Below the pieces are notes generated by a model. The model was given only the letters and a program-made list of their open reading frames with translations, was not told where the DNA came from and ran no database searches. Positions 1 to 64,000 of a DNA stretch of 64,000 nt are shown here, in pieces (position 1 is the stretch's first letter; each line of letters begins with the position of its first letter). Both the position numbers and the translations under genes were made by a program. The DNA is from Lagierella massiliensis (GTDB taxonomy: Bacteria; Bacillota; Clostridia; Tissierellales; Peptoniphilaceae), in contig NZ_CYUO01000005.1 in the NCBI RefSeq assembly GCF_001407835.1, forward strand, positions 496,001 through 560,000, written 5' to 3'.

Positions 1-100
1 TCATATCTGAAAATAGTGAAACTATTCCAAATAAAATTATAAACACCATTGCTGGTGAAATTTTTTTTATTTTTTCTATCAACTCTCTCATCTCTTTCAT
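1..100 (-). CDS. MFS transporter, N-terminal fragment (runs off window)
   Basis: Read on the minus strand, an ATG at 100 opens a frame that stays open to the window edge and gives 33 residues. A charged start (MKEMRELIEKIKK) is followed by the hydrophobic stretch VFIILFGIVSLFSDM. That stretch resembles the first membrane helix of a major-facilitator subfamily whose members continue with a DMTYEGA-like motif. Only helix 1 is visible, so the substrate cannot be named. The gene is divergent from the acetyltransferase at 210. A second ATG at 91 is also possible; neither has a strong ribosome binding site. Confidence 0.5.
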   Translation of the reverse strand, partial: MKEMRELIEKIKKISPAMVFIILFGIVSLFSDM

Positions 101-209
101 TAAACTAATATCATTATATCAATTATATCTCTATATACAAAAGAAAGTTAAAATGAATTTGAAATGTAAGTATATTAATAGTAAAATTTAGTGTAATAAA
201 GAGGTGTTT

Positions 210-656
210 ATGAAAGTTCGAATAGTCGATGAAAAAATAAAATTAATTCCATTTTATAAAAATGAAATGGTTGCAATAGATTGGTATCAAGATAAAGATT
301 TGGTAAAACAGGTTTATAATGTTGAGGAGCCCTATACAATTGAAAAACTAAATAGAATGTATAGTTACTTAGATACTCACGGAGATTGTTTTTATATTGA
401 ATTTGAAAAGATACTTGTGGGAGATATTACACTTTGTGATGATGGAGAGATATCTATTGTCATATGCAGGGACTATCAAAACAAACATATTGGTAGAAAA
501 TGTGTTTTTGATATGATTGAACTTGCAAAAGAAAAAGGATTTAACAGAGTATATGCAAAAATATATTCATTTAATGCCCAAAGCCAGAAGATGTTTAAGA
601 AGATAGGATTTAAAAAAGAAGATAATGAACTATATGTGTTTAGATTGAAAAAATAA
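210..656 (+). CDS. GNAT family N-acetyltransferase
   Basis: A 149-residue cytoplasmic protein with the GNAT fold. The acetyl-CoA-binding region is visible as ICRDYQNKHIGRK (motif A, about residues 85-100), followed by a helix and then SFNAQSQKMFKKIGFKK, the usual FNxxxxxFxxxGF end of the domain. The length is normal for a stand-alone GNAT. I chose ATG 210 over the GTG at 204 because the Shine-Dalgarno GAGGTG overlaps that GTG. The substrate is not predictable. It is followed 19 bases later by a small membrane protein, so the two may be cotranscribed. Confidence 0.85.
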   Translation: MKVRIVDEKIKLIPFYKNEMVAIDWYQDKDLVKQVYNVEEPYTIEKLNRMYSYLDTHGDCFYIEFEKILVGDITLCDDGEISIVICRDYQNKHIGRKCVFDMIELAKEKGFNRVYAKIYSFNAQSQKMFKKIGFKKEDNELYVFRLKK

Positions 657-675
657 AATCAACTAAGGAGGAGAT

Positions 676-975
676 ATGGCAGATAAGATAATGTTAAGTA
701 AGTTTTTAAAATATGCTATTCAATTTGCAATACTTTATGGAGTGCTATTTGTCGTAGAACTTAGTTCAAGCAAAAAGGTTCCAAAGGTTTTAAGAACTTT
801 AATTATGACATTCTTAGGATTGCTATACGTTGTTTCAATAGCTACAACTGGAGTATATACTATTTTTGGAACTGGAGAACCAGTTTGGCAAAGAGTTATG
901 ACAGGACTGATTACCATAGTGCTTGCATGGTTTTTATATAAAACTGTAAAAAAGTATTGGAAGAATATTAAATAG
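676..975 (+). CDS. small membrane protein, function unknown
   Basis: A 99-residue protein with a strong AAGGAGGAG ribosome binding site just upstream. Three hydrophobic segments are visible at about residues 13-30, 40-62 and 72-88, and both ends are lysine-rich. This fits a small integral membrane protein with a cytoplasmic tail (KKYWKNIK). I do not recognise the family. It follows the GNAT gene closely and ends 7 bases before a relaxase wreck begins. Confidence 0.6.
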   Translation: MADKIMLSKFLKYAIQFAILYGVLFVVELSSSKKVPKVLRTLIMTFLGLLYVVSIATTGVYTIFGTGEPVWQRVMTGLITIVLAWFLYKTVKKYWKNIK

Positions 976-982
976 AAAGAAA

Positions 983-1383
983 GTGATAAAAATAGTAGAC
1001 AGTTTTCATTTTTCAGTAAACATAATATCAAGAGGAAAAGGAAAAAATGCAGCATATATAAATGGAGAAAAAATAAAATATGAATAGGACGGAGTAACCT
1101 ACGACTATACAAGAAAAGAAAAAGTATTAGTAAAAAATATAATATTGCCTGATCATATACCAAAAGAATTTAATGATAGGTCGACCTTATGGAATAAAGT
1201 AGAAATGGTAGAAAAAATTCTAATGCAAAACTATCAAGACAATTCATAATAGGACTAGCAAAAAAATTATCTTTAAGTGAAAATAAAAACCTAATTGAAA
1301 GATTTATAAAAGAAAATCTAACATCACAAGGAATGATAGTAGATTATGCAATTCATGATGAGAGTCAAGACAAAAATGGGTAA
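983..1383 (+). pseudogene. MobA/MobL relaxase, N-terminal remnant
   Basis: Frames read together give FHFSVNIISRGKGKNAAYINGEK, then LWNKVEMVEK, then NAKLSRQFIIGLAKKLS and KENLTSQGMIVDYAIHDE (written here as separate pieces). This is the conserved N-terminal path of MobA/MobL relaxases, which nick plasmid or integrative-element DNA for conjugation. It is broken by an in-frame TAG after KIKYE, by a frameshift in an A run near 1215, and by tandem stops at the end. The usual histidine cluster (HAHI) and everything after it are missing. The gene is dead and marks a lost mobilizable element. Confidence 0.75.
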
Positions 1384-1497
1384 TAATATTATGTAGGTTG
1401 AAAGTTTTACTAGATTAAGAATAGATTTTTTACGAAAATTGTTACTTGTCTTAAAGCTTGGTTAGGTTCTAATTCTAATGAAAGTGATGGCAAAATT

Positions 1498-2070
1498 ATG
1501 AAAGAAAAACTCATTATTAAAAAATTAAGAGAAGATCGCAGAAATGAAATCTACACAAATAGAGGAATTAACCCAATATTCCAGCTAAATCCAAAATCAA
1601 AAATTTTGATAATTGGGCAAGCTCCTGGGGAAAAGGTTGAAGAAACTGGTATTTTATTTAATGATAAGAGTGGGGAAAATCTTGTCAAATGGTTGGGTAT
1701 ATCGGAAGACGTCCTCCATAGTGAAGATTTTTCTATAATTCCAATGGATTTTTATTATCCTGGAAAGGGAAAATCGGGCGACAAGGGTCCTAGATCTTTT
1801 ATTGCAAAAGAATACCATCCACTATTATTAAATGAATTGAAGGATATAAAGTTAACCATTTTGATAGGAGCCTATGCTCAAAAGTTTTATTTAAAGGATA
1901 AATTTAAGAAAAATTTAACTGAAACAGTAAAATCTTACAAAGAATTTTTGCCAGAATATTTCCCAATAGCCCACCCAAGTCCTCTAAACAACAGGTGGAT
2001 AGCAAAAAATCCTTTTTTTAGAGAGGAGGTCTTGCCTGAGTTAAAGAAAATTGTAAAAAAGCTGAGATAA
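1498..2070 (+). CDS. uracil-DNA glycosylase family protein
   Basis: A 190-residue protein of the uracil-DNA glycosylase superfamily, which removes damaged or wrong bases from DNA by cutting the glycosidic bond. Motif 1 appears as IIGQAPGEKVEETG (about residues 38-51) and motif 2 as AHPSPLNNRW (about 158-167). FNDKSGENLVKWLGI between them fits the family 4-like and single-domain UDG-like proteins rather than classical Ung. There is no obvious four-cysteine iron-sulfur cluster, which argues against a true family 4 enzyme. It stands alone between a relaxase wreck and a cupin gene. The exact substrate is uncertain. Confidence 0.75.
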   Translation: MKEKLIIKKLREDRRNEIYTNRGINPIFQLNPKSKILIIGQAPGEKVEETGILFNDKSGENLVKWLGISEDVLHSEDFSIIPMDFYYPGKGKSGDKGPRSFIAKEYHPLLLNELKDIKLTILIGAYAQKFYLKDKFKKNLTETVKSYKEFLPEYFPIAHPSPLNNRWIAKNPFFREEVLPELKKIVKKLR

Positions 2071-2138
2071 ATTGTGTTTGTAAAAATTTATTGTATACCA
2101 TTTTTTTATGGTAATGGTCATCAACAAGGAGAGAAAAT

Positions 2139-2426
2139 ATGAAAAAAATAAGTGCGAATATTTTAGACGGCAAATTTGAGCATTTGGTGGATGAGGATAA
2201 TTTACAAATAACCCACCTACAAATCAAAAAGGGCGAAGAAATACCAAGTCACAAGTCAGATAAAAGTGTAGTAGTTGTAATTTATAAGGGCAAGGTAGAT
2301 TTTAAGGGAGAGAACGGAAACCAGATAATAATCCCAGGTGATATAATCACAATGGATCCTAATGAAATCCATGCTCTTAAGGCTCTTGAGGATAGCGATT
2401 TGATGGTTATAAAAGTAAGAATTTAA
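2139..2426 (+). CDS. cupin domain protein
   Basis: A 95-residue single-domain beta-barrel protein. The cupin pattern is recognisable: LQIKKGEEIPSHKSDKSVVVVIYKGKVDF (given in two pieces: residues 26-40, then a VVVIYKGKVDF strand) and a second motif PGDIITMDPNEIHALKAL with a histidine that commonly binds metal. Such small cupins are stress-linked or sensor proteins of unknown ligand. A good AAGGAGAG ribosome binding site lies 8 bases upstream. The leader contains a TACCAT/ATGGTA inverted repeat near 2097-2113 that could be an operator. A terminator follows directly. Confidence 0.7.
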   Translation: MKKISANILDGKFEHLVDEDNLQITHLQIKKGEEIPSHKSDKSVVVVIYKGKVDFKGENGNQIIIPGDIITMDPNEIHALKALEDSDLMVIKVRI

Positions 2427-2445
2427 GAATATATTTATCTAAGAT

Positions 2446-2478
2446 AGGCAGGTGGTTATTTTATCAACCTGCCTTTAA
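2446..2478 (+). terminator. Rho-independent terminator after the cupin gene
   Basis: AGGCAGGT pairs perfectly with ACCTGCCT across a 13-base loop and is followed by a T-rich tail. It begins 20 bases after the cupin stop codon. Confidence 0.7.
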
Positions 2479-2554
2479 TTTCTATATATTTAAGCACAAA
2501 TTTGGGGCATCATATATGAAAAAGACTTAGTCTTATTGAAATTACAGAGGTTTT

Positions 2555-2821
2555 ATGTTTTATAAGGCTAATTATCTTATTTTAGAAAGATATCGTGCTT
2601 GAAGATTATTTTATGAGGTGTAAGACAGTATTATTGTTGGATTTTCCAAAAATGAACCTGTAGTTAATTAATATTCAGGGAAGATTGTTGCTAATGGTCT
2701 TGTTGGTACCCATATCCATGGTTACGATGGCAAGCATTTTGTCCACACTTACAAAAGAATGAGCGGCATCCACCTAAAACAACAAGAAAGACTAACTATT
2801 AAAAGTCAAGAGGTGAAATAA
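2555..2821 (+). pseudogene. nagA: N-acetylglucosamine-6-phosphate deacetylase (nagA) remnant
   Basis: After an AGAGG ribosome binding site, the frames together read MFYKANYLILE, then VLEDYFM, DSIIVGFSKNEPVVN, and SGKIVANGLVGTHIHGYDG. This matches the start of NagA-type amidohydrolases up to the metal-binding HIHG motif. At least one frameshift and an in-frame TAA break it, and the catalytic barrel is missing. What follows (to 2821) is not NagA-like to my eye. Just downstream (about 2826-2893) a frame reads IGIDIDEK-stop-IKIG, which faintly resembles the start of a ROK sugar kinase. That would fit a lost amino-sugar operon but is weak. Confidence 0.5.
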
Positions 2822-2954
2822 AAAAATATAGGAATTGATATAGATGAAAAATGAATAAAAATAGGCACAACAGAAAGACCTAATATTTAATAAATTTTAA
2901 ATATTGTGTTCATAAGTTTTTTTGCTCATGAAATTGTAATTTTTTTCAAAAGAA

Positions 2955-3002
2955 TCTGTAAATGGTAAAGGCTACACCCGAGCATTGCTTGCCATTTACA
3001 GA
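2955..3002. repeat. 14-bp inverted repeat beside the IS110 remnant
   Basis: TCTGTAAATGGTAA at 2955-2968 pairs with TTGCCATTTACAGA at 2989-3002 (one G-T pair) across a 20-base loop. It lies in the non-coding end downstream of the minus-strand IS110 transposase remnant. It could be the transposase's transcription terminator or part of a structured RNA of the element. The sequence alone does not decide. Confidence 0.55.
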
Positions 3003-3038
3003 AGCTTTCTCAAAATTTAGTAAGCAGTTAAGCAAAAA

Positions 3039-3613
3039 CTAACTCTGCACTTGATAAGGTTCATTCTTAGTAAGAACAGCAAAAATAGTATGAATAAGCT
3101 TTCTATCAATAGCATTAGTAGCAACTAGATGATGTTTTCCTTTCAAAGAGCAGATTGAAACAAACCACGTCTAAGGTATGGAGATCCTCTTTTAGTTATA
3201 TGATTATAAGTAGATTCGTACTCACCTGATTGTGATATACTTGAATCAATACCTGCGTAAGCAACAAGTTTTGAAGGATTAGAAAATCTTTTAATATCAC
3301 CAATTTCACCTAATATAATAGCTGCATTAACAGAACCGATACCTGGAATAGTAGTAATTGGAGAAATAAGTTTTTCAAGTAAAACCTCAATTTCATTCTC
3401 AACATCAGAAACCTGATTTTGAATAAAAGAAATTTGCTCTATAAGCATTTTGATTTGAAGACTAAATGAGTCCAGGCAGAAATTAATACCAAAAGAAGAA
3501 GCCTTTTTAAAAAGCTCATTAATCTTCTTAGAAGCATAGTTTTTCCTATAAACAGATTCAAGAAAAGTATTCAAACTTATAGGAGATACAAAGTACTGAG
3601 AATCAGTCAACAT
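3039..3613 (-). pseudogene. IS110 family transposase, truncated and frameshifted
   Basis: The reading frame from 3613 to 3143 holds the C-terminal Transposase_20 domain: IPGIGSVNAAIILGEIGDI, then FSNPSKLVAYAGIDS and TKRGSPYLRRGLFQSA. After a frameshift near 3145 the protein continues as KGKHHLVATNAIDRKLIHTIF to a stop at 3039. The N-terminal RuvC-like DEDD catalytic domain is missing, because the sequence upstream of 3613 no longer encodes it. The element is therefore dead. IS110 elements lack terminal inverted repeats, so the borders cannot be drawn. Confidence 0.85.
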
Positions 3614-3801
3614 CTAACTTATACGTAAACAGTTAAAAGATTAGAGGACTCACTCTTTCAAGTACGAGATTAAATCTCAAGGAAGTGACGAGTACACTCT
3701 ATCTAATAACAATATTATACAGTAAAACTGAATAATACTTAGTCGAAAAAGGGTTATAGGTTACCTTTAACAACCTAAATACATTATATAAGGAAGGCAA
3801 T

Positions 3802-4833
3802 ATGAAAGTTAAAAAAATAGGAGTTGTAAGTCTATCTTCAGGAATTCTTGGAGAGGACTTAGCAGCACACCAAGTTGAAATTGGAAAAAAGAGATTAAAT
3901 GATATGGGTATTGAAGTTAAGTTTATGGAAAACTCTTTAAAGGGTTTAGACTATCTTGATAAAAATCCTTCAAAGAGGGCGGAGGATTTATTGAACGCAT
4001 TTAAAGACGACTCCATTGATATGATTCTTTGTGCTATTGGTGGAGAAGATACCTATAGACTACTACCATATCTATTTAAAAATGATGAATTGAAAAATGT
4101 TGTAAGTCAAAAGATATTTTTAGGTTTTTCCGACACCACAGTAAATCATCTTATGCTTCATAAACTTGGTATAAAAACTTTTTATGGACAGGCCTTCCTA
4201 ACAGAAGTGGCTGAGATAGATAATGAAATGCTACCATATTCAAAAAGCTATTTCAAAGAGCTTGTGAAGACCGGGACTATTAGTGAAATTAGGCCAAGTG
4301 ATATTTGGTATGACGAAAGAACAGACTTTTCTAAGATGGCAGTGGGGACTAAAAGACCATCGCATAAAAATAATGGGTATGAATTATTACAGGGAAGTGG
4401 AAAATTTTCTGGAGAGATTCTTGGTGGATGTATCGACACAATATATCAAATAATTAGTGAGGACTTTAAGGAGGCCTTTGACTTGGCAAATAAATATAAT
4501 TTATTTCCAAGTGCCAAAGATTGGAAGAATAAGATTTTACTTTTAGAGACAAGTGAAAACAAACCAGATCCAAAACTTTATAGGAAGATGATAAAGACAT
4601 TAAAATCTACGGGAATTTTTGATGAAGTTAATGGCGTTATTATTGGTAAGCCACAAGACGAAAAATATTATGAAGAGTATAAACAAATTTTAGTTGAAGA
4701 GATAGATAGTAACTTAAGTATTTTATATAACTTCAACGTTGGTCACGCTCTACCAAGATGTATAGTTCCATTTGGCGTGCCATGTGAAGTGGACTTTGAT
4801 AATCAAGTAATCAGATTTAATAATGAAAAGTAG
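3802..4833 (+). CDS. S66 family LD-carboxypeptidase (MccF-like)
   Basis: A 343-residue cytoplasmic serine peptidase of family S66. Members cut L,D-bonds in muropeptides (LdcA) or inactivate microcin C-type peptide-nucleotides (MccF). The nucleophile is Ser110 in GFSDTT. The predicted relay residues are Glu249 in LLLETSE and His315 in NVGHALPR, so the triad is intact. The sequence is nearer to MccF and its relatives than to LdcA, with a long middle region (SDIWYDERTDFSK). The start follows AAGGAAGG. Three genes (this, a DNA glycosylase, an oxidoreductase) are spaced by 2-6 bases and form an operon. Confidence 0.85.
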   Translation: MKVKKIGVVSLSSGILGEDLAAHQVEIGKKRLNDMGIEVKFMENSLKGLDYLDKNPSKRAEDLLNAFKDDSIDMILCAIGGEDTYRLLPYLFKNDELKNVVSQKIFLGFSDTTVNHLMLHKLGIKTFYGQAFLTEVAEIDNEMLPYSKSYFKELVKTGTISEIRPSDIWYDERTDFSKMAVGTKRPSHKNNGYELLQGSGKFSGEILGGCIDTIYQIISEDFKEAFDLANKYNLFPSAKDWKNKILLLETSENKPDPKLYRKMIKTLKSTGIFDEVNGVIIGKPQDEKYYEEYKQILVEEIDSNLSILYNFNVGHALPRCIVPFGVPCEVDFDNQVIRFNNEK

Positions 4834-4839
4834 GAGATT

Positions 4840-5355
4840 ATGACTGAAAAAGAAAGTAGATATGAAACCATAACCCACACTCTAAAGCCACTTTATAATA
4901 GTGAGTCAAAAATATTAATATTAGGTTCCTTTCCTTCGGTAAAGACTAGGGAATATGGATTTTTCTATGGCCATCCACAAAATAGATTTTGGCCTGTTAT
5001 GGAAAAACTATTCAATGTAGAACTCAGTAGAGACATTGATGAGAGAAGAGATTTTTTATTAAGTCATGACATTGCAGTTTTTGATTCCATATATGAATGT
5101 GACATAATCGGGTCAAGTGATGCAAGTATTAAAAATGTAAAGCCATCTAACTTGGTGGACATAGTTAAAAAAGCAGATATAAAACAAGTGTTTTGTAATG
5201 GAGGAACTTCCTATAAATACTATAAGAAGTACCACGCAAAGAAGCTTGGACTAAAGGGAGTAAAGCTTCCTTCCACAAGCCCTGCCAATGCAAGGTATAG
5301 ACTTGATGATTTGTTAGAAGAGTGGAGTGAGATACTGAAGTATATAGGGAGGTAG
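4840..5355 (+). CDS. DNA-deoxyinosine (hypoxanthine-DNA) glycosylase, UDG family 6
   Basis: A 171-residue DNA repair enzyme. The motif LILGSFPSVKTREYGFFYGH followed by PQNRFWPVMEKLF is characteristic of family 6 of the uracil-DNA glycosylase superfamily, which removes hypoxanthine arising from deaminated adenine. The C-terminal motif LPSTSPANARY fits the second active-site loop. The start is 6 bases after the S66 gene and the stop is 2 bases before the next gene, so translation is probably coupled. It is the second UDG-superfamily gene within 3.4 kb. Confidence 0.85.
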   Translation: MTEKESRYETITHTLKPLYNSESKILILGSFPSVKTREYGFFYGHPQNRFWPVMEKLFNVELSRDIDERRDFLLSHDIAVFDSIYECDIIGSSDASIKNVKPSNLVDIVKKADIKQVFCNGGTSYKYYKKYHAKKLGLKGVKLPSTSPANARYRLDDLLEEWSEILKYIGR

Positions 5356-5357
5356 TT

Positions 5358-6374
5358 ATGAAATTATTTGAAGAATATACTGATGGCAAAATAAAATTAA
5401 AAAACCATTTGGTTATGCCACCAATGTGCATGTATCAATGTAAGAAAGAGGACGGAGTTCCAACTGACTTTCATGTTGCCCACTACGGAGCAAGGGCTAT
5501 AGGACAGGTGGGAATGATAATTGTTGAAGCAACTGGGGTTATGGAAAACGGACGAATCACCGATAATTGTCTTGGACTTTGGAATGACGAACAGCTTGAA
5601 GGGCATAAGAGAATAGTTTCATCCATAAAGAACAATGGAAGTTATGCTGCAATACAACTTAACCATGCTGGAAGAAAATCTGAAACCAGTGGACTAAGAC
5701 ATATTGGACCAAGTGAAATAGAATATAATGACAAAGAGATAGATTATGAAGAAATGACTTTAGAAGATATTAATGAAGTAGTTTTAGCTTTTAAAGACGG
5801 AGCGAAAAGAGCGGACCTTGCAGGCTATGATGGCATAGAAATTCACGCTGCCCATGGATACCTAATACACCAATTTATAAGTCCTCTTGCAAACAAGAGA
5901 AAAGATAAATATGGCGAAGATAGATTTTTATTACTAAAAGAAATTGTTTCTGCAATTAAAGAGGTATGGCCAAGGAAAAAGGCACTTTGGATGAGAATAT
6001 CAGCTACAGACTATCATGAAGATGGAATAAAGGTAGAAGACTGGATTGATTTTTTAAATGAAAATAAGGACATAGTTGACTTTGTACATGTGTCAGCAGG
6101 AGCAGTTGTAAATGTGCCAATAAAAGTTTATCCAGGATATATGCTCCAATTTGCAAAGAGGATAAAGGAAGAAACTGGTTATAAGACAATTGGCGTTGGA
6201 AAGATAAAGACATTGGAGTTTTCAAGTTACGCATTAGAAGAAGGAGCTTGCGATTTAGTCGCCATAGGTAGAGAGCTTCTTAAAAATCCAAACCTATATA
6301 TAGATTTTGTTGAAGAGATGGGAAAAGGCGAAATACCTTTCTACTACAAGAGAGCTTACAGACAGCTTGACTAG
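5358..6374 (+). CDS. namA: NADH:flavin oxidoreductase / NADPH dehydrogenase (NamA/YqjM-like)
   Basis: A 338-residue FMN-dependent TIM-barrel enzyme of the old yellow enzyme family, class YqjM/NamA. Members reduce activated C=C bonds and nitro compounds. The N-terminal MPPMCMY carries the cysteine that tunes the flavin in YqjM. QLNHAGRKSE and the HAAHGYLIHQFISPLANKR region (about residues 165-185) carry substrate- and flavin-binding residues. GVGKIKTLEFSSYALEEG and AIGRELLKNP form the phosphate-binding end. The length is as expected. Last gene of the three-gene operon; the physiological substrate is unknown. Confidence 0.88.
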   Translation: MKLFEEYTDGKIKLKNHLVMPPMCMYQCKKEDGVPTDFHVAHYGARAIGQVGMIIVEATGVMENGRITDNCLGLWNDEQLEGHKRIVSSIKNNGSYAAIQLNHAGRKSETSGLRHIGPSEIEYNDKEIDYEEMTLEDINEVVLAFKDGAKRADLAGYDGIEIHAAHGYLIHQFISPLANKRKDKYGEDRFLLLKEIVSAIKEVWPRKKALWMRISATDYHEDGIKVEDWIDFLNENKDIVDFVHVSAGAVVNVPIKVYPGYMLQFAKRIKEETGYKTIGVGKIKTLEFSSYALEEGACDLVAIGRELLKNPNLYIDFVEEMGKGEIPFYYKRAYRQLD

Positions 6375-6395
6375 TTAACACATTAGGAGATAGAT

Positions 6396-7163
6396 ATGAA
6401 AAAAATAACTTTAGTTTCAGAACTTGCAGATTTTAAACCAAGGATATGGAGAAGGTTTGAAATTTCTGACCAAAACACCATACAAGATTTTATTGACTTA
6501 ACAATGATTATGTATGCAATGACAAATTCACATCTTCATCATCTATCAATTCCTGTAAAGGTAAGTGACTTTGTGCAGGAAAACTTAGATGAGAATGGAA
6601 AACTAAAAAAACCAATTCCCAAAAAACTTTATGATTTTGAACAAAATTATAGACCAAATCCAAATGTGTCCAAGTTCAATATTTATGACGAAGAGTACGA
6701 TTTGGATGAGATATCGGAAATGTTTGATGATGACTTTGATGATGGATATTATATTAGAAATTTTGATTTAGATAAAGGTCCAGATCCCAACTTTTTAAAT
6801 TACATGAAAAAACAAGACGATAATATATTATATATGCATCCAAGAATTACAAGAAGAGCCAGAAAGAAAAATAATCCACTTAAAAAGTTAGAAGAGTTAA
6901 ATCTAAGGGTTAGAGATAGACTTGACTTCTATTACGACTATGGTGACGATTGGCATATTAGATTTGATGTGGAAAAAATTGAAGAAGTTGAGAAAGATTT
7001 TGGTCCAGTTCCAAAGATCCTTAGGGGCAAGGGCTTTGGAATAATTGAAGATATTGGAGGTACATGGGGCCTGGAAGAAGCTTTTGAAGAAGAGCCTATA
7101 TTAAAGATATTTGATAAAGAAGATCTTCAAGATGCACTGGACGATATTTTCAAGGATTATTAA
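6396..7163 (+). CDS. plasmid pRiA4b ORF-3 family protein
   Basis: A 255-residue acidic protein. The opening ADFKPRIWRRFEISDQNTIQDF and the later DRLDFYYDYGDDWHIRFDVEK are the two hallmark blocks of the PRiA4_ORF3 domain: a beta strand with PRIWRR, then YDYGDDW. GxGxxIIEDIGGTWGLEEA follows. The biochemical function of the family is not established; many members sit on plasmids or beside mobile genes. The middle (residues 85-130) is very rich in Asp and Glu. It has its own ribosome binding site (TAGGAGATAG) and a terminator after it. Confidence 0.8.
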   Translation: MKKITLVSELADFKPRIWRRFEISDQNTIQDFIDLTMIMYAMTNSHLHHLSIPVKVSDFVQENLDENGKLKKPIPKKLYDFEQNYRPNPNVSKFNIYDEEYDLDEISEMFDDDFDDGYYIRNFDLDKGPDPNFLNYMKKQDDNILYMHPRITRRARKKNNPLKKLEELNLRVRDRLDFYYDYGDDWHIRFDVEKIEEVEKDFGPVPKILRGKGFGIIEDIGGTWGLEEAFEEEPILKIFDKEDLQDALDDIFKDY

Positions 7164-7173
7164 AAAAATTATT

Positions 7174-7204
7174 AAAGGGAATTCGAAAGGATTCTCTTTT
7201 TTTA
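7174..7204 (+). terminator. Rho-independent terminator
   Basis: AAAGGGAAT pairs with ATTCTCTTT (one G-T) around an 8-base loop and is followed by a run of T. It follows the pRiA4b-like gene. Confidence 0.65.
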
Positions 7205-7333
7205 TACCACTAAAAGGATTCTTCATGATAAGATATAGAAAAGGAAAGAAAAGAGGGATCATGATGGCAGTAACTTTCTAACAAAAATAAAATGCAAAAT
7301 AAAAATTGAATAGCGAAATTGTTAGGAGGTTAT

Positions 7334-8971
7334 ATGAAACTTTTAGACATGAAAAACATCTCCATGGCATTTGGAGATAGGAAACTTTTTTCTTTTGACA
7401 GTTTGGAAATATGGTCAGGAGACAAAGTTGGACTAGTTGGTGTAAATGGATGTGGTAAGACAACTCTTTTTAAAATAATGCTTGGAGAGTTAAAGCCTCA
7501 AGATGGACTTGTCAAGCGAAACGGAAATTGGAAGGTGTTTAAGCAATTTGAATCCATTGAGAAGTTTAGTGAGATTGATGGAGAGCATAGCGGAAGATGG
7601 AATGTAAATGAGATTATAAAAAGAGACAGTAAAAAGTTTTCCGGTGGCGAAGAGACGAGAATAAGACTTGCAGACACCTTTAGTGAAAGGTCGGACTTAA
7701 TTTTGCTTGACGAACCAACTGCAAACCTCGATATTAAAGGCATTGAAAAACTAAAAAGTGCTTTAGAGAAAATAGACTCCTTTGTGCTAATTTCCCACGA
7801 CAGAAACCTATTAGACAAGTTGACCAATCGGACCATAGAGATTAGTTATGGGAAGATTTATGACTTTAATGGTAATTACTCACAATATATGCAGTGGAAA
7901 GAGGAAGATTTTTTAAGAAGACAGAGAGAATATGAAAACTATGTTGACGAGAAAAAAAGACTTCTACAAATTTCTGAAAATCAAAAGCAAAAGGCAACTA
8001 AAATGCGTGCAAAGCCAAAAAATCTTTCTAACAGTGAAATAAAACAGAGGGCATTTGGTGCTGTGGGCAAATCCTTTGGTGGAAAGGAAAAGAGTTTTCA
8101 AAGGGCTGCAAAGCATACTGAAAAGAGGATTGAACAGCTGGATAAAAAGGAGAAGCCTTTGAAGAATCCAGTTATTCGTCCAAACTTTAATCTAACAGAA
8201 CCTCCCAATAATAGATTTATTATTGAAGGAGAAAGTATAAATTTTTCCTATGGGAATAGAGTTATATTTAAAAATGCGAACTTTAAATTAAAGAGAAACA
8301 AGAGAACTGCACTGGTTGGAGAAAATGGATGCGGTAAGACAACACTCCTTAAACTTATTGAAGAAGGTTGCGAGAGCATAAGGATTGTTCCTAAAGCAAA
8401 GCTTGGAATCTATAGGCAGTCTTTGGATCAAATTGACGAAGGGAAAAATTTGCTGGAAAATATAAATTCAGTTTCCATTCAAGAAGAGGAAGTAAATAGA
8501 AATGTACTCATAAGAATGGGTTTTAGAAGACAAGACTTTCACAAGAGCGCTGCAGTTTTGTCCGGTGGAGAAAAAATAAAACTTACATTTGCAATGCTAT
8601 TTGTTTCTGATGTAAATGTACTATTACTTGACGAACCTACAAATTTTTTAGATATTGACTCCATAAAGGCCATAGAAAATCTATTCTTAGACTTTGAAGG
8701 CACAATGCTATTTGTGTCCCACGATAGGCATTTTATAGATTCCCTCAGTGATGAAATTTTTATTATTGAAGATAAAAAAATAAAATCTTTCCAAGGAAAT
8801 TTAACTGAGTATGAACAATCAAAAAAAGTTAAGTCAGGTGGCAACGAGGACAAGCTATTACTTGAAATGAAAAAAACTGCATTATTGAGTGAGCTTAGTC
8901 TTGGCATTAGAAATAAAGATGAGATTATCAAAGAGCTTGATGAAGTTGAGAAGAAACTAAAGGAGATTTAA
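7334..8971 (+). CDS. ABC-F family ATP-binding protein (ribosome-protection type)
   Basis: A 545-residue soluble protein with two ABC ATPase domains and no membrane segment. Domain 1 has Walker A GVNGCGKTT, signature FSGGEETR and Walker B LILLDEPTANLD. Domain 2 has GENGCGKTT, LSGGEKIK and VLLLDEPTNFLD. A long basic linker (about residues 195-285, rich in K, R and Q) lies between them, as in ABC-F proteins that enter the ribosomal E site. A linker of this type occurs in antibiotic-resistance ABC-F proteins (Lsa, Vga, Sal), but the drug, if any, cannot be read from sequence. ATG 7334 is preferred because AGGAGG lies 4 bases before it; an upstream TTG overlaps that site. Confidence 0.82.
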   Translation: MKLLDMKNISMAFGDRKLFSFDSLEIWSGDKVGLVGVNGCGKTTLFKIMLGELKPQDGLVKRNGNWKVFKQFESIEKFSEIDGEHSGRWNVNEIIKRDSKKFSGGEETRIRLADTFSERSDLILLDEPTANLDIKGIEKLKSALEKIDSFVLISHDRNLLDKLTNRTIEISYGKIYDFNGNYSQYMQWKEEDFLRRQREYENYVDEKKRLLQISENQKQKATKMRAKPKNLSNSEIKQRAFGAVGKSFGGKEKSFQRAAKHTEKRIEQLDKKEKPLKNPVIRPNFNLTEPPNNRFIIEGESINFSYGNRVIFKNANFKLKRNKRTALVGENGCGKTTLLKLIEEGCESIRIVPKAKLGIYRQSLDQIDEGKNLLENINSVSIQEEEVNRNVLIRMGFRRQDFHKSAAVLSGGEKIKLTFAMLFVSDVNVLLLDEPTNFLDIDSIKAIENLFLDFEGTMLFVSHDRHFIDSLSDEIFIIEDKKIKSFQGNLTEYEQSKKVKSGGNEDKLLLEMKKTALLSELSLGIRNKDEIIKELDEVEKKLKEI

Positions 8972-8991
8972 AAATAAACTGGAGAGATATT

Positions 8992-9584
8992 ATGAAAAAA
9001 AATATACAAAAAACTATTAATTGGAATCCTTTGTTTATGTTTATTTACTTCATGCAAATCAAATAAACAAAGAGCAGGCGGTGAAAGAACTTCGACTGAA
9101 GAAACTAAAAGCACCGAAATATTAAAAGGTAGTAATACAGAGACTACAGAATCAAAAGAACCAAGGACTACAAACAAAACTGAAACTGCTAAAGAGAAAA
9201 ACTATAAAAATTTAATTGAAAGAAGACGGTGCATATATGGCTTCAATTATAGCTTCAGATAAGGGCGAGGTTAACGAATACAACATGGCTTCAGTATATG
9301 AAGTTCAGTTTGATGAGGATGTAATTATAGTCAAAGGCTCTTTCAATTACTCTGAAGATTATGACGGGATGACAGAATCTGACGATAAAATACTTTCAAA
9401 TGACGAGTATAGTTTTAAAATAGATGCGTCTACAAAATATATGGCTGTTGGTGGAATGAATGAACCAAGTGACATGGGTTTAGAAAGATTTTTAAGTTAT
9501 TTTAAAGAGGTTGAGAACTCTGGACTTGGATTGATAATAATAGTTGAAAATGGAGTTTCAAAAGAAGTTTTAATATCATCGTAA
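8992..9584 (+). pseudogene. lipoprotein broken by two frameshifts
   Basis: ATG 8992 follows GGAGAG but runs into a stop after 24 codons. In another frame the sequence reads YKKLLIGILCLCLFTSCKSNK, a lipoprotein signal with the lipobox LFTSC, followed by a Thr/Glu/Lys-rich linker. The two frames are joined by an A8 tract directly after the ATG: one A more or less restores a lipoprotein start. A second frame change near 9217 connects the linker to a 120-residue C-terminal domain (GAYMASIIASDKGEV to the stop at 9584). The domain is not one I recognise. It is probably a pseudogene; assembly errors in homopolymers are the alternative. Confidence 0.6.
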
Positions 9585-9594
9585 AGGAGATAGT

Positions 9595-10455
9595 ATGAAA
9601 GAAAATTTTAAAATAGAAAGCTCCTCAGGAGTAGATTTGGGTGTAAGTTTTTTTAAAAGCGATGAATCAAAGGCGCTTATCCAAATTGTCCATGGAATGC
9701 AGGAACACAAGGAAAGGTACGATGACTTTGCAAACTATCTTTGTTCCAATGGCTATGATGTTGTGATCCACGATCATCTTGGTCATGGAAAAAGCATAAA
9801 CCAGGAACATCCACTTGGAGATTTGGTTTCCATAGAAAATTTAATTTCAGATATTCATATAATTCGCAATCACATAGACTTTGAAGGAGATTATATTTGC
9901 TTTGGCCATAGCATGGGTTCATTTCTTGCAAGAATATACTCTTCTATATATCCAGTTGATAAATTGGTCGCATGTGGTACAGGTCAACCAAGTAAGATAG
10001 CGGCAGGTTTTTTAAAATTTCTATTGAAATTTCAAAAAGAAAAAACGCCACTTCCAAATATTCAAAAGCTTGTTATTGGACCTTATGAAAAAAATTTTGA
10101 AGATCCTAACACATGGATTTCAAATAACGAGGAGAATAGAAAAGCGTATTTGGAAGACGAACTTTGTGGTAATCCCTTTACAAGAGAAGGTTTTGAAATT
10201 TTAGCAGATATAGTAATAAGATTAAATGATGAAAATACATTTAAAAACTGTACTGCAAAGGAAATACTACTAATTGCAGGATCATGCGACCCTGTGGGAG
10301 ACTTTGCAAAGGGAATAAAAAAAGTTGAAGATAAATATCAGAGCTATGGGAAATCAGTTCAAAAAATAATTTATCAAGATATGGCACACGAAATATTAAA
10401 TGAAAAAGAGAATAAAAAAGTTTATAAAGATGTTTTGGATTTTGTAAACAAGTAA
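9595..10455 (+). CDS. alpha/beta hydrolase (lysophospholipase / monoacylglycerol lipase-like)
   Basis: A 286-residue serine hydrolase of the Hydrolase_4 group. The oxyanion region is IVHGMQEHKERYDDFA, the HGHGKS element is HDHLGHGKS, and the nucleophile elbow is CFGHSMGSFLARIY with Ser about 106. The acid is probably the Asp in GSCDPVGDF (about residue 233) and the base the His in DMAHEIL (about 264). There is no signal peptide, so it is likely cytoplasmic. Substrates in the family are mono- or lysoacyl lipids; the exact one is inference. The start has AAAGGAGATAG upstream and follows the broken lipoprotein by 10 bases. Confidence 0.82.
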   Translation: MKENFKIESSSGVDLGVSFFKSDESKALIQIVHGMQEHKERYDDFANYLCSNGYDVVIHDHLGHGKSINQEHPLGDLVSIENLISDIHIIRNHIDFEGDYICFGHSMGSFLARIYSSIYPVDKLVACGTGQPSKIAAGFLKFLLKFQKEKTPLPNIQKLVIGPYEKNFEDPNTWISNNEENRKAYLEDELCGNPFTREGFEILADIVIRLNDENTFKNCTAKEILLIAGSCDPVGDFAKGIKKVEDKYQSYGKSVQKIIYQDMAHEILNEKENKKVYKDVLDFVNK

Positions 10456-10459
10456 AGAG

Positions 10460-10481
10460 CAGGCAAGTTGCCTGTTTTTTT
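10460..10481 (+). terminator. Rho-independent terminator
   Basis: CAGGC pairs with GCCTG around a 5-base loop, followed by seven T. It follows the hydrolase stop codon by four bases. Confidence 0.7.
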
Positions 10482-10523
10482 CTTGACCCATAATGGGTAT
10501 AAATATCAAAGGAGAGTGAAAAT

Positions 10524-11012
10524 ATGGATAGAAATTTTTTAAGAGAATTTATAGGACGAACAGGAGTTGGGATTGTAAAGTACATTAAGGCAATAGTTAT
10601 AGCGTCATTAATAAACTTTATAGTTTTACTTTTCGGACTTAAATATGCAAATGTGTCCTACTATGGACTAATAGCATTTGCCATAGCTGTGGTAGATGTA
10701 CTTCCGGTACTTGGAGCAGGAATTGTTTTAATACCATGGGCTATAATAGTTTTAATACAGGGCAACACACATTTGGCAGTGACATTAATAGTGCTTTATC
10801 TAATAACATTTGTACTAACACAAATACTTCAACCACTAATACTTGGAAAGAGCATTGGACTTAAACCACTTTACACCTTGGGAATAACTTTAGTTTGTAT
10901 GTTTGTTTTAACACCAGGAGTTGGAGCTATTGTGGGAGCACTAATATCTATTATGGTTGCTGTATTTATCGATATGAAAAATGGAAATATTTTTGGTGAA
11001 GATAGGAAATAA
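10524..11012 (+). CDS. AI-2E family transporter, C-terminal half only
   Basis: A 162-residue membrane protein whose sequence matches the second half of AI-2E/YtvI-like permeases: YYGLIAFAIAVVDVLPVLGAG (with a gap-free helix), LTQILQPLILGKSIGLKPL, and TPGVGAIVGALISI. Family members are usually about 350 residues; the first four helices are missing. Even so, it has its own good ribosome binding site (AAGGAGAGTG) and lies between two terminators, so it may be expressed. It is either a truncated gene or a short form of the family. The substrate is unknown. Confidence 0.7.
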   Translation: MDRNFLREFIGRTGVGIVKYIKAIVIASLINFIVLLFGLKYANVSYYGLIAFAIAVVDVLPVLGAGIVLIPWAIIVLIQGNTHLAVTLIVLYLITFVLTQILQPLILGKSIGLKPLYTLGITLVCMFVLTPGVGAIVGALISIMVAVFIDMKNGNIFGEDRK

Positions 11013-11030
11013 TTTTAAAAAATTTGGGAG

Positions 11031-11061
11031 AAGAGTTCGAATTATTATCGGACTCTTTTTA
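11031..11061 (+). terminator. Rho-independent terminator
   Basis: AAGAGTTCGA pairs with TCGGACTCTT (one G-T) across a 7-base loop and is followed by TTTTT-type sequence. Confidence 0.7.
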
Positions 11062-11069
11062 TGAATAAA

Positions 11070-11099
11070 TTGCTTTTTTTAATTTGTCTATGCTAATAT
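11070..11099 (+). promoter_or_regulatory. predicted sigma-A promoter of the restriction-modification operon
   Basis: TTGCTT, an 18-base spacer, then TAATAT preceded by TG one base earlier (an extended -10). It lies just after a terminator and 58 bases before the start codon of the nuclease-methyltransferase gene. Confidence 0.45.
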
Positions 11100-11157
11100 G
11101 GAATTAAGGATAAGGAATAAATTATTAAATGCTTAAATTTTAAGGAGAATAAGTAAA

Positions 11158-13263
11158 ATGGGCAAATCTGAACAGATGATACAAAATGAAATATATAGCA
11201 ATAATACAACTATTTTAGATAAATATGAGTGTTTAAGCTTAGGCGCAACTACAATTAATAATTTAATGAAATCATCAATCATTAAAGAATATTCAGTAAA
11301 TAATAAAATTGGCTCAAAAAAACCTGATGTATTAATAATTGATAGTGAAAAAAATGTAATTATCTATGTCGAGCAAAAAAGACCGAGTAAGTTAAAGAGT
11401 GAAAAAGATATAAAGGAAGCTATAAATCAAGAACTTTATGTTGCAAAAGCAATAAATGCAAAAATATATGTAGTTAGTGATGGAAGTTCATATATTTGGA
11501 TTAATCCTAAAACTGGAAATCCAATTATTGATGAAAACAAGAATTTAATTAATTTAGAAATCAAACCAAAAGAAAATGGCAAAGAAGTTGCTAAGTTAAT
11601 AAATGATATATTGATATCAATAAATGATGAGTCTGATCAGATACTAAAAAAAGAATTTTTAGATCCAACAGATTTAGCGGTAAAAATAAATAGAAAATTA
11701 GTAAATTTGACTTTTGCTTCAGCCAAAATGTCTTTATATACTTTTGTTGAATTATTTTTATTCAAATATCTATCAGATATTGGGGTATTAAGTGGAGATA
11801 GTTCATTTTCTTATATTGCAAATATGTACAAAGAAGAATATAAAAAAATAGATCCAAGTATCAATGACGCAAAAGTATTAGGTAAATACTTAGATGGACC
11901 AAGAGAAACTATGAAAACCCTATTTCCAGAGGGAGAAGACGGTACAAGCATTATAAATGGTCAAGTTTTTCATGTTAAAAAAGATGAATATAATCAATAT
12001 GTAAGTCTTGATAATACAGATAAAATATTTAAAGAAGTTGTCTTAGAATTTGAAAACTATGAAAAAGAAAATGGAAAATTTATACATATAAGTACAGATT
12101 TCAAGTCGAAACTATTTGAAACATTTATGAAACATAGTGATGAAAAATCAAATATGGGACAGTTTTTCACACCATTAAAGATAGTAAATGAGATGATTGA
12201 AATGGTTGATATATATGAAGGGATGTCAATTTGTGATCCAGCATGTGGGGTTGGAAAATTTATCTTGGAATCAATAGAAGATAAAATTTCTGAATACTTT
12301 ACCTATAAAAAGAAAAAATTAGAAAAACGAATTGAAATAATTGGCTACGATAAGATGATGTCTGAAAGAGATGACTTAACAATAATACTTGCTAAGGCTA
12401 ATATGCTTATTTATTTTTCTGAACTTTTTAAGAAAAATAACTCTTTACAAGATGTTAAAACCATATCTCAAAGTCTACTGAATGATTCTTATTACCTTCA
12501 CCAAACAATGCTTGGAACCTTGGGAGAGTTAGAAGAAAATAAATATGATTTAATACTTGCGAACCCTCCGTATTATCAAAGCAAGGTAATGATGGAAGAA
12601 GCAAAAGCTACTGGATATTACGATTTAAATGGTGCTGGAGTCGAAAGCTTGTTTTTAGAATGGATATTAAAATCGCTTAAACCAGGGGGAACTGCAAATG
12701 TTGTATTGCCTGATGGTATATTCTCTAACTATGCTAACTCTAAGTTAAAAGAATATATGCTAAACAATTTCTTTATAGAAGCAATAATTTCCCTACCAGT
12801 AGGAGCGTTTTTTAACACACCTAAAAAGACTTATATATTGACAGTTAGAAAAGCAACAGAAGGAGAAAAAGAAGACAATAAAAAACAAGATTATCCTGTA
12901 TTTACTTATATTGCAACGAGTATAGGAGAAAGTCTTGATGTATATAGGTTTGACATAGAAGATAATGATTTAAAAGAAGCCGTTGCCAAATACAATTTCT
13001 ATAGAAAAGAAGATAAAAACAACCTAAGAGATTTAATAAAAAATCACATTGAATCAGATCCAAAGTTGAAATTAATAGATATAAAAGAATTTGATAAAGA
13101 TAAATCTTGGATAATAGAGAATTTTTGGTCAGAAGAAGAAAAAATAGAGATGGGACTTAAAAAGGCAAAAAAGGTTGTTACTGTTGATGAATTTCAAATG
13201 TTGCTGGATGATATGATTTCTCTAATGAATGAATTCAAGGAGGAATTAGAATGGCTGAAGTAA
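11158..13263 (+). CDS. fused restriction nuclease-N6-adenine methyltransferase (BcgI-like / type IIG-IIB)
   Basis: A 701-residue protein joining cleavage and modification. Residues about 1-120 form an HsdR_N-like PD-(D/E)xK nuclease domain with Pro56-Asp57, Glu72 and Lys74 (KKPDVL, then YVEQKRP). Residues about 300-600 form an N6-adenine methyltransferase of the HsdM type: KSNMGQFFTPLKIVNEM, AdoMet motif DPACGVGKF (about 360) and catalytic NPPY (Asn469). BcgI subunit A has the same order. The downstream gene overlaps by 13 bases and supplies the specificity subunit. A promoter and AAGGAGAATAAG ribosome binding site precede it. All key residues are present, so I infer an active system. Confidence 0.85.
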   Translation: MGKSEQMIQNEIYSNNTTILDKYECLSLGATTINNLMKSSIIKEYSVNNKIGSKKPDVLIIDSEKNVIIYVEQKRPSKLKSEKDIKEAINQELYVAKAINAKIYVVSDGSSYIWINPKTGNPIIDENKNLINLEIKPKENGKEVAKLINDILISINDESDQILKKEFLDPTDLAVKINRKLVNLTFASAKMSLYTFVELFLFKYLSDIGVLSGDSSFSYIANMYKEEYKKIDPSINDAKVLGKYLDGPRETMKTLFPEGEDGTSIINGQVFHVKKDEYNQYVSLDNTDKIFKEVVLEFENYEKENGKFIHISTDFKSKLFETFMKHSDEKSNMGQFFTPLKIVNEMIEMVDIYEGMSICDPACGVGKFILESIEDKISEYFTYKKKKLEKRIEIIGYDKMMSERDDLTIILAKANMLIYFSELFKKNNSLQDVKTISQSLLNDSYYLHQTMLGTLGELEENKYDLILANPPYYQSKVMMEEAKATGYYDLNGAGVESLFLEWILKSLKPGGTANVVLPDGIFSNYANSKLKEYMLNNFFIEAIISLPVGAFFNTPKKTYILTVRKATEGEKEDNKKQDYPVFTYIATSIGESLDVYRFDIEDNDLKEAVAKYNFYRKEDKNNLRDLIKNHIESDPKLKLIDIKEFDKDKSWIIENFWSEEEKIEMGLKKAKKVVTVDEFQMLLDDMISLMNEFKEELEWLK

Positions 13264-14969
13264 GGTATAAAGAAGTCAAATTAGATGACATTATGGATAA
13301 TCAGGGAGGAAGCTCAAAGTACTCACTTAAATATATCAATACTAATCCAGGAGAATATCCAGTTTATTCCGCAAAAACAACTGGTGACATGAATAAAGGT
13401 TATATAAATACCTATGATTATGATATAGAATGTTTGCAAATAACTACAAATGGTGCAAATGCAGGAACCATAATTTATAGGGAAAAGACAAAATTTTCCT
13501 TAGGATCGGATTCAAGAATATGGTATTGTAAAGAAGATATTGGCAACATATCGCTTAAATATATAGAAATAAAATTAAGGTCGGTATTTTCTTCTAAAGA
13601 TTTTTCTTGGACAAAGAAAGCATCATTATATAGGATAAAAAACATTAAATTTGAAATTCCAGTTGATGAGAATGGTAATTATGATATAGAAAAACAAAAA
13701 GAAATAGTAAAAAAATATGAAATTGTAGATGAAAAGAAAAAGGAACTTAAAGAGAAATTAGAATATTTTAAAGACGTTCAAGTTGATTTTATGGCTACTG
13801 AATTATCAAAAAGCAAATCTATGAAAATAAAAGATATATTCGATTTATCAATAGGTTCTAATGGATCAAATTTTACAAAAACTTTTATTAAAAATAATAG
13901 TGGAGATATTCCAGTTTATGGAGCAAGCAAAGATAATGAAATACCATCTTATGGGTACGTAGAAGATAATGCAGTAATAAAAGAAAAAAAGAATGGTAAA
14001 ATTCAAGAAACGAATGTCAAGTATTTTAATGACTGTTTGACTTACAATATTGATGGATTCGCTGGTTATGTTTTTTATAGAGAGGGGAAATTTAGTTTAA
14101 GTGAAAAAGTGAGTCCTTTAATAATAAAAGATGAATACAAAAATTATTTAATTCCTGAGTATTTGAAGTTTGCTATAGAGCCGATATTCAGAAATAATAG
14201 AAAAGGTCGTCTTGGAGAAAGCGAGATGAATGAATACACTAAGCTTTATAAAAATATGATTAAAGATATAGAAATTAACATTCCTATAAATGAAGATGGA
14301 ACATTCGATTTAGAAAAACAAAATCAGATTGTAAGAAAGTATAAAGCTATTGAAGAAATGAAAAAATCTATCTTAGATAAGGGTCTTCCTTTTACGCTAT
14401 CAAATGTTCAGTTCGATGGCGAAACTCCATATATATATATATATATAAGGGTTAGGGACTTATTTGATATACAAAGGGGTAAGTCAATTTATACAAAAAC
14501 TTATTGTAAAAATAATAAGGGAGAATATCCAGTATATTCAGCAGATAATAATAATCCTTTGGGGTACAGAAATGAATATGATCATGATGGTAAATATCTT
14601 AGCTCATCAATAAACGGTATTGCAGGAGTTTTAACGATTTTAGAGGGAAAATTTTCTACAAATGCAGATCGAGTTGTATTTATTCCAAAAGTAGAAAATA
14701 TTAATCTTGATTATGTAAAAAATATTATAGAGCCTATTCTTAGAAACAAAAACAAAGGAAGAAAGGGTCTAAAAGGGAAAAATGAATTTACAAAACTTAC
14801 ACCAAGTATGATAGAAGATGAGATGATACCAATTCCATATGATGTGTATGGAGAGGTATTTTCGGAAAAGCAAAGCATTATTGCAACTAAATATAAATCA
14901 ATAGATATGATAAAAAAAGAAATTGAAAATAGATTAAGTGAATTAATAAACATTGATTTATTTTTTTAG
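13251..14969 (+). CDS. HsdS-like specificity subunit with three target-recognition modules
   Basis: A 572-residue DNA-recognition subunit. Three homologous modules are visible at residues about 5-175, 190-378 and 400-570. Each starts with a strand block ending GEYPVYSA or GDIPVYGA, includes a REGKFSL/LEGKFST-type element, and closes with IPxDxxGxxDxEKQ plus a helical K-Y-x-x-I linker. Normal HsdS subunits carry two target-recognition domains and BcgI-type S subunits about 340 residues, so this one is one module longer. Residues 394-399 (YIYIYI) are encoded by an (AT)9 tract between modules 2 and 3. It overlaps the upstream gene by 13 bases, with AAGGAGGAATTA as ribosome binding site. Confidence 0.85.
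   Translation: MAEVRYKEVKLDDIMDNQGGSSKYSLKYINTNPGEYPVYSAKTTGDMNKGYINTYDYDIECLQITTNGANAGTIIYREKTKFSLGSDSRIWYCKEDIGNISLKYIEIKLRSVFSSKDFSWTKKASLYRIKNIKFEIPVDENGNYDIEKQKEIVKKYEIVDEKKKELKEKLEYFKDVQVDFMATELSKSKSMKIKDIFDLSIGSNGSNFTKTFIKNNSGDIPVYGASKDNEIPSYGYVEDNAVIKEKKNGKIQETNVKYFNDCLTYNIDGFAGYVFYREGKFSLSEKVSPLIIKDEYKNYLIPEYLKFAIEPIFRNNRKGRLGESEMNEYTKLYKNMIKDIEINIPINEDGTFDLEKQNQIVRKYKAIEEMKKSILDKGLPFTLSNVQFDGETPYIYIYIRVRDLFDIQRGKSIYTKTYCKNNKGEYPVYSADNNNPLGYRNEYDHDGKYLSSSINGIAGVLTILEGKFSTNADRVVFIPKVENINLDYVKNIIEPILRNKNKGRKGLKGKNEFTKLTPSMIEDEMIPIPYDVYGEVFSEKQSIIATKYKSIDMIKKEIENRLSELINIDLFF
14429..14447 (+). repeat. (AT)9 dinucleotide tract inside the specificity gene
   Basis: Nine AT units plus one A, read as TAT ATA codons (YIYIYI, residues 394-399). 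Adding one unit gives TAA at the end of the tract. Losing one gives AAG GGT TAG three codons later. Either change therefore ends the protein at about residue 396-400, right after the second recognition module. This is the structure of a slipped-strand contingency locus. Confidence 0.9.
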
Positions 14970-14973
14970 TAAC

Positions 14974-15013
14974 AAGGCGATTAGAAATTAAAAAATCTAA
15001 TCGTCTTTTTATA
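14974..15013 (+). terminator. Rho-independent terminator after the restriction-modification operon
   Basis: AAGGCGATTAGA pairs with TCTAATCGTCTT (one G-T) and is followed by TTTT. It starts 4 bases after the specificity gene stop. Confidence 0.8.
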
Positions 15014-15033
15014 TTACAAGAAAGGAGATTAGT

Positions 15034-15285
15034 ATGAAAAAAATAGAACAAATAAGACAAGAGTCAAAAGAAATAAAAGATAAAATTGACAATGAAGAAA
15101 GATTAAGGCAACTAAAAAATCAAGAGCAAAAGATATTAAAACAAAACATAGGAAAAAGAAGAAAAGAAAAAACTCATATGCTAATAACAAGAGGAGTAAT
15201 CTTAGAAAGTCTTATTGATAATGCAGAAGAACTAACAGATGAAGAAATAAAAAATATTAAAAAAGTAAAGCAAAAAAGAGAGTAA
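15034..15285 (+). CDS. DUF3847 family protein of mobilizable elements
   Basis: An 83-residue, highly charged helical protein. The C-terminal block RRKEKTHMLITRGVILESLI is the DUF3847 signature. These small proteins sit directly upstream of MobA/MobL relaxase genes in Firmicute integrative and mobilizable elements and may assist DNA processing; the role is not established. AGAAAGGAG precedes the start. No intact relaxase follows here, so the gene is an orphan of a lost element. Confidence 0.65.
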   Translation: MKKIEQIRQESKEIKDKIDNEERLRQLKNQEQKILKQNIGKRRKEKTHMLITRGVILESLIDNAEELTDEEIKNIKKVKQKRE

Positions 15286-15605
15286 AACTCTACCGAAAAC
15301 AATCGTGGGGTGGGAATTCTACCGCTTATCACTATTATATAGAAAATATAAAAAAGGCAAAAAAGGTAAAAAAGAAGTCCCAAGAAATGGACTTTATACA
15401 TTGAATTAATCACTGCAATGATTAATTTAATAGCCCAAATATTGGCACTTCTATTAACTCTATGGGGAATGGGGCTTATATAAAGCCCTACCCCTTACTA
15501 CTCTATATAAGTATACCAAAAAAATAAAAAAAAAGTACAGTAAAGGAATGACTTTATAGAAAAAGATTTATAGATACCAGAGTATCAAAGAAAAGCAAGC
15601 TAAAA
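15286..15605. other. non-coding remnant region between DUF3847 and rpoB
   Basis: No intact gene. Scraps of reading frame rich in lysine are interrupted by stops. A GGGCTT/AAGCCC palindrome lies near 15473-15489. A 21-residue hydrophobic frame (MINLIAQILALLLTLWGMGLI in pieces, 15418-15483) lacks a ribosome binding site. The region probably derives from the mobilizable element that left the DUF3847 gene. Confidence 0.4.
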
Positions 15606-15758
15606 GTGGAAAGAAAAAATAAAGAAAGGAATAGGTATAGCAGCTCTCGCTCATCTGCAAGGCTTTATGCGAGAGAATACGCTGAAAGTATAGAAAACAT
15701 CAAAGAACTTGAAGAGATTTTCAAAAATGAGAACAAGAATTATCTTGGAGATGAATAA
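15606..15758 (+). pseudogene. small unrecognised ORF, probable gene fragment
   Basis: GTG 15606 opens a 50-codon frame with the sequence SSSRSSARLYAREYAES and IKELEEIFKNENKN, ending at TAA 15756-15758. It is hydrophilic and helical, and looks like the end of a longer protein rather than a complete one. No ribosome binding site is clear. Its position after DUF3847 suggests it belonged to the same mobile element. Function unknown. Confidence 0.3.
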
Positions 15759-15784
15759 AAACAAAGTAGATTTGATCTAAATAA

Positions 15785-15822
15785 AAACACGTTGACTATA
15801 TGGTCCATGTGTTTATTTTTTT
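15785..15822 (+). terminator. Rho-independent terminator upstream of rpoB
   Basis: AAACAC pairs with GTGTTT, with an inner GAC/GTC stem, followed by ATTTTTTT. It separates the mobile-element scraps from the rpoB leader. Confidence 0.6.
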
Positions 15823-15904
15823 ACTCACATTCAAAACTTTTATTATAATAATGTAGGGAAAAAATTTAATTGCTTAAAATTGTCGCTACAAGGGGCTTGA
15901 TTGT

Positions 15905-15912
15905 GATATAAT
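15905..15912 (+). promoter_or_regulatory. predicted promoter (extended -10) for rpoBC
   Basis: TGATATAAT forms an extended -10 element (TGN plus TATAAT). No good -35 box is found at 16-18 bases; TTGTCG lies 21 bases upstream. It is about 140 bases before rpoB, so the transcript would have a long leader. Confidence 0.4.
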
Positions 15913-15983
15913 AATTTAATAATATTAATGTTGATTTTCATATACCTATATGTTACAATATTAGAATGTAATATTGGAAAATG

Positions 15984-16031
15984 GGTAAGTATGCTATATT
16001 TTTATTTTAAACATACTTATCGGTCTTTTTA
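15984..16031 (+). terminator. terminator-like hairpin in the rpoB leader (possible attenuator)
   Basis: GGTAAGTATG (15984-15993) pairs with CATACTTATC (16012-16021), one G-T, loop 18, followed by GGTCTTTTT. It lies 22 bases before the rpoB start codon. In many bacteria the rplL-rpoB gap holds a partial terminator; this may be what remains of that gap, or an attenuator for rpoBC. Confidence 0.45.
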
Positions 16032-16053
16032 ATCATAGAGAGGTGGGTCGTTA

Positions 16054-19000
16054 ATGCACAAAGAACAGTATGGAACTACTGAAAGAGTTACGTACTCTCG
16101 TATTCAAAAAGTTCAAGATCTTCCAAATTTAATTGCGGTACAAAAGGATAGTTATAACTGGTTTTTAGAAGAAGGGCTTAGGGAAGTTTTCGATGATATA
16201 AGTCCTATTTCTGACTATGCAGGTTCTCTTGTACTTGAATTTGTTGATTATTATTTGGAAGACACTCCGAAGTATTCCCAACAAGAGGCTAAGGATAGGG
16301 ACGCAAACTATTCTTGTCCTTTGAAGGCGAAGGTAAGGCTTATCAACAAAGACACAGGAGAGGTTAAGGAACAAGAGGTATTTATGGGAGATTTCCCTAA
16401 GATGACAGACAGCGGTACTTTTATTATAAATGGTGCCGAAAGAGTAATTGTCAGCCAGCTTGTAAGATCTCCAGGAGTTTATTTTGCGCAAGAAATTGAT
16501 AAGTCAGGTAATAAGCTATTTTCATCAACTGTAATACCTAACAGAGGTGCTTGGTTGGAATATGATACTGATTCTAACGGAGTGATTAGTGTAAGAATAG
16601 ACAGGACGAGAAAACTTCCTGTAACTACCTTATTAAGGGCTTTAATATACCCTACTGATGAAGAGATGATTGAAGCCTTAGGTGATACTAAGGAACTTAA
16701 TGTAACTTTAGAAAAAGAAGCTTCTAAGACAAGAGAGGAAGCGATTCTTGAAATTTATAGAAAGCTTAAACCAGGAGACCCTGCGTCTCTTGAATCTGCG
16801 GAACCTTTAATCAACAATATGTTCTTTGATCCAAGAAGGTACGACTTAGCAAAGGTTGGTAGATATAAATACAATAAAAAGCTTTCATTGGTTGACAGGG
16901 TTACAGGTCACTATTTGGCTACTGATGTGGTTAACGAAGATACAGGAGAAATTCTTGGATCTGAAGGGGACTTTATAACTGCAGAACTTGCCGAAGAAAT
17001 TGAAAATGCAGGCATTTACTTCCTTGACATAAAGGTAGGAGAAGAAACTGTTAGAGTTATCAGTAACAGATTTGTTAGTCTTGAAGCTTTCGATCTTAGT
17101 GTTGATGTTTCAGATTTAAGGCTTTCTGAAAAAGTTTATTATCCTAAGATGAAGCAAATCTTGGAAGAAAATGAAACTGATGAAGATATATATAATGCGA
17201 TAAAAGAGTCTGTAAAAGAACTGTCTCCACTTCATATAACTTTAAATGATATTCTTGCAAGTATATCATATGAATTTAATCTGTTCCAAGGTGTGGGAAG
17301 CGTAGATGACATTGACCACTTGGGAAATAGAAGAGTTAGAGCAGTTGGAGAACTATTACAAAATCAATTTAGAATTGGTCTTTCCAGAATGGAAAGAGTG
17401 GTTAAGGAGAGAATGTCTACCCAGGACCCAGACCTTGCAACTCCTCAAGCTCTTATAAACATTAGACCAGTTGTAGCTTCTATTAAGGAGTTCTTTGGCT
17501 CTTCACAGCTTTCTCAATTTATGGATCAAACAAATCCACTTGCAGAGCTTACTCATAAGAGAAGAATGTCCGCACTTGGACCTGGTGGTCTTTCAAGGGA
17601 TAGAGCAGGGGCTGATGTAAGGGACGTTCACGACTCTCACTACGGTAGAATTTGTCCGATTGAAACTCCTGAAGGTCCAAACATTGGACTTATAACTTCA
17701 ATGACTACCTATGCAAGCCTTAATGAGTATGGATTTATATTAACACCATATAGAAAGGTAGTAAACGGTAGGGTTACTGATGAAATTCATAAACTTACAG
17801 CAGACCAAGAAGACCTTCATATCATCGTACAAGCAAATGAACCTATTGATGAAGATGGATATCTTGTAAACGAGAGGGTTTTAGGTCGTGGATACAATGG
17901 AGAAAATGATATTTATCCAAGAGATACTGTTGACTACATGGACGTAAGTCCACAACAAATCGTATCCGTTGGTACAGCTATGATTCCATTCTTGGAAAAT
18001 GATGACGCTACAAGAGCGCTAATGGGTTCAAACATGCAAAGGCAAGCAGTTCCTCTATTAAAGACTGAAGCTCCAGTTATAGGAACAGGTATAGAGCACA
18101 GAGCTGCAAAGGACTCAGGGGTTGTTGTAGTTGCAAAGTCTGATGGTGTTGTAACTAAGGTTTCAAGTGACGAAATCCAAATCACAAGAGACGAAGACAA
18201 AAAAGTAGAATACTATCAAATTTTAAAATTTAAGAGATCAAACCAAGGTACAACTTTAAATCAAAGACCTATCGTAAAGAAGGATCAAGTAATTAAGGCT
18301 GGAGATGTTATTGCTGACGGTCCAAGTACAGAGCTTGGAGAAATAGCCCTTGGTAAAAATATATTGATTGCATTTATGACATGGGAAGGATATAACTTCG
18401 AAGACGCCATGTTATTAAATGAAAAACTTGTTATAGATGACGTTTTAACTTCTCTTCACATTGAAGAACACGAAAGTGAAGCGAGAGAAACTAAACTTGG
18501 ACCTGAAGAGATAACAAAGGATATACCAAATGTTGGAGAGGATATGAGAAAGAACCTTGATGACAGAGGAATTATTCGTATCGGTGCAGAAGTTACAAGT
18601 GGAGATATTTTAGTTGGTAAGGTTACTCCAAAGGGAGAAACTGAACTATCTGCAGAAGAAAGACTTCTAAGAGCAATCTTTGGTGAAAAGGCAAGGGAAG
18701 TTAGAGATACTTCTCTAAGAGTACCTCATGGTGAAACGGGAATTGTCGTTGACGTTAAAGTATACACAAGAGCAAATGGCGACGAATTATCACCAGGGGT
18801 AAATCAGGTTGTAAGAGTTTATGTAGCAACAAAGAGAAAGATTCAAGTTGGGGACAAGATGTGTGGTCGTCATGGTAACAAAGGGGTTGTGTCCAGAGTA
18901 TTGCCAGTTGAAGACATGCCATATCTTGATGACGGAACTCCAATTCAAATAGTTTTAAACCCACTTGGAGTACCTTCAAGAATGAACCTTGGACAAGTAC

Positions 19001-19686
19001 TTGAAGTTCACTTAGGACTTGCGGCTAAAAAGCTTGGATGGAAGGTTGCGACACCAGTATTTGATGGGGCCTCAGACCAAGATATCCTTGATGCACTTAG
19101 TGAAGCAGGTTACCCTACAAATGGTAAGTTGAGGGTTAGAGATGGAAGAACAGGTGAACCATTTGAAAATCCTGTAACTGTTGGCTATATGTATATGTTG
19201 AAGCTTCACCACTTAGTTGATGAAAAGATTCATGCTCGTTCAACAGGACCATATTCACTGGTTACACAACAGCCACTTGGTGGTAAGGCACAATTCGGAG
19301 GACAAAGATTTGGAGAGATGGAAGTTTGGGCACTTGAAGCCTATGGAGCTTCCCATACACTTCAAGAGATTTTGACAGTTAAGTCCGACGATGTTGTTGG
19401 TCGTGTTAAGACCTATGAATCAATTGTCAAAGGAGAAAACATTCCTGAACCAGGCATTCCTGAATCATTCAAGGTGCTAATAAAGGAATTACAATCCCTT
19501 GCGTTAGATGTAAAACTTCTTAACAACAGCCATGAAGAAGTGGAAATCAAAGAAAATATAGATGATGTATTAGATTTTAATTCTGTGGAATATGAAAAGG
19601 GCGAACAAATTATAAATGATTTTGAAGAGTCCAAAAAAACCGATGAATTAGGATTTTCCGTTATAGAAAAAGACGAAGACAATTAG
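16054..19686 (+). CDS. rpoB: DNA-directed RNA polymerase subunit beta
   Basis: A 1210-residue core subunit of RNA polymerase. The rifampicin pocket is intact and of sensitive type: [20 protein letters not shown] then [17 protein letters not shown] (residues about 480-520). Other conserved blocks are [57 protein letters not shown] and the C-terminal [20 protein letters not shown], which meets beta prime. The length is normal for Firmicutes. AGAGGTGGG precedes the ATG. rpoC follows 26 bases later. Upstream there is no rplJ-rplL, only mobile remnants. Confidence 0.98.
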
Positions 19687-19712
19687 AACTGAGTTAAGAA
19701 GGGAGATACTCT

Positions 19713-22700
19713 TTGGAAGAATTAATTACTTTTGACTCAATGAAAATAGGTCTTTCCTCTCCTGAAAAGATCAGACAGTGGTCATATGGTGAGGTTAAGA
19801 AACCTGAAACTATAAACTATAGAACTTTAAAACCAGAAAAAGAAGGACTTTTCTGCGAAAAGATTTTTGGACCTACAAAGGACTGGGAATGTAACTGCGG
19901 AAAGTATAAAAGAGTAAGATATAAAGGTGTTGTCTGCGAAAAATGTGGTGTTGAAGTAACCAAGTCTAAGGTTAGACGTGAGAGAATGGGCCATATAGAA
20001 CTTGCTGCTCCTGTTTCCCACATTTGGTACTTTAAGGGAATTCCTTCAAGAATGGGACTTTTACTTGATATGAGTCCAAGAGCCCTTGAGAAAATTCTTT
20101 ACTTTGCATCTTATGTTGTAATTGATGCAAAGGACACCGATATGTACAATAAGCAGCTTTTAACAGAGTATGAATACATGGAAGCTTGTGAAAGATATAC
20201 AGAAGGTGTTGATTTTAGAGCTGGCATGGGAGCTGAAGCAGTTAAAGAACTTCTTTTAAACGTAGACCTTCAAAAGGAATATGATGAATTAAAGGAAGAA
20301 TTAGAAGATGCAACGGGACAAAAGAAAGTTAGAATTTTAAGAAGACTTGAAGTTGTAGATGCATTTTTAGAGTCAGGAAATGAACCTTCATGGATGATAC
20401 TTGATGCAATTCCTGTAATTCCACCAGACCTAAGACCAATGGTACAACTTGAAGGTGGAAGATTTGCAACATCTGACTTAAACGACCTTTATAGAAGGGT
20501 TATAAATAGAAATAATAGATTAAAGAGATTATTGGACATCGGAGCACCAGAAATCATTGTAAGAAACGAAAAGAGAATGTTACAAGAAGCAGTGGACGCT
20601 CTTATAGATAATGGTAGAAGAGGAAAACCCGTAACAGGACCTGGAAATAGACCATTGAAGTCCCTTTCAGACATGCTCAAGGGTAAGACTGGTAGATTTA
20701 GACAAAACCTACTTGGTAAACGTGTTGATTACTCTGGACGTTCTGTAATCGTAGTAGGACCAAATTTGAAGTTTTATCAATGTGGTCTACCAAAGAAGAT
20801 GGCTCTTGAACTATTTAAGCCTTTCGTGATGAGGGAGCTTGTAGTTAAGGACATTGCTCACAATATTAAAAATGCAAAGAAGATGGTGGAAAGAGAAAGT
20901 GACGAAGTTTGGGATATTCTTGAAGAGGTTATAAAGGATCATCCTGTACTTTTAAACAGAGCACCGACACTTCACAGACTTGGTATTCAAGCTTTTGAAC
21001 CAGTGCTTGTAGAGGGAAAGGCGATAAAACTTCACCCACTTGCATGTACAGCTTATAATGCTGACTTCGACGGTGACCAAATGGCGGTTCACTTACCACT
21101 TTCAGTAGAAGCTCAAGCAGAAGCAAGACTTCTTATGATGTCAACTAATAACATTCTTGCGCCAAAGGACGGTAAACCTATTACCACACCTTCTCAAGAT
21201 ATGGTACTTGGGGCATATTACTTGACATATGATGGCGAAGAGGAAGAAGTTGTAAGATGTTACAGCGACTATGACGAAATGATTAGAGCCTATGAAAATA
21301 AGATTATTCATATGCACACCATTGTAAAAGTAAGAGTTAAAAAGAGTGAATCAGATAGAGGAAAACTAATTAAGTCGACAGTTGGAAGATTTATATTCAA
21401 TAGTGGTATTCCTCAAGATTTAGGATATGTGGACAGAGAGACTGATCCATACTCACTTGAAATAGATAAGATTGTAGATAAGAAGACTCTTGGAAATATA
21501 ATTGATAGATGTTTTAGAAAACATGGAAATATAGAGACTGCAAGACTTCTTGACTACATCAAATCAACAGGATATAAATATTCAACAATAGCGGCTATTA
21601 CTATATCAATGTCTGACGTAGTTGTGCCGGCTGAAAAAGAAGAAATCCTTGAAAAAGCTGATGCAGAAGTAAACAAATATGAAAAACTATTAAGAAAAGG
21701 TCTTGTATCAGAAGATGAAAGACATGATTTCGTTGTAGATATTTGGAATAAGACAACTGATGAAGTTACTGAAGCCCTTTTGGAGGATCTTGACCCTAAA
21801 AATAATCTTGCAATCATGGCTACATCAGGAGCCAGAGGTTCAACTAACCAAATTCGTCAGTTAGCAGGTATGAGAGGGCTTATGTCCTCTGCATCAGGTA
21901 AGACAATAGAAATTCCTATAAAGGCAAACTTTAGAGAAGGTCTTTCTGTACAAGAGTTCTTTATTTCAACTCACGGTTCCAGAAAGGGTCTATCAGATAC
22001 TGCTTTAAGAACTGCAGACTCTGGATATTTGACAAGACGTTTAGTAGACGTATCTCAAGATATTATAGTTCGAGAAGATGACTGTGGTACAGATAGATAT
22101 GTAGTTGCAAGAGATTTTATGGAAGGCAAAGAACTTATTGAGGACTTGGCTTCAAGAATTGTAGGTAGAACTGCATTTGAAGATATATTGAATCTTGAAA
22201 CTGGTGAGCTAATAGTTCAAAAGAATGAGATAATAACTGAAGACTTAGCTGAGAAAATTAAAAATGCTGGTGTGAAAGAAGTTAAAGTAAGATCTGTGCT
22301 TGGTTGTAAATGTAAACATGGGGTTTGTGCAAAATGCTATGGTAGAAACCTTGCAACTGGAAAACCAGTTAATGTTGGAGAAGCTGTTGGTATAATTGCG
22401 GCTCAATCCATTGGTGAACCAGGAACTCAGCTTACAATGAGAACATTCCACTCTGGTGGTATTGCGGGAGTTGGAATTACTCAAGGTCTTCCGAGAGTTG
22501 AAGAGCTTTTTGAAGCGAGAAAACCAAAGGGACTTGCTTATATAACTGAAATAGATGGTAAAGTTTCAATACTTGATAACAAGAAGCGCCATGATATTTT
22601 AGTAGCTGGTGAAGACGGAGAAGAGAAAATATATAATATCCCTTATGGAGCAAGAATAAAAGTAAAAGAAGGCGACTTTATAAAAGCTGGAGACTTACTT

Positions 22701-23264
22701 ACAGAAGGTTCTGTAAATCCTCATGATATTCTTGATGTTAAGGGTGCAGAAGGCGTTCAAGATTATATTATTAAAGAGGTTCAAAAAGTTTATCGTCTAC
22801 AAGGTGTAGATATAGATGACAAACATATTGAAATCATAATAAAACAAATGCTTTCTAAAGTTAAAATAGAAAAATCCAACGACTCAGATTTTCTTGAGGG
22901 TTCAATGGTTAATTTGAGAGACTTTGAACTTGAAAATGAAAGACTTGAAAGGGAAGGCAAAGAGCCTGCAGAAGCTACAAGAGCACTTTTAGGTATTACA
23001 AAAGCATCTCTTGCAACAGAGTCATTCCTATCAGCAGCAAGTTTCCAAGAGACAACAAGAGTTCTAACAGAAGCTTCTATCAAAGGAAAAGAAGATAATC
23101 TGTTGGGATTAAAGGAAAATGTAATTATTGGTCAACTTATTCCTGCTGGTACTGGAGTTAAGTTATACAACACAATAAATATAGACTACGAAGGTATGGC
23201 TGAAGAAGATGCTCCAGTTGCAGAAGTTACTGAGTTGAAAGAAGCTGAAACTGTAGAAGAATAA
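19713..23264 (+). CDS. rpoC: DNA-directed RNA polymerase subunit beta prime
   Basis: An 1183-residue catalytic subunit. The N-terminal zinc-binding cysteines are in [14 protein letters not shown] and [10 protein letters not shown]. The active-site magnesium motif [12 protein letters not shown] lies at about residues 449-460. The second zinc site is [16 protein letters not shown], followed by [20 protein letters not shown] in the trigger-loop region. Translation starts at TTG 19713, with AAGGGAGAT upstream; the [10 protein letters not shown] start matches the family. Normal length. A terminator follows 5 bases after the stop. Confidence 0.97.
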
Positions 23265-23269
23265 AATTA

Positions 23270-23295
23270 AGCTGGGCCTTGTGCTCGGCTTTTTA
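23270..23295 (+). terminator. Rho-independent terminator after rpoC
   Basis: AGCTGGGC pairs with GCTCGGCT (two G-T pairs) around a 5-base loop, followed by TTTTTATAA. Confidence 0.75.
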
Positions 23296-23335
23296 TAATA
23301 TAGCATTAGTAGAGAATGGTCAACAGGAGGGAAAA

Positions 23336-23872
23336 ATGGAAAATTTAAAAGCTCAATTAACGGATGTATTTGAATCACTAAAACAACAAAGTAAATTTGA
23401 AGACGGAAAAATTTTGGTTGTAGGATGTTCTTCCAGTGAAATTGTAGGTTCAAGAATAGGAACAAACTCAGATTTGGATGTAGGTCACACAGTTGCATCG
23501 ACTATGCTTGAGTTATGCAGTGAAAATAATTTATATTTAGCTGCCCAATGTTGTGAACATATCAATAGGGCATTGGTAGTTGAAAGGGAATGTGCCTTGA
23601 AATATGGTTTTGAAATAGTTTCGGTAGTTCCACAAAAAAAAGCTGGGGGTTCATTTGCGACAGAAACCTATAAGCTTATGAAAGATCCTGTATGTGTAGA
23701 GTTTATAAAAGCAGATTATGGAATGGATATAGGACAAACAATGATAGGAATGCATATGAAGCATGTTTGTGTACCAGTGAGATTAAGCCCTAATAAAGTT
23801 GGAGAGACAGTTGTATCTGGTGCAAGAGTAAGACCTAAATTAATAGGTGGAGAAAGAGCAAAATACGCTTAA
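23336..23872 (+). CDS. TIGR01440 family protein (YwlG-like)
   Basis: A 178-residue protein of the conserved Firmicute family TIGR01440 (B. subtilis YwlG). Characteristic blocks are VGCSSSEIVGSRIGTNSDLD, AAQCCEHINRALVVER, and PQKKAGGSFATETYKLM. It contains several conserved cysteines; no biochemical role is established to my knowledge. ATG 23336 is chosen because CAGGAGGG lies just upstream and the longer frame begins inside the rpoC terminator. It is followed 10 bases later by ecfA1, so it may share that transcript. Confidence 0.85.
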   Translation: MENLKAQLTDVFESLKQQSKFEDGKILVVGCSSSEIVGSRIGTNSDLDVGHTVASTMLELCSENNLYLAAQCCEHINRALVVERECALKYGFEIVSVVPQKKAGGSFATETYKLMKDPVCVEFIKADYGMDIGQTMIGMHMKHVCVPVRLSPNKVGETVVSGARVRPKLIGGERAKYA

Positions 23873-23882
23873 GGAAGAATGA

Positions 23883-24710
23883 ATGGATGATATTTTAATA
23901 GAGGTAAAAGACCTGAGCTTTAAGTATGAGGATGAGGCAAAAAAATATACCCTTAAAAATGTGAACTTAAATGTAGAAAAGGGGGAATTTATTGCAATCC
24001 TTGGACATAATGGCTCAGGTAAGTCCACCTTAGCAAAACTTATAAATGGACAGATGGCTCCAACGGAAGGCGAGATAAAAATAAAAGGATTCAAGACTAC
24101 AGAGGAAGAACATCTCTTAGATATAAGAAAGACTTGTGGTATGGTATTTCAAAATCCCGACAATCAAATAGTTGCAACAATTGTTGAAGAAGATGTGGCA
24201 TTTGGACCAGAGAACCTGGGTGTTCCCATGCCAGAGCTTAGACAGAGGGTTGATGAAGCACTTGAAATAGTTGAAATGAGTGACTACAAAAGGCACTCTC
24301 CTGCACTTTTATCTGGAGGGCAGAAACAGAGAGTTGCCATTGCGGGAATTCTTGCAATGGATCCAGATTGCCTATTAATGGATGAACCTACAGCTATGTT
24401 AGATCCGCTTGGTAGAGAAGAGATTGTGAAAACCATGCTAAAACTAAATGAAAGAGGAAGGACAATAGTTTTAATAACTCACTTCATGGATGAGGCTATA
24501 CTTGCAGACAGGGTTATCGTGCTTAATGAGGGAGAAGTTGTGATGGAAGGTAAACCAAGAGAGGTTTTCTCTGAGTTTGAAACTATAAAAGCTTTAGGGC
24601 TTGATGTTCCACAAGTTACAGAACTTGCATACAAACTCAATAGAGATGGTTTTGATATACCTAAGGATATTTTGTCCATAGAGGAAATGGCGGAGGCGTT
24701 ATGGAAATAG
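23883..24710 (+). CDS. ecfA1: ECF transporter ATP-binding subunit A1
   Basis: A 275-residue ATPase of the energy-coupling factor module shared by several vitamin importers. Walker A is GHNGSGKST, the Q-loop FQNPDNQ, the signature LSGGQKQR and Walker B CLLMDEPTAMLDP. The C-terminal ECF-specific domain (PQVTELAYKLNRDGFDIP) is present. It overlaps ecfA2 by 10 bases. In Firmicutes ecfA1-ecfA2-ecfT-truA usually follow rplQ; here they follow rpoC and a TIGR01440 gene. Confidence 0.93.
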   Translation: MDDILIEVKDLSFKYEDEAKKYTLKNVNLNVEKGEFIAILGHNGSGKSTLAKLINGQMAPTEGEIKIKGFKTTEEEHLLDIRKTCGMVFQNPDNQIVATIVEEDVAFGPENLGVPMPELRQRVDEALEIVEMSDYKRHSPALLSGGQKQRVAIAGILAMDPDCLLMDEPTAMLDPLGREEIVKTMLKLNERGRTIVLITHFMDEAILADRVIVLNEGEVVMEGKPREVFSEFETIKALGLDVPQVTELAYKLNRDGFDIPKDILSIEEMAEALWK

Positions 24711-25561
24711 AATTACAAGATGTTTCACATATTTACAATGAAGGTAACGCCTTCGAAAAGGTGGCATTAAAAAATATAAACTTAACTATTGGAGAAAACG
24801 AATTTATTGGCATTATAGGACATACCGGATCGGGCAAATCCACACTTGTTCAGCACTTAAATGCACTGAATCTCCCTACTTCTGGTGATATTTTTGTTGA
24901 CGGTATAAACACAAAAGAAGATGGACAAAATAAGAGAAACATAAGAAAAAATGTTGGACTTGTGTTTCAATATCCAGAGTATCAACTTTTTGAAGAGACA
25001 ATTTACAAAGATATTGCCTTTGGACCAGGTAATCTTGGATGCAGTGAAGAAGAGATTGAAGAAAGGGTTAAGTGGGCATGTAAAATGGTTGACCTTGACT
25101 TTGAAAGAGCAAAAGAGGTTTCTCCATTTGATGTTTCTGGTGGTCAAAAGAGAAGAGCTGCCATTGCGGGAGTTCTTGCAATGAAGCCAAAATTTTTGGT
25201 GCTTGATGAACCTACAGCAGGTCTTGACCCTAAAGGTAGAGATGACATTTTAGAAAATATAAATAATCTTTACAAAGAAGAAAATATGACCATAATTCTC
25301 GTATCCCATAGTATGGAAGAGATAGCAAGACTTGTAAATAGAATCATCGTGTTAGAACATGGCGAAATTCTTATGGATGGAAAGCCAAAAGAGGTTTTTG
25401 CAAGGCATAGAGAATTAAGAGAAGTTGGGCTAAATGTACCTCAGATAACTCAGCTTATGATTATGTTAAAAGAGAGAGGTATGGATGTTCCTACTGATGT
25501 GCTTACAGTTGATGAGGGAGAACGCGTTTTGAAAGAATTTTTAAGGAGGTCTAAATGTTAA
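24701..25561 (+). CDS. ecfA2: ECF transporter ATP-binding subunit A2
   Basis: A 286-residue partner ATPase of the ECF module. Walker A is GHTGSGKST, Q-loop VFQYPEYQLFEE (the YPEYQLF form typical of EcfA2), signature VSGGQKRR, Walker B FLVLDEPTAGLDP. With EcfA1 it forms the heterodimer that drives EcfT. It overlaps ecfA1 by 10 bases and ecfT by 7, so the three are translationally coupled. Confidence 0.93.
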   Translation: MEIELQDVSHIYNEGNAFEKVALKNINLTIGENEFIGIIGHTGSGKSTLVQHLNALNLPTSGDIFVDGINTKEDGQNKRNIRKNVGLVFQYPEYQLFEETIYKDIAFGPGNLGCSEEEIEERVKWACKMVDLDFERAKEVSPFDVSGGQKRRAAIAGVLAMKPKFLVLDEPTAGLDPKGRDDILENINNLYKEENMTIILVSHSMEEIARLVNRIIVLEHGEILMDGKPKEVFARHRELREVGLNVPQITQLMIMLKERGMDVPTDVLTVDEGERVLKEFLRRSKC

Positions 25562-26355
25562 AAGATATTACTTTAGGTCAATATTTTCCAGGAAATTCTT
25601 TCGTACACAAACTTGATCCACGAGTGAAGATATATGGGCTTACTATTTTTTTAGTTTCAATCTTTATTGTTAAGGATTTATATATGTATATTCCATTAGC
25701 CCTTGTACTAATAGCTGTAACCATGAACTCAAAAATTCCTGCTAAGTTACTTTTAAATGGAATCAAATCCCTTAGATTTATAATAATATTGACCTTTTTG
25801 ATTAATATAATTGCAACACCTGGAGAAGTGGTCTTAAAATTTTGGATATTTAAAATTACAAGAGAAGGGATACAATTTGCAAGTTTTATGGCACTAAGAC
25901 TAATTTTTTTAGTTACATCAAGTTCCCTTCTTACACTTACAACATCACCAATTGCACTAACAGATGGGCTTGAATCAATAATGAAACCACTTTCAAAAAT
26001 TGGTTTTCCAAGTCATCAACTTGCAATGATGATGACTATTGCCCTTAGGTTTATTCCCACGCTATTTGATGAAGCAACAAAGATAATGAAATCTCAAGCT
26101 GCAAGGGGCGCAGACTTCGAGTCGGGAAATATTATTAAAAGAGCAAAAAATCTTGTGCCTTTACTTGTACCTCTTTTCATAAACTCATTTAGAAGAGCTG
26201 ACGAACTTGCAACTGCCATGGAGGCAAGATGCTATCATGGTGGCGAAGGACGAACCAGACTTAATGCACTTAAGTATGATAGGAAAGATTATATAACAAT
26301 GGTCTGTATAACTGTGTTTTTAGTTTTATTTATTCTTCAAAGGATTTTTATATGA
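25555..26355 (+). CDS. ecfT: ECF transporter transmembrane subunit T
   Basis: A 266-residue membrane scaffold of the ECF transporters. About five hydrophobic helices are visible. The two coupling-helix motifs with the conserved Ala-Arg-Gly pattern are SQAARGADFESG (about residue 181) and AMEARCYHGGEGR (about 220), which dock into the ATPases. It works with separate S-components; one candidate is encoded at 30259. It overlaps truA by 4 bases (ATGA). Confidence 0.92.
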   Translation: MLKDITLGQYFPGNSFVHKLDPRVKIYGLTIFLVSIFIVKDLYMYIPLALVLIAVTMNSKIPAKLLLNGIKSLRFIIILTFLINIIATPGEVVLKFWIFKITREGIQFASFMALRLIFLVTSSSLLTLTTSPIALTDGLESIMKPLSKIGFPSHQLAMMMTIALRFIPTLFDEATKIMKSQAARGADFESGNIIKRAKNLVPLLVPLFINSFRRADELATAMEARCYHGGEGRTRLNALKYDRKDYITMVCITVFLVLFILQRIFI

Positions 26356-27092
26356 AGAACATGAAGATAACAGTAGCTTATGATGGTGCTAACTATTATG
26401 GATGGCAAAATCAGGATGGTTATAGAACAGTTGAAGGAAGTATTCTTAAAGCTATAAAAAAGGTTATGCATAGAGATGTTAGACTTGCCACAGCGGGACG
26501 TACAGACAAGGGAGTTCATGCCTATGGGCAGGTCTTTAACTTTGAAGTTACAGATAATTATACAGAGGACAATGTTAGACGTGGACTTAATTCGTTTTTA
26601 ACGGAAGATGAAATTCTTATAACAAAGGTTGATGAAGTTGATGACTATTTTCATTCGAGATTTTCTGCAAAAGGAAAGCACTACAGGTACATTTTAAATA
26701 CTGACAGGCTAATGCACCCAATGTATCGAAACTACAAGGGAAATACTATCCACAGTCTCGATTTAAAGAAGATGCAAGAGGGAGCAAAGCTCTTAGTCGG
26801 ACATCACGACTTTCAGTCCTTTACCAATTCAAAGCCAGATGAACCAATAAATACAAAGAGGACTATAGATAGTATAGAAATAGTTCAAGATGGTTATGAT
26901 TTTATTTTTGATATAAAAGCAGAGTCATTTTTAAGAAATATGGTTAGGATAATCGTGGGGACACTTCACGAAGTTGGTAGAGGGAAAAAAGATTTATACT
27001 GGATTGAAGATGCAATAAAAAAAGCTGATAGGACATCAGCAGGACCTACCATTTCACCGGCGGGACTATATCTTATGGAAGTATATTATTAA
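26352..27092 (+). CDS. truA: tRNA pseudouridine(38-40) synthase
   Basis: A 246-residue enzyme that isomerises uridines 38-40 in the tRNA anticodon arm. The catalytic Asp is in AGRTDKGVHAYGQVFNF (about residue 52). Further family blocks are YDGANYYGWQNQDG at the N-terminus, HDFQSFTNS, SFLRNMVRIIVGTL and TSAGPTISPAGLYL. The ATG overlaps the ecfT stop. In most Firmicutes rplM-rpsI come next; here a terminator and a minus-strand gene follow. Confidence 0.95.
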   Translation: MKNMKITVAYDGANYYGWQNQDGYRTVEGSILKAIKKVMHRDVRLATAGRTDKGVHAYGQVFNFEVTDNYTEDNVRRGLNSFLTEDEILITKVDEVDDYFHSRFSAKGKHYRYILNTDRLMHPMYRNYKGNTIHSLDLKKMQEGAKLLVGHHDFQSFTNSKPDEPINTKRTIDSIEIVQDGYDFIFDIKAESFLRNMVRIIVGTLHEVGRGKKDLYWIEDAIKKADRTSAGPTISPAGLYLMEVYY

Positions 27093-27113
27093 AGGGAAGA
27101 CGAATCTTCCCTT
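27092..27113. terminator. bidirectional terminator between truA and the HAD gene
   Basis: AAGGGAAGA pairs perfectly with TCTTCCCTT around CGAA, with TTTTGC on the plus side and TTTAATAA on the minus side. It can serve both converging genes. Confidence 0.75.
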
Positions 27114-27116
27114 TTG

Positions 27117-27758
27117 CTATTTAAAAATATTAAGAATTTCGATTGGATTGTCTACTATAAAGTCTGCTCCAGCTTTTTCAAGCTCTTTTCTGTCTCCAAA
27201 GCCGTAGCTCACACCAATGGTCTTAAGGCCCCAGTGCTTACCGCCATTGATGTCGTAGTTTCTATCACCAACCATATAGGTTTTAGAAATTTCACAATCA
27301 TAATTATCTAAACAATATCTTATAACATCGGTTTTGTGATTAATCTTGCCATCAAGACTTGCACCAGCAACATGATCAAAATATTTAAAGACATCGAAGT
27401 GTTTTAAAATTTCTATTGCAAATACCTCTGGTTTAGATGTTGCAAGAAGGATGTGATTGTTATACTCTTTTAGTTTTTCTAAGACATCTACAATCCCAGG
27501 GTATAATTTGTTTTCAAACTTGCCCTTGTCCCTATAATATATTCTATAAGTTTCAACTGCCTTTTGAGCATCTTCTTCATTTAAAGAAAAAACTCTTTTA
27601 AAAGAATCTATTAGAGGTGGACCAATAAAAGTGTTTAGTACTTCGTCACTTTGGTCCTCAAGGCCAAGTTCATTAATTGTATACCTAATTGCGTTTTTAA
27701 TTCCTTCACCAGAGTTGGTTATAGTTCCGTCTAAATCAAAAAGTATGAAATAATTCAT
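27117..27758 (-). CDS. HAD-superfamily hydrolase (phosphoglycolate phosphatase-like)
   Basis: A 213-residue phosphatase of HAD subfamily IA. Motif I FDLDGTITNSGEG carries the nucleophile and acid/base aspartates, motif II is LLATSKP, the lysine is in the DGKINHKTD region, and motif IV is YMVGDRNYDINGG. The cap domain (IGPPLIDSFKRVFSLNE) resembles PpaX/Gph-type enzymes. ATG 27758 is used because AGGAGG lies 5 bases upstream; the longer frame starts inside glnQ. It is 7 bases downstream of the ABC ATPase gene and probably in its operon. The substrate is not predictable. Confidence 0.88.
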   Translation of the reverse strand: MNYFILFDLDGTITNSGEGIKNAIRYTINELGLEDQSDEVLNTFIGPPLIDSFKRVFSLNEEDAQKAVETYRIYYRDKGKFENKLYPGIVDVLEKLKEYNNHILLATSKPEVFAIEILKHFDVFKYFDHVAGASLDGKINHKTDVIRYCLDNYDCEISKTYMVGDRNYDINGGKHWGLKTIGVSYGFGDRKELEKAGADFIVDNPIEILNIFK

Positions 27759-27765
27759 ATTCCTC

Positions 27766-28500
27766 CTATTTAATAAATCTTTGTAGAAATTCTTTTGTTC
27801 TTTCTTCCTTTGGATTTTCAAAAAGTTCTTTTGGATTGTTCTCTTCTACTATTATACCCTTATCCATAAAACAAACTCTATTTGAAACATCTCTTGCAAA
27901 GTCCATCTCATGTGTAACCACAACCATAGTCATTCCAGATTTTGCAAGGTCTGACATAACATCTAATACTTCACCTACAAGTTGAGGGTCTAAGGCAGAG
28001 GTAGGCTCATCAAATAATAGAACTTCAGGATTCATGCACAATGCTCTTGCAATTGCAACCCTTTGCTTTTGCCCACCAGAAATTTGAGAGGGCTTTGCAT
28101 CTTTTCTATCGAGCATACCTACTGATTCAAGAAATTTTTCTGCAGTCTTAGAGGCTTCTTCTCTGCCGATACCATGAACTTTAACTTGAGCAATAATACA
28201 GTTTTCAAGTACAGTCATGTTTTCAAACAAGTTAAAACTTTGGAATACCATACCAACCTTGCTTCTGTATTCACAGAGATCATAGCCCTTTGAGAGTATT
28301 GACTTACCATGATAGAGTATATCTCCACCAGAAGGTTCTTCAAGTAAATTTATACATCTCAGCATAGTAGACTTACCAGAGCCTGATGGTCCAATTATAG
28401 AAACCACTTCACCTTTTTCTATTTTCAAGTCAACATCTTTTAAAACTTCGATTACACCGAAGCTCTTTTCCAGATGTTGTAATTCTAAAATTGCTCCCAT
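27766..28500 (-). CDS. glnQ: amino-acid ABC transporter ATP-binding protein
   Basis: A 244-residue ATPase of the polar amino acid importer class (GlnQ/HisP). Walker A is [10 protein letters not shown]-loop [16 protein letters not shown] (typical of this class), signature ISGGQKQR, Walker [15 protein letters not shown]-loop VVTHEMDFA. Its ATG overlaps the stop of the substrate-binding/permease gene by one base, so the two make one transporter. The gene symbol reflects the class; specificity for glutamine is not shown. Confidence 0.88.
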
Positions 28501-30086
28501 TAATTTTCACCTCCAGTAACTGACGAGATTTTAAAGTTTGATTGTTTAAATAATTTATACTCGATAAATCTTATTAATCTTGTCATAGCAAATGTGATTA
28601 TAAAGTAAATCAATAACACTATGACATAGGTTTGGAAATATTTGTTTGTAGTTCCAGATACAGACCTTGATACAAAGAAGAGTTCTGTTACTGAAATTAC
28701 TGAAAGTACAGCAGTATCCTTTATATTTACTACAAGTTCATTACCGATTGAAGGTATGATATTTTTTATAGCTTGTGGTAATATGACATATCTCATAGAT
28801 TGACCATGAGTCATACCAAGAGCCTTACAGCCTTCGCTTTGTCCAGTGTCAATAGAGTTTATTCCTCCACGCACAACCTCAGAAAGATAAGCTCCGGTGT
28901 TGATAGAAACAACCACAAATGCAGTTATGGTAGCGTTGGTCTTTATATCAAAAAGATATGGGAGTCCATAGAAGAATAGTATAGCTTGAACCATCATAGG
29001 AGTCGACCTAAATATTTCAATGTAAAAAGTCAAAATAAAATCTACAATCTTCTTTAATACATATTTTATTTTGCTGTCCTTTGAAACTTTATGACTCTTT
29101 ATAGTAGCAACTAAAAGTCCAATTAAAAATCCTACTGTAGTTGCAACTACTGCAAGGGCAAGAGTAAATCCAATTCCCTTAAAGAAGAGAGATTTATAGC
29201 TGTTCCAGATGTAAGCCACATCTTCCCAAAATGAAGTTTCTTCTTCAGCTTTTTCAGAAGTTTGAAGCTTGACCTTCTCCTGCATAATACTTTGTCTTTC
29301 ATCTTCAGAGATACTTGCAAGAACTCTGTCCACATCTTCCGTAAGAGTTGTGTTCTTTCTAAGACCTACAGCTACTGAAGTATCTTCAGGATTTGTTTCA
29401 AAACCTTCTCCTTCATCAAAATCTACAAATGTTAAGTCAGAATTTGCAGTTATTGCAGATAGGGCTCCTGGTCTTTCAGAAACATATCCATCAATCTTAT
29501 CAGTCTTAGTATTAAGGATTAAAGTTGAAAAAGTGTCCATAGGATCTTGTTTATTAACACCTTCGATTTGGTCGATTACTTCATAGTGGAAAGTATTTAA
29601 TTGTGCGGTTATTTTTGCATCTTTAAAATCTTTTAAAGATTTTGAACTTTCAAATGGAGATCCTTTTTTTATAACGATTACTAAATCAGAAGTATAATAA
29701 CTTGTTGAAAAGTCTACTTCTTTTTTTCTTTCATCAGTAGGGGACATACCTGCAATAATTGCATCTATTTTTCCAGATTGTAGAGCTGGAATAAGACCGT
29801 CCCACTCTATCTTTACGATTTCGAGTTTAAGTCCAAGCCCCTCGGCAATTCTCTTTGCCATCTCAACATCATAACCGTTAGCATATTCTCCTGGGCTATT
29901 AACTACTTCATATGCACCATTTTCTTCTGTAACTTGCGTCCAATTAAACGGAGCATAATTAACTTCCATTCCAACTCTAAAAACTCCATCAGTTTCAACT
30001 TCTACAGCGTTGGAAAAAGTGAATAGCAAATTAATTAAAATGAATGCGCTTAATAGAACTGTTAAATGCTTTTTCAATTTTTTCAT
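28500..30086 (-). CDS. glnP: amino-acid ABC transporter, fused substrate-binding and permease protein
   Basis: A 528-residue fusion. Residues 1-28 form a signal sequence. Residues about 35-275 are a periplasmic-binding-protein-like SBP domain ([45 protein letters not shown]). Residues about 300-515 form the permease with [36 protein letters not shown] and the EAA-like loop [18 protein letters not shown]. The same fusion occurs in GlnP of lactic acid bacteria. The ligand is likely a polar or acidic amino acid. An extended -10 promoter lies at 30119-30127. Confidence 0.9.
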
Positions 30087-30118
30087 TTTTTTCTCCTCAA
30101 ATTATATAAATTGAAATT

Positions 30119-30127
30119 ATTATATCA
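30119..30127 (-). promoter_or_regulatory. predicted promoter (extended -10) of the amino-acid transporter operon
   Basis: On the minus strand TGATATAAT forms an extended -10 about 33 bases before the glnP start codon. The -35 region is weak (TTTAAT at 18 bases). The same nine bases occur upstream of rpoB. Confidence 0.4.
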
Positions 30128-30198
30128 TATAATCCCTCCAACATTAAAGGAAAATATGAAAATTAACGAAAAAATAACAAATAAATTCATCAAGGTAC

Positions 30199-30226
30199 TT
30201 TACAAATTGAGAAAATAGGCTATACT
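30199..30226 (+). promoter_or_regulatory. predicted sigma-A promoter of the ECF S-component operon
   Basis: TTTACA, a 16-base spacer, then TATACT; 33 bases before the ATG at 30259, which has AAAGGAGG as ribosome binding site. Confidence 0.5.
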
Positions 30227-30258
30227 ATTGTTAAGATTATTAATAAAAGGAGGAAGTT

Positions 30259-30813
30259 ATGGATAAAGCAAATAGTTCAAGTACAAGAAAAATGGTTATG
30301 TCAGCATTTTTTGTAGTGCTGAATATAGTTATGGGATTGTTAGTGGGGGCTTTAAAAATTCCTCTACTATTCATGGACACAATAGGAACTGTATTTGGTG
30401 CCGTGTGGTTTGGACCAGTTTGGGGGATGATTATAGGAGGACTTTCAAATGTACTTTTAGCAGTAACGCAAAACCCTAAGGACTTACCTTTTGCTCTTGT
30501 AAATATCGTGGTAGGTCTTGTAGTTGGACTTATTGCAAGAAAACATAAATTTGATTTAAAGACTGCCATAATCACAGGACTAATCCTTGCGGTCGTAGCA
30601 CCACTAATAGGAACACCTATTGCAGTGTATGTATATGGTGGAATAACAGGAGATTTTAATGATGTATTTTTTACTGCGTTAAAACAAGGTGGAAGCACAA
30701 TATTTTCTGCGGCATTTCTTCCAAGAATTGCATCTAATATAGTGGACAAGGTTTTAACTTGTGTAATAGTTGCATTAACTTTACCTAAAATTAGAAAGGG
30801 AATAAAATCATAG
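30259..30813 (+). CDS. ECF transporter S-component, CD3073-like
   Basis: A 184-residue protein with about six hydrophobic segments and the fold of small substrate-binding S-components: MSAFFVVLNIVMGLLVG, GTVFGAVWFGPVWGMIIGGL, LVNIVVGLVVGLIARK. It would dock onto the EcfA1-A2-T module encoded 5 kb upstream. It is followed by a TudS-related gene with overlapping stop and start; the same order is known in C. difficile as CD3073-CD3072. I infer uptake of a sulfur-containing, perhaps thiopyrimidine-like, compound. Confidence 0.8.
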   Translation: MDKANSSSTRKMVMSAFFVVLNIVMGLLVGALKIPLLFMDTIGTVFGAVWFGPVWGMIIGGLSNVLLAVTQNPKDLPFALVNIVVGLVVGLIARKHKFDLKTAIITGLILAVVAPLIGTPIAVYVYGGITGDFNDVFFTALKQGGSTIFSAAFLPRIASNIVDKVLTCVIVALTLPKIRKGIKS

Positions 30814-31310
30814 TGGACAAAAGAGAAAAAAGAGTTGTATTTTTATGCCACTGTATTTTAAATCAAAACACTGTGGTAGAACCATTAGCTCGTGCTAAAG
30901 GTGGATATAATCAAATAATTCAGGAAATCATGGATAGAAACATCGGTATTCATCAGATGGATTGTCCTGAGTATGAATTTTTAGGACCTGACAGAAAGCC
31001 GATGAACTACGATGAATATGATGCTCTTGAAGGATATAGAAAGGAATGTCAAAAACATGCTTTAAAGGTATACGAAAATGCTGAGAAATATTTAAGTAGT
31101 GATTACAAAATTATCGGGATTATTGGTATAAACGAAAGTCCAACCTGCTCTATTTCGGGACAGAGAGGTGTCTTTATGGAAGAACTTTTTAAAATCTTTG
31201 AAGATAGGGATATTAAACTTCCCTTTATAGAAGTTTCCACAAGTTATATGGAAGATGAAAAAAATGATTTAAATTCGTTAATAGAATTTCTTGATGCACA
31301 GGAACTTTAA
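30813..31310 (+). CDS. TudS-related putative desulfidase, CD3072-like
   Basis: A 165-residue protein related to thiouracil desulfidase TudS (DUF523 superfamily). The three conserved cysteines that bind the [4Fe-4S] cluster in TudS appear here as CHCILNQNT (N-terminus), MDCPEYE and SPTCSISGQRGVF. TudS removes sulfur from thiouracil; the exact substrate here is inference. Translation begins at GTG 30813, overlapping the last base of the S-component stop codon, so uptake and desulfuration are coupled. A hairpin terminator overlaps the stop codon. Confidence 0.78.
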   Translation: MDKREKRVVFLCHCILNQNTVVEPLARAKGGYNQIIQEIMDRNIGIHQMDCPEYEFLGPDRKPMNYDEYDALEGYRKECQKHALKVYENAEKYLSSDYKIIGIIGINESPTCSISGQRGVFMEELFKIFEDRDIKLPFIEVSTSYMEDEKNDLNSLIEFLDAQEL

Positions 31311-31325
31311 AAGTTCCTGTTTTTC
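31299..31325 (+). terminator. Rho-independent terminator overlapping the TudS-like stop codon
   Basis: CAGGAACTT pairs with AAGTTCCTG around the TAA stop codon, followed by TTTTTC. Confidence 0.75.
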
Positions 31326-31417
31326 TTTGAAATATCAACTATCATAACACTTTTTTATTTGATTAAATTAGGCTTATCATTTAAAATAAAGATAGGTATA
31401 TAAAAAAAGGTGTGATT

Positions 31418-32269
31418 ATGAATAAAGAAAATTTAATGAGCTACATGATGCGTGTAATTCTTGCAGATAAAAATTTAACAGCACTCTTAGAAACTGGTAG
31501 GAGAATGAATCTTTCCTTAAGGCAAGATGATATGCCAGATTTTAAAGTAATAATTGGAGTAAAAGATCTTAATGAGATAGGACTTTTGGAAAATTTTCAA
31601 GAGATTGTAGAAGATAGCATAATATTTCATAAAAAGCAGGGTTTAAATATGATGAATAACCACTTTGGAAATGTGCTTAGGTATATAGTTATACTTAAAG
31701 ACATTACAAAGGTGGATTTCACATTTATGAAAAATACAGATTTACAGTCCTATATTAACATTGATAGTTTATGTAAGGTTCATATTGATAAAGAGAGTTC
31801 TCTTGTATCAAATGCTAAAATTACAGATGCAAAGTATAGACAGTTAAAGCCAACACAAAAAGAATTTTTACAATGTTGCAATGAATTTTTTATAAAAGCC
31901 GTGTCAATAACAAAGGCGATTAATAGATCGGATTTGTTTTATGCTTCAATATTATTTGATAAGTTTAGATATGAATTAAATTTGATGACAGGTTACTATA
32001 TCGGTTCTAAATATGATTTTGCAGTAAACATTGGTCCAAGATTCAAATCATTTAAAACCTATCTTGAAAAGGAACATTATGATAAGTTTATGGAAGTCTA
32101 TCCGACTCCAAATGAAGATAAACTCTGGACAGCTCTATTCAATGCATGTATGCTATTTAGAAAGGCTGGTTTAGAAGTGGGTAGTGCTTTAGATTATGAC
32201 TATCCTAAGAGAACCGACAGAGATATTTTACAGTTTATAAGAGAAAGTTGGAACAGTTCAATAAGATAA
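31418..32269 (+). CDS. aminoglycoside 6-adenylyltransferase-like protein, degenerate active site
   Basis: A 283-residue protein whose C-terminal two thirds resemble ANT(6)/AadE enzymes: FYASILFDKFRYELNLMTGY, IGSKYDFAVNIGP, YPTPNEDKLWTALFNACMLFRK and GLEVGSALDYDYP. The nucleotidyltransferase signature is changed: the usual GSR is TGRRMN, and the DxD metal pair (normally DYDIV) reads PDFKVII, keeping only the first Asp. It may be an inactive homologue or bind another ligand. Resistance should not be assumed. ATG 31418 is preferred over GTG 31412, given the AAAGG upstream. Confidence 0.75.
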   Translation: MNKENLMSYMMRVILADKNLTALLETGRRMNLSLRQDDMPDFKVIIGVKDLNEIGLLENFQEIVEDSIIFHKKQGLNMMNNHFGNVLRYIVILKDITKVDFTFMKNTDLQSYINIDSLCKVHIDKESSLVSNAKITDAKYRQLKPTQKEFLQCCNEFFIKAVSITKAINRSDLFYASILFDKFRYELNLMTGYYIGSKYDFAVNIGPRFKSFKTYLEKEHYDKFMEVYPTPNEDKLWTALFNACMLFRKAGLEVGSALDYDYPKRTDRDILQFIRESWNSSIR

Positions 32270-32274
32270 ATGGG

Positions 32275-32304
32275 AACCTTCAATGTAAATGTTGAAGGTT
32301 TTTT
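32275..32304 (+). terminator. Rho-independent terminator
   Basis: AACCTTCAA pairs with TTGAAGGTT around an 8-base loop followed by TTTTGG. It lies only 10 bases before the helicase start codon. Confidence 0.65.
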
Positions 32305-32313
32305 GGTGGAAAC

Positions 32314-34614
32314 ATGGAAGATTTTAAATTATCCGTAAGGGGTTTAATAGAATTTGTTATGAGAAGCGGAGATATAGATAACTCCTTTACCGACAGAGGT
32401 AGACTTAAGGAAGGTCAGAGGATTCATCAGAAGCTTCAAAAGGAATATGGAAAAAATTACGAAAAGGAAGTTCGTCTTATAAACGAAACATTTCACAAGG
32501 AAATGTTGTTTAAAGTGGAGGGGCGAGCTGACGGAATATTTAGAGAAGAAGACCATGCTCTAATTGATGAGATAAAGACCACAACAAGACCTCTAAAGGA
32601 ATTGGAATACAATACAAATCCATTACACTGGGCACAGGCAAAGTGCTACGGATATTTTTATTGTATTAAGGAAGAGCTTTCAAATATAGATTTGCAGCTT
32701 ACTTATTATAACGTAGAAAACAGTGAGATAAAGAGAATTGTAAAGAACTTTTCTTTTTTTGAACTGGAAGAGTTCTATTTAAATTTGCTTGATCTATACT
32801 TAGACTTTTCTATTATGATAGTGGAGTTTAGAAAAAAAAGAGATGAAAAAATAAAGTCTACCCCATTTCCATTTCCGATTTATAGAAAGGGACAGAGGGA
32901 ACTTTCTGTTGCAGTTTACAATGTAATATCTACAGATAGTAGACTATTTGTGGAAGCTCCAACGGGAATAGGAAAGACCATGTCTACAATTTTTCCTTCA
33001 ATCAAGGCCCTTGGAAATAAAAAGACAGACAAAATATTCTACTTAACTGCACGTTCCACAACAAAGGAAGAGGCCAATAAAGCAATAGTTAGGCTAATGG
33101 GCAAGGGACTTGAACTTAAAACCTTAACCATTACAGCGAAAGAAAAAATTTGTTTGAACAATGAAATAAAATGTAATCCCAAGGACTGTCCATATGCAAA
33201 GGGACATTTTGACAGAGTTAACGAAGCCATATTCGACATATATGAACATGAAGATGTACTAAATATGGAAACTATACTGTCATATGCAAGAAAGCACAAG
33301 GTATGTCCAATGGAGTTTCAACTTGATATGGCAAACTTTTGTGACCTTATCATCTGTGACTACAACTATTGCTTTGACCCAGCGGTGTATTTAAAAAGAT
33401 TTTTTGATGTTACAGTTGAAAACTATACTTTTTTAGTTGACGAAGCACATAATTTAGTTGATAGGGCAAGAGATATGTACTCTGCAGAGTTTTCCTTAAG
33501 CAGCCTTCGGGAAATTGTGGATTTATTTGATGAAAAACATTATAAAATTGTAAAGCAAATTGAAGAGCTTATAAAGTATTTAGAGAGTTTTAAACTTGAC
33601 AACAAAACCACAGAAGTTGTAGAAGAATACATCAATCTGAATTTTTTAGACAACTTAGAAATAACATTGAGAATGCTTGAAAAGTTTTTGTCAAAAGAAA
33701 AAGAGGTTTCCTATTACGACAAGGTGTTAGAAAATTATTTTATACTTAAACAATTTTATAGAATAACAGACTATTACGCCGATAATTACAAAACATTGAT
33801 TAGGAAGGAAGAAGATGATAGAATTATCGAGTTACTCTGTTTAGACACCTCACCTATATTAAAAAATATATTAAAGAGGGCAAAATCTTCGATATTTTTT
33901 TCTGCAACACTTTCACCTATGTCTTTCTATGTGGATGTGTTTGGTTGTAAAAATTCGAATTATTATAAGCTAAAACTTCCATCACCCTTTAATCCAGATT
34001 TTTTTAAAGCGGGGATTGTACCCCTTTCAACCAGATATATAGACAGAGAAGATAATTATGACATCATAACCAGGGTGCTTGAAAAATATGCAAAAAGAGA
34101 AGGAAATTTTTTGCTCTTCTTTCCATCATATAAATTTATGACAGAGATTTACAACCGATTTGATAAAAATGGCAAAGACATTGCAGTTCAAAATAGAGTT
34201 ATGACGGAAGAGGAAAGACAAGATTTTTTAAGTCTATTTACACAAAAGTCAAACAGGGTAGGCTTCGTAGTTCTTGGTGGAGTTTTTTCAGAAGGAATAG
34301 ACTTAGCAGGTGAAAGGTTAAAAGGAGTTGGAATAGTTTCAGTTGGACTTCCAGGAATTTCAACACAACGAAATCTAATTCGTGATTACTATGACGAAAT
34401 GGGGAAAAAAGGATTTGAATACGCCTACATATATCCTGGCATGAACAAGATCTGCCAAGCTGCAGGGCGTGTTATAAGGACTGCACAAGACAGGGGAGAC
34501 TGCGTTTTAATAGATGATAGATTTCAAAAATATCCATATAAAAATCTATTACCTTCACATTGGAAAGACATAAGACTTTTTAGAAGACCAAGAGACTTAG
34601 ACTATTTTTTATAA
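32314..34614 (+). CDS. XPD/DinG-family DNA helicase with N-terminal RecB/Cas4-like nuclease domain
   Basis: A 766-residue fusion. Residues about 1-170 look like a RecB/Cas4-type PD-(D/E)xK nuclease: the His in EGQRIHQKL, Asp in GRADGIF and Glu-Lys in DEIKTTT. The helicase has Walker A EAPTGIGKT (about 213), four cysteines for an iron-sulfur cluster (ICLN, KCNP, DCPY, VCPM), the DEAH box VDEAHNL, SATLSP, and the C-terminal GVFSEGIDLAG and QAAGRVIRT motifs. Such proteins are thought to process damaged or branched DNA. A MATE pump gene follows 10 bases later. Confidence 0.87.
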   Translation: MEDFKLSVRGLIEFVMRSGDIDNSFTDRGRLKEGQRIHQKLQKEYGKNYEKEVRLINETFHKEMLFKVEGRADGIFREEDHALIDEIKTTTRPLKELEYNTNPLHWAQAKCYGYFYCIKEELSNIDLQLTYYNVENSEIKRIVKNFSFFELEEFYLNLLDLYLDFSIMIVEFRKKRDEKIKSTPFPFPIYRKGQRELSVAVYNVISTDSRLFVEAPTGIGKTMSTIFPSIKALGNKKTDKIFYLTARSTTKEEANKAIVRLMGKGLELKTLTITAKEKICLNNEIKCNPKDCPYAKGHFDRVNEAIFDIYEHEDVLNMETILSYARKHKVCPMEFQLDMANFCDLIICDYNYCFDPAVYLKRFFDVTVENYTFLVDEAHNLVDRARDMYSAEFSLSSLREIVDLFDEKHYKIVKQIEELIKYLESFKLDNKTTEVVEEYINLNFLDNLEITLRMLEKFLSKEKEVSYYDKVLENYFILKQFYRITDYYADNYKTLIRKEEDDRIIELLCLDTSPILKNILKRAKSSIFFSATLSPMSFYVDVFGCKNSNYYKLKLPSPFNPDFFKAGIVPLSTRYIDREDNYDIITRVLEKYAKREGNFLLFFPSYKFMTEIYNRFDKNGKDIAVQNRVMTEEERQDFLSLFTQKSNRVGFVVLGGVFSEGIDLAGERLKGVGIVSVGLPGISTQRNLIRDYYDEMGKKGFEYAYIYPGMNKICQAAGRVIRTAQDRGDCVLIDDRFQKYPYKNLLPSHWKDIRLFRRPRDLDYFL

Positions 34615-34624
34615 GGAGAAGAAC

Positions 34625-36001
34625 ATGCTAAAATCACAAAATTTATTAAAAGGTGATATAAAAACATCCATAGCGAAAATGGCGATGCCTCTTATGGGTA
34701 TAGCATTCATACAAATGGCATATAGCCTTGTTGATTTAATTTGGATTGGAAGACTTTCAACAGATGCAGTTGCAGCAGTTGGTACAGCAGGTTTTTTTAT
34801 GTGGATGGCAAATGCAATAACACTAATAATAAAGACAGGAATGTCTGTAGAACTTGCTCAAGCCTATGGAAGAGGAGACGAAGAGGAAATTGAAAAGATT
34901 ACCATAGGAGGGCTACAGTTAAACTTTTTACTATGGGCAATACTAACATCGCTATTTATATTTGGTAGAAAATATATATATGGATACTTTCATTTGGAAA
35001 AAGAAGTATTCAAACTTGCCTTAGACTACCATCTAATAATATCTATAGGACTTGTATTTACATTTCTACTTCCATTCTTCAGCTCCCACTTCTACTCCCA
35101 AGGTAACAGTGCAACACCATTTAAAACTTCGATAATCGCACTAATTTTTAATATTATTATGGACCCAATTTTGATCTTTGGAGTTGGTCCAATAAAGCCT
35201 ATGGGAATAAAAGGAGCAGCCCTTGCAACAATACTTGCACAGGCTTTGGCAGTTTGTATCTACATCTATATTGGATTTAAATATAGAGAAGCTTACATGA
35301 AGTACAATTATTTTAAAAAGATAGAGTTTCAAAATGCAAAGGAGATTTTTAAGCTTGGCATTGCACCATGTGGCCAGTCACTTATACACAATCTTGTTTC
35401 CATAAAACTAAACAAGTACATTGCCGTATATGGCACAGTAGGAATTGCAACCTATGCAATAGGTTCACAAATAGAGTCCATATCATGGATGTCTGCAGAA
35501 GGCTTTGCAACGGCGTTTACAACATTCTTTGGACAAAACTACGGAGCGAAAAACTACGAAAGACTTGAAAAAGGAAAATGGGTTTGTATAAAGCTTATCC
35601 TTGCCATAGGAATAATAGCCACCGCTGTTTTGATGCTCGGATCAAAGAGCCTATTTAAAATATTTACACCAAATGACCCAAGAGTTATACAAGAAGGAAC
35701 AATTTATCTACTTATACTTGGTTCAACAACTATTCTAATGTCACAGGAGATAGGAGTTTCAGGAATGTTAAACGGACTTGGACTCACAAGATACCCGGCA
35801 ATAGTTTCAGCCATCTTCAATGTGATGAGAGTTCCATTAGCATTCTTCTTAATGAAAGTTTTTGAACTAAAGGGAATTTGGATAAGTATGTCCGCTTCCC
35901 AAGCATTAAAGGGAATCTTCATGCTTGGAATAATCACATATATCCAAAAGAAGACAAAGGGGTTCAGAAATAACATGGAAAGGTATATAAAAAAGAGATG
36001 A
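34625..36001 (+). CDS. MATE family multidrug efflux transporter
   Basis: A 458-residue membrane protein with twelve predicted helices in two halves. MATE landmarks are MAMPLMGIAFIQMAYSLVDL in helix 1, AAVGTAGFFMWMANAI, and ATILAQALAVCIYI in the first half, and ATYAIGSQIESISWMSAEGF in the second. It likely expels cationic compounds in exchange for sodium or protons; the substrate is unknown. AAGGAGAAG precedes the start. It overlaps rlmD by 4 bases. Confidence 0.87.
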   Translation: MLKSQNLLKGDIKTSIAKMAMPLMGIAFIQMAYSLVDLIWIGRLSTDAVAAVGTAGFFMWMANAITLIIKTGMSVELAQAYGRGDEEEIEKITIGGLQLNFLLWAILTSLFIFGRKYIYGYFHLEKEVFKLALDYHLIISIGLVFTFLLPFFSSHFYSQGNSATPFKTSIIALIFNIIMDPILIFGVGPIKPMGIKGAALATILAQALAVCIYIYIGFKYREAYMKYNYFKKIEFQNAKEIFKLGIAPCGQSLIHNLVSIKLNKYIAVYGTVGIATYAIGSQIESISWMSAEGFATAFTTFFGQNYGAKNYERLEKGKWVCIKLILAIGIIATAVLMLGSKSLFKIFTPNDPRVIQEGTIYLLILGSTTILMSQEIGVSGMLNGLGLTRYPAIVSAIFNVMRVPLAFFLMKVFELKGIWISMSASQALKGIFMLGIITYIQKKTKGFRNNMERYIKKR

Positions 36002-37353
36002 GAAAGAAAAAAGAGATAATATCAACAATTACATCAACAGAATTTCCAAACAAATCCATAGTAGAATATAACGATAAATTATATAAATTTAAAGGTGGAA
36101 TCCCAGGACAAGTTGTAAAGATTTTGCCAAAGAGAAGAAAAAATAGCTACACCGAAGCAAAGCTTGTAGAAGTTTTAGAAAAATCAGAAATTGAAACAAA
36201 TGAAACCTGTGACGTGTTTGGAAGATGTGGTGGATGTGCATACCAATCCATATCATACAAAGACGAAATTAAAATAAAATCAGGTGGAATAAAAAAACTT
36301 TATGAGGGACTATACGACGGTAAAATCAAAGTAAACCCAGCAAAGTCCATAAATGGTTATAGAAATAAAATGGAATATTCCTTTGGTGACCAAGAAATCG
36401 GAGGACCAATATTTTTAGGAATGCATACAAAGGGAAAGTTTTACGAAATAACTCCAACACTAAACTGTAATATAGTTCCAGAAGGATTTGAGATGATACG
36501 CCAAAATGTTCAAGAGTATGCAAGAGAAAAAGAATTTGACTTCTATAGAATAAAAAACCACGAGGGATTTCTAAGGCATTTGGTTTTAAAATATTCCTTT
36601 AGTGAAGACTCCTATATGATTAACATCGTAACATCATCCCAGGGAGAGCTCTATAAAGAAGACTTTTTAAAATCTTTAGAAGAACTTGAAATAAAAGACA
36701 AAATAAAAAGCGTTCTTCACACAACTAACGACTCCATGTCTGACTCTGTTCAGGCGGATAAGGTAGAAGTTTTATTAGGGGACAGCTACTTAGTGGAAGA
36801 GATGTTTGGACTAAAATTTCATATAGGACCATTTTCATTCTTCCAACCAAACCCGATTATGGCAAAAGAACTTTATAAAGTCGCACTTAACATGGCGGGA
36901 GATATCCACGACAAAATCGTATTCGACTTGTACTCAGGCACAGGAACAATTAGTCAAATCTTTTCAAAAAAAGCAAAGAGAGTATATGGAATTGAAATAG
37001 TGGAAGAAGCAGTTGAAAAAGCAAAAGACAGTGCAAAACTAAATGAAATAGAAAACTGCGAATTTATTGCAGGAGATGTCCTTGAAAAGATAGACGAATT
37101 AAAAGACCTTGCAGACATAATAGTTCTGGATCCACCAAGAGATGGAATCCATCCAAAGGCTATTAAAAAGATAATTGACATAAAACCAGAAAAATTTATC
37201 TATATATCTTGTAACCCAGTGACACAGGTAAGAGACTTAAAGATAATGAAAGAAAATGGATACGAAATAGAAGGTGTGGAAATACTTGATCAATTCCCAA
37301 GGACAACACATTGTGAGAGTGTAGTATTGATGTCAAGAATCGAAGGGGAATAG
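35998..37353 (+). CDS. rlmD: 23S rRNA (uracil-C5)-methyltransferase RlmD
   Basis: A 451-residue member of the TrmA/RlmD/RlmCD RNA m5U methyltransferase family. Iron-sulfur ligands are in CDVFGRCGGCAYQ plus the Cys in TLNCNIV. The AdoMet site is VFDLYSGTGTISQIF (about residue 310). The catalytic base and nucleophile region is VLDPPRDGIHPKA and YISCNPVTQVRDL (Cys about 406). The C-terminus FPRTTHCESVVLMSR is typical. Start and MATE stop overlap as ATGA. Whether it methylates U1939 or another uridine is not decided. Confidence 0.9.
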   Translation: MRKKKEIISTITSTEFPNKSIVEYNDKLYKFKGGIPGQVVKILPKRRKNSYTEAKLVEVLEKSEIETNETCDVFGRCGGCAYQSISYKDEIKIKSGGIKKLYEGLYDGKIKVNPAKSINGYRNKMEYSFGDQEIGGPIFLGMHTKGKFYEITPTLNCNIVPEGFEMIRQNVQEYAREKEFDFYRIKNHEGFLRHLVLKYSFSEDSYMINIVTSSQGELYKEDFLKSLEELEIKDKIKSVLHTTNDSMSDSVQADKVEVLLGDSYLVEEMFGLKFHIGPFSFFQPNPIMAKELYKVALNMAGDIHDKIVFDLYSGTGTISQIFSKKAKRVYGIEIVEEAVEKAKDSAKLNEIENCEFIAGDVLEKIDELKDLADIIVLDPPRDGIHPKAIKKIIDIKPEKFIYISCNPVTQVRDLKIMKENGYEIEGVEILDQFPRTTHCESVVLMSRIEGE

Positions 37354-37483
37354 CTGAAAAAAGAGGATAATATTATTTTTTTTAATTTGAGTTATAATTC
37401 AAGTGATAAAAAATAGGAGATATTAAAAAATAGATTATTACGTAATAAGTCCATAGGTAGTTGGTGAGTATGATTTTATTGAG

Positions 37484-38257
37484 GTGATTTCTATTAAATA
37501 TATAATAAATAATATTGAATTTCTTATTTCAACATGTATATCAGTGATAGCTATAATTGTTTCAGCAGTTGTTGCTAAAAATATACTAAAAAAAGAATTG
37601 AAAGAAAATAGAAAATTAGAACTTGAATTGAAAAATGCTGAAATCTTACAACAAGTAAGAAATTATAAAAATACATTAGTAATAAGACAAATAGATAATA
37701 TGATAGAAATTTGTTTTGAAATAATTGATTATTTGAATGAAATCGAAAGTCTAAAGTTGTCAAATAAACTCTTTTATTTATTAGAAGACATTTCGAAAAT
37801 TCCAACTATGATCAAAAGGTACGATTTGTTTAGGAAATTTGTCAAGGATTATAGATTAAATACTATTAATAAATGCAAATATCATATTAAAGAAATAAAC
37901 AAAAAGAAACATAGGTTTAAACTTTTAGAAAATACTATTGAGTTTAACAAAGTAAAGATATCAATTGAACTACCAGATTTTGATGAATTAATGGATGATA
38001 TAATACAAGATACTAAAATTTGCCAAAATATACTTTTAGAAACAAATAATTTAGAGAAAAATGCATTAACCACTAATGATGACAGAATAAATTATATGAA
38101 TAGAAAAATTGAAGGTGAATTAAAAAATGAATTGTTATCACATAAAAATACTTATGAAGTTTTATATAACAAAATGTCAAATTTAATAAGTTTATTATAT
38201 AAAATGCAACCAGTGATATCTGAATTTATAATTGACTTTGAGGAAGATCAAAAATAA
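37484..38257 (+). CDS. membrane-anchored coiled-coil protein, function unknown
   Basis: A 257-residue protein with one hydrophobic helix near the N-terminus (about residues 10-33, FLISTCISVIAIIVSAVVA) followed by a long, charged, helical cytoplasmic part rich in K, E, N and I. I recognise no family. Translation probably starts at GTG 37484, although the GAGGTG that looks like a ribosome binding site overlaps it; the start is uncertain. Codon use is even more AT-rich than in the neighbours. It opens the accessory region and has recombinase debris behind it. Confidence 0.5.
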   Translation: MISIKYIINNIEFLISTCISVIAIIVSAVVAKNILKKELKENRKLELELKNAEILQQVRNYKNTLVIRQIDNMIEICFEIIDYLNEIESLKLSNKLFYLLEDISKIPTMIKRYDLFRKFVKDYRLNTINKCKYHIKEINKKKHRFKLLENTIEFNKVKISIELPDFDELMDDIIQDTKICQNILLETNNLEKNALTTNDDRINYMNRKIEGELKNELLSHKNTYEVLYNKMSNLISLLYKMQPVISEFIIDFEEDQK

Positions 38258-38572
38258 TGTTTAAGTATTAAATAATGTAGAGATTTGTTCAATATTAGCG
38301 TCTGTATGCAGTTTTAAATATATTATCATCAAGAATAGTATATTAAATTTGGATATGAAAAACTTTTAAAATAAATTCTTAAGATTAATGGATACTTTAT
38401 TTAAACATAAGATTTCAAGTATAGGAACAACTTAATTTTGGGGAATACTAACGTGATAATAATAAAAGATGACTGTAAAAAAATTTTTAAAAGTAATCAA
38501 TTAACTTATCTTAGAGAACGTCGAATTAAAAGATATAATAAAAGAGAACATTTAATAAGCTATAACAAGTAA
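38258..38572. other. gene-free remnant stretch
   Basis: No intact frame. Short frames rich in Lys/Arg (LRERRIKRYNKRE near 38510) are cut by stops and may belong to the recombinase wreck that follows. No convincing promoter, repeat or RNA structure was found. Confidence 0.35.
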
Positions 38573-38914
38573 TAGAAGTGGAAGGATAGAGAAATAGAGA
38601 AAATGGACAAAGAAATGCTGGAGGTTCAAGAAGAGCTTTTAAAAGTTGCTAATGCCAAGAAAGATTACACAGACCTCGCAAAAAGGGTAGAAGAATTAAG
38701 GAATGAAAAAGAAAAGATACTTCTAAATTTAGCGGAAGAAAAGAATGAACAAAGCAGACTAATGGAATTAGAAGAGTTTTTAGACAATCAAGAATTAGAA
38801 ATAGAAAGACACGATGAAGACTTGTTAGGGAAACTTATAGAGAAGATAGTAATTTATGAAGAAAATTTAAAAGTAGTATTTAAATCAGGAATTAACATAG
38901 AACTTGAAAGATAA
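38573..38914 (+). pseudogene. large serine recombinase, C-terminal remnant
   Basis: The frame gives a coiled coil (MDKEMLEVQEELLKVANAKK and on) ending with DLLGKLIEKIVIYEENLKV and FKSGINIELE. This is the usual tail of large serine integrases of Firmicute integrative elements. The catalytic N-terminal domain with its serine and the zinc ribbon are missing, so it cannot recombine DNA. It marks the former end of an integrated element. Confidence 0.65.
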
Positions 38915-39002
38915 ACATAGATGTATTTAATGATTTAATTTTTACTGTAAAATGTTAAACTTATCGTTTATCTGGTATAATTATATAAAAAGGAGGTGCG
39001 AC

Positions 39003-39587
39003 ATGCTATATAATGAAATATTTACTGATGAATTTTTAAATAAATTTGGTCACTATAAAGATGGAATTTCAAAGCTTAGCTTGGTCGATAATTTGTATGA
39101 AATTGATGTTGAGGCTATTGCTGAAAAATGTGAAGTTTTATTAAAATATGGTTGTGTTGAATCTTCTGGATTTACTATTAATAGTGAAATGAATTCTCAA
39201 AATGGTAAGAAAGTAATTTCAATTAATGAATTTGAACCAGATTATAGACAGAGATTTACAATTGCTCATGAATTAGGTCATATTATCTTAGGACATGAAG
39301 GAATTTCATATAGATTTTCTGATGTGTCCAAATATAAAAATACGATTGAAAGAATGAATGAAGTAGCTGCTAATAAATTTGCAGCGGAATTAATAATGCC
39401 TGAAAAATTAGTTAAAGAAGTATTAGTGAATTCTATAAATGAATTAGACTATTCTATTGACCAAGATTTTGATGAGTATGATATTACTCAGTTAATTAAT
39501 AAATCAGCAAATAAAATGGGTGTTTCAACGCAGGCTTTTAATTATAGAATAAAAAATTTAAGGGTTTTTATTGATGAAAATGAATAA
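39003..39587 (+). CDS. ImmA/IrrE family metallo-endopeptidase
   Basis: A 194-residue zinc protease. The metal motif is FTIAHELGHIILGHEG (His89, Glu90, His93), and the third ligand is probably the Glu in MNEVAANKFAAELIMP. The C-terminal part FNYRIKNLRVF fits the family. ImmA cleaves the ImmR repressor of ICEBs1. Here no helix-turn-helix repressor is adjacent; the next gene, an FRG-domain protein, overlaps it. ATG 39003 is chosen because AAGGAGGTG lies 6 bases upstream. A stress- or phage-triggered protease is an inference. Confidence 0.82.
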   Translation: MLYNEIFTDEFLNKFGHYKDGISKLSLVDNLYEIDVEAIAEKCEVLLKYGCVESSGFTINSEMNSQNGKKVISINEFEPDYRQRFTIAHELGHIILGHEGISYRFSDVSKYKNTIERMNEVAANKFAAELIMPEKLVKEVLVNSINELDYSIDQDFDEYDITQLINKSANKMGVSTQAFNYRIKNLRVFIDENE

Positions 39588-40716
39588 TGTCGACATATTA
39601 TCATACAATGAATTACTAAATAAATGTACAAAAAACAAATTTTTTGATGAAGCTATAATAAGGATTATCTATACAAAAAATATATTCGATAACGGTAATG
39701 GAAGTCGCTTGTATAAAATTATTAGATTAGATTGTAATTATTCAGAAGATGAGGACAGGAATAAAAATTTAAAAAAATTTATAGAGAATTGTAACGATTC
39801 GATTCAAAACAATAAATATCCTAATGATTGGCAAATATTTTACTTATATAAGGAACTATTTCAACTTTTAATAAATGACCAAGTAAAATATAATTATTTT
39901 AGAGGCCAATCATGCAGCGATGATCCATTGCCAGGTATATTAAGAAATAGCGTTCCAAATTCATATAGATCAAATTTTGAAAATCTATACAGGAAGATTT
40001 CTAAAGAATTTCCAGATAAAATTGAATATGTGGAATTAAAAGATAACAGTCGTATTGAAGATAGGGAAAATCAACTTTCGCTATTGCAACATTATGGCTT
40101 AAAGACAAGTCTTCTTGATATAACAAGTAATCCTTACATTGCACTTTTATTTATGCTGTCTAGGAAATTTGATGAGTATAAGGAACCATCGTTATTTTTG
40201 TTTAGAATTAATGAGAATTATGATGATGAAAATTATTTGTTTACAGAAGTCAGAAAAGATAAAATAAATGAAAGAATAATAGCTCAAAAAGGTGCGTTTT
40301 TAAATTTTGATAAATTATGTTTTAATAGAGAAATACAAAAAATTCCTTCGGTAAAAATTATATTACAATTTTCTAGCGAAGAGTTATTGAAAGAAATCAA
40401 TTTAGAGAGTTTTAAGTTGAAAGAAATGGAATCGGAGATTGATATATCTACTGGAAAAGAGGAAGATATTCTAATAATTAAAGAAAAATCAGATTATTTG
40501 AAAATACTAGAAACAGAAAAAAGCCAAGTAGAAGCTTCTAAGATTGATTGTTTAAATTTTATAAATGAAGAATTAATTAAAAAACTGAGAGAATACTACT
40601 ATTTTGAGGAAGATTTATTCCCGGACTTTGAAAAAAGAATTCAATATTTATCAAAAAAATATCAAATAGAAACAACCAAAAAGGTTATCTCAGATGAAAT
40701 AAAAAACCGATTATAA
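39574..40716 (+). CDS. FRG domain-containing protein
   Basis: A 380-residue cytoplasmic protein. The domain is recognised by NYFRGQSCSDDPLPGI (about residues 108-123), LSLLQHYGLKTSLLDITSNP (about 168-187) and IALLFML, the FRG-Q and LQHYGLxTxLLD hallmarks of PF08867. The biochemical activity of the domain is not established. The N-terminal 100 and C-terminal 130 residues are charged and helical, with no recognised domain. It overlaps the ImmA/IrrE gene by 14 bases, so the pair is cotranslated and probably works together, possibly as effector and switch of a defence or toxin module. Confidence 0.78.
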   Translation: MKMNNVDILSYNELLNKCTKNKFFDEAIIRIIYTKNIFDNGNGSRLYKIIRLDCNYSEDEDRNKNLKKFIENCNDSIQNNKYPNDWQIFYLYKELFQLLINDQVKYNYFRGQSCSDDPLPGILRNSVPNSYRSNFENLYRKISKEFPDKIEYVELKDNSRIEDRENQLSLLQHYGLKTSLLDITSNPYIALLFMLSRKFDEYKEPSLFLFRINENYDDENYLFTEVRKDKINERIIAQKGAFLNFDKLCFNREIQKIPSVKIILQFSSEELLKEINLESFKLKEMESEIDISTGKEEDILIIKEKSDYLKILETEKSQVEASKIDCLNFINEELIKKLREYYYFEEDLFPDFEKRIQYLSKKYQIETTKKVISDEIKNRL

Positions 40717-41211
40717 CTATTGATTATTTTAGTAATTATTATCGGTTTTATTAGTAGAAAGAAACCATAATGTGCCTATTCATATTTTAATTATATAAAG
40801 CAGACATGTTCCCACATACGAGGCTTTTTAGAAATATGAAATTTTATCCATACTGACCATTCAAGCCATGTGGAGGCTATAGCGTTGATACAAAAGATAT
40901 AAATTTAGAAATCCTGCATTTCAAGCAATTTTATAAGCATTTTGTCTTTGATAAAGATGAAGAAGGATACGTCAAAAAGACTCAAAAAAATTATATGGAC
41001 GTAAGAGTAGTTTTGAGACTAGAATGAGGAAACACAAAAAATAGAATTAACTCATTTTGTACTTTCTACAAGAGTGGCTTAAAAGGCTGCTCTTTTTTTA
41101 TTAAATGGAGTAATGTTTCGTTACATCCTTTTTAAAAAATAGAAAGCTCATAAGTAACTTTACATATTCGCTTTTATAAAATATTATAAAAGCGTAAATG
41201 AGAGGAGGAAT
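40717..41211. other. intergenic remnant region with one terminator
   Basis: No intact gene. One frame reads INLEILHFKQFYKHFVFDKD and then YVKKTQKNYMDVRV before a stop near 41025; another gives SSHVEAIALIQK. They look like ends of mobile-element genes, but I cannot name them. A terminator-like hairpin lies at 41069-41100. Confidence 0.4.
41069..41100 (+). terminator. terminator-like hairpin
   Basis: AAGAG pairs with CTCTT with a partly paired inner stem (GGC/GGCTG), followed by seven T. Confidence 0.5.
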
Positions 41212-41763
41212 ATGAATACACTTAAAGAATATATACAAGAAAATTTAGTAATAACTAATAAAGAAGCAGAAGAACTTGGATATAGTAGGCATAATTTATC
41301 AAAATTAACAAAAATCGGACAATTAGAAAGATTAAGACCAGGACTATATCAATTAAAAGGAAAAGTAATAGACGATTTTGTTTTAATATCATCAAATAGC
41401 AATCGAATTATATTTTCCCATCAAACAGCTCTATACCTTCATGACCTATCAGACAGAACTCCAAATGTATTTCATATATCTGTCCCCCAAGGCTACAATG
41501 CAAGTCATATCAAAAAAAGATATGAAGATTTACAAGTTCACTATGTAAAAAAAGATTTATACGAACTTGGAAAGATAGAAATAAAATCACCACGAGGCAA
41601 CCTTATTCCAGTTTACGATATAGATCGAACAATTTGCGACATCATAATCGATAGAGAAAAAATAGATAAGCAAATTTTTACACAAGCCATAAAAAGATAT
41701 TTTAAATCACCAAATAAAAATCTAAGACGACTCATAAAATACAGCAGACTATTTAAAATATAA
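41212..41763 (+). CDS. AbiEi family antitoxin / transcriptional regulator, C-terminus shortened
   Basis: A 183-residue protein of the type IV antitoxin family AbiEi. An N-terminal winged helix (ITNKEAEELGYSRHNLSKLT, LERLRPGLYQL) is followed by the AbiEi domain (IIFSHQTALYLHDLSDRTPN, TICDIIIDREKID). A TAA replaces what reads like a Glu codon 11 codons before the original end: after it the frame continues DEIRKYIEVLS and ends in TGA overlapping a GTG, the normal AbiEi/AbiEii junction. The antitoxin may still bind DNA. Its toxin partner is destroyed. AGAGGAGGA precedes the start. Confidence 0.82.
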   Translation: MNTLKEYIQENLVITNKEAEELGYSRHNLSKLTKIGQLERLRPGLYQLKGKVIDDFVLISSNSNRIIFSHQTALYLHDLSDRTPNVFHISVPQGYNASHIKKRYEDLQVHYVKKDLYELGKIEIKSPRGNLIPVYDIDRTICDIIIDREKIDKQIFTQAIKRYFKSPNKNLRRLIKYSRLFKI

Positions 41764-41795
41764 GATGAAATTAGGAAATATATTGAGGTATTATC

Positions 41796-41855
41796 GTGAT
41801 TAATATAGAGAGTATAAAGGGGAAGATAAGAAGCATGGCAGAGAAGAAAAATAGT
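41796..41855 (+). pseudogene. AbiEii toxin, 5' remnant
   Basis: Starting at a GTG that overlaps the former AbiEi stop (GTGA), the frame reads INIESIKGKIRSMAEKKN, which matches the start of AbiEii nucleotidyltransferase toxins of this family. It then loses similarity and ends after 40 codons. The catalytic GSRxxxD-type region is gone. A matching C-terminal piece is found at 49446-49722. Confidence 0.65.
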
Positions 41856-41945
41856 ATAAACAGGAGATGCTATAATATTTGTATTAGCATTATCGGGTAT
41901 AATTTAATAAATCCTTGTACAATTTAAATGAAAGGTGGTGGAAAT

Positions 41946-42794
41946 ATGGATATAATGAAATCATTTAACTTAGCAATTGACTATATTGAAGATAACTTAA
42001 CTGATGAACTTGATGAAAAAGAAATAACACGGATAACGGGATATTCATTTCCAATGTTTTCAAGAATATTTTCAATCGTATCAGGATATTCATTATCTGA
42101 ATATATAAGATTAAGAAAGATGACAAATGCTGCAATTGATTTAAAAAATTCAGATAAAAGAATTATAGATATTGCAATAAAATATGGCTATAATTCTCAG
42201 GATTCTTTTGCCTTAGCTTTTAAAAGTTTTCATAAGCTAACTCCAGGTCAAGTAAAAAAAGGAGAAAAGTATCAATATTTCCCAAGAATCTACTTTTCAA
42301 TTTCAGTTCAAGGAGGAAATCAAATGGATATTAAGATTGAGAAAAAGAAAGCATTTAAAGTAGCTGGTATTAAATCAGATGTAACTAAGAGTTCAAATTT
42401 CCCAAAAGTTTGGGATAGACTAGTTGAAAAAGTACCAAGAGAAAAATTTGAAGAGTTTGGTAATGGTCAAATCTTTGGCGTAGGATATGACTATGTAATG
42501 GATGAAGAAGATTCATTTATATACTTAGCTGGTTTTGATTTAACGGATGAGGTAAAAGCTGAGGAGTTAGGTTTAGATATACTCAGTATTCCTGAAAAAG
42601 AGTATGCTATTGTAAGCTTAGAAGGTCCTATACCAAACTGCATTCACGAAGGTTGGAAGTATATTATTTCATATTTCTTCCCAAAAGAAGGATATAGACA
42701 TGATGAAAGTCCCGATTTTGAAGTATATGGAGATGGAGACCCTAATTCAGAAGATTATAAAATGGAATTATGGGTTCCTATAGTAAAAGAATAA
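41946..42794 (+). CDS. AraC family regulator with GyrI-like effector-binding domain
   Basis: A 282-residue transcription factor. Residues about 5-105 hold two helix-turn-helix units of the AraC type (ITRITGYSFPMFSRIFSIVS; IDIAIKYGYNSQDSFALAFK). Residues about 120-280 hold a GyrI/BmrR-like ligand pocket (KKAFKVAGIKSDV, FIYLAGFDLTDEV, CIHEGWKYIISYFFP). This is the Rob/SoxS-like layout of drug or small-molecule sensors. ATG 41946 is chosen because AAAGGTGG lies 7 bases upstream; an earlier ATG contains that site. No obvious target operon is attached. Confidence 0.88.
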   Translation: MDIMKSFNLAIDYIEDNLTDELDEKEITRITGYSFPMFSRIFSIVSGYSLSEYIRLRKMTNAAIDLKNSDKRIIDIAIKYGYNSQDSFALAFKSFHKLTPGQVKKGEKYQYFPRIYFSISVQGGNQMDIKIEKKKAFKVAGIKSDVTKSSNFPKVWDRLVEKVPREKFEEFGNGQIFGVGYDYVMDEEDSFIYLAGFDLTDEVKAEELGLDILSIPEKEYAIVSLEGPIPNCIHEGWKYIISYFFPKEGYRHDESPDFEVYGDGDPNSEDYKMELWVPIVKE

Positions 42795-42811
42795 TTTAAA
42801 TTTGTTTAACG

Positions 42812-42842
42812 GCACCTATCAAAATGGTAGGTGCTTTTTTGT
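42812..42842 (+). terminator. Rho-independent terminator after the AraC regulator
   Basis: GCACCTATC pairs with GGTAGGTGC (one T-G) around a 5-base loop, followed by TTTTTT. Confidence 0.8.
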
Positions 42843-42849
42843 ATAAGAA

Positions 42850-43533
42850 AACCCCCAGTTAGACTGGGGGTTCAGAATAGCTTTAGCGATGATAACCAAA
42901 CAAAAATACCTCAGTGATATAATAAAATTGCGGTCTGCCAACTGCAAAATAAAAAATCAAGGAGGTATTGAATGACATCGTTAAATGACACTCATAGTTT
43001 ATCACATACTAAATGGAATTGTAAATATCATGTAGTATTTGCACCAAAATATAGAAGAAAAGAATTTTAAGGATCAAAAAGACTAGAAATAGGAGCGATA
43101 TTAAGAGAATTATGTAGTTGGAAAGAAGTAAATATCATAGAAGCAGAAGTTTGTCCCGATCATATTCATATGTTATTGGAGATACCACCAAAAATATCAG
43201 TATCAAGCTTCATGGGTTTTTTGAAAGGGAAAAGTAGCATAATGATATATGAAAGGTGGGGAAACTTAAAATACAAATACAGGGGAAGACAATTTTGGTG
43301 TAGAGGATATTATGTAGATACAGCAGGAAAGAATGCAAAGAAAATAGAAGAATATATAAGAAATCAACTTAAGACAGACCAATTAAGCGAGCAGTTAACA
43401 TTTGATGTAGTTGACCCTTTTTAAGGGTAGCAAGTAAAGTCTGCAAGTGGCAGATTGACCAACGCCTTTGAGGCGTGGCTTGTTATACAGGCCATTTGGG
43501 CCGCATGTGAAAAACCCCCGGCTATGCCGGGGG
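42850..43533 (+). mobile_element. IS200/IS605-family insertion sequence (single tnpA), inactive
   Basis: A compact element bounded by two strong hairpins and no inverted terminal repeats, as in IS200: AACCCCCAGT/ACTGGGGGTT at the left (42850-42872) and CCCCCGGC/GCCGGGGG at the right (43515-43533). The single gene between them is a Y1 transposase with a nonsense codon. It lies between the AraC gene and the two-component system. The true cleavage sites are a few bases outside the hairpins and were not located. Confidence 0.8.
42972..43424 (+). pseudogene. tnpA: IS200-type Y1 transposase tnpA with nonsense codon
   Basis: A 150-codon frame starting MTSLNDTHSLSHTKWNCKYH and ending FDVVDPF. The HUH histidines are in CPDHIHMLLEIP and the catalytic Tyr in RGYYVDTAGKNAK. 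Codon 33 (43068-43070) is TAA where relatives have a sense codon, directly after YRRKEF. Everything else appears intact, so the mutation is probably recent. The downstream in-frame start at 43170 would remove the HUH motif. Confidence 0.85.
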
Positions 43534-43575
43534 ATGTTTATTTTATATTAGGACATATTTTATAAATTTTTTTGT

Positions 43576-43608
43576 TGTAATATTTTTCGGACATTTACCT
43601 GATATACT
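43576..43608 (+). promoter_or_regulatory. predicted response-regulator operator and promoter, copy 1
   Basis: A 21-base block starting TGTAATATTT and ending CGGACATTT (43576-43596), then 6 bases, then the -10 box TATACT (43603-43608). No good -35 box is present, as in activator-dependent promoters. The same block, at the same distance from a -10 box, recurs upstream of the ABC transporter at 45463 (18 of 21 positions identical). Confidence 0.6.
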
Positions 43609-43636
43609 ATATACATAAAATAAAGGAAGTGAGGAT

Positions 43637-44329
43637 ATGAAGAAGATTTTAATTGTCGAGGACGACAATTTTTTGAATAAATTGTTAGCCTATAACCTGA
43701 TCGCAGAAGGCTATGATGTGACTTCTGTCTTAAATGCAAGGACTGCCGCTGAAACCATTCTCCAGCGAGAATTTGATTTGGTAGTTCTGGATATCAACTT
43801 GCCCGATGGGAATGGTTTTGAACTGTGCAAGTTGATAAAACCTCAGTATCCATCCACAATTGTAATTTTCCTGACAGCCAATGATCAGGAGAGTGACCAG
43901 ATACGAGGTTATGAGGCGGGTGCAGTAGACTACATCACAAAACCGTTTGGAATCGGGGTATTGCAGAGGAAAATCAAAGCAATGTTTGACATGATGGAAC
44001 ATCATAAACCAGTAAAGGATATTTACGATGATGGGCGCTTGTTTTTGGACTTCTCGGAGCAGGCGGCTTCCTTAAATGGTAAGGCTATAGCTCTATCAGC
44101 TATGGAGTTCAAAATGCTGAATCTGTTTCGCAAAAATCCTCGGATAGTTTTGACTAGGAGACAGCTTTTAGAAAAGTTGTGGGATATAGATGAGAAGTTT
44201 GTGGACGAACACACTCTGACAACCACCATCAGCAGAATTCGTAGTAAGATTGAATCTGATGGAGGAGCGCCATACATCAAGACTGTATACGGCATGGGTT
44301 ATCAATGGACAGGAGGCGAAGCAAAATGA
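43637..44329 (+). CDS. OmpR-family response regulator
   Basis: A 230-residue regulator. The receiver domain has the acidic pair in VEDD, phospho-acceptor Asp54 in LVVLDINLPDG, Thr/Ser in FLTAND and Lys in ITKPFG. The winged-helix effector is LSAMEFKMLNLFRKNPRIVL, then HTLTTTISRIRSK and VYGMGYQWTG. GC content is visibly higher than in the neighbours, which suggests horizontal transfer. Its stop overlaps the kinase start (ATGA). It probably activates its own gene and the downstream ABC transporter through the shared 21-base motif. Confidence 0.9.
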   Translation: MKKILIVEDDNFLNKLLAYNLIAEGYDVTSVLNARTAAETILQREFDLVVLDINLPDGNGFELCKLIKPQYPSTIVIFLTANDQESDQIRGYEAGAVDYITKPFGIGVLQRKIKAMFDMMEHHKPVKDIYDDGRLFLDFSEQAASLNGKAIALSAMEFKMLNLFRKNPRIVLTRRQLLEKLWDIDEKFVDEHTLTTTISRIRSKIESDGGAPYIKTVYGMGYQWTGGEAK

Positions 44330-45357
44330 AGTTTAAGGATCTATCAGTAAAGCGTCTGTTTGTGTGGCTTATTCTGGGACTTTTTATCTCTACGTGTGGA
44401 ATTATCATAGCTTTGTTTCTTATAACAAGACAGACGGCAGTCCTACTGACAGGAGGAGCGATGTTGACGTTCACCATTTTAGGACTCTTTATATTAACTC
44501 AGGAGTTTGGGAAACGCCTTTTGCAGTTTACTGATACTCTGTGTAAGACCTTAGACTATATGATTGCTGGAAATGAAGTTCCTCAGTGTCCGAAAGACAG
44601 CGAAACCCAACTTGATAAAATTTACCATCGCCTGACTAGGCTATATCATATCATGCAGGAGAATCGCCGTCTTGTTGACGAAGAAAGGAAGGAATTACAA
44701 ACTCTTGTATCGGATATTTCGCATCAAGTAAAAACACCTATAAGTAATCTAAAAATGGCGACAGATACAATGTTGGAAAAGCATATAACCGAGACGGAGC
44801 GTATCGACTTTATTCACGGAATCCGTAGTCAAACAGATAAACTTGACTTTCTTTTTCAGGCCTTAGTGAAAACCTCACGATTGGAAACGGGAGTAATTCA
44901 GCTGGATAAGAAACCGAGTCGCTTGTTTGACACTGTGGCACAGGCCATGAGTGGAATTGTGTATGAAGCTGAACAAAAGAAAATCGCTGTGTTCGTGGAT
45001 TGTTCGGAGGATTTCGTTGTTTCCCATGACAGTAAGTGGACATCTGAAGCAATATTTAACCTGTTGGACAATGCGGTGAAGTACACCGAGACAGGAGGAA
45101 AAATCACTGTGTCTGTAGTATTATGGGAAATGTATGTAGAGATTAAAGTAACAGATACAGGGAAGGGCATTTCTGAAAGTAATCAGGCCGCAATATTCCA
45201 GAGATTTTATCGTGAGGAAGAAGTACATGAACAGAAAGGTATAGGCATTGGTCTGTATCTGGCCCGCGAGATTGTAACACGTCAGGGAGGTTATATTAGA
45301 GTGATTTCTGAGCCAGGTAAGGGTTCAGAATTTTCTATAATGCTTCCTTTGTGGTGA
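44326..45357 (+). CDS. sensor histidine kinase
   Basis: A 343-residue membrane kinase. Two helices lie at about residues 10-32 and 38-60 with almost no extracytoplasmic loop, as in BceS-type intramembrane-sensing kinases. The phospho-acceptor His is in VSDISHQVKTPISNLKMA (about 133), the N-box is NLLDNAVKYT, and the G-boxes are VTDTGKGIS and GIGIGLYLARE. ATG 44326 has AGGAGG upstream. The lack of a sensor loop suggests that it senses through the ABC permease encoded downstream. Confidence 0.88.
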   Translation: MKFKDLSVKRLFVWLILGLFISTCGIIIALFLITRQTAVLLTGGAMLTFTILGLFILTQEFGKRLLQFTDTLCKTLDYMIAGNEVPQCPKDSETQLDKIYHRLTRLYHIMQENRRLVDEERKELQTLVSDISHQVKTPISNLKMATDTMLEKHITETERIDFIHGIRSQTDKLDFLFQALVKTSRLETGVIQLDKKPSRLFDTVAQAMSGIVYEAEQKKIAVFVDCSEDFVVSHDSKWTSEAIFNLLDNAVKYTETGGKITVSVVLWEMYVEIKVTDTGKGISESNQAAIFQRFYREEEVHEQKGIGIGLYLAREIVTRQGGYIRVISEPGKGSEFSIMLPLW

Positions 45358-45462
45358 AAAAAGTTTTCTACTTATGGAAAATTGAAACACAACGTAGAGA
45401 TAAAATGAAAAGTCTTATCATTGTAACATTCTTTCATGGTTTTCAATGCATTTTTTAGCTAC

Positions 45463-45495
45463 TGTAACATTTCACGGACATTTGGGTTTTATAAT
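45463..45495 (+). promoter_or_regulatory. predicted response-regulator operator and promoter, copy 2
   Basis: The block TGTAACATTT...CGGACATTT (45463-45483), then 6 bases, then TATAAT (45490-45495), 42 bases before the ATP-binding gene. A further TGTAACATT half-site lies at 45422-45430. Spacing to the -10 is identical to copy 1 at 43576. Confidence 0.62.
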
Positions 45496-45537
45496 ATTCT
45501 TAACAACAGGTAGGAAGCCTTGAAAGGAGTATTGAAT

Positions 45538-46203
45538 ATGAACGTTTTACAGACAATTGACTTGAAAAAGTATTACGGCACAGAACCTAACATTACACGA
45601 GCTCTTGACGGAGTAAACTTCTCAGTTGAGGATGGAGAGTTTGTGGCTATTGTAGGAACATCTGGAAGTGGGAAGTCTACCCTTCTTCACATGATGGGAG
45701 GATTGGATATTCCCACCAGCGGAACTGTGATTGTTCGGGGCGAAGAACTTGCAAAGAAAAATGACGAACAGCTTACCATCTTTCGTCGTCGCAATATTGG
45801 TTTTATTTTCCAAAACTATAATCTTGTTCCCCTTTTGAATGTTTATGAAAATATAGTCCTGCCAGTAGAGCTTGACGGGGATACGGTGGATCAGAAGTTT
45901 TTTAACGAGCTTGTTAATCTTTTGGGATTGAATGATAAACTGACAAGTATGCCAAACAATCTTTCAGGTGGACAACAACAGCGTGTAGCTATTGCACGTG
46001 CATTGATTAACAAACCAGCTATTGTGCTTGCCGACGAACCTACTGGTAATCTTGATAGTAAGACAAGTGCAGAGGTATTAGGTCTTATCAAGCGTACCAG
46101 TGCAGATTTTCGCCAAACTGTAGTTATGATTACCCATAATAATGACATTGCCCGTCTTGCAGATCGAATTGTTCGTATTGAAGATGGAAAAATTGTGGAG
46201 TAA
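45538..46203 (+). CDS. ABC transporter ATP-binding protein (BceA/LolD-MacB type)
   Basis: A 221-residue ATPase. Walker A is GTSGSGKST, Q-loop FIFQNYNLVPLLNVYEN (typical of the MacB/Bce class), signature LSGGQQQR, Walker B IVLADEPTGNLDS. These ATPases drive FtsX-type permeases that pull peptides off the membrane rather than importing them. ATG 45538 has AAAGGAG upstream; an earlier TTG contains that site. The permease follows 17 bases later. Confidence 0.9.
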   Translation: MNVLQTIDLKKYYGTEPNITRALDGVNFSVEDGEFVAIVGTSGSGKSTLLHMMGGLDIPTSGTVIVRGEELAKKNDEQLTIFRRRNIGFIFQNYNLVPLLNVYENIVLPVELDGDTVDQKFFNELVNLLGLNDKLTSMPNNLSGGQQQRVAIARALINKPAIVLADEPTGNLDSKTSAEVLGLIKRTSADFRQTVVMITHNNDIARLADRIVRIEDGKIVE

Positions 46204-46220
46204 GTAGGAGGTGGTATAGC

Positions 46221-48713
46221 ATGATTTGGCCTTTTGAAAATGATACCAGCAATATTGAAAAGAAGATTGCTAAGCGTAGTTTACATAATGAACAACAGCG
46301 CAATCTATTTGCAATCATTGCTTTGGTTCTGACTGCATTTATGATAACTGCGACATTCAGTATTGGATTTAGTTATTTTGAAACATATAAGATGCAGCAA
46401 ATTCGGTTAATGGGGACTACTGCAGATGTAGGAATCACAAATGCAACAGAAGAACAGTTAGTAGAAATCTCAAAATCAAATCTTGTACAAGACGTAGGAA
46501 TACAGCAACATTTAGGTAGTATTGATACAGAGAAACTGCAAAACGTAAAATTAGGTATAGTTTGGATAAACGATACAGAATGGAAGGTTCATCGTCTACC
46601 GACCATATCAGATATCGTAGGAAATTACCCTTTAAATAAAAATGAAATTATGCTGCCAACATGGGCGCTTAAACAGATGGGTATTTCTGATCCACAAATA
46701 GGGATGGAAATAGTATTGTCTTATCAAATTGGTGATAGCTATGATTATGTATCAGACACCTTTTTGTTGTCGGGCTACTATACGGACTACATTTCAATGC
46801 GTACAAATAATCGTGGCTATGCTTATGTTTCAGATGCTTTTAGGGACAGTTTAAATGAACCACTGGATAATAGTGTTACGGCAATGATTAGCTTTCAAGG
46901 TAATGGTGATGTTGATAAGAATTGTGAAAGATTACGCGATGAGATTGACTTTACAGCAGGTCAAACATTTGAAATTGTCCCATTAGGACAAGCTAACGGA
47001 TGGACAATTATTTTAGCTGTAATAATGTTAGCATTTTTTATATCATTTAGCGGATATCTTTTAATATACAATATTCTTTATATCTCTGTCATAAAAGATG
47101 TGCAATTATATGGTCGTCTAAAAACGATTGGAGCTACTAAAAAGCAAATAAAGAGAATTATCTATAAACAGACAATTAAAATTTCCTGTATTGGTATTCC
47201 GCTTGGTTTGCTACTTGGTGCGATTGTTTCTTTTGGTGTTGTTCCCTATTTCCTGAATATGATGTACTCAACAAATTCTGATGTGGGAACAAAAATATCT
47301 TTTTCGCCTTTTATTTTTATTGGAGCAGCTATATTTACATTCCTGACAGCTATGATTGCAAGCATGAAGCCTGCTAAAATTGCTGGGGGCGTTTCACCAA
47401 TAGCGGCACTTCGATATACAGTAAAAAGCACAAAGACAGTCACCAAAAATGGCGGAAAAATGAAGTTATCTAAAATGGCATGGAACAATGTCTTTAGAAA
47501 TGTAAAGAGTACAATTCTCGTCTTTACGTCATTGTTTTGTGGTTTTTCCTTGTTTCTAGTTGTCACGGGATTATTGTATGGATTAAGTCCAGAGAATTAT
47601 GTTAAGCAATGGGGAGTAAGTGATTTTGCACTCACATATAGTATTTACGAAGATGAAGATTTAATTACCAATGAAATGGTGTCAGAGATTAGACAGATTG
47701 ATGGAATCAAGAATTTGAGGTTGACATATGCGTCTTATCCTCAAGTAACAGTAGATGTTTCATATGATGATGCTGTATTTCATGACTTTCTCATGTCGTT
47801 AGATGGAGTAAGTGGACTTGATTTATCCGATTCTTCAAAGTTAAAAAATTATCAGCAAAATTTTTTCAGCGGAGTTTTTGGAATTGATAATGCATATTTG
47901 AAAGAAGTCAATGAAAACTTAAATTCGCCCGTTGATATAGATGCCTTTGAGCAAGGAGATGTTGTGTTACTTTCCAATACGTTAGAAGGCATCATTCAAC
48001 CAGGACAGAAAATAACTATTCAGACACAGAACGGACAGCATTCTTTTGTAGTGGCAAATGGTTTTTTGAATGATGGTTTTCGTGCCGGAGGAGGAAATGA
48101 GCGTGGAACAGCTCCTGATTTATATATTAGCCAAAGAGCCGTACAAGAACTTTTTCCACGAAATAGAGTGTTTCGCATGGCCTTTGATACGGATGGTCAA
48201 AATGACGAAAGTATATTGAAAGAATTAAAGCAAATCACCTCATCTAAAACTAAAATTGATATTGTATCCCGCTATGAACGTAGAGAAGAAGTGCGAGATT
48301 ATCTAGTTACAGCAAATGTTCTGGGAACAGGGTTATCTATAATTTTAATGTTAGTGGGTGTTATGAACTTTGTAAATACAATGGTTGTTAACGTAAGTAC
48401 TAGGCTTTATGAATTAGCTGTTCTTGAAAGTATTGGAATGACAAAGAAACAAATTAAACGGATGCTGTCTATGGAAGGTTTATACTACTGGGGTATTTCT
48501 TTTTCCCTCGTAGTCACAATAGGGACGGCAATCTTCTTCTTACTATATGTTTTATTTAGCAAAGTAGTCTATTATGCTGTTTTTTCTTATCCATTTATCC
48601 CGATGATACTTGCATCTGGACTGGTGTTGTTAATTTGCCTTATAGTTCCTATATTAGTATACAAAACTGATATTAATCTTCCAGTTGTTGAACGTTTGCG
48701 ATTGATAGAGTGA
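46221..48713 (+). CDS. FtsX-like ABC transporter permease
   Basis: An 830-residue membrane protein with an N-terminal helix (about residues 35-55), a large outer domain, three helices around 255-395, another single helix near 435, a second outer domain, and three helices at the C-terminus. Two FtsX blocks are visible: YGRLKTIGATKKQIKRIIYK and YELAVLESIGMTKKQIKRML. This duplicated layout belongs to MacB/Bce-type exporters in Gram-positive bacteria. With the kinase and regulator it resembles a peptide-antibiotic sensing and detoxification module; the drug is not predictable. AGGAGGTGG precedes the ATG. Confidence 0.88.
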   Translation: MIWPFENDTSNIEKKIAKRSLHNEQQRNLFAIIALVLTAFMITATFSIGFSYFETYKMQQIRLMGTTADVGITNATEEQLVEISKSNLVQDVGIQQHLGSIDTEKLQNVKLGIVWINDTEWKVHRLPTISDIVGNYPLNKNEIMLPTWALKQMGISDPQIGMEIVLSYQIGDSYDYVSDTFLLSGYYTDYISMRTNNRGYAYVSDAFRDSLNEPLDNSVTAMISFQGNGDVDKNCERLRDEIDFTAGQTFEIVPLGQANGWTIILAVIMLAFFISFSGYLLIYNILYISVIKDVQLYGRLKTIGATKKQIKRIIYKQTIKISCIGIPLGLLLGAIVSFGVVPYFLNMMYSTNSDVGTKISFSPFIFIGAAIFTFLTAMIASMKPAKIAGGVSPIAALRYTVKSTKTVTKNGGKMKLSKMAWNNVFRNVKSTILVFTSLFCGFSLFLVVTGLLYGLSPENYVKQWGVSDFALTYSIYEDEDLITNEMVSEIRQIDGIKNLRLTYASYPQVTVDVSYDDAVFHDFLMSLDGVSGLDLSDSSKLKNYQQNFFSGVFGIDNAYLKEVNENLNSPVDIDAFEQGDVVLLSNTLEGIIQPGQKITIQTQNGQHSFVVANGFLNDGFRAGGGNERGTAPDLYISQRAVQELFPRNRVFRMAFDTDGQNDESILKELKQITSSKTKIDIVSRYERREEVRDYLVTANVLGTGLSIILMLVGVMNFVNTMVVNVSTRLYELAVLESIGMTKKQIKRMLSMEGLYYWGISFSLVVTIGTAIFFLLYVLFSKVVYYAVFSYPFIPMILASGLVLLICLIVPILVYKTDINLPVVERLRLIE

Positions 48714-48754
48714 GTTTAAATAAAAAGATATCTTTCAGATTAATAACATCTAAA

Positions 48755-48783
48755 GGGAGCAGATTCTAACTGCTCCTTTTTTA
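48755..48783 (+). terminator. Rho-independent terminator after the permease
   Basis: GGAGCAG pairs with CTGCTCC around a 7-base loop, followed by TTTTTT. Confidence 0.8.
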
Positions 48784-48850
48784 TTGAAGGGAGTAAGGAT
48801 TTTTTATATATGTTATATAAAATTTAAAATCAATCAATATTGACAATGTG

Positions 48851-48879
48851 TTGACACTGCACGAAAAAAGTCATATAAT
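48851..48879 (+). promoter_or_regulatory. consensus sigma-A promoter of the toxin-antitoxin pair
   Basis: TTGACA, exactly 17 bases, TATAAT: a perfect consensus match, 21 bases before the antitoxin ATG. A second TTGACA lies 11 bases upstream of the first. Confidence 0.8.
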
Positions 48880-48900
48880 TATTCTAAAGGAGATGAGGAT

Positions 48901-49173
48901 ATGGCTACAACAAATTTGAATATAAGGACAGATAAAGAAGTAAAAGAAGCAGCAGAAAAAATCTATTCTAGTTTAGGTTTAAATATGACTACTGCAATTA
49001 ACATGTTTTTAAGGGCAAGTATTAGAGAAAGTGGCATTCCTTTTGATTTAAAACTTGATGTTCCAAGTGATGAAACCATAAAAGCTATAGAAGAAGGAAG
49101 AATGATAGCAAAAGATAAGAACGTCAGAGCCTACGATAATATGAATGACTTGAGGAAAGCTCTTGAAGTATAA
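48901..49173 (+). CDS. RelB/DinJ family antitoxin
   Basis: A 90-residue type II antitoxin. The N-terminal ribbon-helix-helix (TTNLNIRTDKEVKEAAEKI, then LGLNMTTAINMFLRASI) binds DNA as a dimer, and the C-terminal tail wraps the toxin. This is the DinJ pattern. AAAGGAGATGAGG precedes the ATG, and the promoter is a perfect consensus. It overlaps the toxin gene by 11 bases. Confidence 0.88.
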   Translation: MATTNLNIRTDKEVKEAAEKIYSSLGLNMTTAINMFLRASIRESGIPFDLKLDVPSDETIKAIEEGRMIAKDKNVRAYDNMNDLRKALEV

Positions 49174-49441
49174 AATAAAGTTTACTAAGAAATTTAAAAA
49201 GGACCTAAAGCATGCTAAAAAACAAGGGAAAGATATTGAAAAGCTATTTGAAATTATTGAGAAGATAGCAAAAGATGAAGCTCTTGATGAAAGATATAGA
49301 GATCATTCATTAGCTGGAAATTACAAGGGGACTAGAGAATGTCATATAGAGCACGATTTTTTGTTGATATATGAAAAAATAGATGAAGTTTTAGTATTAT
49401 CCATAGTAAGAACTGGCTCACACTCTGATTTGTTTAAGTAA
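49163..49441 (+). CDS. YafQ family mRNA-interferase toxin
   Basis: A 92-residue toxin of the RelE/YafQ family. MKYKIKFTKKFKKDLKHAKK opens the fold. The C-terminal HSLAGNYKGTRECHIEHDFLL (in two pieces, HSLAGNYKG and CHIEHDFLLIY) carries the two YafQ histidines, and the tail RTGSHSDLFK the last active-site His and the Phe. All expected catalytic residues are present. Translation starts at TTG 49163 inside the antitoxin frame, with GAGGA as ribosome binding site. Confidence 0.88.
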   Translation: MKYKIKFTKKFKKDLKHAKKQGKDIEKLFEIIEKIAKDEALDERYRDHSLAGNYKGTRECHIEHDFLLIYEKIDEVLVLSIVRTGSHSDLFK

Positions 49442-49445
49442 AATA

Positions 49446-49722
49446 ACACGAATGAGAGACTTCTACGACATATACACCCTATACAAACTAAAAAAGATGA
49501 GATAAGCTATGAAATTTTAAAAGATGGAGTAGAAATAACCTAAAACAAAAGAGAAAGCATAGAGATAATGAAAGACTATGAGGAAATAATTGAGGACATA
49601 AAAGAAGATTCATACCTAAGACCTTGTGGAAAGTATATCTCAGTGAGAATAAGTATATTGGAGATTTGACATTTGATAGGGTTGTTGATGTGGTGAGAAT
49701 TATTTCAAATAAAATAAATTAA
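49446..49722 (+). pseudogene. AbiEii toxin, 3' remnant
   Basis: Across three frames the sequence reads TRMRDFYDIYTLYKLKK, then DEISYEILKDGVEIT-stop-NKRES, DYEEIIEDIKEDSYL, and NKYIGDLTFDRVVDVV. This is the C-terminal third of AbiEii/AbiGii toxins, with the RMRDFYDI hallmark. It carries at least two frameshifts and one internal stop. The N-terminal piece lies 7.6 kb upstream behind the AbiEi gene, with all the intervening cargo between them. Confidence 0.75.
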
Positions 49723-49773
49723 TCATGACCACACATTTTACAGGTGGTTCATGAGGGTCTGTAAATAATTTTG

Positions 49774-49822
49774 TGTATCAACCTAAATCCTGATATAGGG
49801 TAAGGGTTGATACATTTTTTTT
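49774..49822 (+). terminator. strong Rho-independent terminator
   Basis: TGTATCAACC pairs perfectly with GGTTGATACA, with a partly paired interior, followed by eight T. Confidence 0.7.
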
Positions 49823-49838
49823 ATGTATCAATACCTAT

Positions 49839-49856
49839 CCATTCCTATAGGAATGG
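49839..49856. repeat. perfect 18-bp palindrome
   Basis: CCATTCCTATAGGAATGG has twofold symmetry without a loop, 25 bases past the end of MobC. It may be a protein binding site; nothing more can be said from sequence. Confidence 0.5.
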
Positions 49857-49880
49857 AGCTTGTCTTAATTTTACACGACT

Positions 49881-50177
49881 TTAATAAGCTGTCAAATTTT
49901 TCGGAAATTTGCAGTCGATTTCATTTTTGTATATAACACCAGTTGTATTAGTTGCTTTTGCAATCTGGTTTATATTATTTGTTGCCTTTGAAAGTAGCCA
50001 TTGTAGCTTTCTAAATGGTTCTAAATCTACTACATAAATTTCTTTTTCTAATACACACTTTCTAAGAAGGTGGGACATAGTTTTGCAATTTGCAAGTTTC
50101 ATTTTCTTTTCAAAAACTTCCTTTTCTTCCTTAGTTAATTTTATTTCTATTCTTTCATTTCTGAATCTATTTGCCAT
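49881..50177 (-). CDS. mobC: MobC-like relaxosome protein, possibly truncated
   Basis: A 98-residue DNA-binding protein of the MobC family. It has a ribbon-helix-helix start (RNERIEIKLTKEEKEVFEKK), then SHLLRKCVLEKEI, and the hallmark LSKATNNINQIAKATN. MobC helps relaxases at oriT. The C-terminus after TNTTGVIY departs from the family, so the gene is probably cut short. It is transcribed away from an oriT-like palindrome, as usual for mob regions; no relaxase gene is left. Confidence 0.75.
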   Translation of the reverse strand: MANRFRNERIEIKLTKEEKEVFEKKMKLANCKTMSHLLRKCVLEKEIYVVDLEPFRKLQWLLSKATNNINQIAKATNTTGVIYKNEIDCKFPKNLTAY

Positions 50178-50344
50178 TTTATTTTCCTTTATAAAATATA
50201 TTTCGGGGTCTTAGGGTCCTCCCTAACAAGGTAAAAATTAGCAGTAGACTTCAACCAATCGCTAACTATATTAGCTCTTGGGAAGTCCTTGCATAGCACC
50301 TACCAAACACTTGAGTAAACTTTCGTGTGGTTAGGTGCGTAAAA

Positions 50345-50420
50345 AAATGGAGCATTCCGTAAAGGTTTGCTCCATTAATTTTTACGTAAGTGTCCGTACA
50401 CTTACTGTGCTTGCTTCTTT
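50345..50420. other. candidate origin of transfer (oriT) region upstream of mobC
   Basis: The 300 bases between mobC and the lantibiotic operon contain no gene but several inverted repeats: AATGGAGCA/TTGCTCCATT around 50346-50376 and a perfect GTAAGTGT/ACACTTAC (50386-50405), followed by TGTGCTTGC. Palindrome plus adjacent nick-like sequence next to mobC is the usual oriT layout. No nick site was recognised with certainty. Confidence 0.4.
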
Positions 50421-50527
50421 CAAAGCTCCTTTCAAAGTTTATATATTTTTTTTAAAAAATAGAGTAATTATAATTTGGTTATTTTTTAATATTAGAATTG
50501 ATTAGATAAGAAATGGAGGAATAATGT

Positions 50528-51232
50528 ATGGAAATTATGCTTGAAACAAGAAATTTAGCAAAGAAAATCAAAGAACAAATGATACTTGAAAATGTATCAA
50601 TTAAAGTAGAAAAAGGAAAGATATATGGATTATTAGGACCAAACGGTGCTGGCAAATCAACACTATTAAAAATAATTACTAAAGTTATGAATTGTACATC
50701 GGGGGATATTTTTTTTGAAGGAAAAAGCATGTGTACAGAAGATTTAAAAAAAGTTGGAGCTATCATAGAGCATCCTGCTATCTATCCAAATTTAACAGCA
50801 TATGAAAATCTGGAAGTTTTAACAGTATTATTAAATATTGACAAAAGAAGAATTGACTATGTGTTAAAAATAGTTGGTTTAGAAAACACAAATAAAAAAT
50901 TGGCAAGAAATTTTTCGTTAGGTATGAAACAAAGACTTGGAATCGCAATGGCGTTGATAAATAATCCAGAATTATTAATACTTGATGAACCGACAAATGG
51001 ATTAGATCCTTTGGGAATTCAAGAATTAAGAGAATTGATAAAAGAGTTTTCTAAAAAAGGAATTACAGTCATTATTTCAAGTCATATTTTGAGTGAGATA
51101 AAGCAGATAGCAGATAAGATAGGAATTATTAATAATGGACATCTCATTTATGAAGCGAATAATTCTGATGAGATGGATCTGGAGAAGCTATTTTTAGAAA
51201 TGATAAAAAAGGATGTGAAAAATAATGATTAG
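50528..51232 (+). CDS. lantibiotic-immunity ABC transporter ATP-binding protein (LanF type)
   Basis: A 234-residue ATPase. Walker A is GPNGAGKST, the signature FSLGMKQR (the form common in BcrA/LanF drug exporters), Walker B LLILDEPTNGLDP, and the H-loop SSHILSE. It overlaps the first permease gene by 8 bases. With two permeases and a two-component system this is the LanFEG-RK layout (SpaFEG, CprABC) that clears lantibiotics from the membrane. GGAGG precedes the ATG at 7 bases. Confidence 0.9.
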   Translation: MEIMLETRNLAKKIKEQMILENVSIKVEKGKIYGLLGPNGAGKSTLLKIITKVMNCTSGDIFFEGKSMCTEDLKKVGAIIEHPAIYPNLTAYENLEVLTVLLNIDKRRIDYVLKIVGLENTNKKLARNFSLGMKQRLGIAMALINNPELLILDEPTNGLDPLGIQELRELIKEFSKKGITVIISSHILSEIKQIADKIGIINNGHLIYEANNSDEMDLEKLFLEMIKKDVKNND

Positions 51233-51977
51233 TTATATTAAAACAGAGTTAATGAAAGAAAAAAGATCTGCTAACTTTAAATTAGGAATCATTGTGCCTA
51301 TAATTTTTATTTTATTTAATATAGCTATGGTTTGTTTGATGGGGAAAAGTCCAGAAGGGAAAAGTTACATATTGGCAACTTCTTTTAATTGGTATCCACT
51401 TTTAATTCTCCCAATAGTCTTGAGCTTACTAGTTGTGAATATAAGCGGTAAAGAAAAGAGTGAGCATATTGTTTTGCAAAAAAGTAAAAATTTGAGTTTT
51501 GCAAAAATAGAATTGGCAAAAAATATTATTATTGTAGCTGAATTGTTTACTATTACAGTAGTATCAACAATGTTAATATTTACTGTTGCTACATTTTTTC
51601 TGGGTGAAAAAATATCTCTAAGTCAATTAATTATGGCTACTATGTGCCTTCTTGTTGGAAGTTTGCCAGTAGTTGCTTTATCTTTTTTGATATATGGACT
51701 TACAAAAAAGAAAGCTGTTCTTATATTGTTGAATTTTGTGTTGACATTCCCATCAGCTGAGATTGCGGTAACAAAAAATTGGATTTTATTTCCATGGTCA
51801 TATAACTTGCGAATGCTTAGTCCAGTTGTTGGAGTACATCCAAATGGCACTTTTCTTGAAACCGGCTCTGAACTACTGAATATGGAGGCAACATACTTAG
51901 GATTGTTTTTAAGTATTGCTGTCTATGTAGTCGTATTAACATTAAGTCTTTTAATTAACAACAAAAGGAGTAAATGA
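51225..51977 (+). CDS. lantibiotic-immunity ABC transporter permease (LanE/MutE type)
   Basis: A 250-residue protein with six hydrophobic helices. The start YIKTELMKEKRSANFKLGII and the FNWYPLLILPI loop are typical of the MutE/EpiE permease family. It overlaps the ATPase gene and is followed directly by the second permease. It forms the membrane channel with LanG. Confidence 0.85.
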   Translation: MISYIKTELMKEKRSANFKLGIIVPIIFILFNIAMVCLMGKSPEGKSYILATSFNWYPLLILPIVLSLLVVNISGKEKSEHIVLQKSKNLSFAKIELAKNIIIVAELFTITVVSTMLIFTVATFFLGEKISLSQLIMATMCLLVGSLPVVALSFLIYGLTKKKAVLILLNFVLTFPSAEIAVTKNWILFPWSYNLRMLSPVVGVHPNGTFLETGSELLNMEATYLGLFLSIAVYVVVLTLSLLINNKRSK

Positions 51978-51978
51978 A

Positions 51979-52707
51979 GTGTATAATATAATATCATCAT
52001 ACTGGCTTAGAAGTAAAAGGACACCAGTAAGACTAATAACTTTTTTATGCCCAATCCTATTTTCTTTGATTTATGGTATGTACGCGATAAATTCAAAAGG
52101 ATTAATCGGAAAAGAAATGGGAGTGTTTTTTTGCATATATATAATTTTAGCGAATTTTTCGATAAGTTTTTATATCCCAATGATAGATGAAATTGATAAG
52201 GTTGCTGGAAACTTTGCAAATGATTTAAGGACAGGTATTAGTCGGAAAAAAATATTCTTTTCTAAATTTATTTATATCTCTGTATTAATATTTATCATTG
52301 AATTTATATCTGTCTTGGTAATGATGTTTATAGGTTTTGGGAAAGTCGAGTTTAATTATATAAGTATAGTTTTATGCTTTTTTACGGGAACAGTTATGTT
52401 AATACCGATGATTCCTGTCTATCAATTTTTAAGTTTGAAATTAGGTTTTTCCAGTAGTATACTGGTCGGGGGTTTTTTAACACTATCAGGCATTTTGTTG
52501 GGAACTACAGAATTGGGTGGTAATGTTTGGTATTTCTTACCGTTTGTTTGGCCGATAAAACTTATTTTTGCTTATACAAGTCATGAAGTTACCAGTCATG
52601 TTATCTTGTTGTTTTTAATGTTATCAGTAATCGTTGCTGTATTTTTTATAGGCGTAGTTAATAGTTGGTATAATAGATGGGATGGTATTAATAAAATGGA
52701 GGAGTAG
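51979..52707 (+). CDS. lantibiotic-immunity ABC transporter permease (LanG/MutG type)
   Basis: A 242-residue second permease with six helices (for example FFCIYIILANFSISFYIPMI and ILVGGFLTLSGILLG). The order F-E-G and the similar size support the assignment. Translation starts at GTG 51979, with AAAGGAG 9 bases upstream. The response-regulator gene begins 1 base after the stop. Confidence 0.82.
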   Translation: MYNIISSYWLRSKRTPVRLITFLCPILFSLIYGMYAINSKGLIGKEMGVFFCIYIILANFSISFYIPMIDEIDKVAGNFANDLRTGISRKKIFFSKFIYISVLIFIIEFISVLVMMFIGFGKVEFNYISIVLCFFTGTVMLIPMIPVYQFLSLKLGFSSSILVGGFLTLSGILLGTTELGGNVWYFLPFVWPIKLIFAYTSHEVTSHVILLFLMLSVIVAVFFIGVVNSWYNRWDGINKMEE

Positions 52708-52708
52708 G

Positions 52709-53377
52709 ATGAATTTATTAATCATAGATGATGATAAAGATTTACTGCGACTTTTAGATATGACTTTTAAGAAAGAATATAATGTTGACCTTTGTGATTC
52801 AGCTAAAAAAATTGTTCCTGAACAGCTGGTTAAATACAATTTGATTATTCTTGATGTCATGATGGATGAAATGGATGGATTTGAGTTCTTATCACGATAT
52901 AGAGAATTGATAGATGCACCTATTATCTTGTTGACGGCCAAAAATTTCGAAAAGGACAAGATAGAGGGGTTTGCCTTAGGTGCAGATGATTATGTTACAA
53001 AGCCATTTTCTGTATCTGAAATAAGGGCGAGAGTTGCAGCACATCTTAGAAGAGAAAATAGAGATAAGCACAGCAGAATAATTGATTATCCAATTTCTTG
53101 TGACTTGTTGTCTAAAAAAATATATTTTAAGGAAAATGAAATTATTCTTACCAAAAGTGAATATGAAATATGTGAACTACTTTTAAAAAATAGAAACCAG
53201 GTATTTACCAAAGAAAAAATTTATACAACAATTTATGGATATGATGCTGAAGGAGATAGTTCAACTTCTATTACGGAAAGAATAAAAAAGATAAGAGAAA
53301 AATTTGCTGGATTTTATATAGATCCAATTAAAACTATTTGGGGAGTAGGGTATCAATGGGAAGTAAAAAAAGCTTAA
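52709..53377 (+). CDS. OmpR-family response regulator (LanR)
   Basis: A 222-residue regulator. The receiver has the acid pair in IDDDKDLL, phospho-acceptor Asp in LIILDVMMDEMDG (about residue 50), LLTAKN and VTKPFS. The winged helix is LTKSEYEICELLLKNRNQVF and ends IWGVGYQWEV. ATG 52709 has GGAGGAG upstream. It probably controls the FEG operon in response to the kinase. Its end overlaps the kinase gene by 22 bases. Confidence 0.9.
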   Translation: MNLLIIDDDKDLLRLLDMTFKKEYNVDLCDSAKKIVPEQLVKYNLIILDVMMDEMDGFEFLSRYRELIDAPIILLTAKNFEKDKIEGFALGADDYVTKPFSVSEIRARVAAHLRRENRDKHSRIIDYPISCDLLSKKIYFKENEIILTKSEYEICELLLKNRNQVFTKEKIYTTIYGYDAEGDSSTSITERIKKIREKFAGFYIDPIKTIWGVGYQWEVKKA

Positions 53378-54693
53378 CCTATACAATTAGTAAATTTGCA
53401 ATTTTAGAATTATTTTTTGTGCTATTTATGCTTTTATTCTCCTATATGCTTCTAAAATTTTTAATTAACACTGGCGTAGTATATCCTGCAAATTATGCAG
53501 ATATAAATTCCGATACAGTAAAATATGAATTTCTAAAAGAGAATTGGAGGATTGATAAAATACCATTTTTTTATGAATATCAATTAAGAGACAATGGGGA
53601 AATTATACAAAATACGATTGATGAACGCTATAATCAAAAAATAAGTGAAGCATTACAAAACGGAAAATCTTCAAAGGATCAAATAATAGGTTCAGATGTA
53701 TTTAAGGCTTTTAAAAATGGAAATAAAGATTTGATCATAAAATATAAAATCAGTGCCATACCTACCAATCCAAATGTGTATAAACTAATTGGGAATTTTG
53801 AACCAGTGTTTTTTATAAGCGTGTTTTGTCTATGGCTAATTGGATTTATTTATTTAATAAGTAATTTGACAAGGGAATTAAGGAGTGAAATTAGAAAGAT
53901 ATCCAAGGCTAATGATAATATTGAAAAATTACAATTAGAATTTGAAAGAGAGCATTCCGATTATACAGAAATTTCAGGAGTATTGGATTCGATAGATAGA
54001 ATGGCAAGGAGCTTAAAGGCATCATTAGAAAAACAATGGGATATGCAGATGACACAAAAAGAGATGATTGAATCGATTACTCACGATGTGAGGACTCCGA
54101 TTACTCTAATCAAAGGGAATATTGAATTATTAAAAGAAGATCAAGAAAATGTTCTTGAAAGAGCTGAAGATGCTCTAAATGGTGTGGAGAGATTGGAATC
54201 TTTTTTAAAAAAACTAAATGAATTTTCTGATTTGATGGAAACTCCAAAGGAAGTTGTATCAAAAGAAGTTTTAGACTATTGGGCAAAAATTGTGAATAGT
54301 ATTTGTAAACTTAAAGGCTTTAGCGTATCAATTCTTTCGTATGATGCAAGCAATATTAAACTAGATAAAAATGCAATTTCTATTGCGATACAAAATTTAG
54401 TAAATAATGCAATTGAAAACTCTTCAGTGGGTTCTACTATATTCATCGGATTTTACGATGATATAGATGATTATACAATTGTTGTAAGGGATCAAGGCGA
54501 TGGATTTAATAATGATATTCTTTACGATGTAAAAGGAAAATTTATATCAACGAAGATGTATGATAATAATATACATGGCTTAGGGCTTTCAATTGTTACT
54601 AAAATACTTGAAATTAACAAGGGGCAATTGTTGCTAAATAATTATGATGATGAAGATAATGGTGCTGAAGTTAAAATGGTATTTAAAAAGTAA
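53356..54693 (+). CDS. sensor histidine kinase (LanK / VanS-like)
   Basis: A 445-residue membrane kinase. Two helices (about residues 10-35 and 150-172) frame an outer sensor domain of about 110 residues, unlike the loop-less kinase at 44326. A HAMP-like linker leads to the phospho-acceptor in IESITHDVRTPITLIKGN (His about 236), the N-box is NLVNNAIENS, and the G-boxes are VRDQGDGF and IHGLGLSIVTK. ATG 53356 follows GGAGTAGGG. It likely senses a lantibiotic or similar peptide. Confidence 0.88.
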   Translation: MGSKKSLTYTISKFAILELFFVLFMLLFSYMLLKFLINTGVVYPANYADINSDTVKYEFLKENWRIDKIPFFYEYQLRDNGEIIQNTIDERYNQKISEALQNGKSSKDQIIGSDVFKAFKNGNKDLIIKYKISAIPTNPNVYKLIGNFEPVFFISVFCLWLIGFIYLISNLTRELRSEIRKISKANDNIEKLQLEFEREHSDYTEISGVLDSIDRMARSLKASLEKQWDMQMTQKEMIESITHDVRTPITLIKGNIELLKEDQENVLERAEDALNGVERLESFLKKLNEFSDLMETPKEVVSKEVLDYWAKIVNSICKLKGFSVSILSYDASNIKLDKNAISIAIQNLVNNAIENSSVGSTIFIGFYDDIDDYTIVVRDQGDGFNNDILYDVKGKFISTKMYDNNIHGLGLSIVTKILEINKGQLLLNNYDDEDNGAEVKMVFKK

Positions 54694-54753
54694 GAATATT
54701 TAAAAAAAATAAATATAATTATTATTAGAAATCGTCTCTTTCATTTTAGAGGA

Positions 54754-54787
54754 GGGTGTGTGAGAATTTAATCATTCTGACACACCC
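54754..54787. repeat. long imperfect hairpin after the kinase gene
   Basis: GGGTGTGTGAGAAT (54754-54767) pairs with ATTCTGACACACCC (54774-54787), 13 of 14 pairs, loop 6. No T run follows, so it is not a standard terminator. It sits at the join between the lantibiotic operon and the recombinase wreck. Confidence 0.55.
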
Positions 54788-55289
54788 GCAATTTACAAAA
54801 ATTAACTGGCAATGTGTAAGATCAACCAAAAAAGGTAAAAAATATTGCCCTCATTCAAAGGGAATACAAGAAGCGGCAATAGAAAAAGCTTTTGTTGAAA
54901 GCTACAGGCAATTATGTCATGCAGATTCAACAGTAATAGATTACTTTTAAAAAATTGTTGAAGAAGAAATAAATGATGAATCTTTAGTCAAGGATTTGAA
55001 AAAGATAGAAAATCAATTAAATAGAATCATTAGTCAAGAAAGAAAGTTAGTTGATCTTCATTTAGAAGATAGTATAGATGAAGAAGTTTATGATAAAAAG
55101 TATAAAAAACTTACAAAACAAAAAGAAGGATTACTTGATGAAAAGAAAACACTGGAACTAACAATAAAAGATGAAAATTCTATTAAAGAAAGACTAAAAC
55201 AATTTAAAAAGGTCTTAGAAAATAGAGAAATTATAGAGGAATTTAACAGAACAGTATTTGAAAGCATAGTTGATAAAGTTGTGGTTTGA
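54788..55289 (+). pseudogene. large serine recombinase, C-terminal half, broken
   Basis: The frame reads WQCVRSTKKGKKYCPHSKGI (zinc-ribbon part with CPHSK), then IQEAAIEKAFVESYRQL, an in-frame TAA at 54948-54950, and a coiled coil (KKIENQLNRIISQERKLVDL) ending FNRTVFESIVDKVVV. These are the recombinase zinc-ribbon, coiled coil and tail. The catalytic N-terminal domain is absent. It is the integrase remnant of the element that carries mobC and the lantibiotic operon. Confidence 0.7.
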
Positions 55290-55333
55290 AGAATTGACAA
55301 AAATAAATTAGAAGAGTGCGAGGTAAACTATTT

Positions 55334-56086
55334 ATGAAATCATATCAGGATATAAATAAAGAAACTATCGATAGATGGGTTGAAGAAGGTTGGGAATGGG
55401 GAAAGTCTATTTCCCATGAAGATTACATTAAGGCGAAAAATGGAGAGTGGAAAGTTTTTCTTACTCCAACTGTAGCAGTGCCAATAGATTGGCTTGGAGA
55501 TTTAAAGCGAAAGAAAATCTTAGGATTAGCATCGGGAGGCGGACAGCAAATGCCGATATTTAATGCTTTAGGTGCCACATGTAGCGTAATTGACTATTCT
55601 TCAAAACAAATTGAATCAGAATATAATGTTGCAAAGAGGGAAGGGTATACAATAGAAGCAATAGAAGGTGATATGACTAAAAAACTTCCATTTGATGGTG
55701 AGACATTCGACATTGTTTTTCATCCTGTTTCAAATTGTTACGTTGAAGATGTACAGCATATTTTTAATGAGGCGTATAGGGTATTGAAAAAAGGTGGTAT
55801 TTTTCTTGCTGGATTAAATAATGAAATAAACTACATTGTAGACCAAAATGAAAGAGAAATAGTTTGGAAAATGCCATTTAATCCATTACAAGATGAAAAA
55901 GCTAAAGAGTTCATGGTTAAGGAAGATGCGGGAATGCAGTTCTCGCATGATATGACAGAACAAATAGGTGGTCAATTGAAAGCTGGTTTCACCTTAGTAG
56001 ATATTTATGAAGATACCAATGGATTTGGAAGACTACATGAATTGAATATTAAAAGTTTTATAGCAACAAAGTCAATTAAAAAATAA
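55334..56086 (+). CDS. class I SAM-dependent methyltransferase
   Basis: A 250-residue Methyltransf_11-type enzyme. AdoMet motif I is ILGLASGGGQQMPIFNALG (about residue 58), motif II VIDYSSKQIE, and post-motif FDIVFHPVSNCYVEDV, followed by the EAYRVLKKGG strand-helix. A tryptophan-rich N-terminus (RWVEEGWEWG) is typical of a Firmicute subgroup without assigned substrate. ATG 55334 is preferred; GAGG lies 11 bases upstream, so initiation may be weak. The substrate is unknown. Confidence 0.83.
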   Translation: MKSYQDINKETIDRWVEEGWEWGKSISHEDYIKAKNGEWKVFLTPTVAVPIDWLGDLKRKKILGLASGGGQQMPIFNALGATCSVIDYSSKQIESEYNVAKREGYTIEAIEGDMTKKLPFDGETFDIVFHPVSNCYVEDVQHIFNEAYRVLKKGGIFLAGLNNEINYIVDQNEREIVWKMPFNPLQDEKAKEFMVKEDAGMQFSHDMTEQIGGQLKAGFTLVDIYEDTNGFGRLHELNIKSFIATKSIKK

Positions 56087-56197
56087 ATCCCAGTTTGTCG
56101 ATATGATATGTTTACAAAATCAGATAGGATTACTTGAAATAGTTGATTTTTACTCGTTTCATGTGGAGGCGGTATTTTTTTAGAAAGGATTGGATAA

Positions 56198-56665
56198 ATG
56201 CTTAAGACTTATATTCCAGAATATAAAGACTTGTGGTTTAGGGAAAAGATGCTATCAGATTCAGATACCATGTCCTACAATAAGGCATGGGGAGGCACTA
56301 TTGATTTTCCAGAATCTAAGTGGAAAAGATGGTATCATTATTGGATTGAAAAACCAGAAGATAAAAGATTTTATAGATATTTGATTAATGAAAACAACGA
56401 TTTTATTGGAGAGATAGCTTATCATTTTGATGATGAGGAGAGAAAATATTTAGTAAGTGTAATAATCTATTCAAAATATCGTGGAATTGGTTATGGACGT
56501 GAAGGCTTGGAACTATTATGTTGTTCAGCAAAAAATAACGGACTGAAAAGTTTATATGATAATATAGCTTTAGATAATAGTGCCATAAAACTTTTTTTAG
56601 AAAGTGGATTTACTGAAGAGTATAGGACAAAAGATATAGTTATGCTTAAAAAAGATTTAGAGTAA
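56198..56665 (+). CDS. GNAT family N-acetyltransferase
   Basis: A 155-residue acetyltransferase. The region LVSVIIYSKYRGIGYGREGL (motif A, about residues 88-107) binds acetyl-CoA, and DNSAIKLFLESGFTEEYRT is the closing element. The N-terminus has an unusual tryptophan-rich stretch (DLWFREKML, KWKRWYHYW), as in RimJ-type relatives. AAAGGATTGG precedes the ATG. Substrate unknown. Confidence 0.85.
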   Translation: MLKTYIPEYKDLWFREKMLSDSDTMSYNKAWGGTIDFPESKWKRWYHYWIEKPEDKRFYRYLINENNDFIGEIAYHFDDEERKYLVSVIIYSKYRGIGYGREGLELLCCSAKNNGLKSLYDNIALDNSAIKLFLESGFTEEYRTKDIVMLKKDLE

Positions 56666-56717
56666 ATATATCTTGTGTTTAGATTTTTCATTTAATTCTA
56701 ATTAAAAATGGAACAAA

Positions 56718-56764
56718 AAACTGTTGGGTTATGTTTAATCATACTGAGTCCAATAGTTTTTTAA
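56718..56764 (+). terminator. Rho-independent terminator after the acetyltransferase
   Basis: AAACTGTTGG pairs with CCAATAGTTT (one G-T) and is followed by TTTTT. Confidence 0.65.
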
Positions 56765-56786
56765 TATAAATAATAATATAAAAAAC

Positions 56787-56825
56787 AAGAGGAGATGTGA
56801 ACTTTATAAGTTAGAATCTCCTCTT
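56787..56825 (-). terminator. Rho-independent terminator of the minus-strand MATE gene
   Basis: AAGAGGAGAT pairs perfectly with ATCTCCTCTT. On the minus strand it is followed by G and then a run of T. It starts 16 bases past the MATE stop codon. Confidence 0.75.
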
Positions 56826-56840
56826 AATTTTTGATTTATT

Positions 56841-58223
56841 TTATGCGTAGTCGATATTTTCAATTTCGATTTCTTTATTCAACAGTCTTAATTCTTTTAT
56901 CATAAATGCAAGTGTCAATATAAACGAAAGTATATCGGAAATAGGATAAGTTAACCAAACTCCGTTAAGGCCTAAAAATCTTGGAACTATTAATAGTACT
57001 GGCAATAGTATCAACAACTGACGTGATAGTGATAATATAATTCCTCGTACAGCTTTTCCTGTTGCTTGGAAGTAGTTTGAAGAAATTATTTGGAAACCAA
57101 CAACTGGGTTTGCAAGTGAGCTTAGCCTTAAACACGAAACTGCACCAGGCATTACCTTGTCAATATCTTTTGCGTTCATAATAAATGCTTTTATAAGTGT
57201 TTCAGGGATAAACATCATTGCAAGATAGGTCAAAGTCATATAAATGGTTGCAACTATACATGCCAGTTTAAAAGCTTCTTTGACTCTGTGGTATTTTTTT
57301 GCACCATAATTAAATCCAATGATAGGCTGGCTTCCTTGATTGAGTCCAAACACTGGCATAAATGCAAGTGTGGAAATGCTGTGCATGATTCCCATGGCTG
57401 CAATTGCTTGATCATCACCATAATGATTTACTTGAAGGTTAAATACAACAATTACTAAGCTTGCAGCAAGTTGCATTCCAAATGGAGCAAGTCCAAGAGC
57501 GATTATCTCTTTGACTACAGGGGTTTCGAGTTTTATATTTTCTCTTTTCAACTTCAATGAGGTTTTCTTTCCTAAGAAGAAAGCAAACACCCAAATCATG
57601 GATAAATATTGTCCTATGATAGTTGATAATGCAGCTCCTTTAACACCCATGCCCATTAGGATTACAAATACATAGTCTAAAATAATATTTGTTATTGCAC
57701 CAATTAGCATTGTACCCATTGCTGTTGAAGGACTGCCTTCACCTCTTATGAAAAAGTTCATACCAAATCCAAGGAGCTGGGCTGGTATACCAATTGCTAT
57801 TATAAATAAATATTCAGATGCTATAGGAAGAAGAGCTTCACTTGACCCAAGTCTTTTTAAGATTTCTTCAGGAAATAATAAAATTATAATAGTTAACGCA
57901 ACTGATAATATAAATTGAAGAGTAAAGGACTGTCCAAGTATTTTTTCTGATTGTTTTACTCTTCCCTGACCCATTCTTATTGAAGAAAGAGAATTTCCTC
58001 CCATACCGATAAGCATTGAAAATGCCATTATAATTAAACTTACAGGATAAGTGAGATGAACTCCTGCGATTGCAAGAGAACTTACTTGCCCCAAGAATAT
58101 TTTATCTATAACATTGTATAGGGCGTTAACCAACATTCCTATAATTGCAGGTACTGAAAATTTTATCAATAATTTTTTAACATCTTCTTCACCAAGTAAC
58201 TTATTTTTTTCGATTTTTTCCAT
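56841..58223 (-). CDS. MATE family efflux transporter
   Basis: A 460-residue protein with twelve helices and the MATE pattern: KFSVPAIIGMLVNALYNVID at helix 1, FLGQVSSLAIAGVHLTYP, IRMGQGRVKQSEKILGQSF between the helices, and MPVFGLNQGSQPIIGFNYGA in the second half. It is closer to the MepA/multi-antimicrobial extrusion type than the copy at 34625. The N-terminal cytoplasmic leader (MEKIEKNKLLGEEDVKKLL) is typical of that group. A terminator follows. Confidence 0.88.
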   Translation of the reverse strand: MEKIEKNKLLGEEDVKKLLIKFSVPAIIGMLVNALYNVIDKIFLGQVSSLAIAGVHLTYPVSLIIMAFSMLIGMGGNSLSSIRMGQGRVKQSEKILGQSFTLQFILSVALTIIILLFPEEILKRLGSSEALLPIASEYLFIIAIGIPAQLLGFGMNFFIRGEGSPSTAMGTMLIGAITNIILDYVFVILMGMGVKGAALSTIIGQYLSMIWVFAFFLGKKTSLKLKRENIKLETPVVKEIIALGLAPFGMQLAASLVIVVFNLQVNHYGDDQAIAAMGIMHSISTLAFMPVFGLNQGSQPIIGFNYGAKKYHRVKEAFKLACIVATIYMTLTYLAMMFIPETLIKAFIMNAKDIDKVMPGAVSCLRLSSLANPVVGFQIISSNYFQATGKAVRGIILSLSRQLLILLPVLLIVPRFLGLNGVWLTYPISDILSFILTLAFMIKELRLLNKEIEIENIDYA

Positions 58224-58346
58224 AATTCACCCCACAAATATTTTTATTTTCCTTAAAATACAATAATAGATTTTAACACAAACTTGCGTATAATACAAAG
58301 GAAAAGGGTAAAATAATATTGAAAATTAAAGAAAGAAGTGATAGAC

Positions 58347-58604
58347 ATGAAACTGCTTTTACAATCGAGTAATAATTTTTTGATTACCACAGTTAAAACT
58401 ATTTTAAAGGACAATAATATAAATTATGTGGATAGTGAAGGTGACTTTAATGGATATCTAAATATCATGGGTGCAGAAGTTGTACGAAATGAAAGTATCT
58501 TTATAGATGAGAATGAATTTGAAAGGGCATATTCACTACTTCAAGGATTTTTAGAGTATGAACCTGATTGTGATAACGTTTATTTAGATGATGATTCTAT
58601 ATGA
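58347..58604 (+). CDS. DUF2007-like small protein
   Basis: An 85-residue acidic protein. The opening MKLLLQSSNNFLITTVKTIL, the middle GAEVVRNESIFIDENEFERA, and the closing ALL-type helix (SLLQGFLE) fit the DUF2007 putative signal-transducing domain, a ferredoxin-like fold of unknown role. ATG 58347 is chosen, 9 bases after a GTG. It precedes the sugar-transporter operon but is separated from it by about 160 bases containing a promoter region. Confidence 0.6.
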   Translation: MKLLLQSSNNFLITTVKTILKDNNINYVDSEGDFNGYLNIMGAEVVRNESIFIDENEFERAYSLLQGFLEYEPDCDNVYLDDDSI

Positions 58605-58706
58605 TGATTCAAACAAAGCAACAATAAAGAGGTTGAAATTAAAAAATTAATTTAGGAGATTTTCAATATTGCTATTCACAAATTCTTGTTTATAGTATAT
58701 TATAAA

Positions 58707-58748
58707 TATGAAACGGATATAAATTTTTGTTTCATAAAAGCGTTTTCA
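58707..58748 (+). promoter_or_regulatory. candidate operators upstream of the sugar ABC operon (palindrome plus cre-like site)
   Basis: TATGAAAC/GTTTCATA form perfect arms at 58707-58736. Directly after, TAAAAGCGTTTTCA (58735-58748) matches the CcpA cre consensus TGWAANCGNTNWCA at all but one position. A weak promoter (TTGCTA, 16 bases, TATAGT at 58691) lies upstream. Catabolite or LacI-type control of sugar uptake is inferred. Confidence 0.5.
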
Positions 58749-58765
58749 AAAAAAAGGAGGAGTAT

Positions 58766-60100
58766 ATGAAAAATAAATTTTCAAAAATTTTGGCTCTAAC
58801 ATTAGGAGCGACAATGGCTATAACTGCCTGTGGTAAAAAAACAGGCGGTGGGGAGAAAGATTCTACAGCACAAGTAGAGTCAGAAGGAATTAAATCTGAA
58901 ATAACTGTACAAGTTGAAAAGGATTGGATGGACTACTATCAAAAGGCGGTTGATAAGGTTCTTGAAAAAAATCCTGATTCTAAAATTAATCTAAAGGAAA
59001 TAGGCTCATTTGATCACTTAGATATATTGAACAGTACTGATGCTACAAATCCTGACTTTGCAGATGTGTTTGCACTACCACTTGATAGATATACAGACCT
59101 TGTAAGTCAAGATGTTTTAGGAGCAGTCAATGCACCTGCAATGGCAAAAGAAATAGGTGGATATGACAACTATGATGAAAGTCTTGGTGGTTTCTTTAAA
59201 GATGGAGAAGATTATTTAGCATTTCCTTTTAATATAGAAACACTAATAACTTATGTTAATAAAGAAAATGCAACAAAGGCAGGAATCGATTCTGAAAAAC
59301 CTATAGAATTAAATGATATAAAAGATCCTGCAAATGTTCTTTTGCCATTCTTTGACGCTTGGTTTGGTGTAGCATCTACAAACTCAGCGGGAATTTCTCT
59401 TCTAAAAGAAGAAGGAGACAAGTTTGAATCAGACATGACAAAAGACTTTAAAGATTTAAGCGAAGACCAACAAAAATTATTTGAGTCTTTATATGAATAT
59501 TGGAAGAAAAATAATGAAGTAAATTCACCTCTATTTTCAGGAGAAGATGAAGGTTGGGCATATATAGGTGACGAATTTACAACAGGTGGTGCAGGTGTTA
59601 TTAGACTTGGTGGCCCATGGGAGTTAAATGACAATGTTGAAAAAGCAGGAGATAACCTTGAAATTTATCCAATAGACCATATAACAATAAATGGAAAACC
59701 ACTTTCTCACTGGCAAGGTGGATGGGCAATGGCAATAAATGCAAGGATTGAAGAAGATGCGGATAAAAAAGCATTAGCAGAAAACTTTATAATGGAACTT
59801 GTTAATCCAGAAAATGCTGCAGAATTATTTAAGGCAACAGGAAAGATACTTCCAAATGTATCTGCAGAAGATTATGAAAAGACAGATCTTTCTGACTTAG
59901 ATAAGAAAGTTATTAAGAATGTTATAGAATCATATGATATTTCTGAACCAAGACCAATTTTTAAAGAGTATGGAAATGTTTGGGACACATGGAAAAATGC
60001 AATTCTTTCATGGAACAATGTTAAACCTACAAATGCTGAAGAAGCTTACAAGGAACTTAACGCATCATTCAAATCCATGATGGAAAATATAGGTAACTAA
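58766..60100 (+). CDS. sugar ABC transporter substrate-binding lipoprotein (MalE-like)
   Basis: A 444-residue lipoprotein. The signal MKNKFSKILALTLGATMAIT ends in a lipobox with Cys23 (ITACGKK). The mature part is an SBP of the maltose/maltodextrin class: NPDSKINLKEIGSFDHLDIL, FADVFALPLDRYTDLVSQDV, YLAFPFNIETLITYVNKENA and GWAMAINARIEEDADKKALA. The two permeases and the ATPase that follow support oligosaccharide import, probably maltodextrin. AAGGAGGAG precedes ATG 58766. A longer frame starts upstream but has no ribosome binding site. Confidence 0.88.
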   Translation: MKNKFSKILALTLGATMAITACGKKTGGGEKDSTAQVESEGIKSEITVQVEKDWMDYYQKAVDKVLEKNPDSKINLKEIGSFDHLDILNSTDATNPDFADVFALPLDRYTDLVSQDVLGAVNAPAMAKEIGGYDNYDESLGGFFKDGEDYLAFPFNIETLITYVNKENATKAGIDSEKPIELNDIKDPANVLLPFFDAWFGVASTNSAGISLLKEEGDKFESDMTKDFKDLSEDQQKLFESLYEYWKKNNEVNSPLFSGEDEGWAYIGDEFTTGGAGVIRLGGPWELNDNVEKAGDNLEIYPIDHITINGKPLSHWQGGWAMAINARIEEDADKKALAENFIMELVNPENAAELFKATGKILPNVSAEDYEKTDLSDLDKKVIKNVIESYDISEPRPIFKEYGNVWDTWKNAILSWNNVKPTNAEEAYKELNASFKSMMENIGN

Positions 60101-60110
60101 TATGATAAAA

Positions 60111-60135
60111 TTAACCGGGGATTTTCCCCGGTTAA
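60111..60135 (+). terminator. perfect 10-bp hairpin between SBP and permease genes
   Basis: TTAACCGGGG/CCCCGGTTAA around ATTTT, followed by TATTT only. It is a partial terminator or mRNA-stabilising hairpin that would give more binding protein than permease, as in many importer operons. Confidence 0.7.
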
Positions 60136-60150
60136 TATTTAGGAGTAAAA

Positions 60151-60564
60151 GTGAAAAGTGAAAAATATATTACAAGAATACTAATCACAGCGGTCTTAAT
60201 ACTAATAATGGCATCATTTGAAGCATTTATTAAAGGGAAGTCTTTAGCGCTTTTTAATTTATTTCATACTAAAACTGGAGGAGATTTAGGGGATTATATA
60301 AATTTTGTTATGTTTAACTATTTTTTAGACATACTTGAACCTCTAATTATATCTCTCTTCTTAGTATTTGCCGTTAAAAAACTTAAAGTAAATAATCTCA
60401 TGAAATTTGTGCTCGCAGGAATGGTAGCTGCAAAACTCATATTTAAAATAACCAAGTTGGAATTTAATTCAATATTTTTCTACTTGGAAATTTTGTTATA
60501 TTTATTACTTTTCTACTTTATCATAACAATACCGATCTTTAGAGAGGATAAAAATGAACTATAG
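60151..60564 (+). CDS. small membrane protein of the sugar ABC operon
   Basis: A 137-residue protein with four hydrophobic helices (about residues 8-25, 52-70, 84-100 and 110-130). I do not recognise the family. It starts at GTG with AGGAGTAAAA upstream and overlaps the MalF-like gene by 11 bases, so it is made together with the permease. It may be an accessory subunit of the transporter. Confidence 0.6.
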   Translation: MKSEKYITRILITAVLILIMASFEAFIKGKSLALFNLFHTKTGGDLGDYINFVMFNYFLDILEPLIISLFLVFAVKKLKVNNLMKFVLAGMVAAKLIFKITKLEFNSIFFYLEILLYLLLFYFIITIPIFREDKNEL

Positions 60565-62569
60565 ATTAGAAATTAGGGATAGTTTTGGAAATGTTCATGA
60601 AAGAAAAAATCAATATATCTTAGACTCTATTAAAAATGTAGATGGACAGGTAAATAAAAAAACCCATCCCTATAACAAAAAATTAAAAGAATTTAAACAA
60701 GCGGAGAAAACTTTTCTTAAATCCTTAAATAAGGTTGATGCTCACATTGAAAATGGAGATAGCAGAAGCATAAAAAATCTTAAAAGGAGATTGTCTAAGG
60801 CTCAGTTAAAAAAAGATTTCTATGGTAAATATTTAGATTTAACTTATGATGCAGTTCTTCAATATGAAATTGCAGAGGCTGAAAAAGATCAAATTCCAGC
60901 CATATTAAATCACTATGAAGAACTTAATGAAAAGCTTTCTGAAAGCGAAGAAAGATTAAAGAGTTTAAAACCTTCAGAGCTTAAAGAAAGAGAGTCTGAA
61001 ATTGAAATAAAGAAAAAAGAAGAGATAGAGAGATTTCATCAAAAAACAAATGAAATAAATAAAAAATATAGCGATGGACTGATTTCTAAAAAGGCAAAAA
61101 AGACTGAAGGTAAAATTGCTATAAGAGAGCATAAAGAAAAGTTAAATGAAATTGAGCTCTTAAATGAAAGTAAGTCGATAAAAGAAACTATTGAAAACTT
61201 AAAACATCGAAAAAAAATAGATGTAAAGTCAATGGATAACGTACTTGAATCCTATATTTCAAATATTAGAAGAAAAACTCCAGTAGAAGTAGAACAAAAA
61301 AAACCTTTTATAAGTTTCTTAACAGCAGTTTTACCTGGACTTGGACAGTTGTTAAATGGACAGAAGATGAAGGCGTTTTTATTTTTCCTCGGAAGTTTGT
61401 TTATTTATTTAATAGCAATACCATATGCTCTTGGATTTGGTAACTATCAAGGCGATGGAATTGCAGGGTTAGTCACCTTAGCAGAAGGCGGAAGAAGACT
61501 AGACAGATCAATTATGTTTATGATTGAAGGAATCATCGCTATAATTTTAGTTATTTTAGCATTATTTATCTTTATAATGTCCTTTAAAGATGTTCATAGA
61601 GTTGAAAAAGAGAAGATTGAAGGGATTAGACCTAAGAACTGGTTTGAGTCGAAAGAAGTTATTGCAACAGATGGTTTCCCATATTTAGCTTCTTCACCAG
61701 GCTATATTCTAACTATATTTATAGTTCTGATTCCAATTATAACAGCAATCTTGATTTCTTTTACTAACTTAGATCCAAATCATCAATCTAAATTTAATTG
61801 GATTGGAATTGAAAACTATAAGATATTATTCTTAGGAAGGGGAGTAGCAGGGAAAGCTTTCTGGTTAATATTGATTTGGACATTAATTTGGACTCTTGGA
61901 GCAACAACGTTAGCAATACTCCTTGGATTTGTATTGGCGCTTCTTGCAAACCAAGAGAGAATTAAAGGTAAGCCCATCTTTAGAACAATCTATTTATTAC
62001 CTTGGGCAGTGCCTGCCTTTATTACGATAATGTTTTTCTCTTTGATGGTTGGAAGACAGGGACCTATTACCGAGCTATTTAAAAATGCATTTAATATTAC
62101 TTTGGATGTAAAATCAAATCCAACACTTACAAGGATATCTTTAATACTTCTACAGGGATGGCTTGGTTCATCTTATATATTTCTGTTATCAACTGGGGTA
62201 TTACAGGGAATTCCTAAGGACTTATATGAAAGTGCAGATATTGATGGAGCTACAGGATTTCAAAAGACTTGGAGAATTACAATTCCACTTGTACTATTTC
62301 AAACAGCTCCACTTTTGATAAGTCAATATACTTTCAACTTCAATAACTTTTCCATTATATATCTCTTTAATGGAGGAGGACCTTTCAATCCAAGTAAGTA
62401 TGGAAACCTTGCAGGTTCATCAGACATTTTGATTTCATATATTTACAAGCTTACCATGGAGTCAAACTATCAGGCTCTTGGTGCAGCAATAAGTATATTG
62501 ATTTCACTTGTACTAATGTTTTTTGCCTACATTGGATTTAAAAACACTAAAGCGTTTAAGGAGAGTTAA
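60554..62569 (+). CDS. sugar ABC transporter permease (MalF-like) with long coiled-coil N-terminus
   Basis: A 671-residue permease. Residues about 385-671 form the usual MalF core (SSPGYILTIFIVLIPIITAI, the EAA loop PKDLYESADIDGATGFQKTW, FNNFSIIYLFNGGGP). Residues about 250-370 add two or three helices (LTAVLPGLGQLLNGQKMKAF). The first 250 residues are soluble and highly charged, with heptad-like Lys/Glu stretches, predicted as a cytoplasmic coiled coil. Typical Gram-positive MalF has about 430 residues, so the extension is unusual. Start ATG 60554 follows AGAGAGGA. malG follows directly. Confidence 0.83.
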   Translation: MNYRLEIRDSFGNVHERKNQYILDSIKNVDGQVNKKTHPYNKKLKEFKQAEKTFLKSLNKVDAHIENGDSRSIKNLKRRLSKAQLKKDFYGKYLDLTYDAVLQYEIAEAEKDQIPAILNHYEELNEKLSESEERLKSLKPSELKERESEIEIKKKEEIERFHQKTNEINKKYSDGLISKKAKKTEGKIAIREHKEKLNEIELLNESKSIKETIENLKHRKKIDVKSMDNVLESYISNIRRKTPVEVEQKKPFISFLTAVLPGLGQLLNGQKMKAFLFFLGSLFIYLIAIPYALGFGNYQGDGIAGLVTLAEGGRRLDRSIMFMIEGIIAIILVILALFIFIMSFKDVHRVEKEKIEGIRPKNWFESKEVIATDGFPYLASSPGYILTIFIVLIPIITAILISFTNLDPNHQSKFNWIGIENYKILFLGRGVAGKAFWLILIWTLIWTLGATTLAILLGFVLALLANQERIKGKPIFRTIYLLPWAVPAFITIMFFSLMVGRQGPITELFKNAFNITLDVKSNPTLTRISLILLQGWLGSSYIFLLSTGVLQGIPKDLYESADIDGATGFQKTWRITIPLVLFQTAPLLISQYTFNFNNFSIIYLFNGGGPFNPSKYGNLAGSSDILISYIYKLTMESNYQALGAAISILISLVLMFFAYIGFKNTKAFKES

Positions 62570-63463
62570 ATGAGTAAGAAAAATAAAGAAAAAAAATTAC
62601 ACCTTTCTGACAGTCAACCACTGGATACTATAGGAGTAATATCTTTAATTATCTCCTACATTCTTTTAATAACTTGGGCGATTTTAATTATATGGCCACT
62701 TGCTGTAATGGTTATATCAAGCTTCAATGGAGGACAGAGTAGATATATTTCCCTTTCAGGAAATTTCAAGTTTTCATTTAAACATTTCAAATATCTGTTT
62801 ACTGAAACTTATTTCTTAAAATGGGTTAAAAATACAATTGTAATTGCAGTATCAACTTCAATCTTAACCTTAATTATAGTTTCCTTTACGGGATACGCTT
62901 ATTCAAGATATAGATTTAAAGGCAAAAAAGGTAGTCTAATGGCAATTATGTTAATTCAAACCATACCTGCATTTGCTGGAATAACTGCATACTATGCAAT
63001 ACACTCAATAGTAAGTGGTATTATACCAGTGTTTTCAAGAACTGCAATGCTTATCTTAATATATTCAGGTGGTGGAATTGCATCAAACACCTTTATACTA
63101 AAAGGATATATAGATTCAATTTCAAAAGAACTGGATGAAGCTGCAAAGATTGACGGATGTTCTAACCTTCAATTATATAGACTTATAATCATGCCAATAG
63201 CAAGGCCTATGCTTGCAATTATAGCACTATGGTCATTCATAGGACCATTTATGGATTATATGTTGCCGAAGATTCTTCTAACAAATCCATCAGAGTACAC
63301 TTTGGCTACAGGGCTATATACTTTGATAAGTGATGTTAGAACAATGAATGCACCTGCTTTTGCTGCAGGTGGGTTATTGACCGCTATACCTATAATTATT
63401 TTATTTATCAGCCTTCAAAACCAATTGGTTTCCGGTTTAAGTAGTGGTTCTGTTAAAGGTTAG
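62570..63463 (+). CDS. sugar ABC transporter permease (MalG-like)
   Basis: A 297-residue inner-membrane permease with six helices. The EAA loop is SKELDEAAKIDGCSNLQLYR (about residues 185-204), where the ATPase docks. YILLITWAILIIWPLAVMVI forms helix 1 and IIALWSFIGPFMDYMLPK a late helix. The ATG follows the malF stop without a gap, with GGAGAG as ribosome binding site. Confidence 0.9.
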   Translation: MSKKNKEKKLHLSDSQPLDTIGVISLIISYILLITWAILIIWPLAVMVISSFNGGQSRYISLSGNFKFSFKHFKYLFTETYFLKWVKNTIVIAVSTSILTLIIVSFTGYAYSRYRFKGKKGSLMAIMLIQTIPAFAGITAYYAIHSIVSGIIPVFSRTAMLILIYSGGGIASNTFILKGYIDSISKELDEAAKIDGCSNLQLYRLIIMPIARPMLAIIALWSFIGPFMDYMLPKILLTNPSEYTLATGLYTLISDVRTMNAPAFAAGGLLTAIPIIILFISLQNQLVSGLSSGSVKG

Positions 63464-63471
63464 GAGGAAAT

Positions 63472-64000
63472 ATGAGAGTATTATTAAAAAATATTGGTAA
63501 AAAATATGAGGGTAGAGATAAATTTACCATTAGAAATATAGATTTGGAAATTAAAGATAGAGAATTTTGTGTAATCTTAGGTCCATCTGGTTGTGGTAAG
63601 TCAACACTTTTGAGAATGATAGCAGGGCTTACTTCAATAACAGAAGGGGAACTTTACTTTGGAGATAAACTTATGAACAGGGTACTTCCAAAGGATAGAG
63701 ATATTGCAATGGTATTTCAATCCTACGCTCTTTATCCTCATCTTACAGTCTATGACAATATGGCGTTTTCACTTAAGATGAAAAAAGAAAGAAAAGAAGT
63801 TATTCATGAAAGAGTTATGGAAGCCGCAAAGATTCTTCAAATTGAAGACTATCTCTACTCAAGACCATCAGACATCTCAGGAGGACAAAGACAAAGGGTT
63901 GCCCTTGGTAGAGCCATGGTTAGAAAACCTAATGTATTTTTGATGGACGAACCACTTTCAAATCTTGATGCAAAACTTAGAGAGCATATGAGAGTTGAAC
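63472..64000 (+). CDS. sugar ABC transporter ATP-binding protein (MsmX/MalK-like), partial
   Basis: The frame opens at ATG 63472 after TAGGAGG and stays open to the window end (176 codons visible). Walker A is GPSGCGKST, Q-loop VFQSYALYPHLTVYDN (typical of sugar importers of the MalK/UgpC class), signature ISGGQRQR, and Walker B VFLMDEPLSNLDAK. It powers the MalF-MalG importer encoded just upstream. The C-terminal regulatory domain lies outside the window. Confidence 0.9.
   Translation, partial: MRVLLKNIGKKYEGRDKFTIRNIDLEIKDREFCVILGPSGCGKSTLLRMIAGLTSITEGELYFGDKLMNRVLPKDRDIAMVFQSYALYPHLTVYDNMAFSLKMKKERKEVIHERVMEAAKILQIEDYLYSRPSDISGGQRQRVALGRAMVRKPNVFLMDEPLSNLDAKLREHMRVE

Follow-up and report, generated by a model that had tools for sequence, protein, structure and literature searches.

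Does a short dinucleotide repeat decide whether a restriction-modification enzyme of Lagierella massiliensis carries two or three DNA-recognition modules? The question is raised by the specificity (S) gene that stands beside an RM gene in the stretch of 64,000 nucleotides analysed here (the window; coordinates in Table 1). Within this gene, an uninterrupted (AT)9A tract of 19 bases is read as the codons TAT ATA TAT ATA TAT ATA, giving the peptide YIYIYI at S residues 394-399. The first-pass annotation of this DNA had placed these nine units at the border between modules 2 and 3, and this observation is confirmed by the sequence and by the module profile, which agree on it; the tract overlaps the first strand of module 3, in a part where the structural model is weak. 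The only matches to an (AT)7 pattern in the window lie inside the tract, no such pattern arose in 100 dinucleotide-preserving shuffles of the window, and the second-longest dinucleotide run has 5 units. In the whole genome (1,832,315 bases) it is the sole run of at least 8 AT units. By itself an (AT)9 is nothing unusual for the family, being found at least once in 37 of 130 genomes.

The consequences of a change in tract length can be read directly from the reading frames. With 6, 9 or 12 units the computed frame stays open and S has 570, 572 or 574 aa; the loss of one unit brings a stop after 400 aa, and the gain of one a stop after 399 aa, each leaving a two-module S. The two stop contexts that had been named for the alternative frames are both correct, whereas the predicted truncation at about 397 residues was slightly off, the products having 399 and 400; that these would be proteins of two complete modules holds for both. 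The earliest in-frame start codon 3' of the tract is a TTG at 14559, and since it sits about 40 codons inside module 3, this module would not be made whole out of frame. One criterion of a contingency locus is a repeat within the reading frame, with a unit whose length is not a multiple of three and a frameshift that alters the product, and the tract fulfils it.

Table 1. Coordinates of the restriction-modification locus and its repeat, numbered from the first base of the window
Feature	Position	Strand	Basis
RM subunit, 701 aa, N-terminal nuclease-like stretch fused to N6-adenine methyltransferase	11158..13263	+	Pfam, motif
S (specificity) subunit, 572 aa, three recognition modules	13251..14969	+	Methylase_S, Foldseek
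Module 1 (recognition domain + helix)	13257..13772	+	own module HMM 3e-26
Module 2 (recognition domain + helix)	13806..14375	+	own module HMM 1e-23
(AT)9A repeat where modules 2 and 3 meet; candidate switch by slippage	14429..14447	+	sequence, shuffles, genome scan, frames
Module 3, putatively switchable	14436..14939	+	own module HMM 7e-23
Stop TAG used when the tract is one unit shorter	14453..14455	+	sequence; product lengths

The S gene follows the RM gene and overlaps its end. Its product is matched by Pfam Methylase_S in three stretches (8e-34) and by a module HMM that we built with modules of the window S and of its relatives as seeds, and by both it is a chain with three recognition domains, as in HsdS of the JHP1422 type. 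Pairwise, the three modules share 33-43% identity. That unrelated genes were fused here was considered and ruled out, all three modules matching one family and split relatives keeping open, conserved third modules. When S is aligned with the S proteins of 13 relatives, nearly all of them two-module, the pairing covers window residues 1 to about 380, and module 3 is extra. The structural model based on this alignment (mean pLDDT 67.8) has helices at 146-183, 354-377 and 538-571 that close modules 1, 2 and 3, and it places residues 392-400 in the first strand of module 3, a module with poor support, since almost none of the aligned sequences extends over it; a model from the single sequence (mean pLDDT 29) was not used. 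Foldseek matches 11 entries at E<=0.001, which comprise S subunits of type I systems or complexes that include one, a fused methyltransferase and BsaXI.

In the RM protein the methyltransferase domain is clear (Pfam N6_Mtase, 8e-32), and the evidence for a nuclease consists of a PD...VEQK motif starting at residue 56 and an HSDR_N_2 match that stays below the cut-off (5e-4, 20.5 bits against 25). Set against type I restriction-modification, the locus fails on the hsdR criterion: nothing in the genome rises above the NCBIfam cut-off for a separate HsdR (three sub-threshold matches lie elsewhere), and no hsdR with a translocase is seen, by inspection, among the ORFs of at least 80 aa at 9-20 kb of the window. 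A separate S beside RM without HsdR is the two-subunit layout of BcgI-like systems, and the first-pass annotation had called the locus BcgI-like. The term fits the two-gene design but not the sequence family of RM, which over 250 residues is only about 20% identical to the RM proteins of BcgI-type relatives. The PADLOC model REase_MTase_IIG, which the RM of one such relative matches at 2e-167, is absent among the best 25 of the 33 PADLOC matches of the window RM. By the tests made, then, the window RM does not belong to the BcgI sequence family, to which the BcgI-type relatives are close.

Repeats at this border recur in relatives, and they accompany the third module. The S-family search gave a match in 92 of 130 genomes of the family, and the layouts among the matches listed include long three-module frames as well as pairs in which a two-module frame precedes one with a single module. 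A repeat at border 2/3 with a unit that is not a multiple of three was observed in 24 of 25 complete three-module S loci (10 fused, 15 split), or 23 of 24 when the window is set aside, and in none of 24 two-module loci. The units measure 1, 2, 4, 5 or 7 bases (AT, AC, AG, G, AGAC, CGAA, GAACC, GCACGCC), and a change of one unit toggles between two- and three-module lengths in the window and likewise in its 24 relatives with a complete three-module locus. Twenty loci had been picked by reading-frame layout before their repeats were inspected, not every match of such a layout being included; further loci joined the set later, and repeated hits within one genome were merged. The repeat scan initially covered units of 1-6 bases, with which 22 of the 25 loci carry a repeat (Fisher 5e-11); units of 7 and 8 bases were added afterwards, and two loci with 7-base units (G134, G145) were counted only then. 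The sole three-module locus left uncounted, G075, carries (AG)5, which is below threshold. A second set, drawn from viral contigs and from plasmid and phage records with queries from the first, shows the repeat in 4/4 three-module and 0/14 two-module loci. The Fisher values (4e-13 for the first set, 3e-4 for the second) overstate independence, since the loci are related; near copies are L177 of G105, L180 of L170 and G106 of G105. The first-set counts do not include G074 (an S truncated where its contig stops, with the tract separating two modules), two two-module loci that are split and repeat-free, three single-module hits, L082 and L096 (both two-module, without repeats), or L150-L153 and L155 (split or partial modules, without repeats), and three loci of the second set fall in neither class: L173 with four modules, L174 with two modules split by (GA)10 and L184 with one module.

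The BcgI-type group has RM proteins that are 71-91% identical where complete, and eight of its S genes carry border AT tracts of 9 to 14 units, three in fused and five in split genes; the border peptide is of the YIYIY type in those relatives whose translation was inspected. Truncated products of this AT-tract group (356 to 373 aa) are like the two-module S of several RM relatives without a repeat: G163 has a frame of 358 aa and G207 one of 371 aa, and on three plasmids the S gene is 1,071 to 1,077 bases long; one plasmid relative has a one-module S. The closest relative of the window RM in the plasmid collection (31.6% identity) is accompanied by a two-module S gene, 1,149 bases long and lacking the repeat. 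Differences in tract length are observed directly between near-identical alleles. L170 and L180, both split, differ by 7 mismatches in 3.8 kb and, within the gene, by a single 8-base gap in the tract, (AT)16 versus (AT)12; G105 and G106, also both split, differ by 5 mismatches in 3,561 bp and one 1-base gap, with a poly-G of 9 and 10. The earlier suggestion that such a tract can toggle S between three and two modules is borne out by these alleles, by the fused and split homologues and by the association of the repeat with the third module, and the structural interpretation is thus supported by comparison.

In the split genes the third modules stay open. The out-of-frame module 3 has a dN/dS of 0.09-0.19 in the six pairs among G048, G096, G143 and G079, and of 0.23-0.43 when these are paired with G091, ratios that are rough because dS is near or above 1, with synonymous sites near saturation. 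Some split loci (e.g. G106, G091, G236, G146, G075) have a start codon before or just inside module 3, so that module 3 may be a separate chain there. Judged from sequence alone, the close link between third modules and border repeats suggests that split S genes of the three-module kind are switch states and not pseudogenes. We give hardly any credence to the possibility that the window gene is an assembly error or a decaying gene fusion: such tracts are error-prone in assembly and one of the relatives is a MAG, but a second assembly shows the same tract in the same frame, the third modules of split genes are open and conserved, and the repeats associate with three-module genes.

This second assembly (G074) is the genome of another genus of the same family, which also holds the window locus. 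Its S gene, cut by a contig end, is present from residue 134 onward with the same (AT)9 in the same frame. The locus region is 85% identical in DNA between the two genomes; module 3 is 91% identical and module 2 only 49%, the first 172 residues of RM are 98% identical, the DNA upstream differs and the similarity downstream stops near 15086. From this comparison the RM-S unit looks mobile. Searches with the window RM found it in 2 of 249 genomes of the order at E<=1e-30 and in 1 of 391 genomes of a class sample at E<=1e-40, namely its own, G074 not being among the matches listed there; in viral contigs neither the window RM nor its S was found. With so few copies, variation of the tract at this locus could be followed in two genomes only, and no length variant was seen between them, both having nine units. 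Counting units across related genomes, the check proposed in the first-pass annotation, thus gave a divided answer: the number is constant in 2/2 genomes at the window locus, and it differs among near-identical alleles of relatives. Slippage at the window locus is inferred, as none has been observed there, and switching remains unproven because both genomes have nine units despite 85% DNA identity.

Those same nine units are what could be expected if the tract were now fixed in the window and merely coded for the first strand of module 3, switching being confined to relatives, and the position of residues 392-400 in that strand of the model also agrees with it. We regard this as distinctly improbable. 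The run uses only TAT and ATA, though ATT is nearly as common as ATA in S (36 TAT, 6 TAC, 33 ATA, 28 ATT, 2 ATC), and among relatives split genes carry AT tracts of 9 units and near-identical alleles have AT tracts that differ. Codon conservation around the tract was dropped as evidence and adds little, because equally long runs of identical codons exist elsewhere in the S gene: the run that spans the tract has 17 codons, and one of 19 lies away from it.

We return to the reading of the window tract as a contingency (phase-variation) element that toggles S between two and three modules, which we hold to be quite likely, with slippage at this locus and its effect on recognition inferred. Slipped-strand mispairing at replication would make the tract gain or lose AT units; the RM enzyme would carry the three-module S at 9 units (likewise at 6 or 12), and in the other two frames a whole S of about 400 aa with the customary two modules. 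In two-domain type I S proteins, pairs of domains read bipartite sites. The likeliest effect of the longer form would be that module 3 pairs with module 1 or 2 and adds a second bipartite target, so that the switch would add or remove one specificity while the basic specificity, due to modules 1+2, may persist. In the absence of a methylome, this gain of a target is inferred because a three-domain HsdS of H. pylori, JHP1422, methylates two sites, and constructs show the pairs 1+3 and 2+3 of its domains each to work, according to the part of the study available (PMC3936762). The same case makes it very unlikely that a three-module S reads one tripartite site and not a second bipartite one, as JHP1422 works with pairs of its three domains; three domains are physically present, and there is nothing more direct in favor of a tripartite site.

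A more serious alternative, still unlikely in our opinion, is that module 3 is a phase-variable brake, the fused S assembling poorly or not at all, and that the tract turns RM off and on with its specificity unchanged. An enzyme that abruptly acquires a new target would attack the chromosome of its own cell, which is not methylated there, and we know of no protection from self-cutting for the window RM; a new specificity in an RM fusion enzyme carries this risk. Moreover, six BcgI-type relatives (two fused, four split; 15 pairs) keep module 3 at 69-88% identity but module 1 at only 40-48%, as for a fixed function. However, across 14 type I loci the sequence of module 3 varies as much as that of the other modules (median identity 36%, 91 pairs), and between G075 and G132 modules 1 and 2 are identical whereas module 3 differs (40%), which is what an exchangeable recognition domain would give. 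This exchange behind identical modules 1+2 fits a role of module 3 in recognition, as far as sequence can tell. The three-domain JHP1422, in addition, is active (PMC3936762, available in part).

How does the proposed switch compare with known systems? The BcgI-type relatives of this study (G142, G073, G083, G048, G096, G143, G079, G091, L169, L170, L180) have the same combination of an RM with a three-module S and an AT tract at border 2/3, and differ in that their RM is of another subfamily, at the low identity given above. The RM locus of Staphylococcus phage phi-42 (X94423), which we take to be Sau42I, has the same RM + S layout but a two-module S without repeat; its RM protein is 47% identical to that of a BcgI-type relative over 96%, and it did not come up in the search with the window RM as query. 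Sau42I is called BcgI-like in a reference title in the accessible part of PMC3077401, where the gain of a third domain by recombination is also reported. In NgoAV of Neisseria gonorrhoeae, poly-G slippage in hsdS gives a truncated S with altered specificity (PMC6789123, PMC7394358, PMC9577141, all partial texts), and here too slippage in an S gene yields a long or a truncated S that differ in specificity; unlike in the window, the NgoAV S goes from 410 to 208 aa and from two domains to one, the repeat is a homopolymer, and the system is of type I with a separate HsdR. JHP1422/JHP1423 of H. pylori J99 shares with the window an S with three recognition domains, there with two targets, but it is of type I and its alleles vary in domain number and connectors, with no mention of a repeat tract in the available part of PMC3936762. 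In the same text, H. pylori HP1471/HP1472 and JHP1364/JHP1365 combine a two-gene RM + S arrangement with a phase-variable repeat in S, but the poly-G frameshift blocks translation of the full S, and a third module is not mentioned in that part.

Repeats in S genes are otherwise well documented: they are reported in 7.9% of type I hsdS genes (PMC7394358, in part), and the poly-G of an N. lactamica hsdS changes during carriage (PMC6232127, in part). For three-domain HsdS, PMC12429846 cites, in the portion available, the Atack 2020 survey of type I gene repeats, so that the type I pattern may in part have been published before. We found no published repeat that toggles a third module, in a search that did not include the main survey of type I gene repeats. 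The methyltransferase repeat switches in the papers cited are on/off or lead to a shortened two-domain S, and here an extra recognition module would be controlled. The chances seem to us evenly balanced that this reflects a rule, in which a third S module is an optional add-on behind a slippage repeat, adopted repeatedly, with many units, in BcgI-like and type I systems; a slip would then bring in a further target without giving up the original one, which neither the known on/off switches nor the known swap switches do. The link between a third module and a border repeat makes such a rule testable in any genome or methylome collection. If the three-module form does gain a target, cells of one clone would differ in the phage DNA they cut and in the chromosomal sites they methylate, and the RM fusion enzyme would have to survive the new target on its own chromosome.

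Some further observations concern the loci collected here. Two type I S genes, L106 (G126) and L110 (G123), have nearly identical modules 1 and 3 and a different module 2, with different repeats, (AC)14 and (AG)10 respectively, hinting that repeats may move along with recombining modules. In the IMG/VR contig L174, a BcgI-type S near 6444 has its two modules in different frames with (GA)10 at border 1/2, and is perhaps a half-S switch of the NgoAV kind. Another IMG/VR contig, L173, has four S modules in a row at 5976-8127; two of them are fused, the other two lie in frames of their own, and the third contains (AG)8.

Dinucleotide runs were also noticed outside S genes. A (TA)10 at 1942-1961 of L164 (G074) comes directly ahead of a 679-aa frame, truncated where the locus ends, that starts MSCAACAGRIE, presumably resembling a copper-transporting ATPase, and could possibly be a promoter-type switch; in L165 (G073), an (AT)11 at 1790-1811 precedes a 550-aa frame, also truncated, with a signal-like N-terminus, the distance to its first start codon being about 75 bases. 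Around the window system itself, a 162-aa frame upstream of RM (10524-11012) matches only the C-terminal half of AI-2E transporters and is perhaps a gene remnant, and just after S (14966-15285), DNA with a DUF3847-like gene matches many genomes of the family at 84-92% and a plasmid of Anaerococcus prevotii at 90%, a mobile-element backbone adjoining the system.
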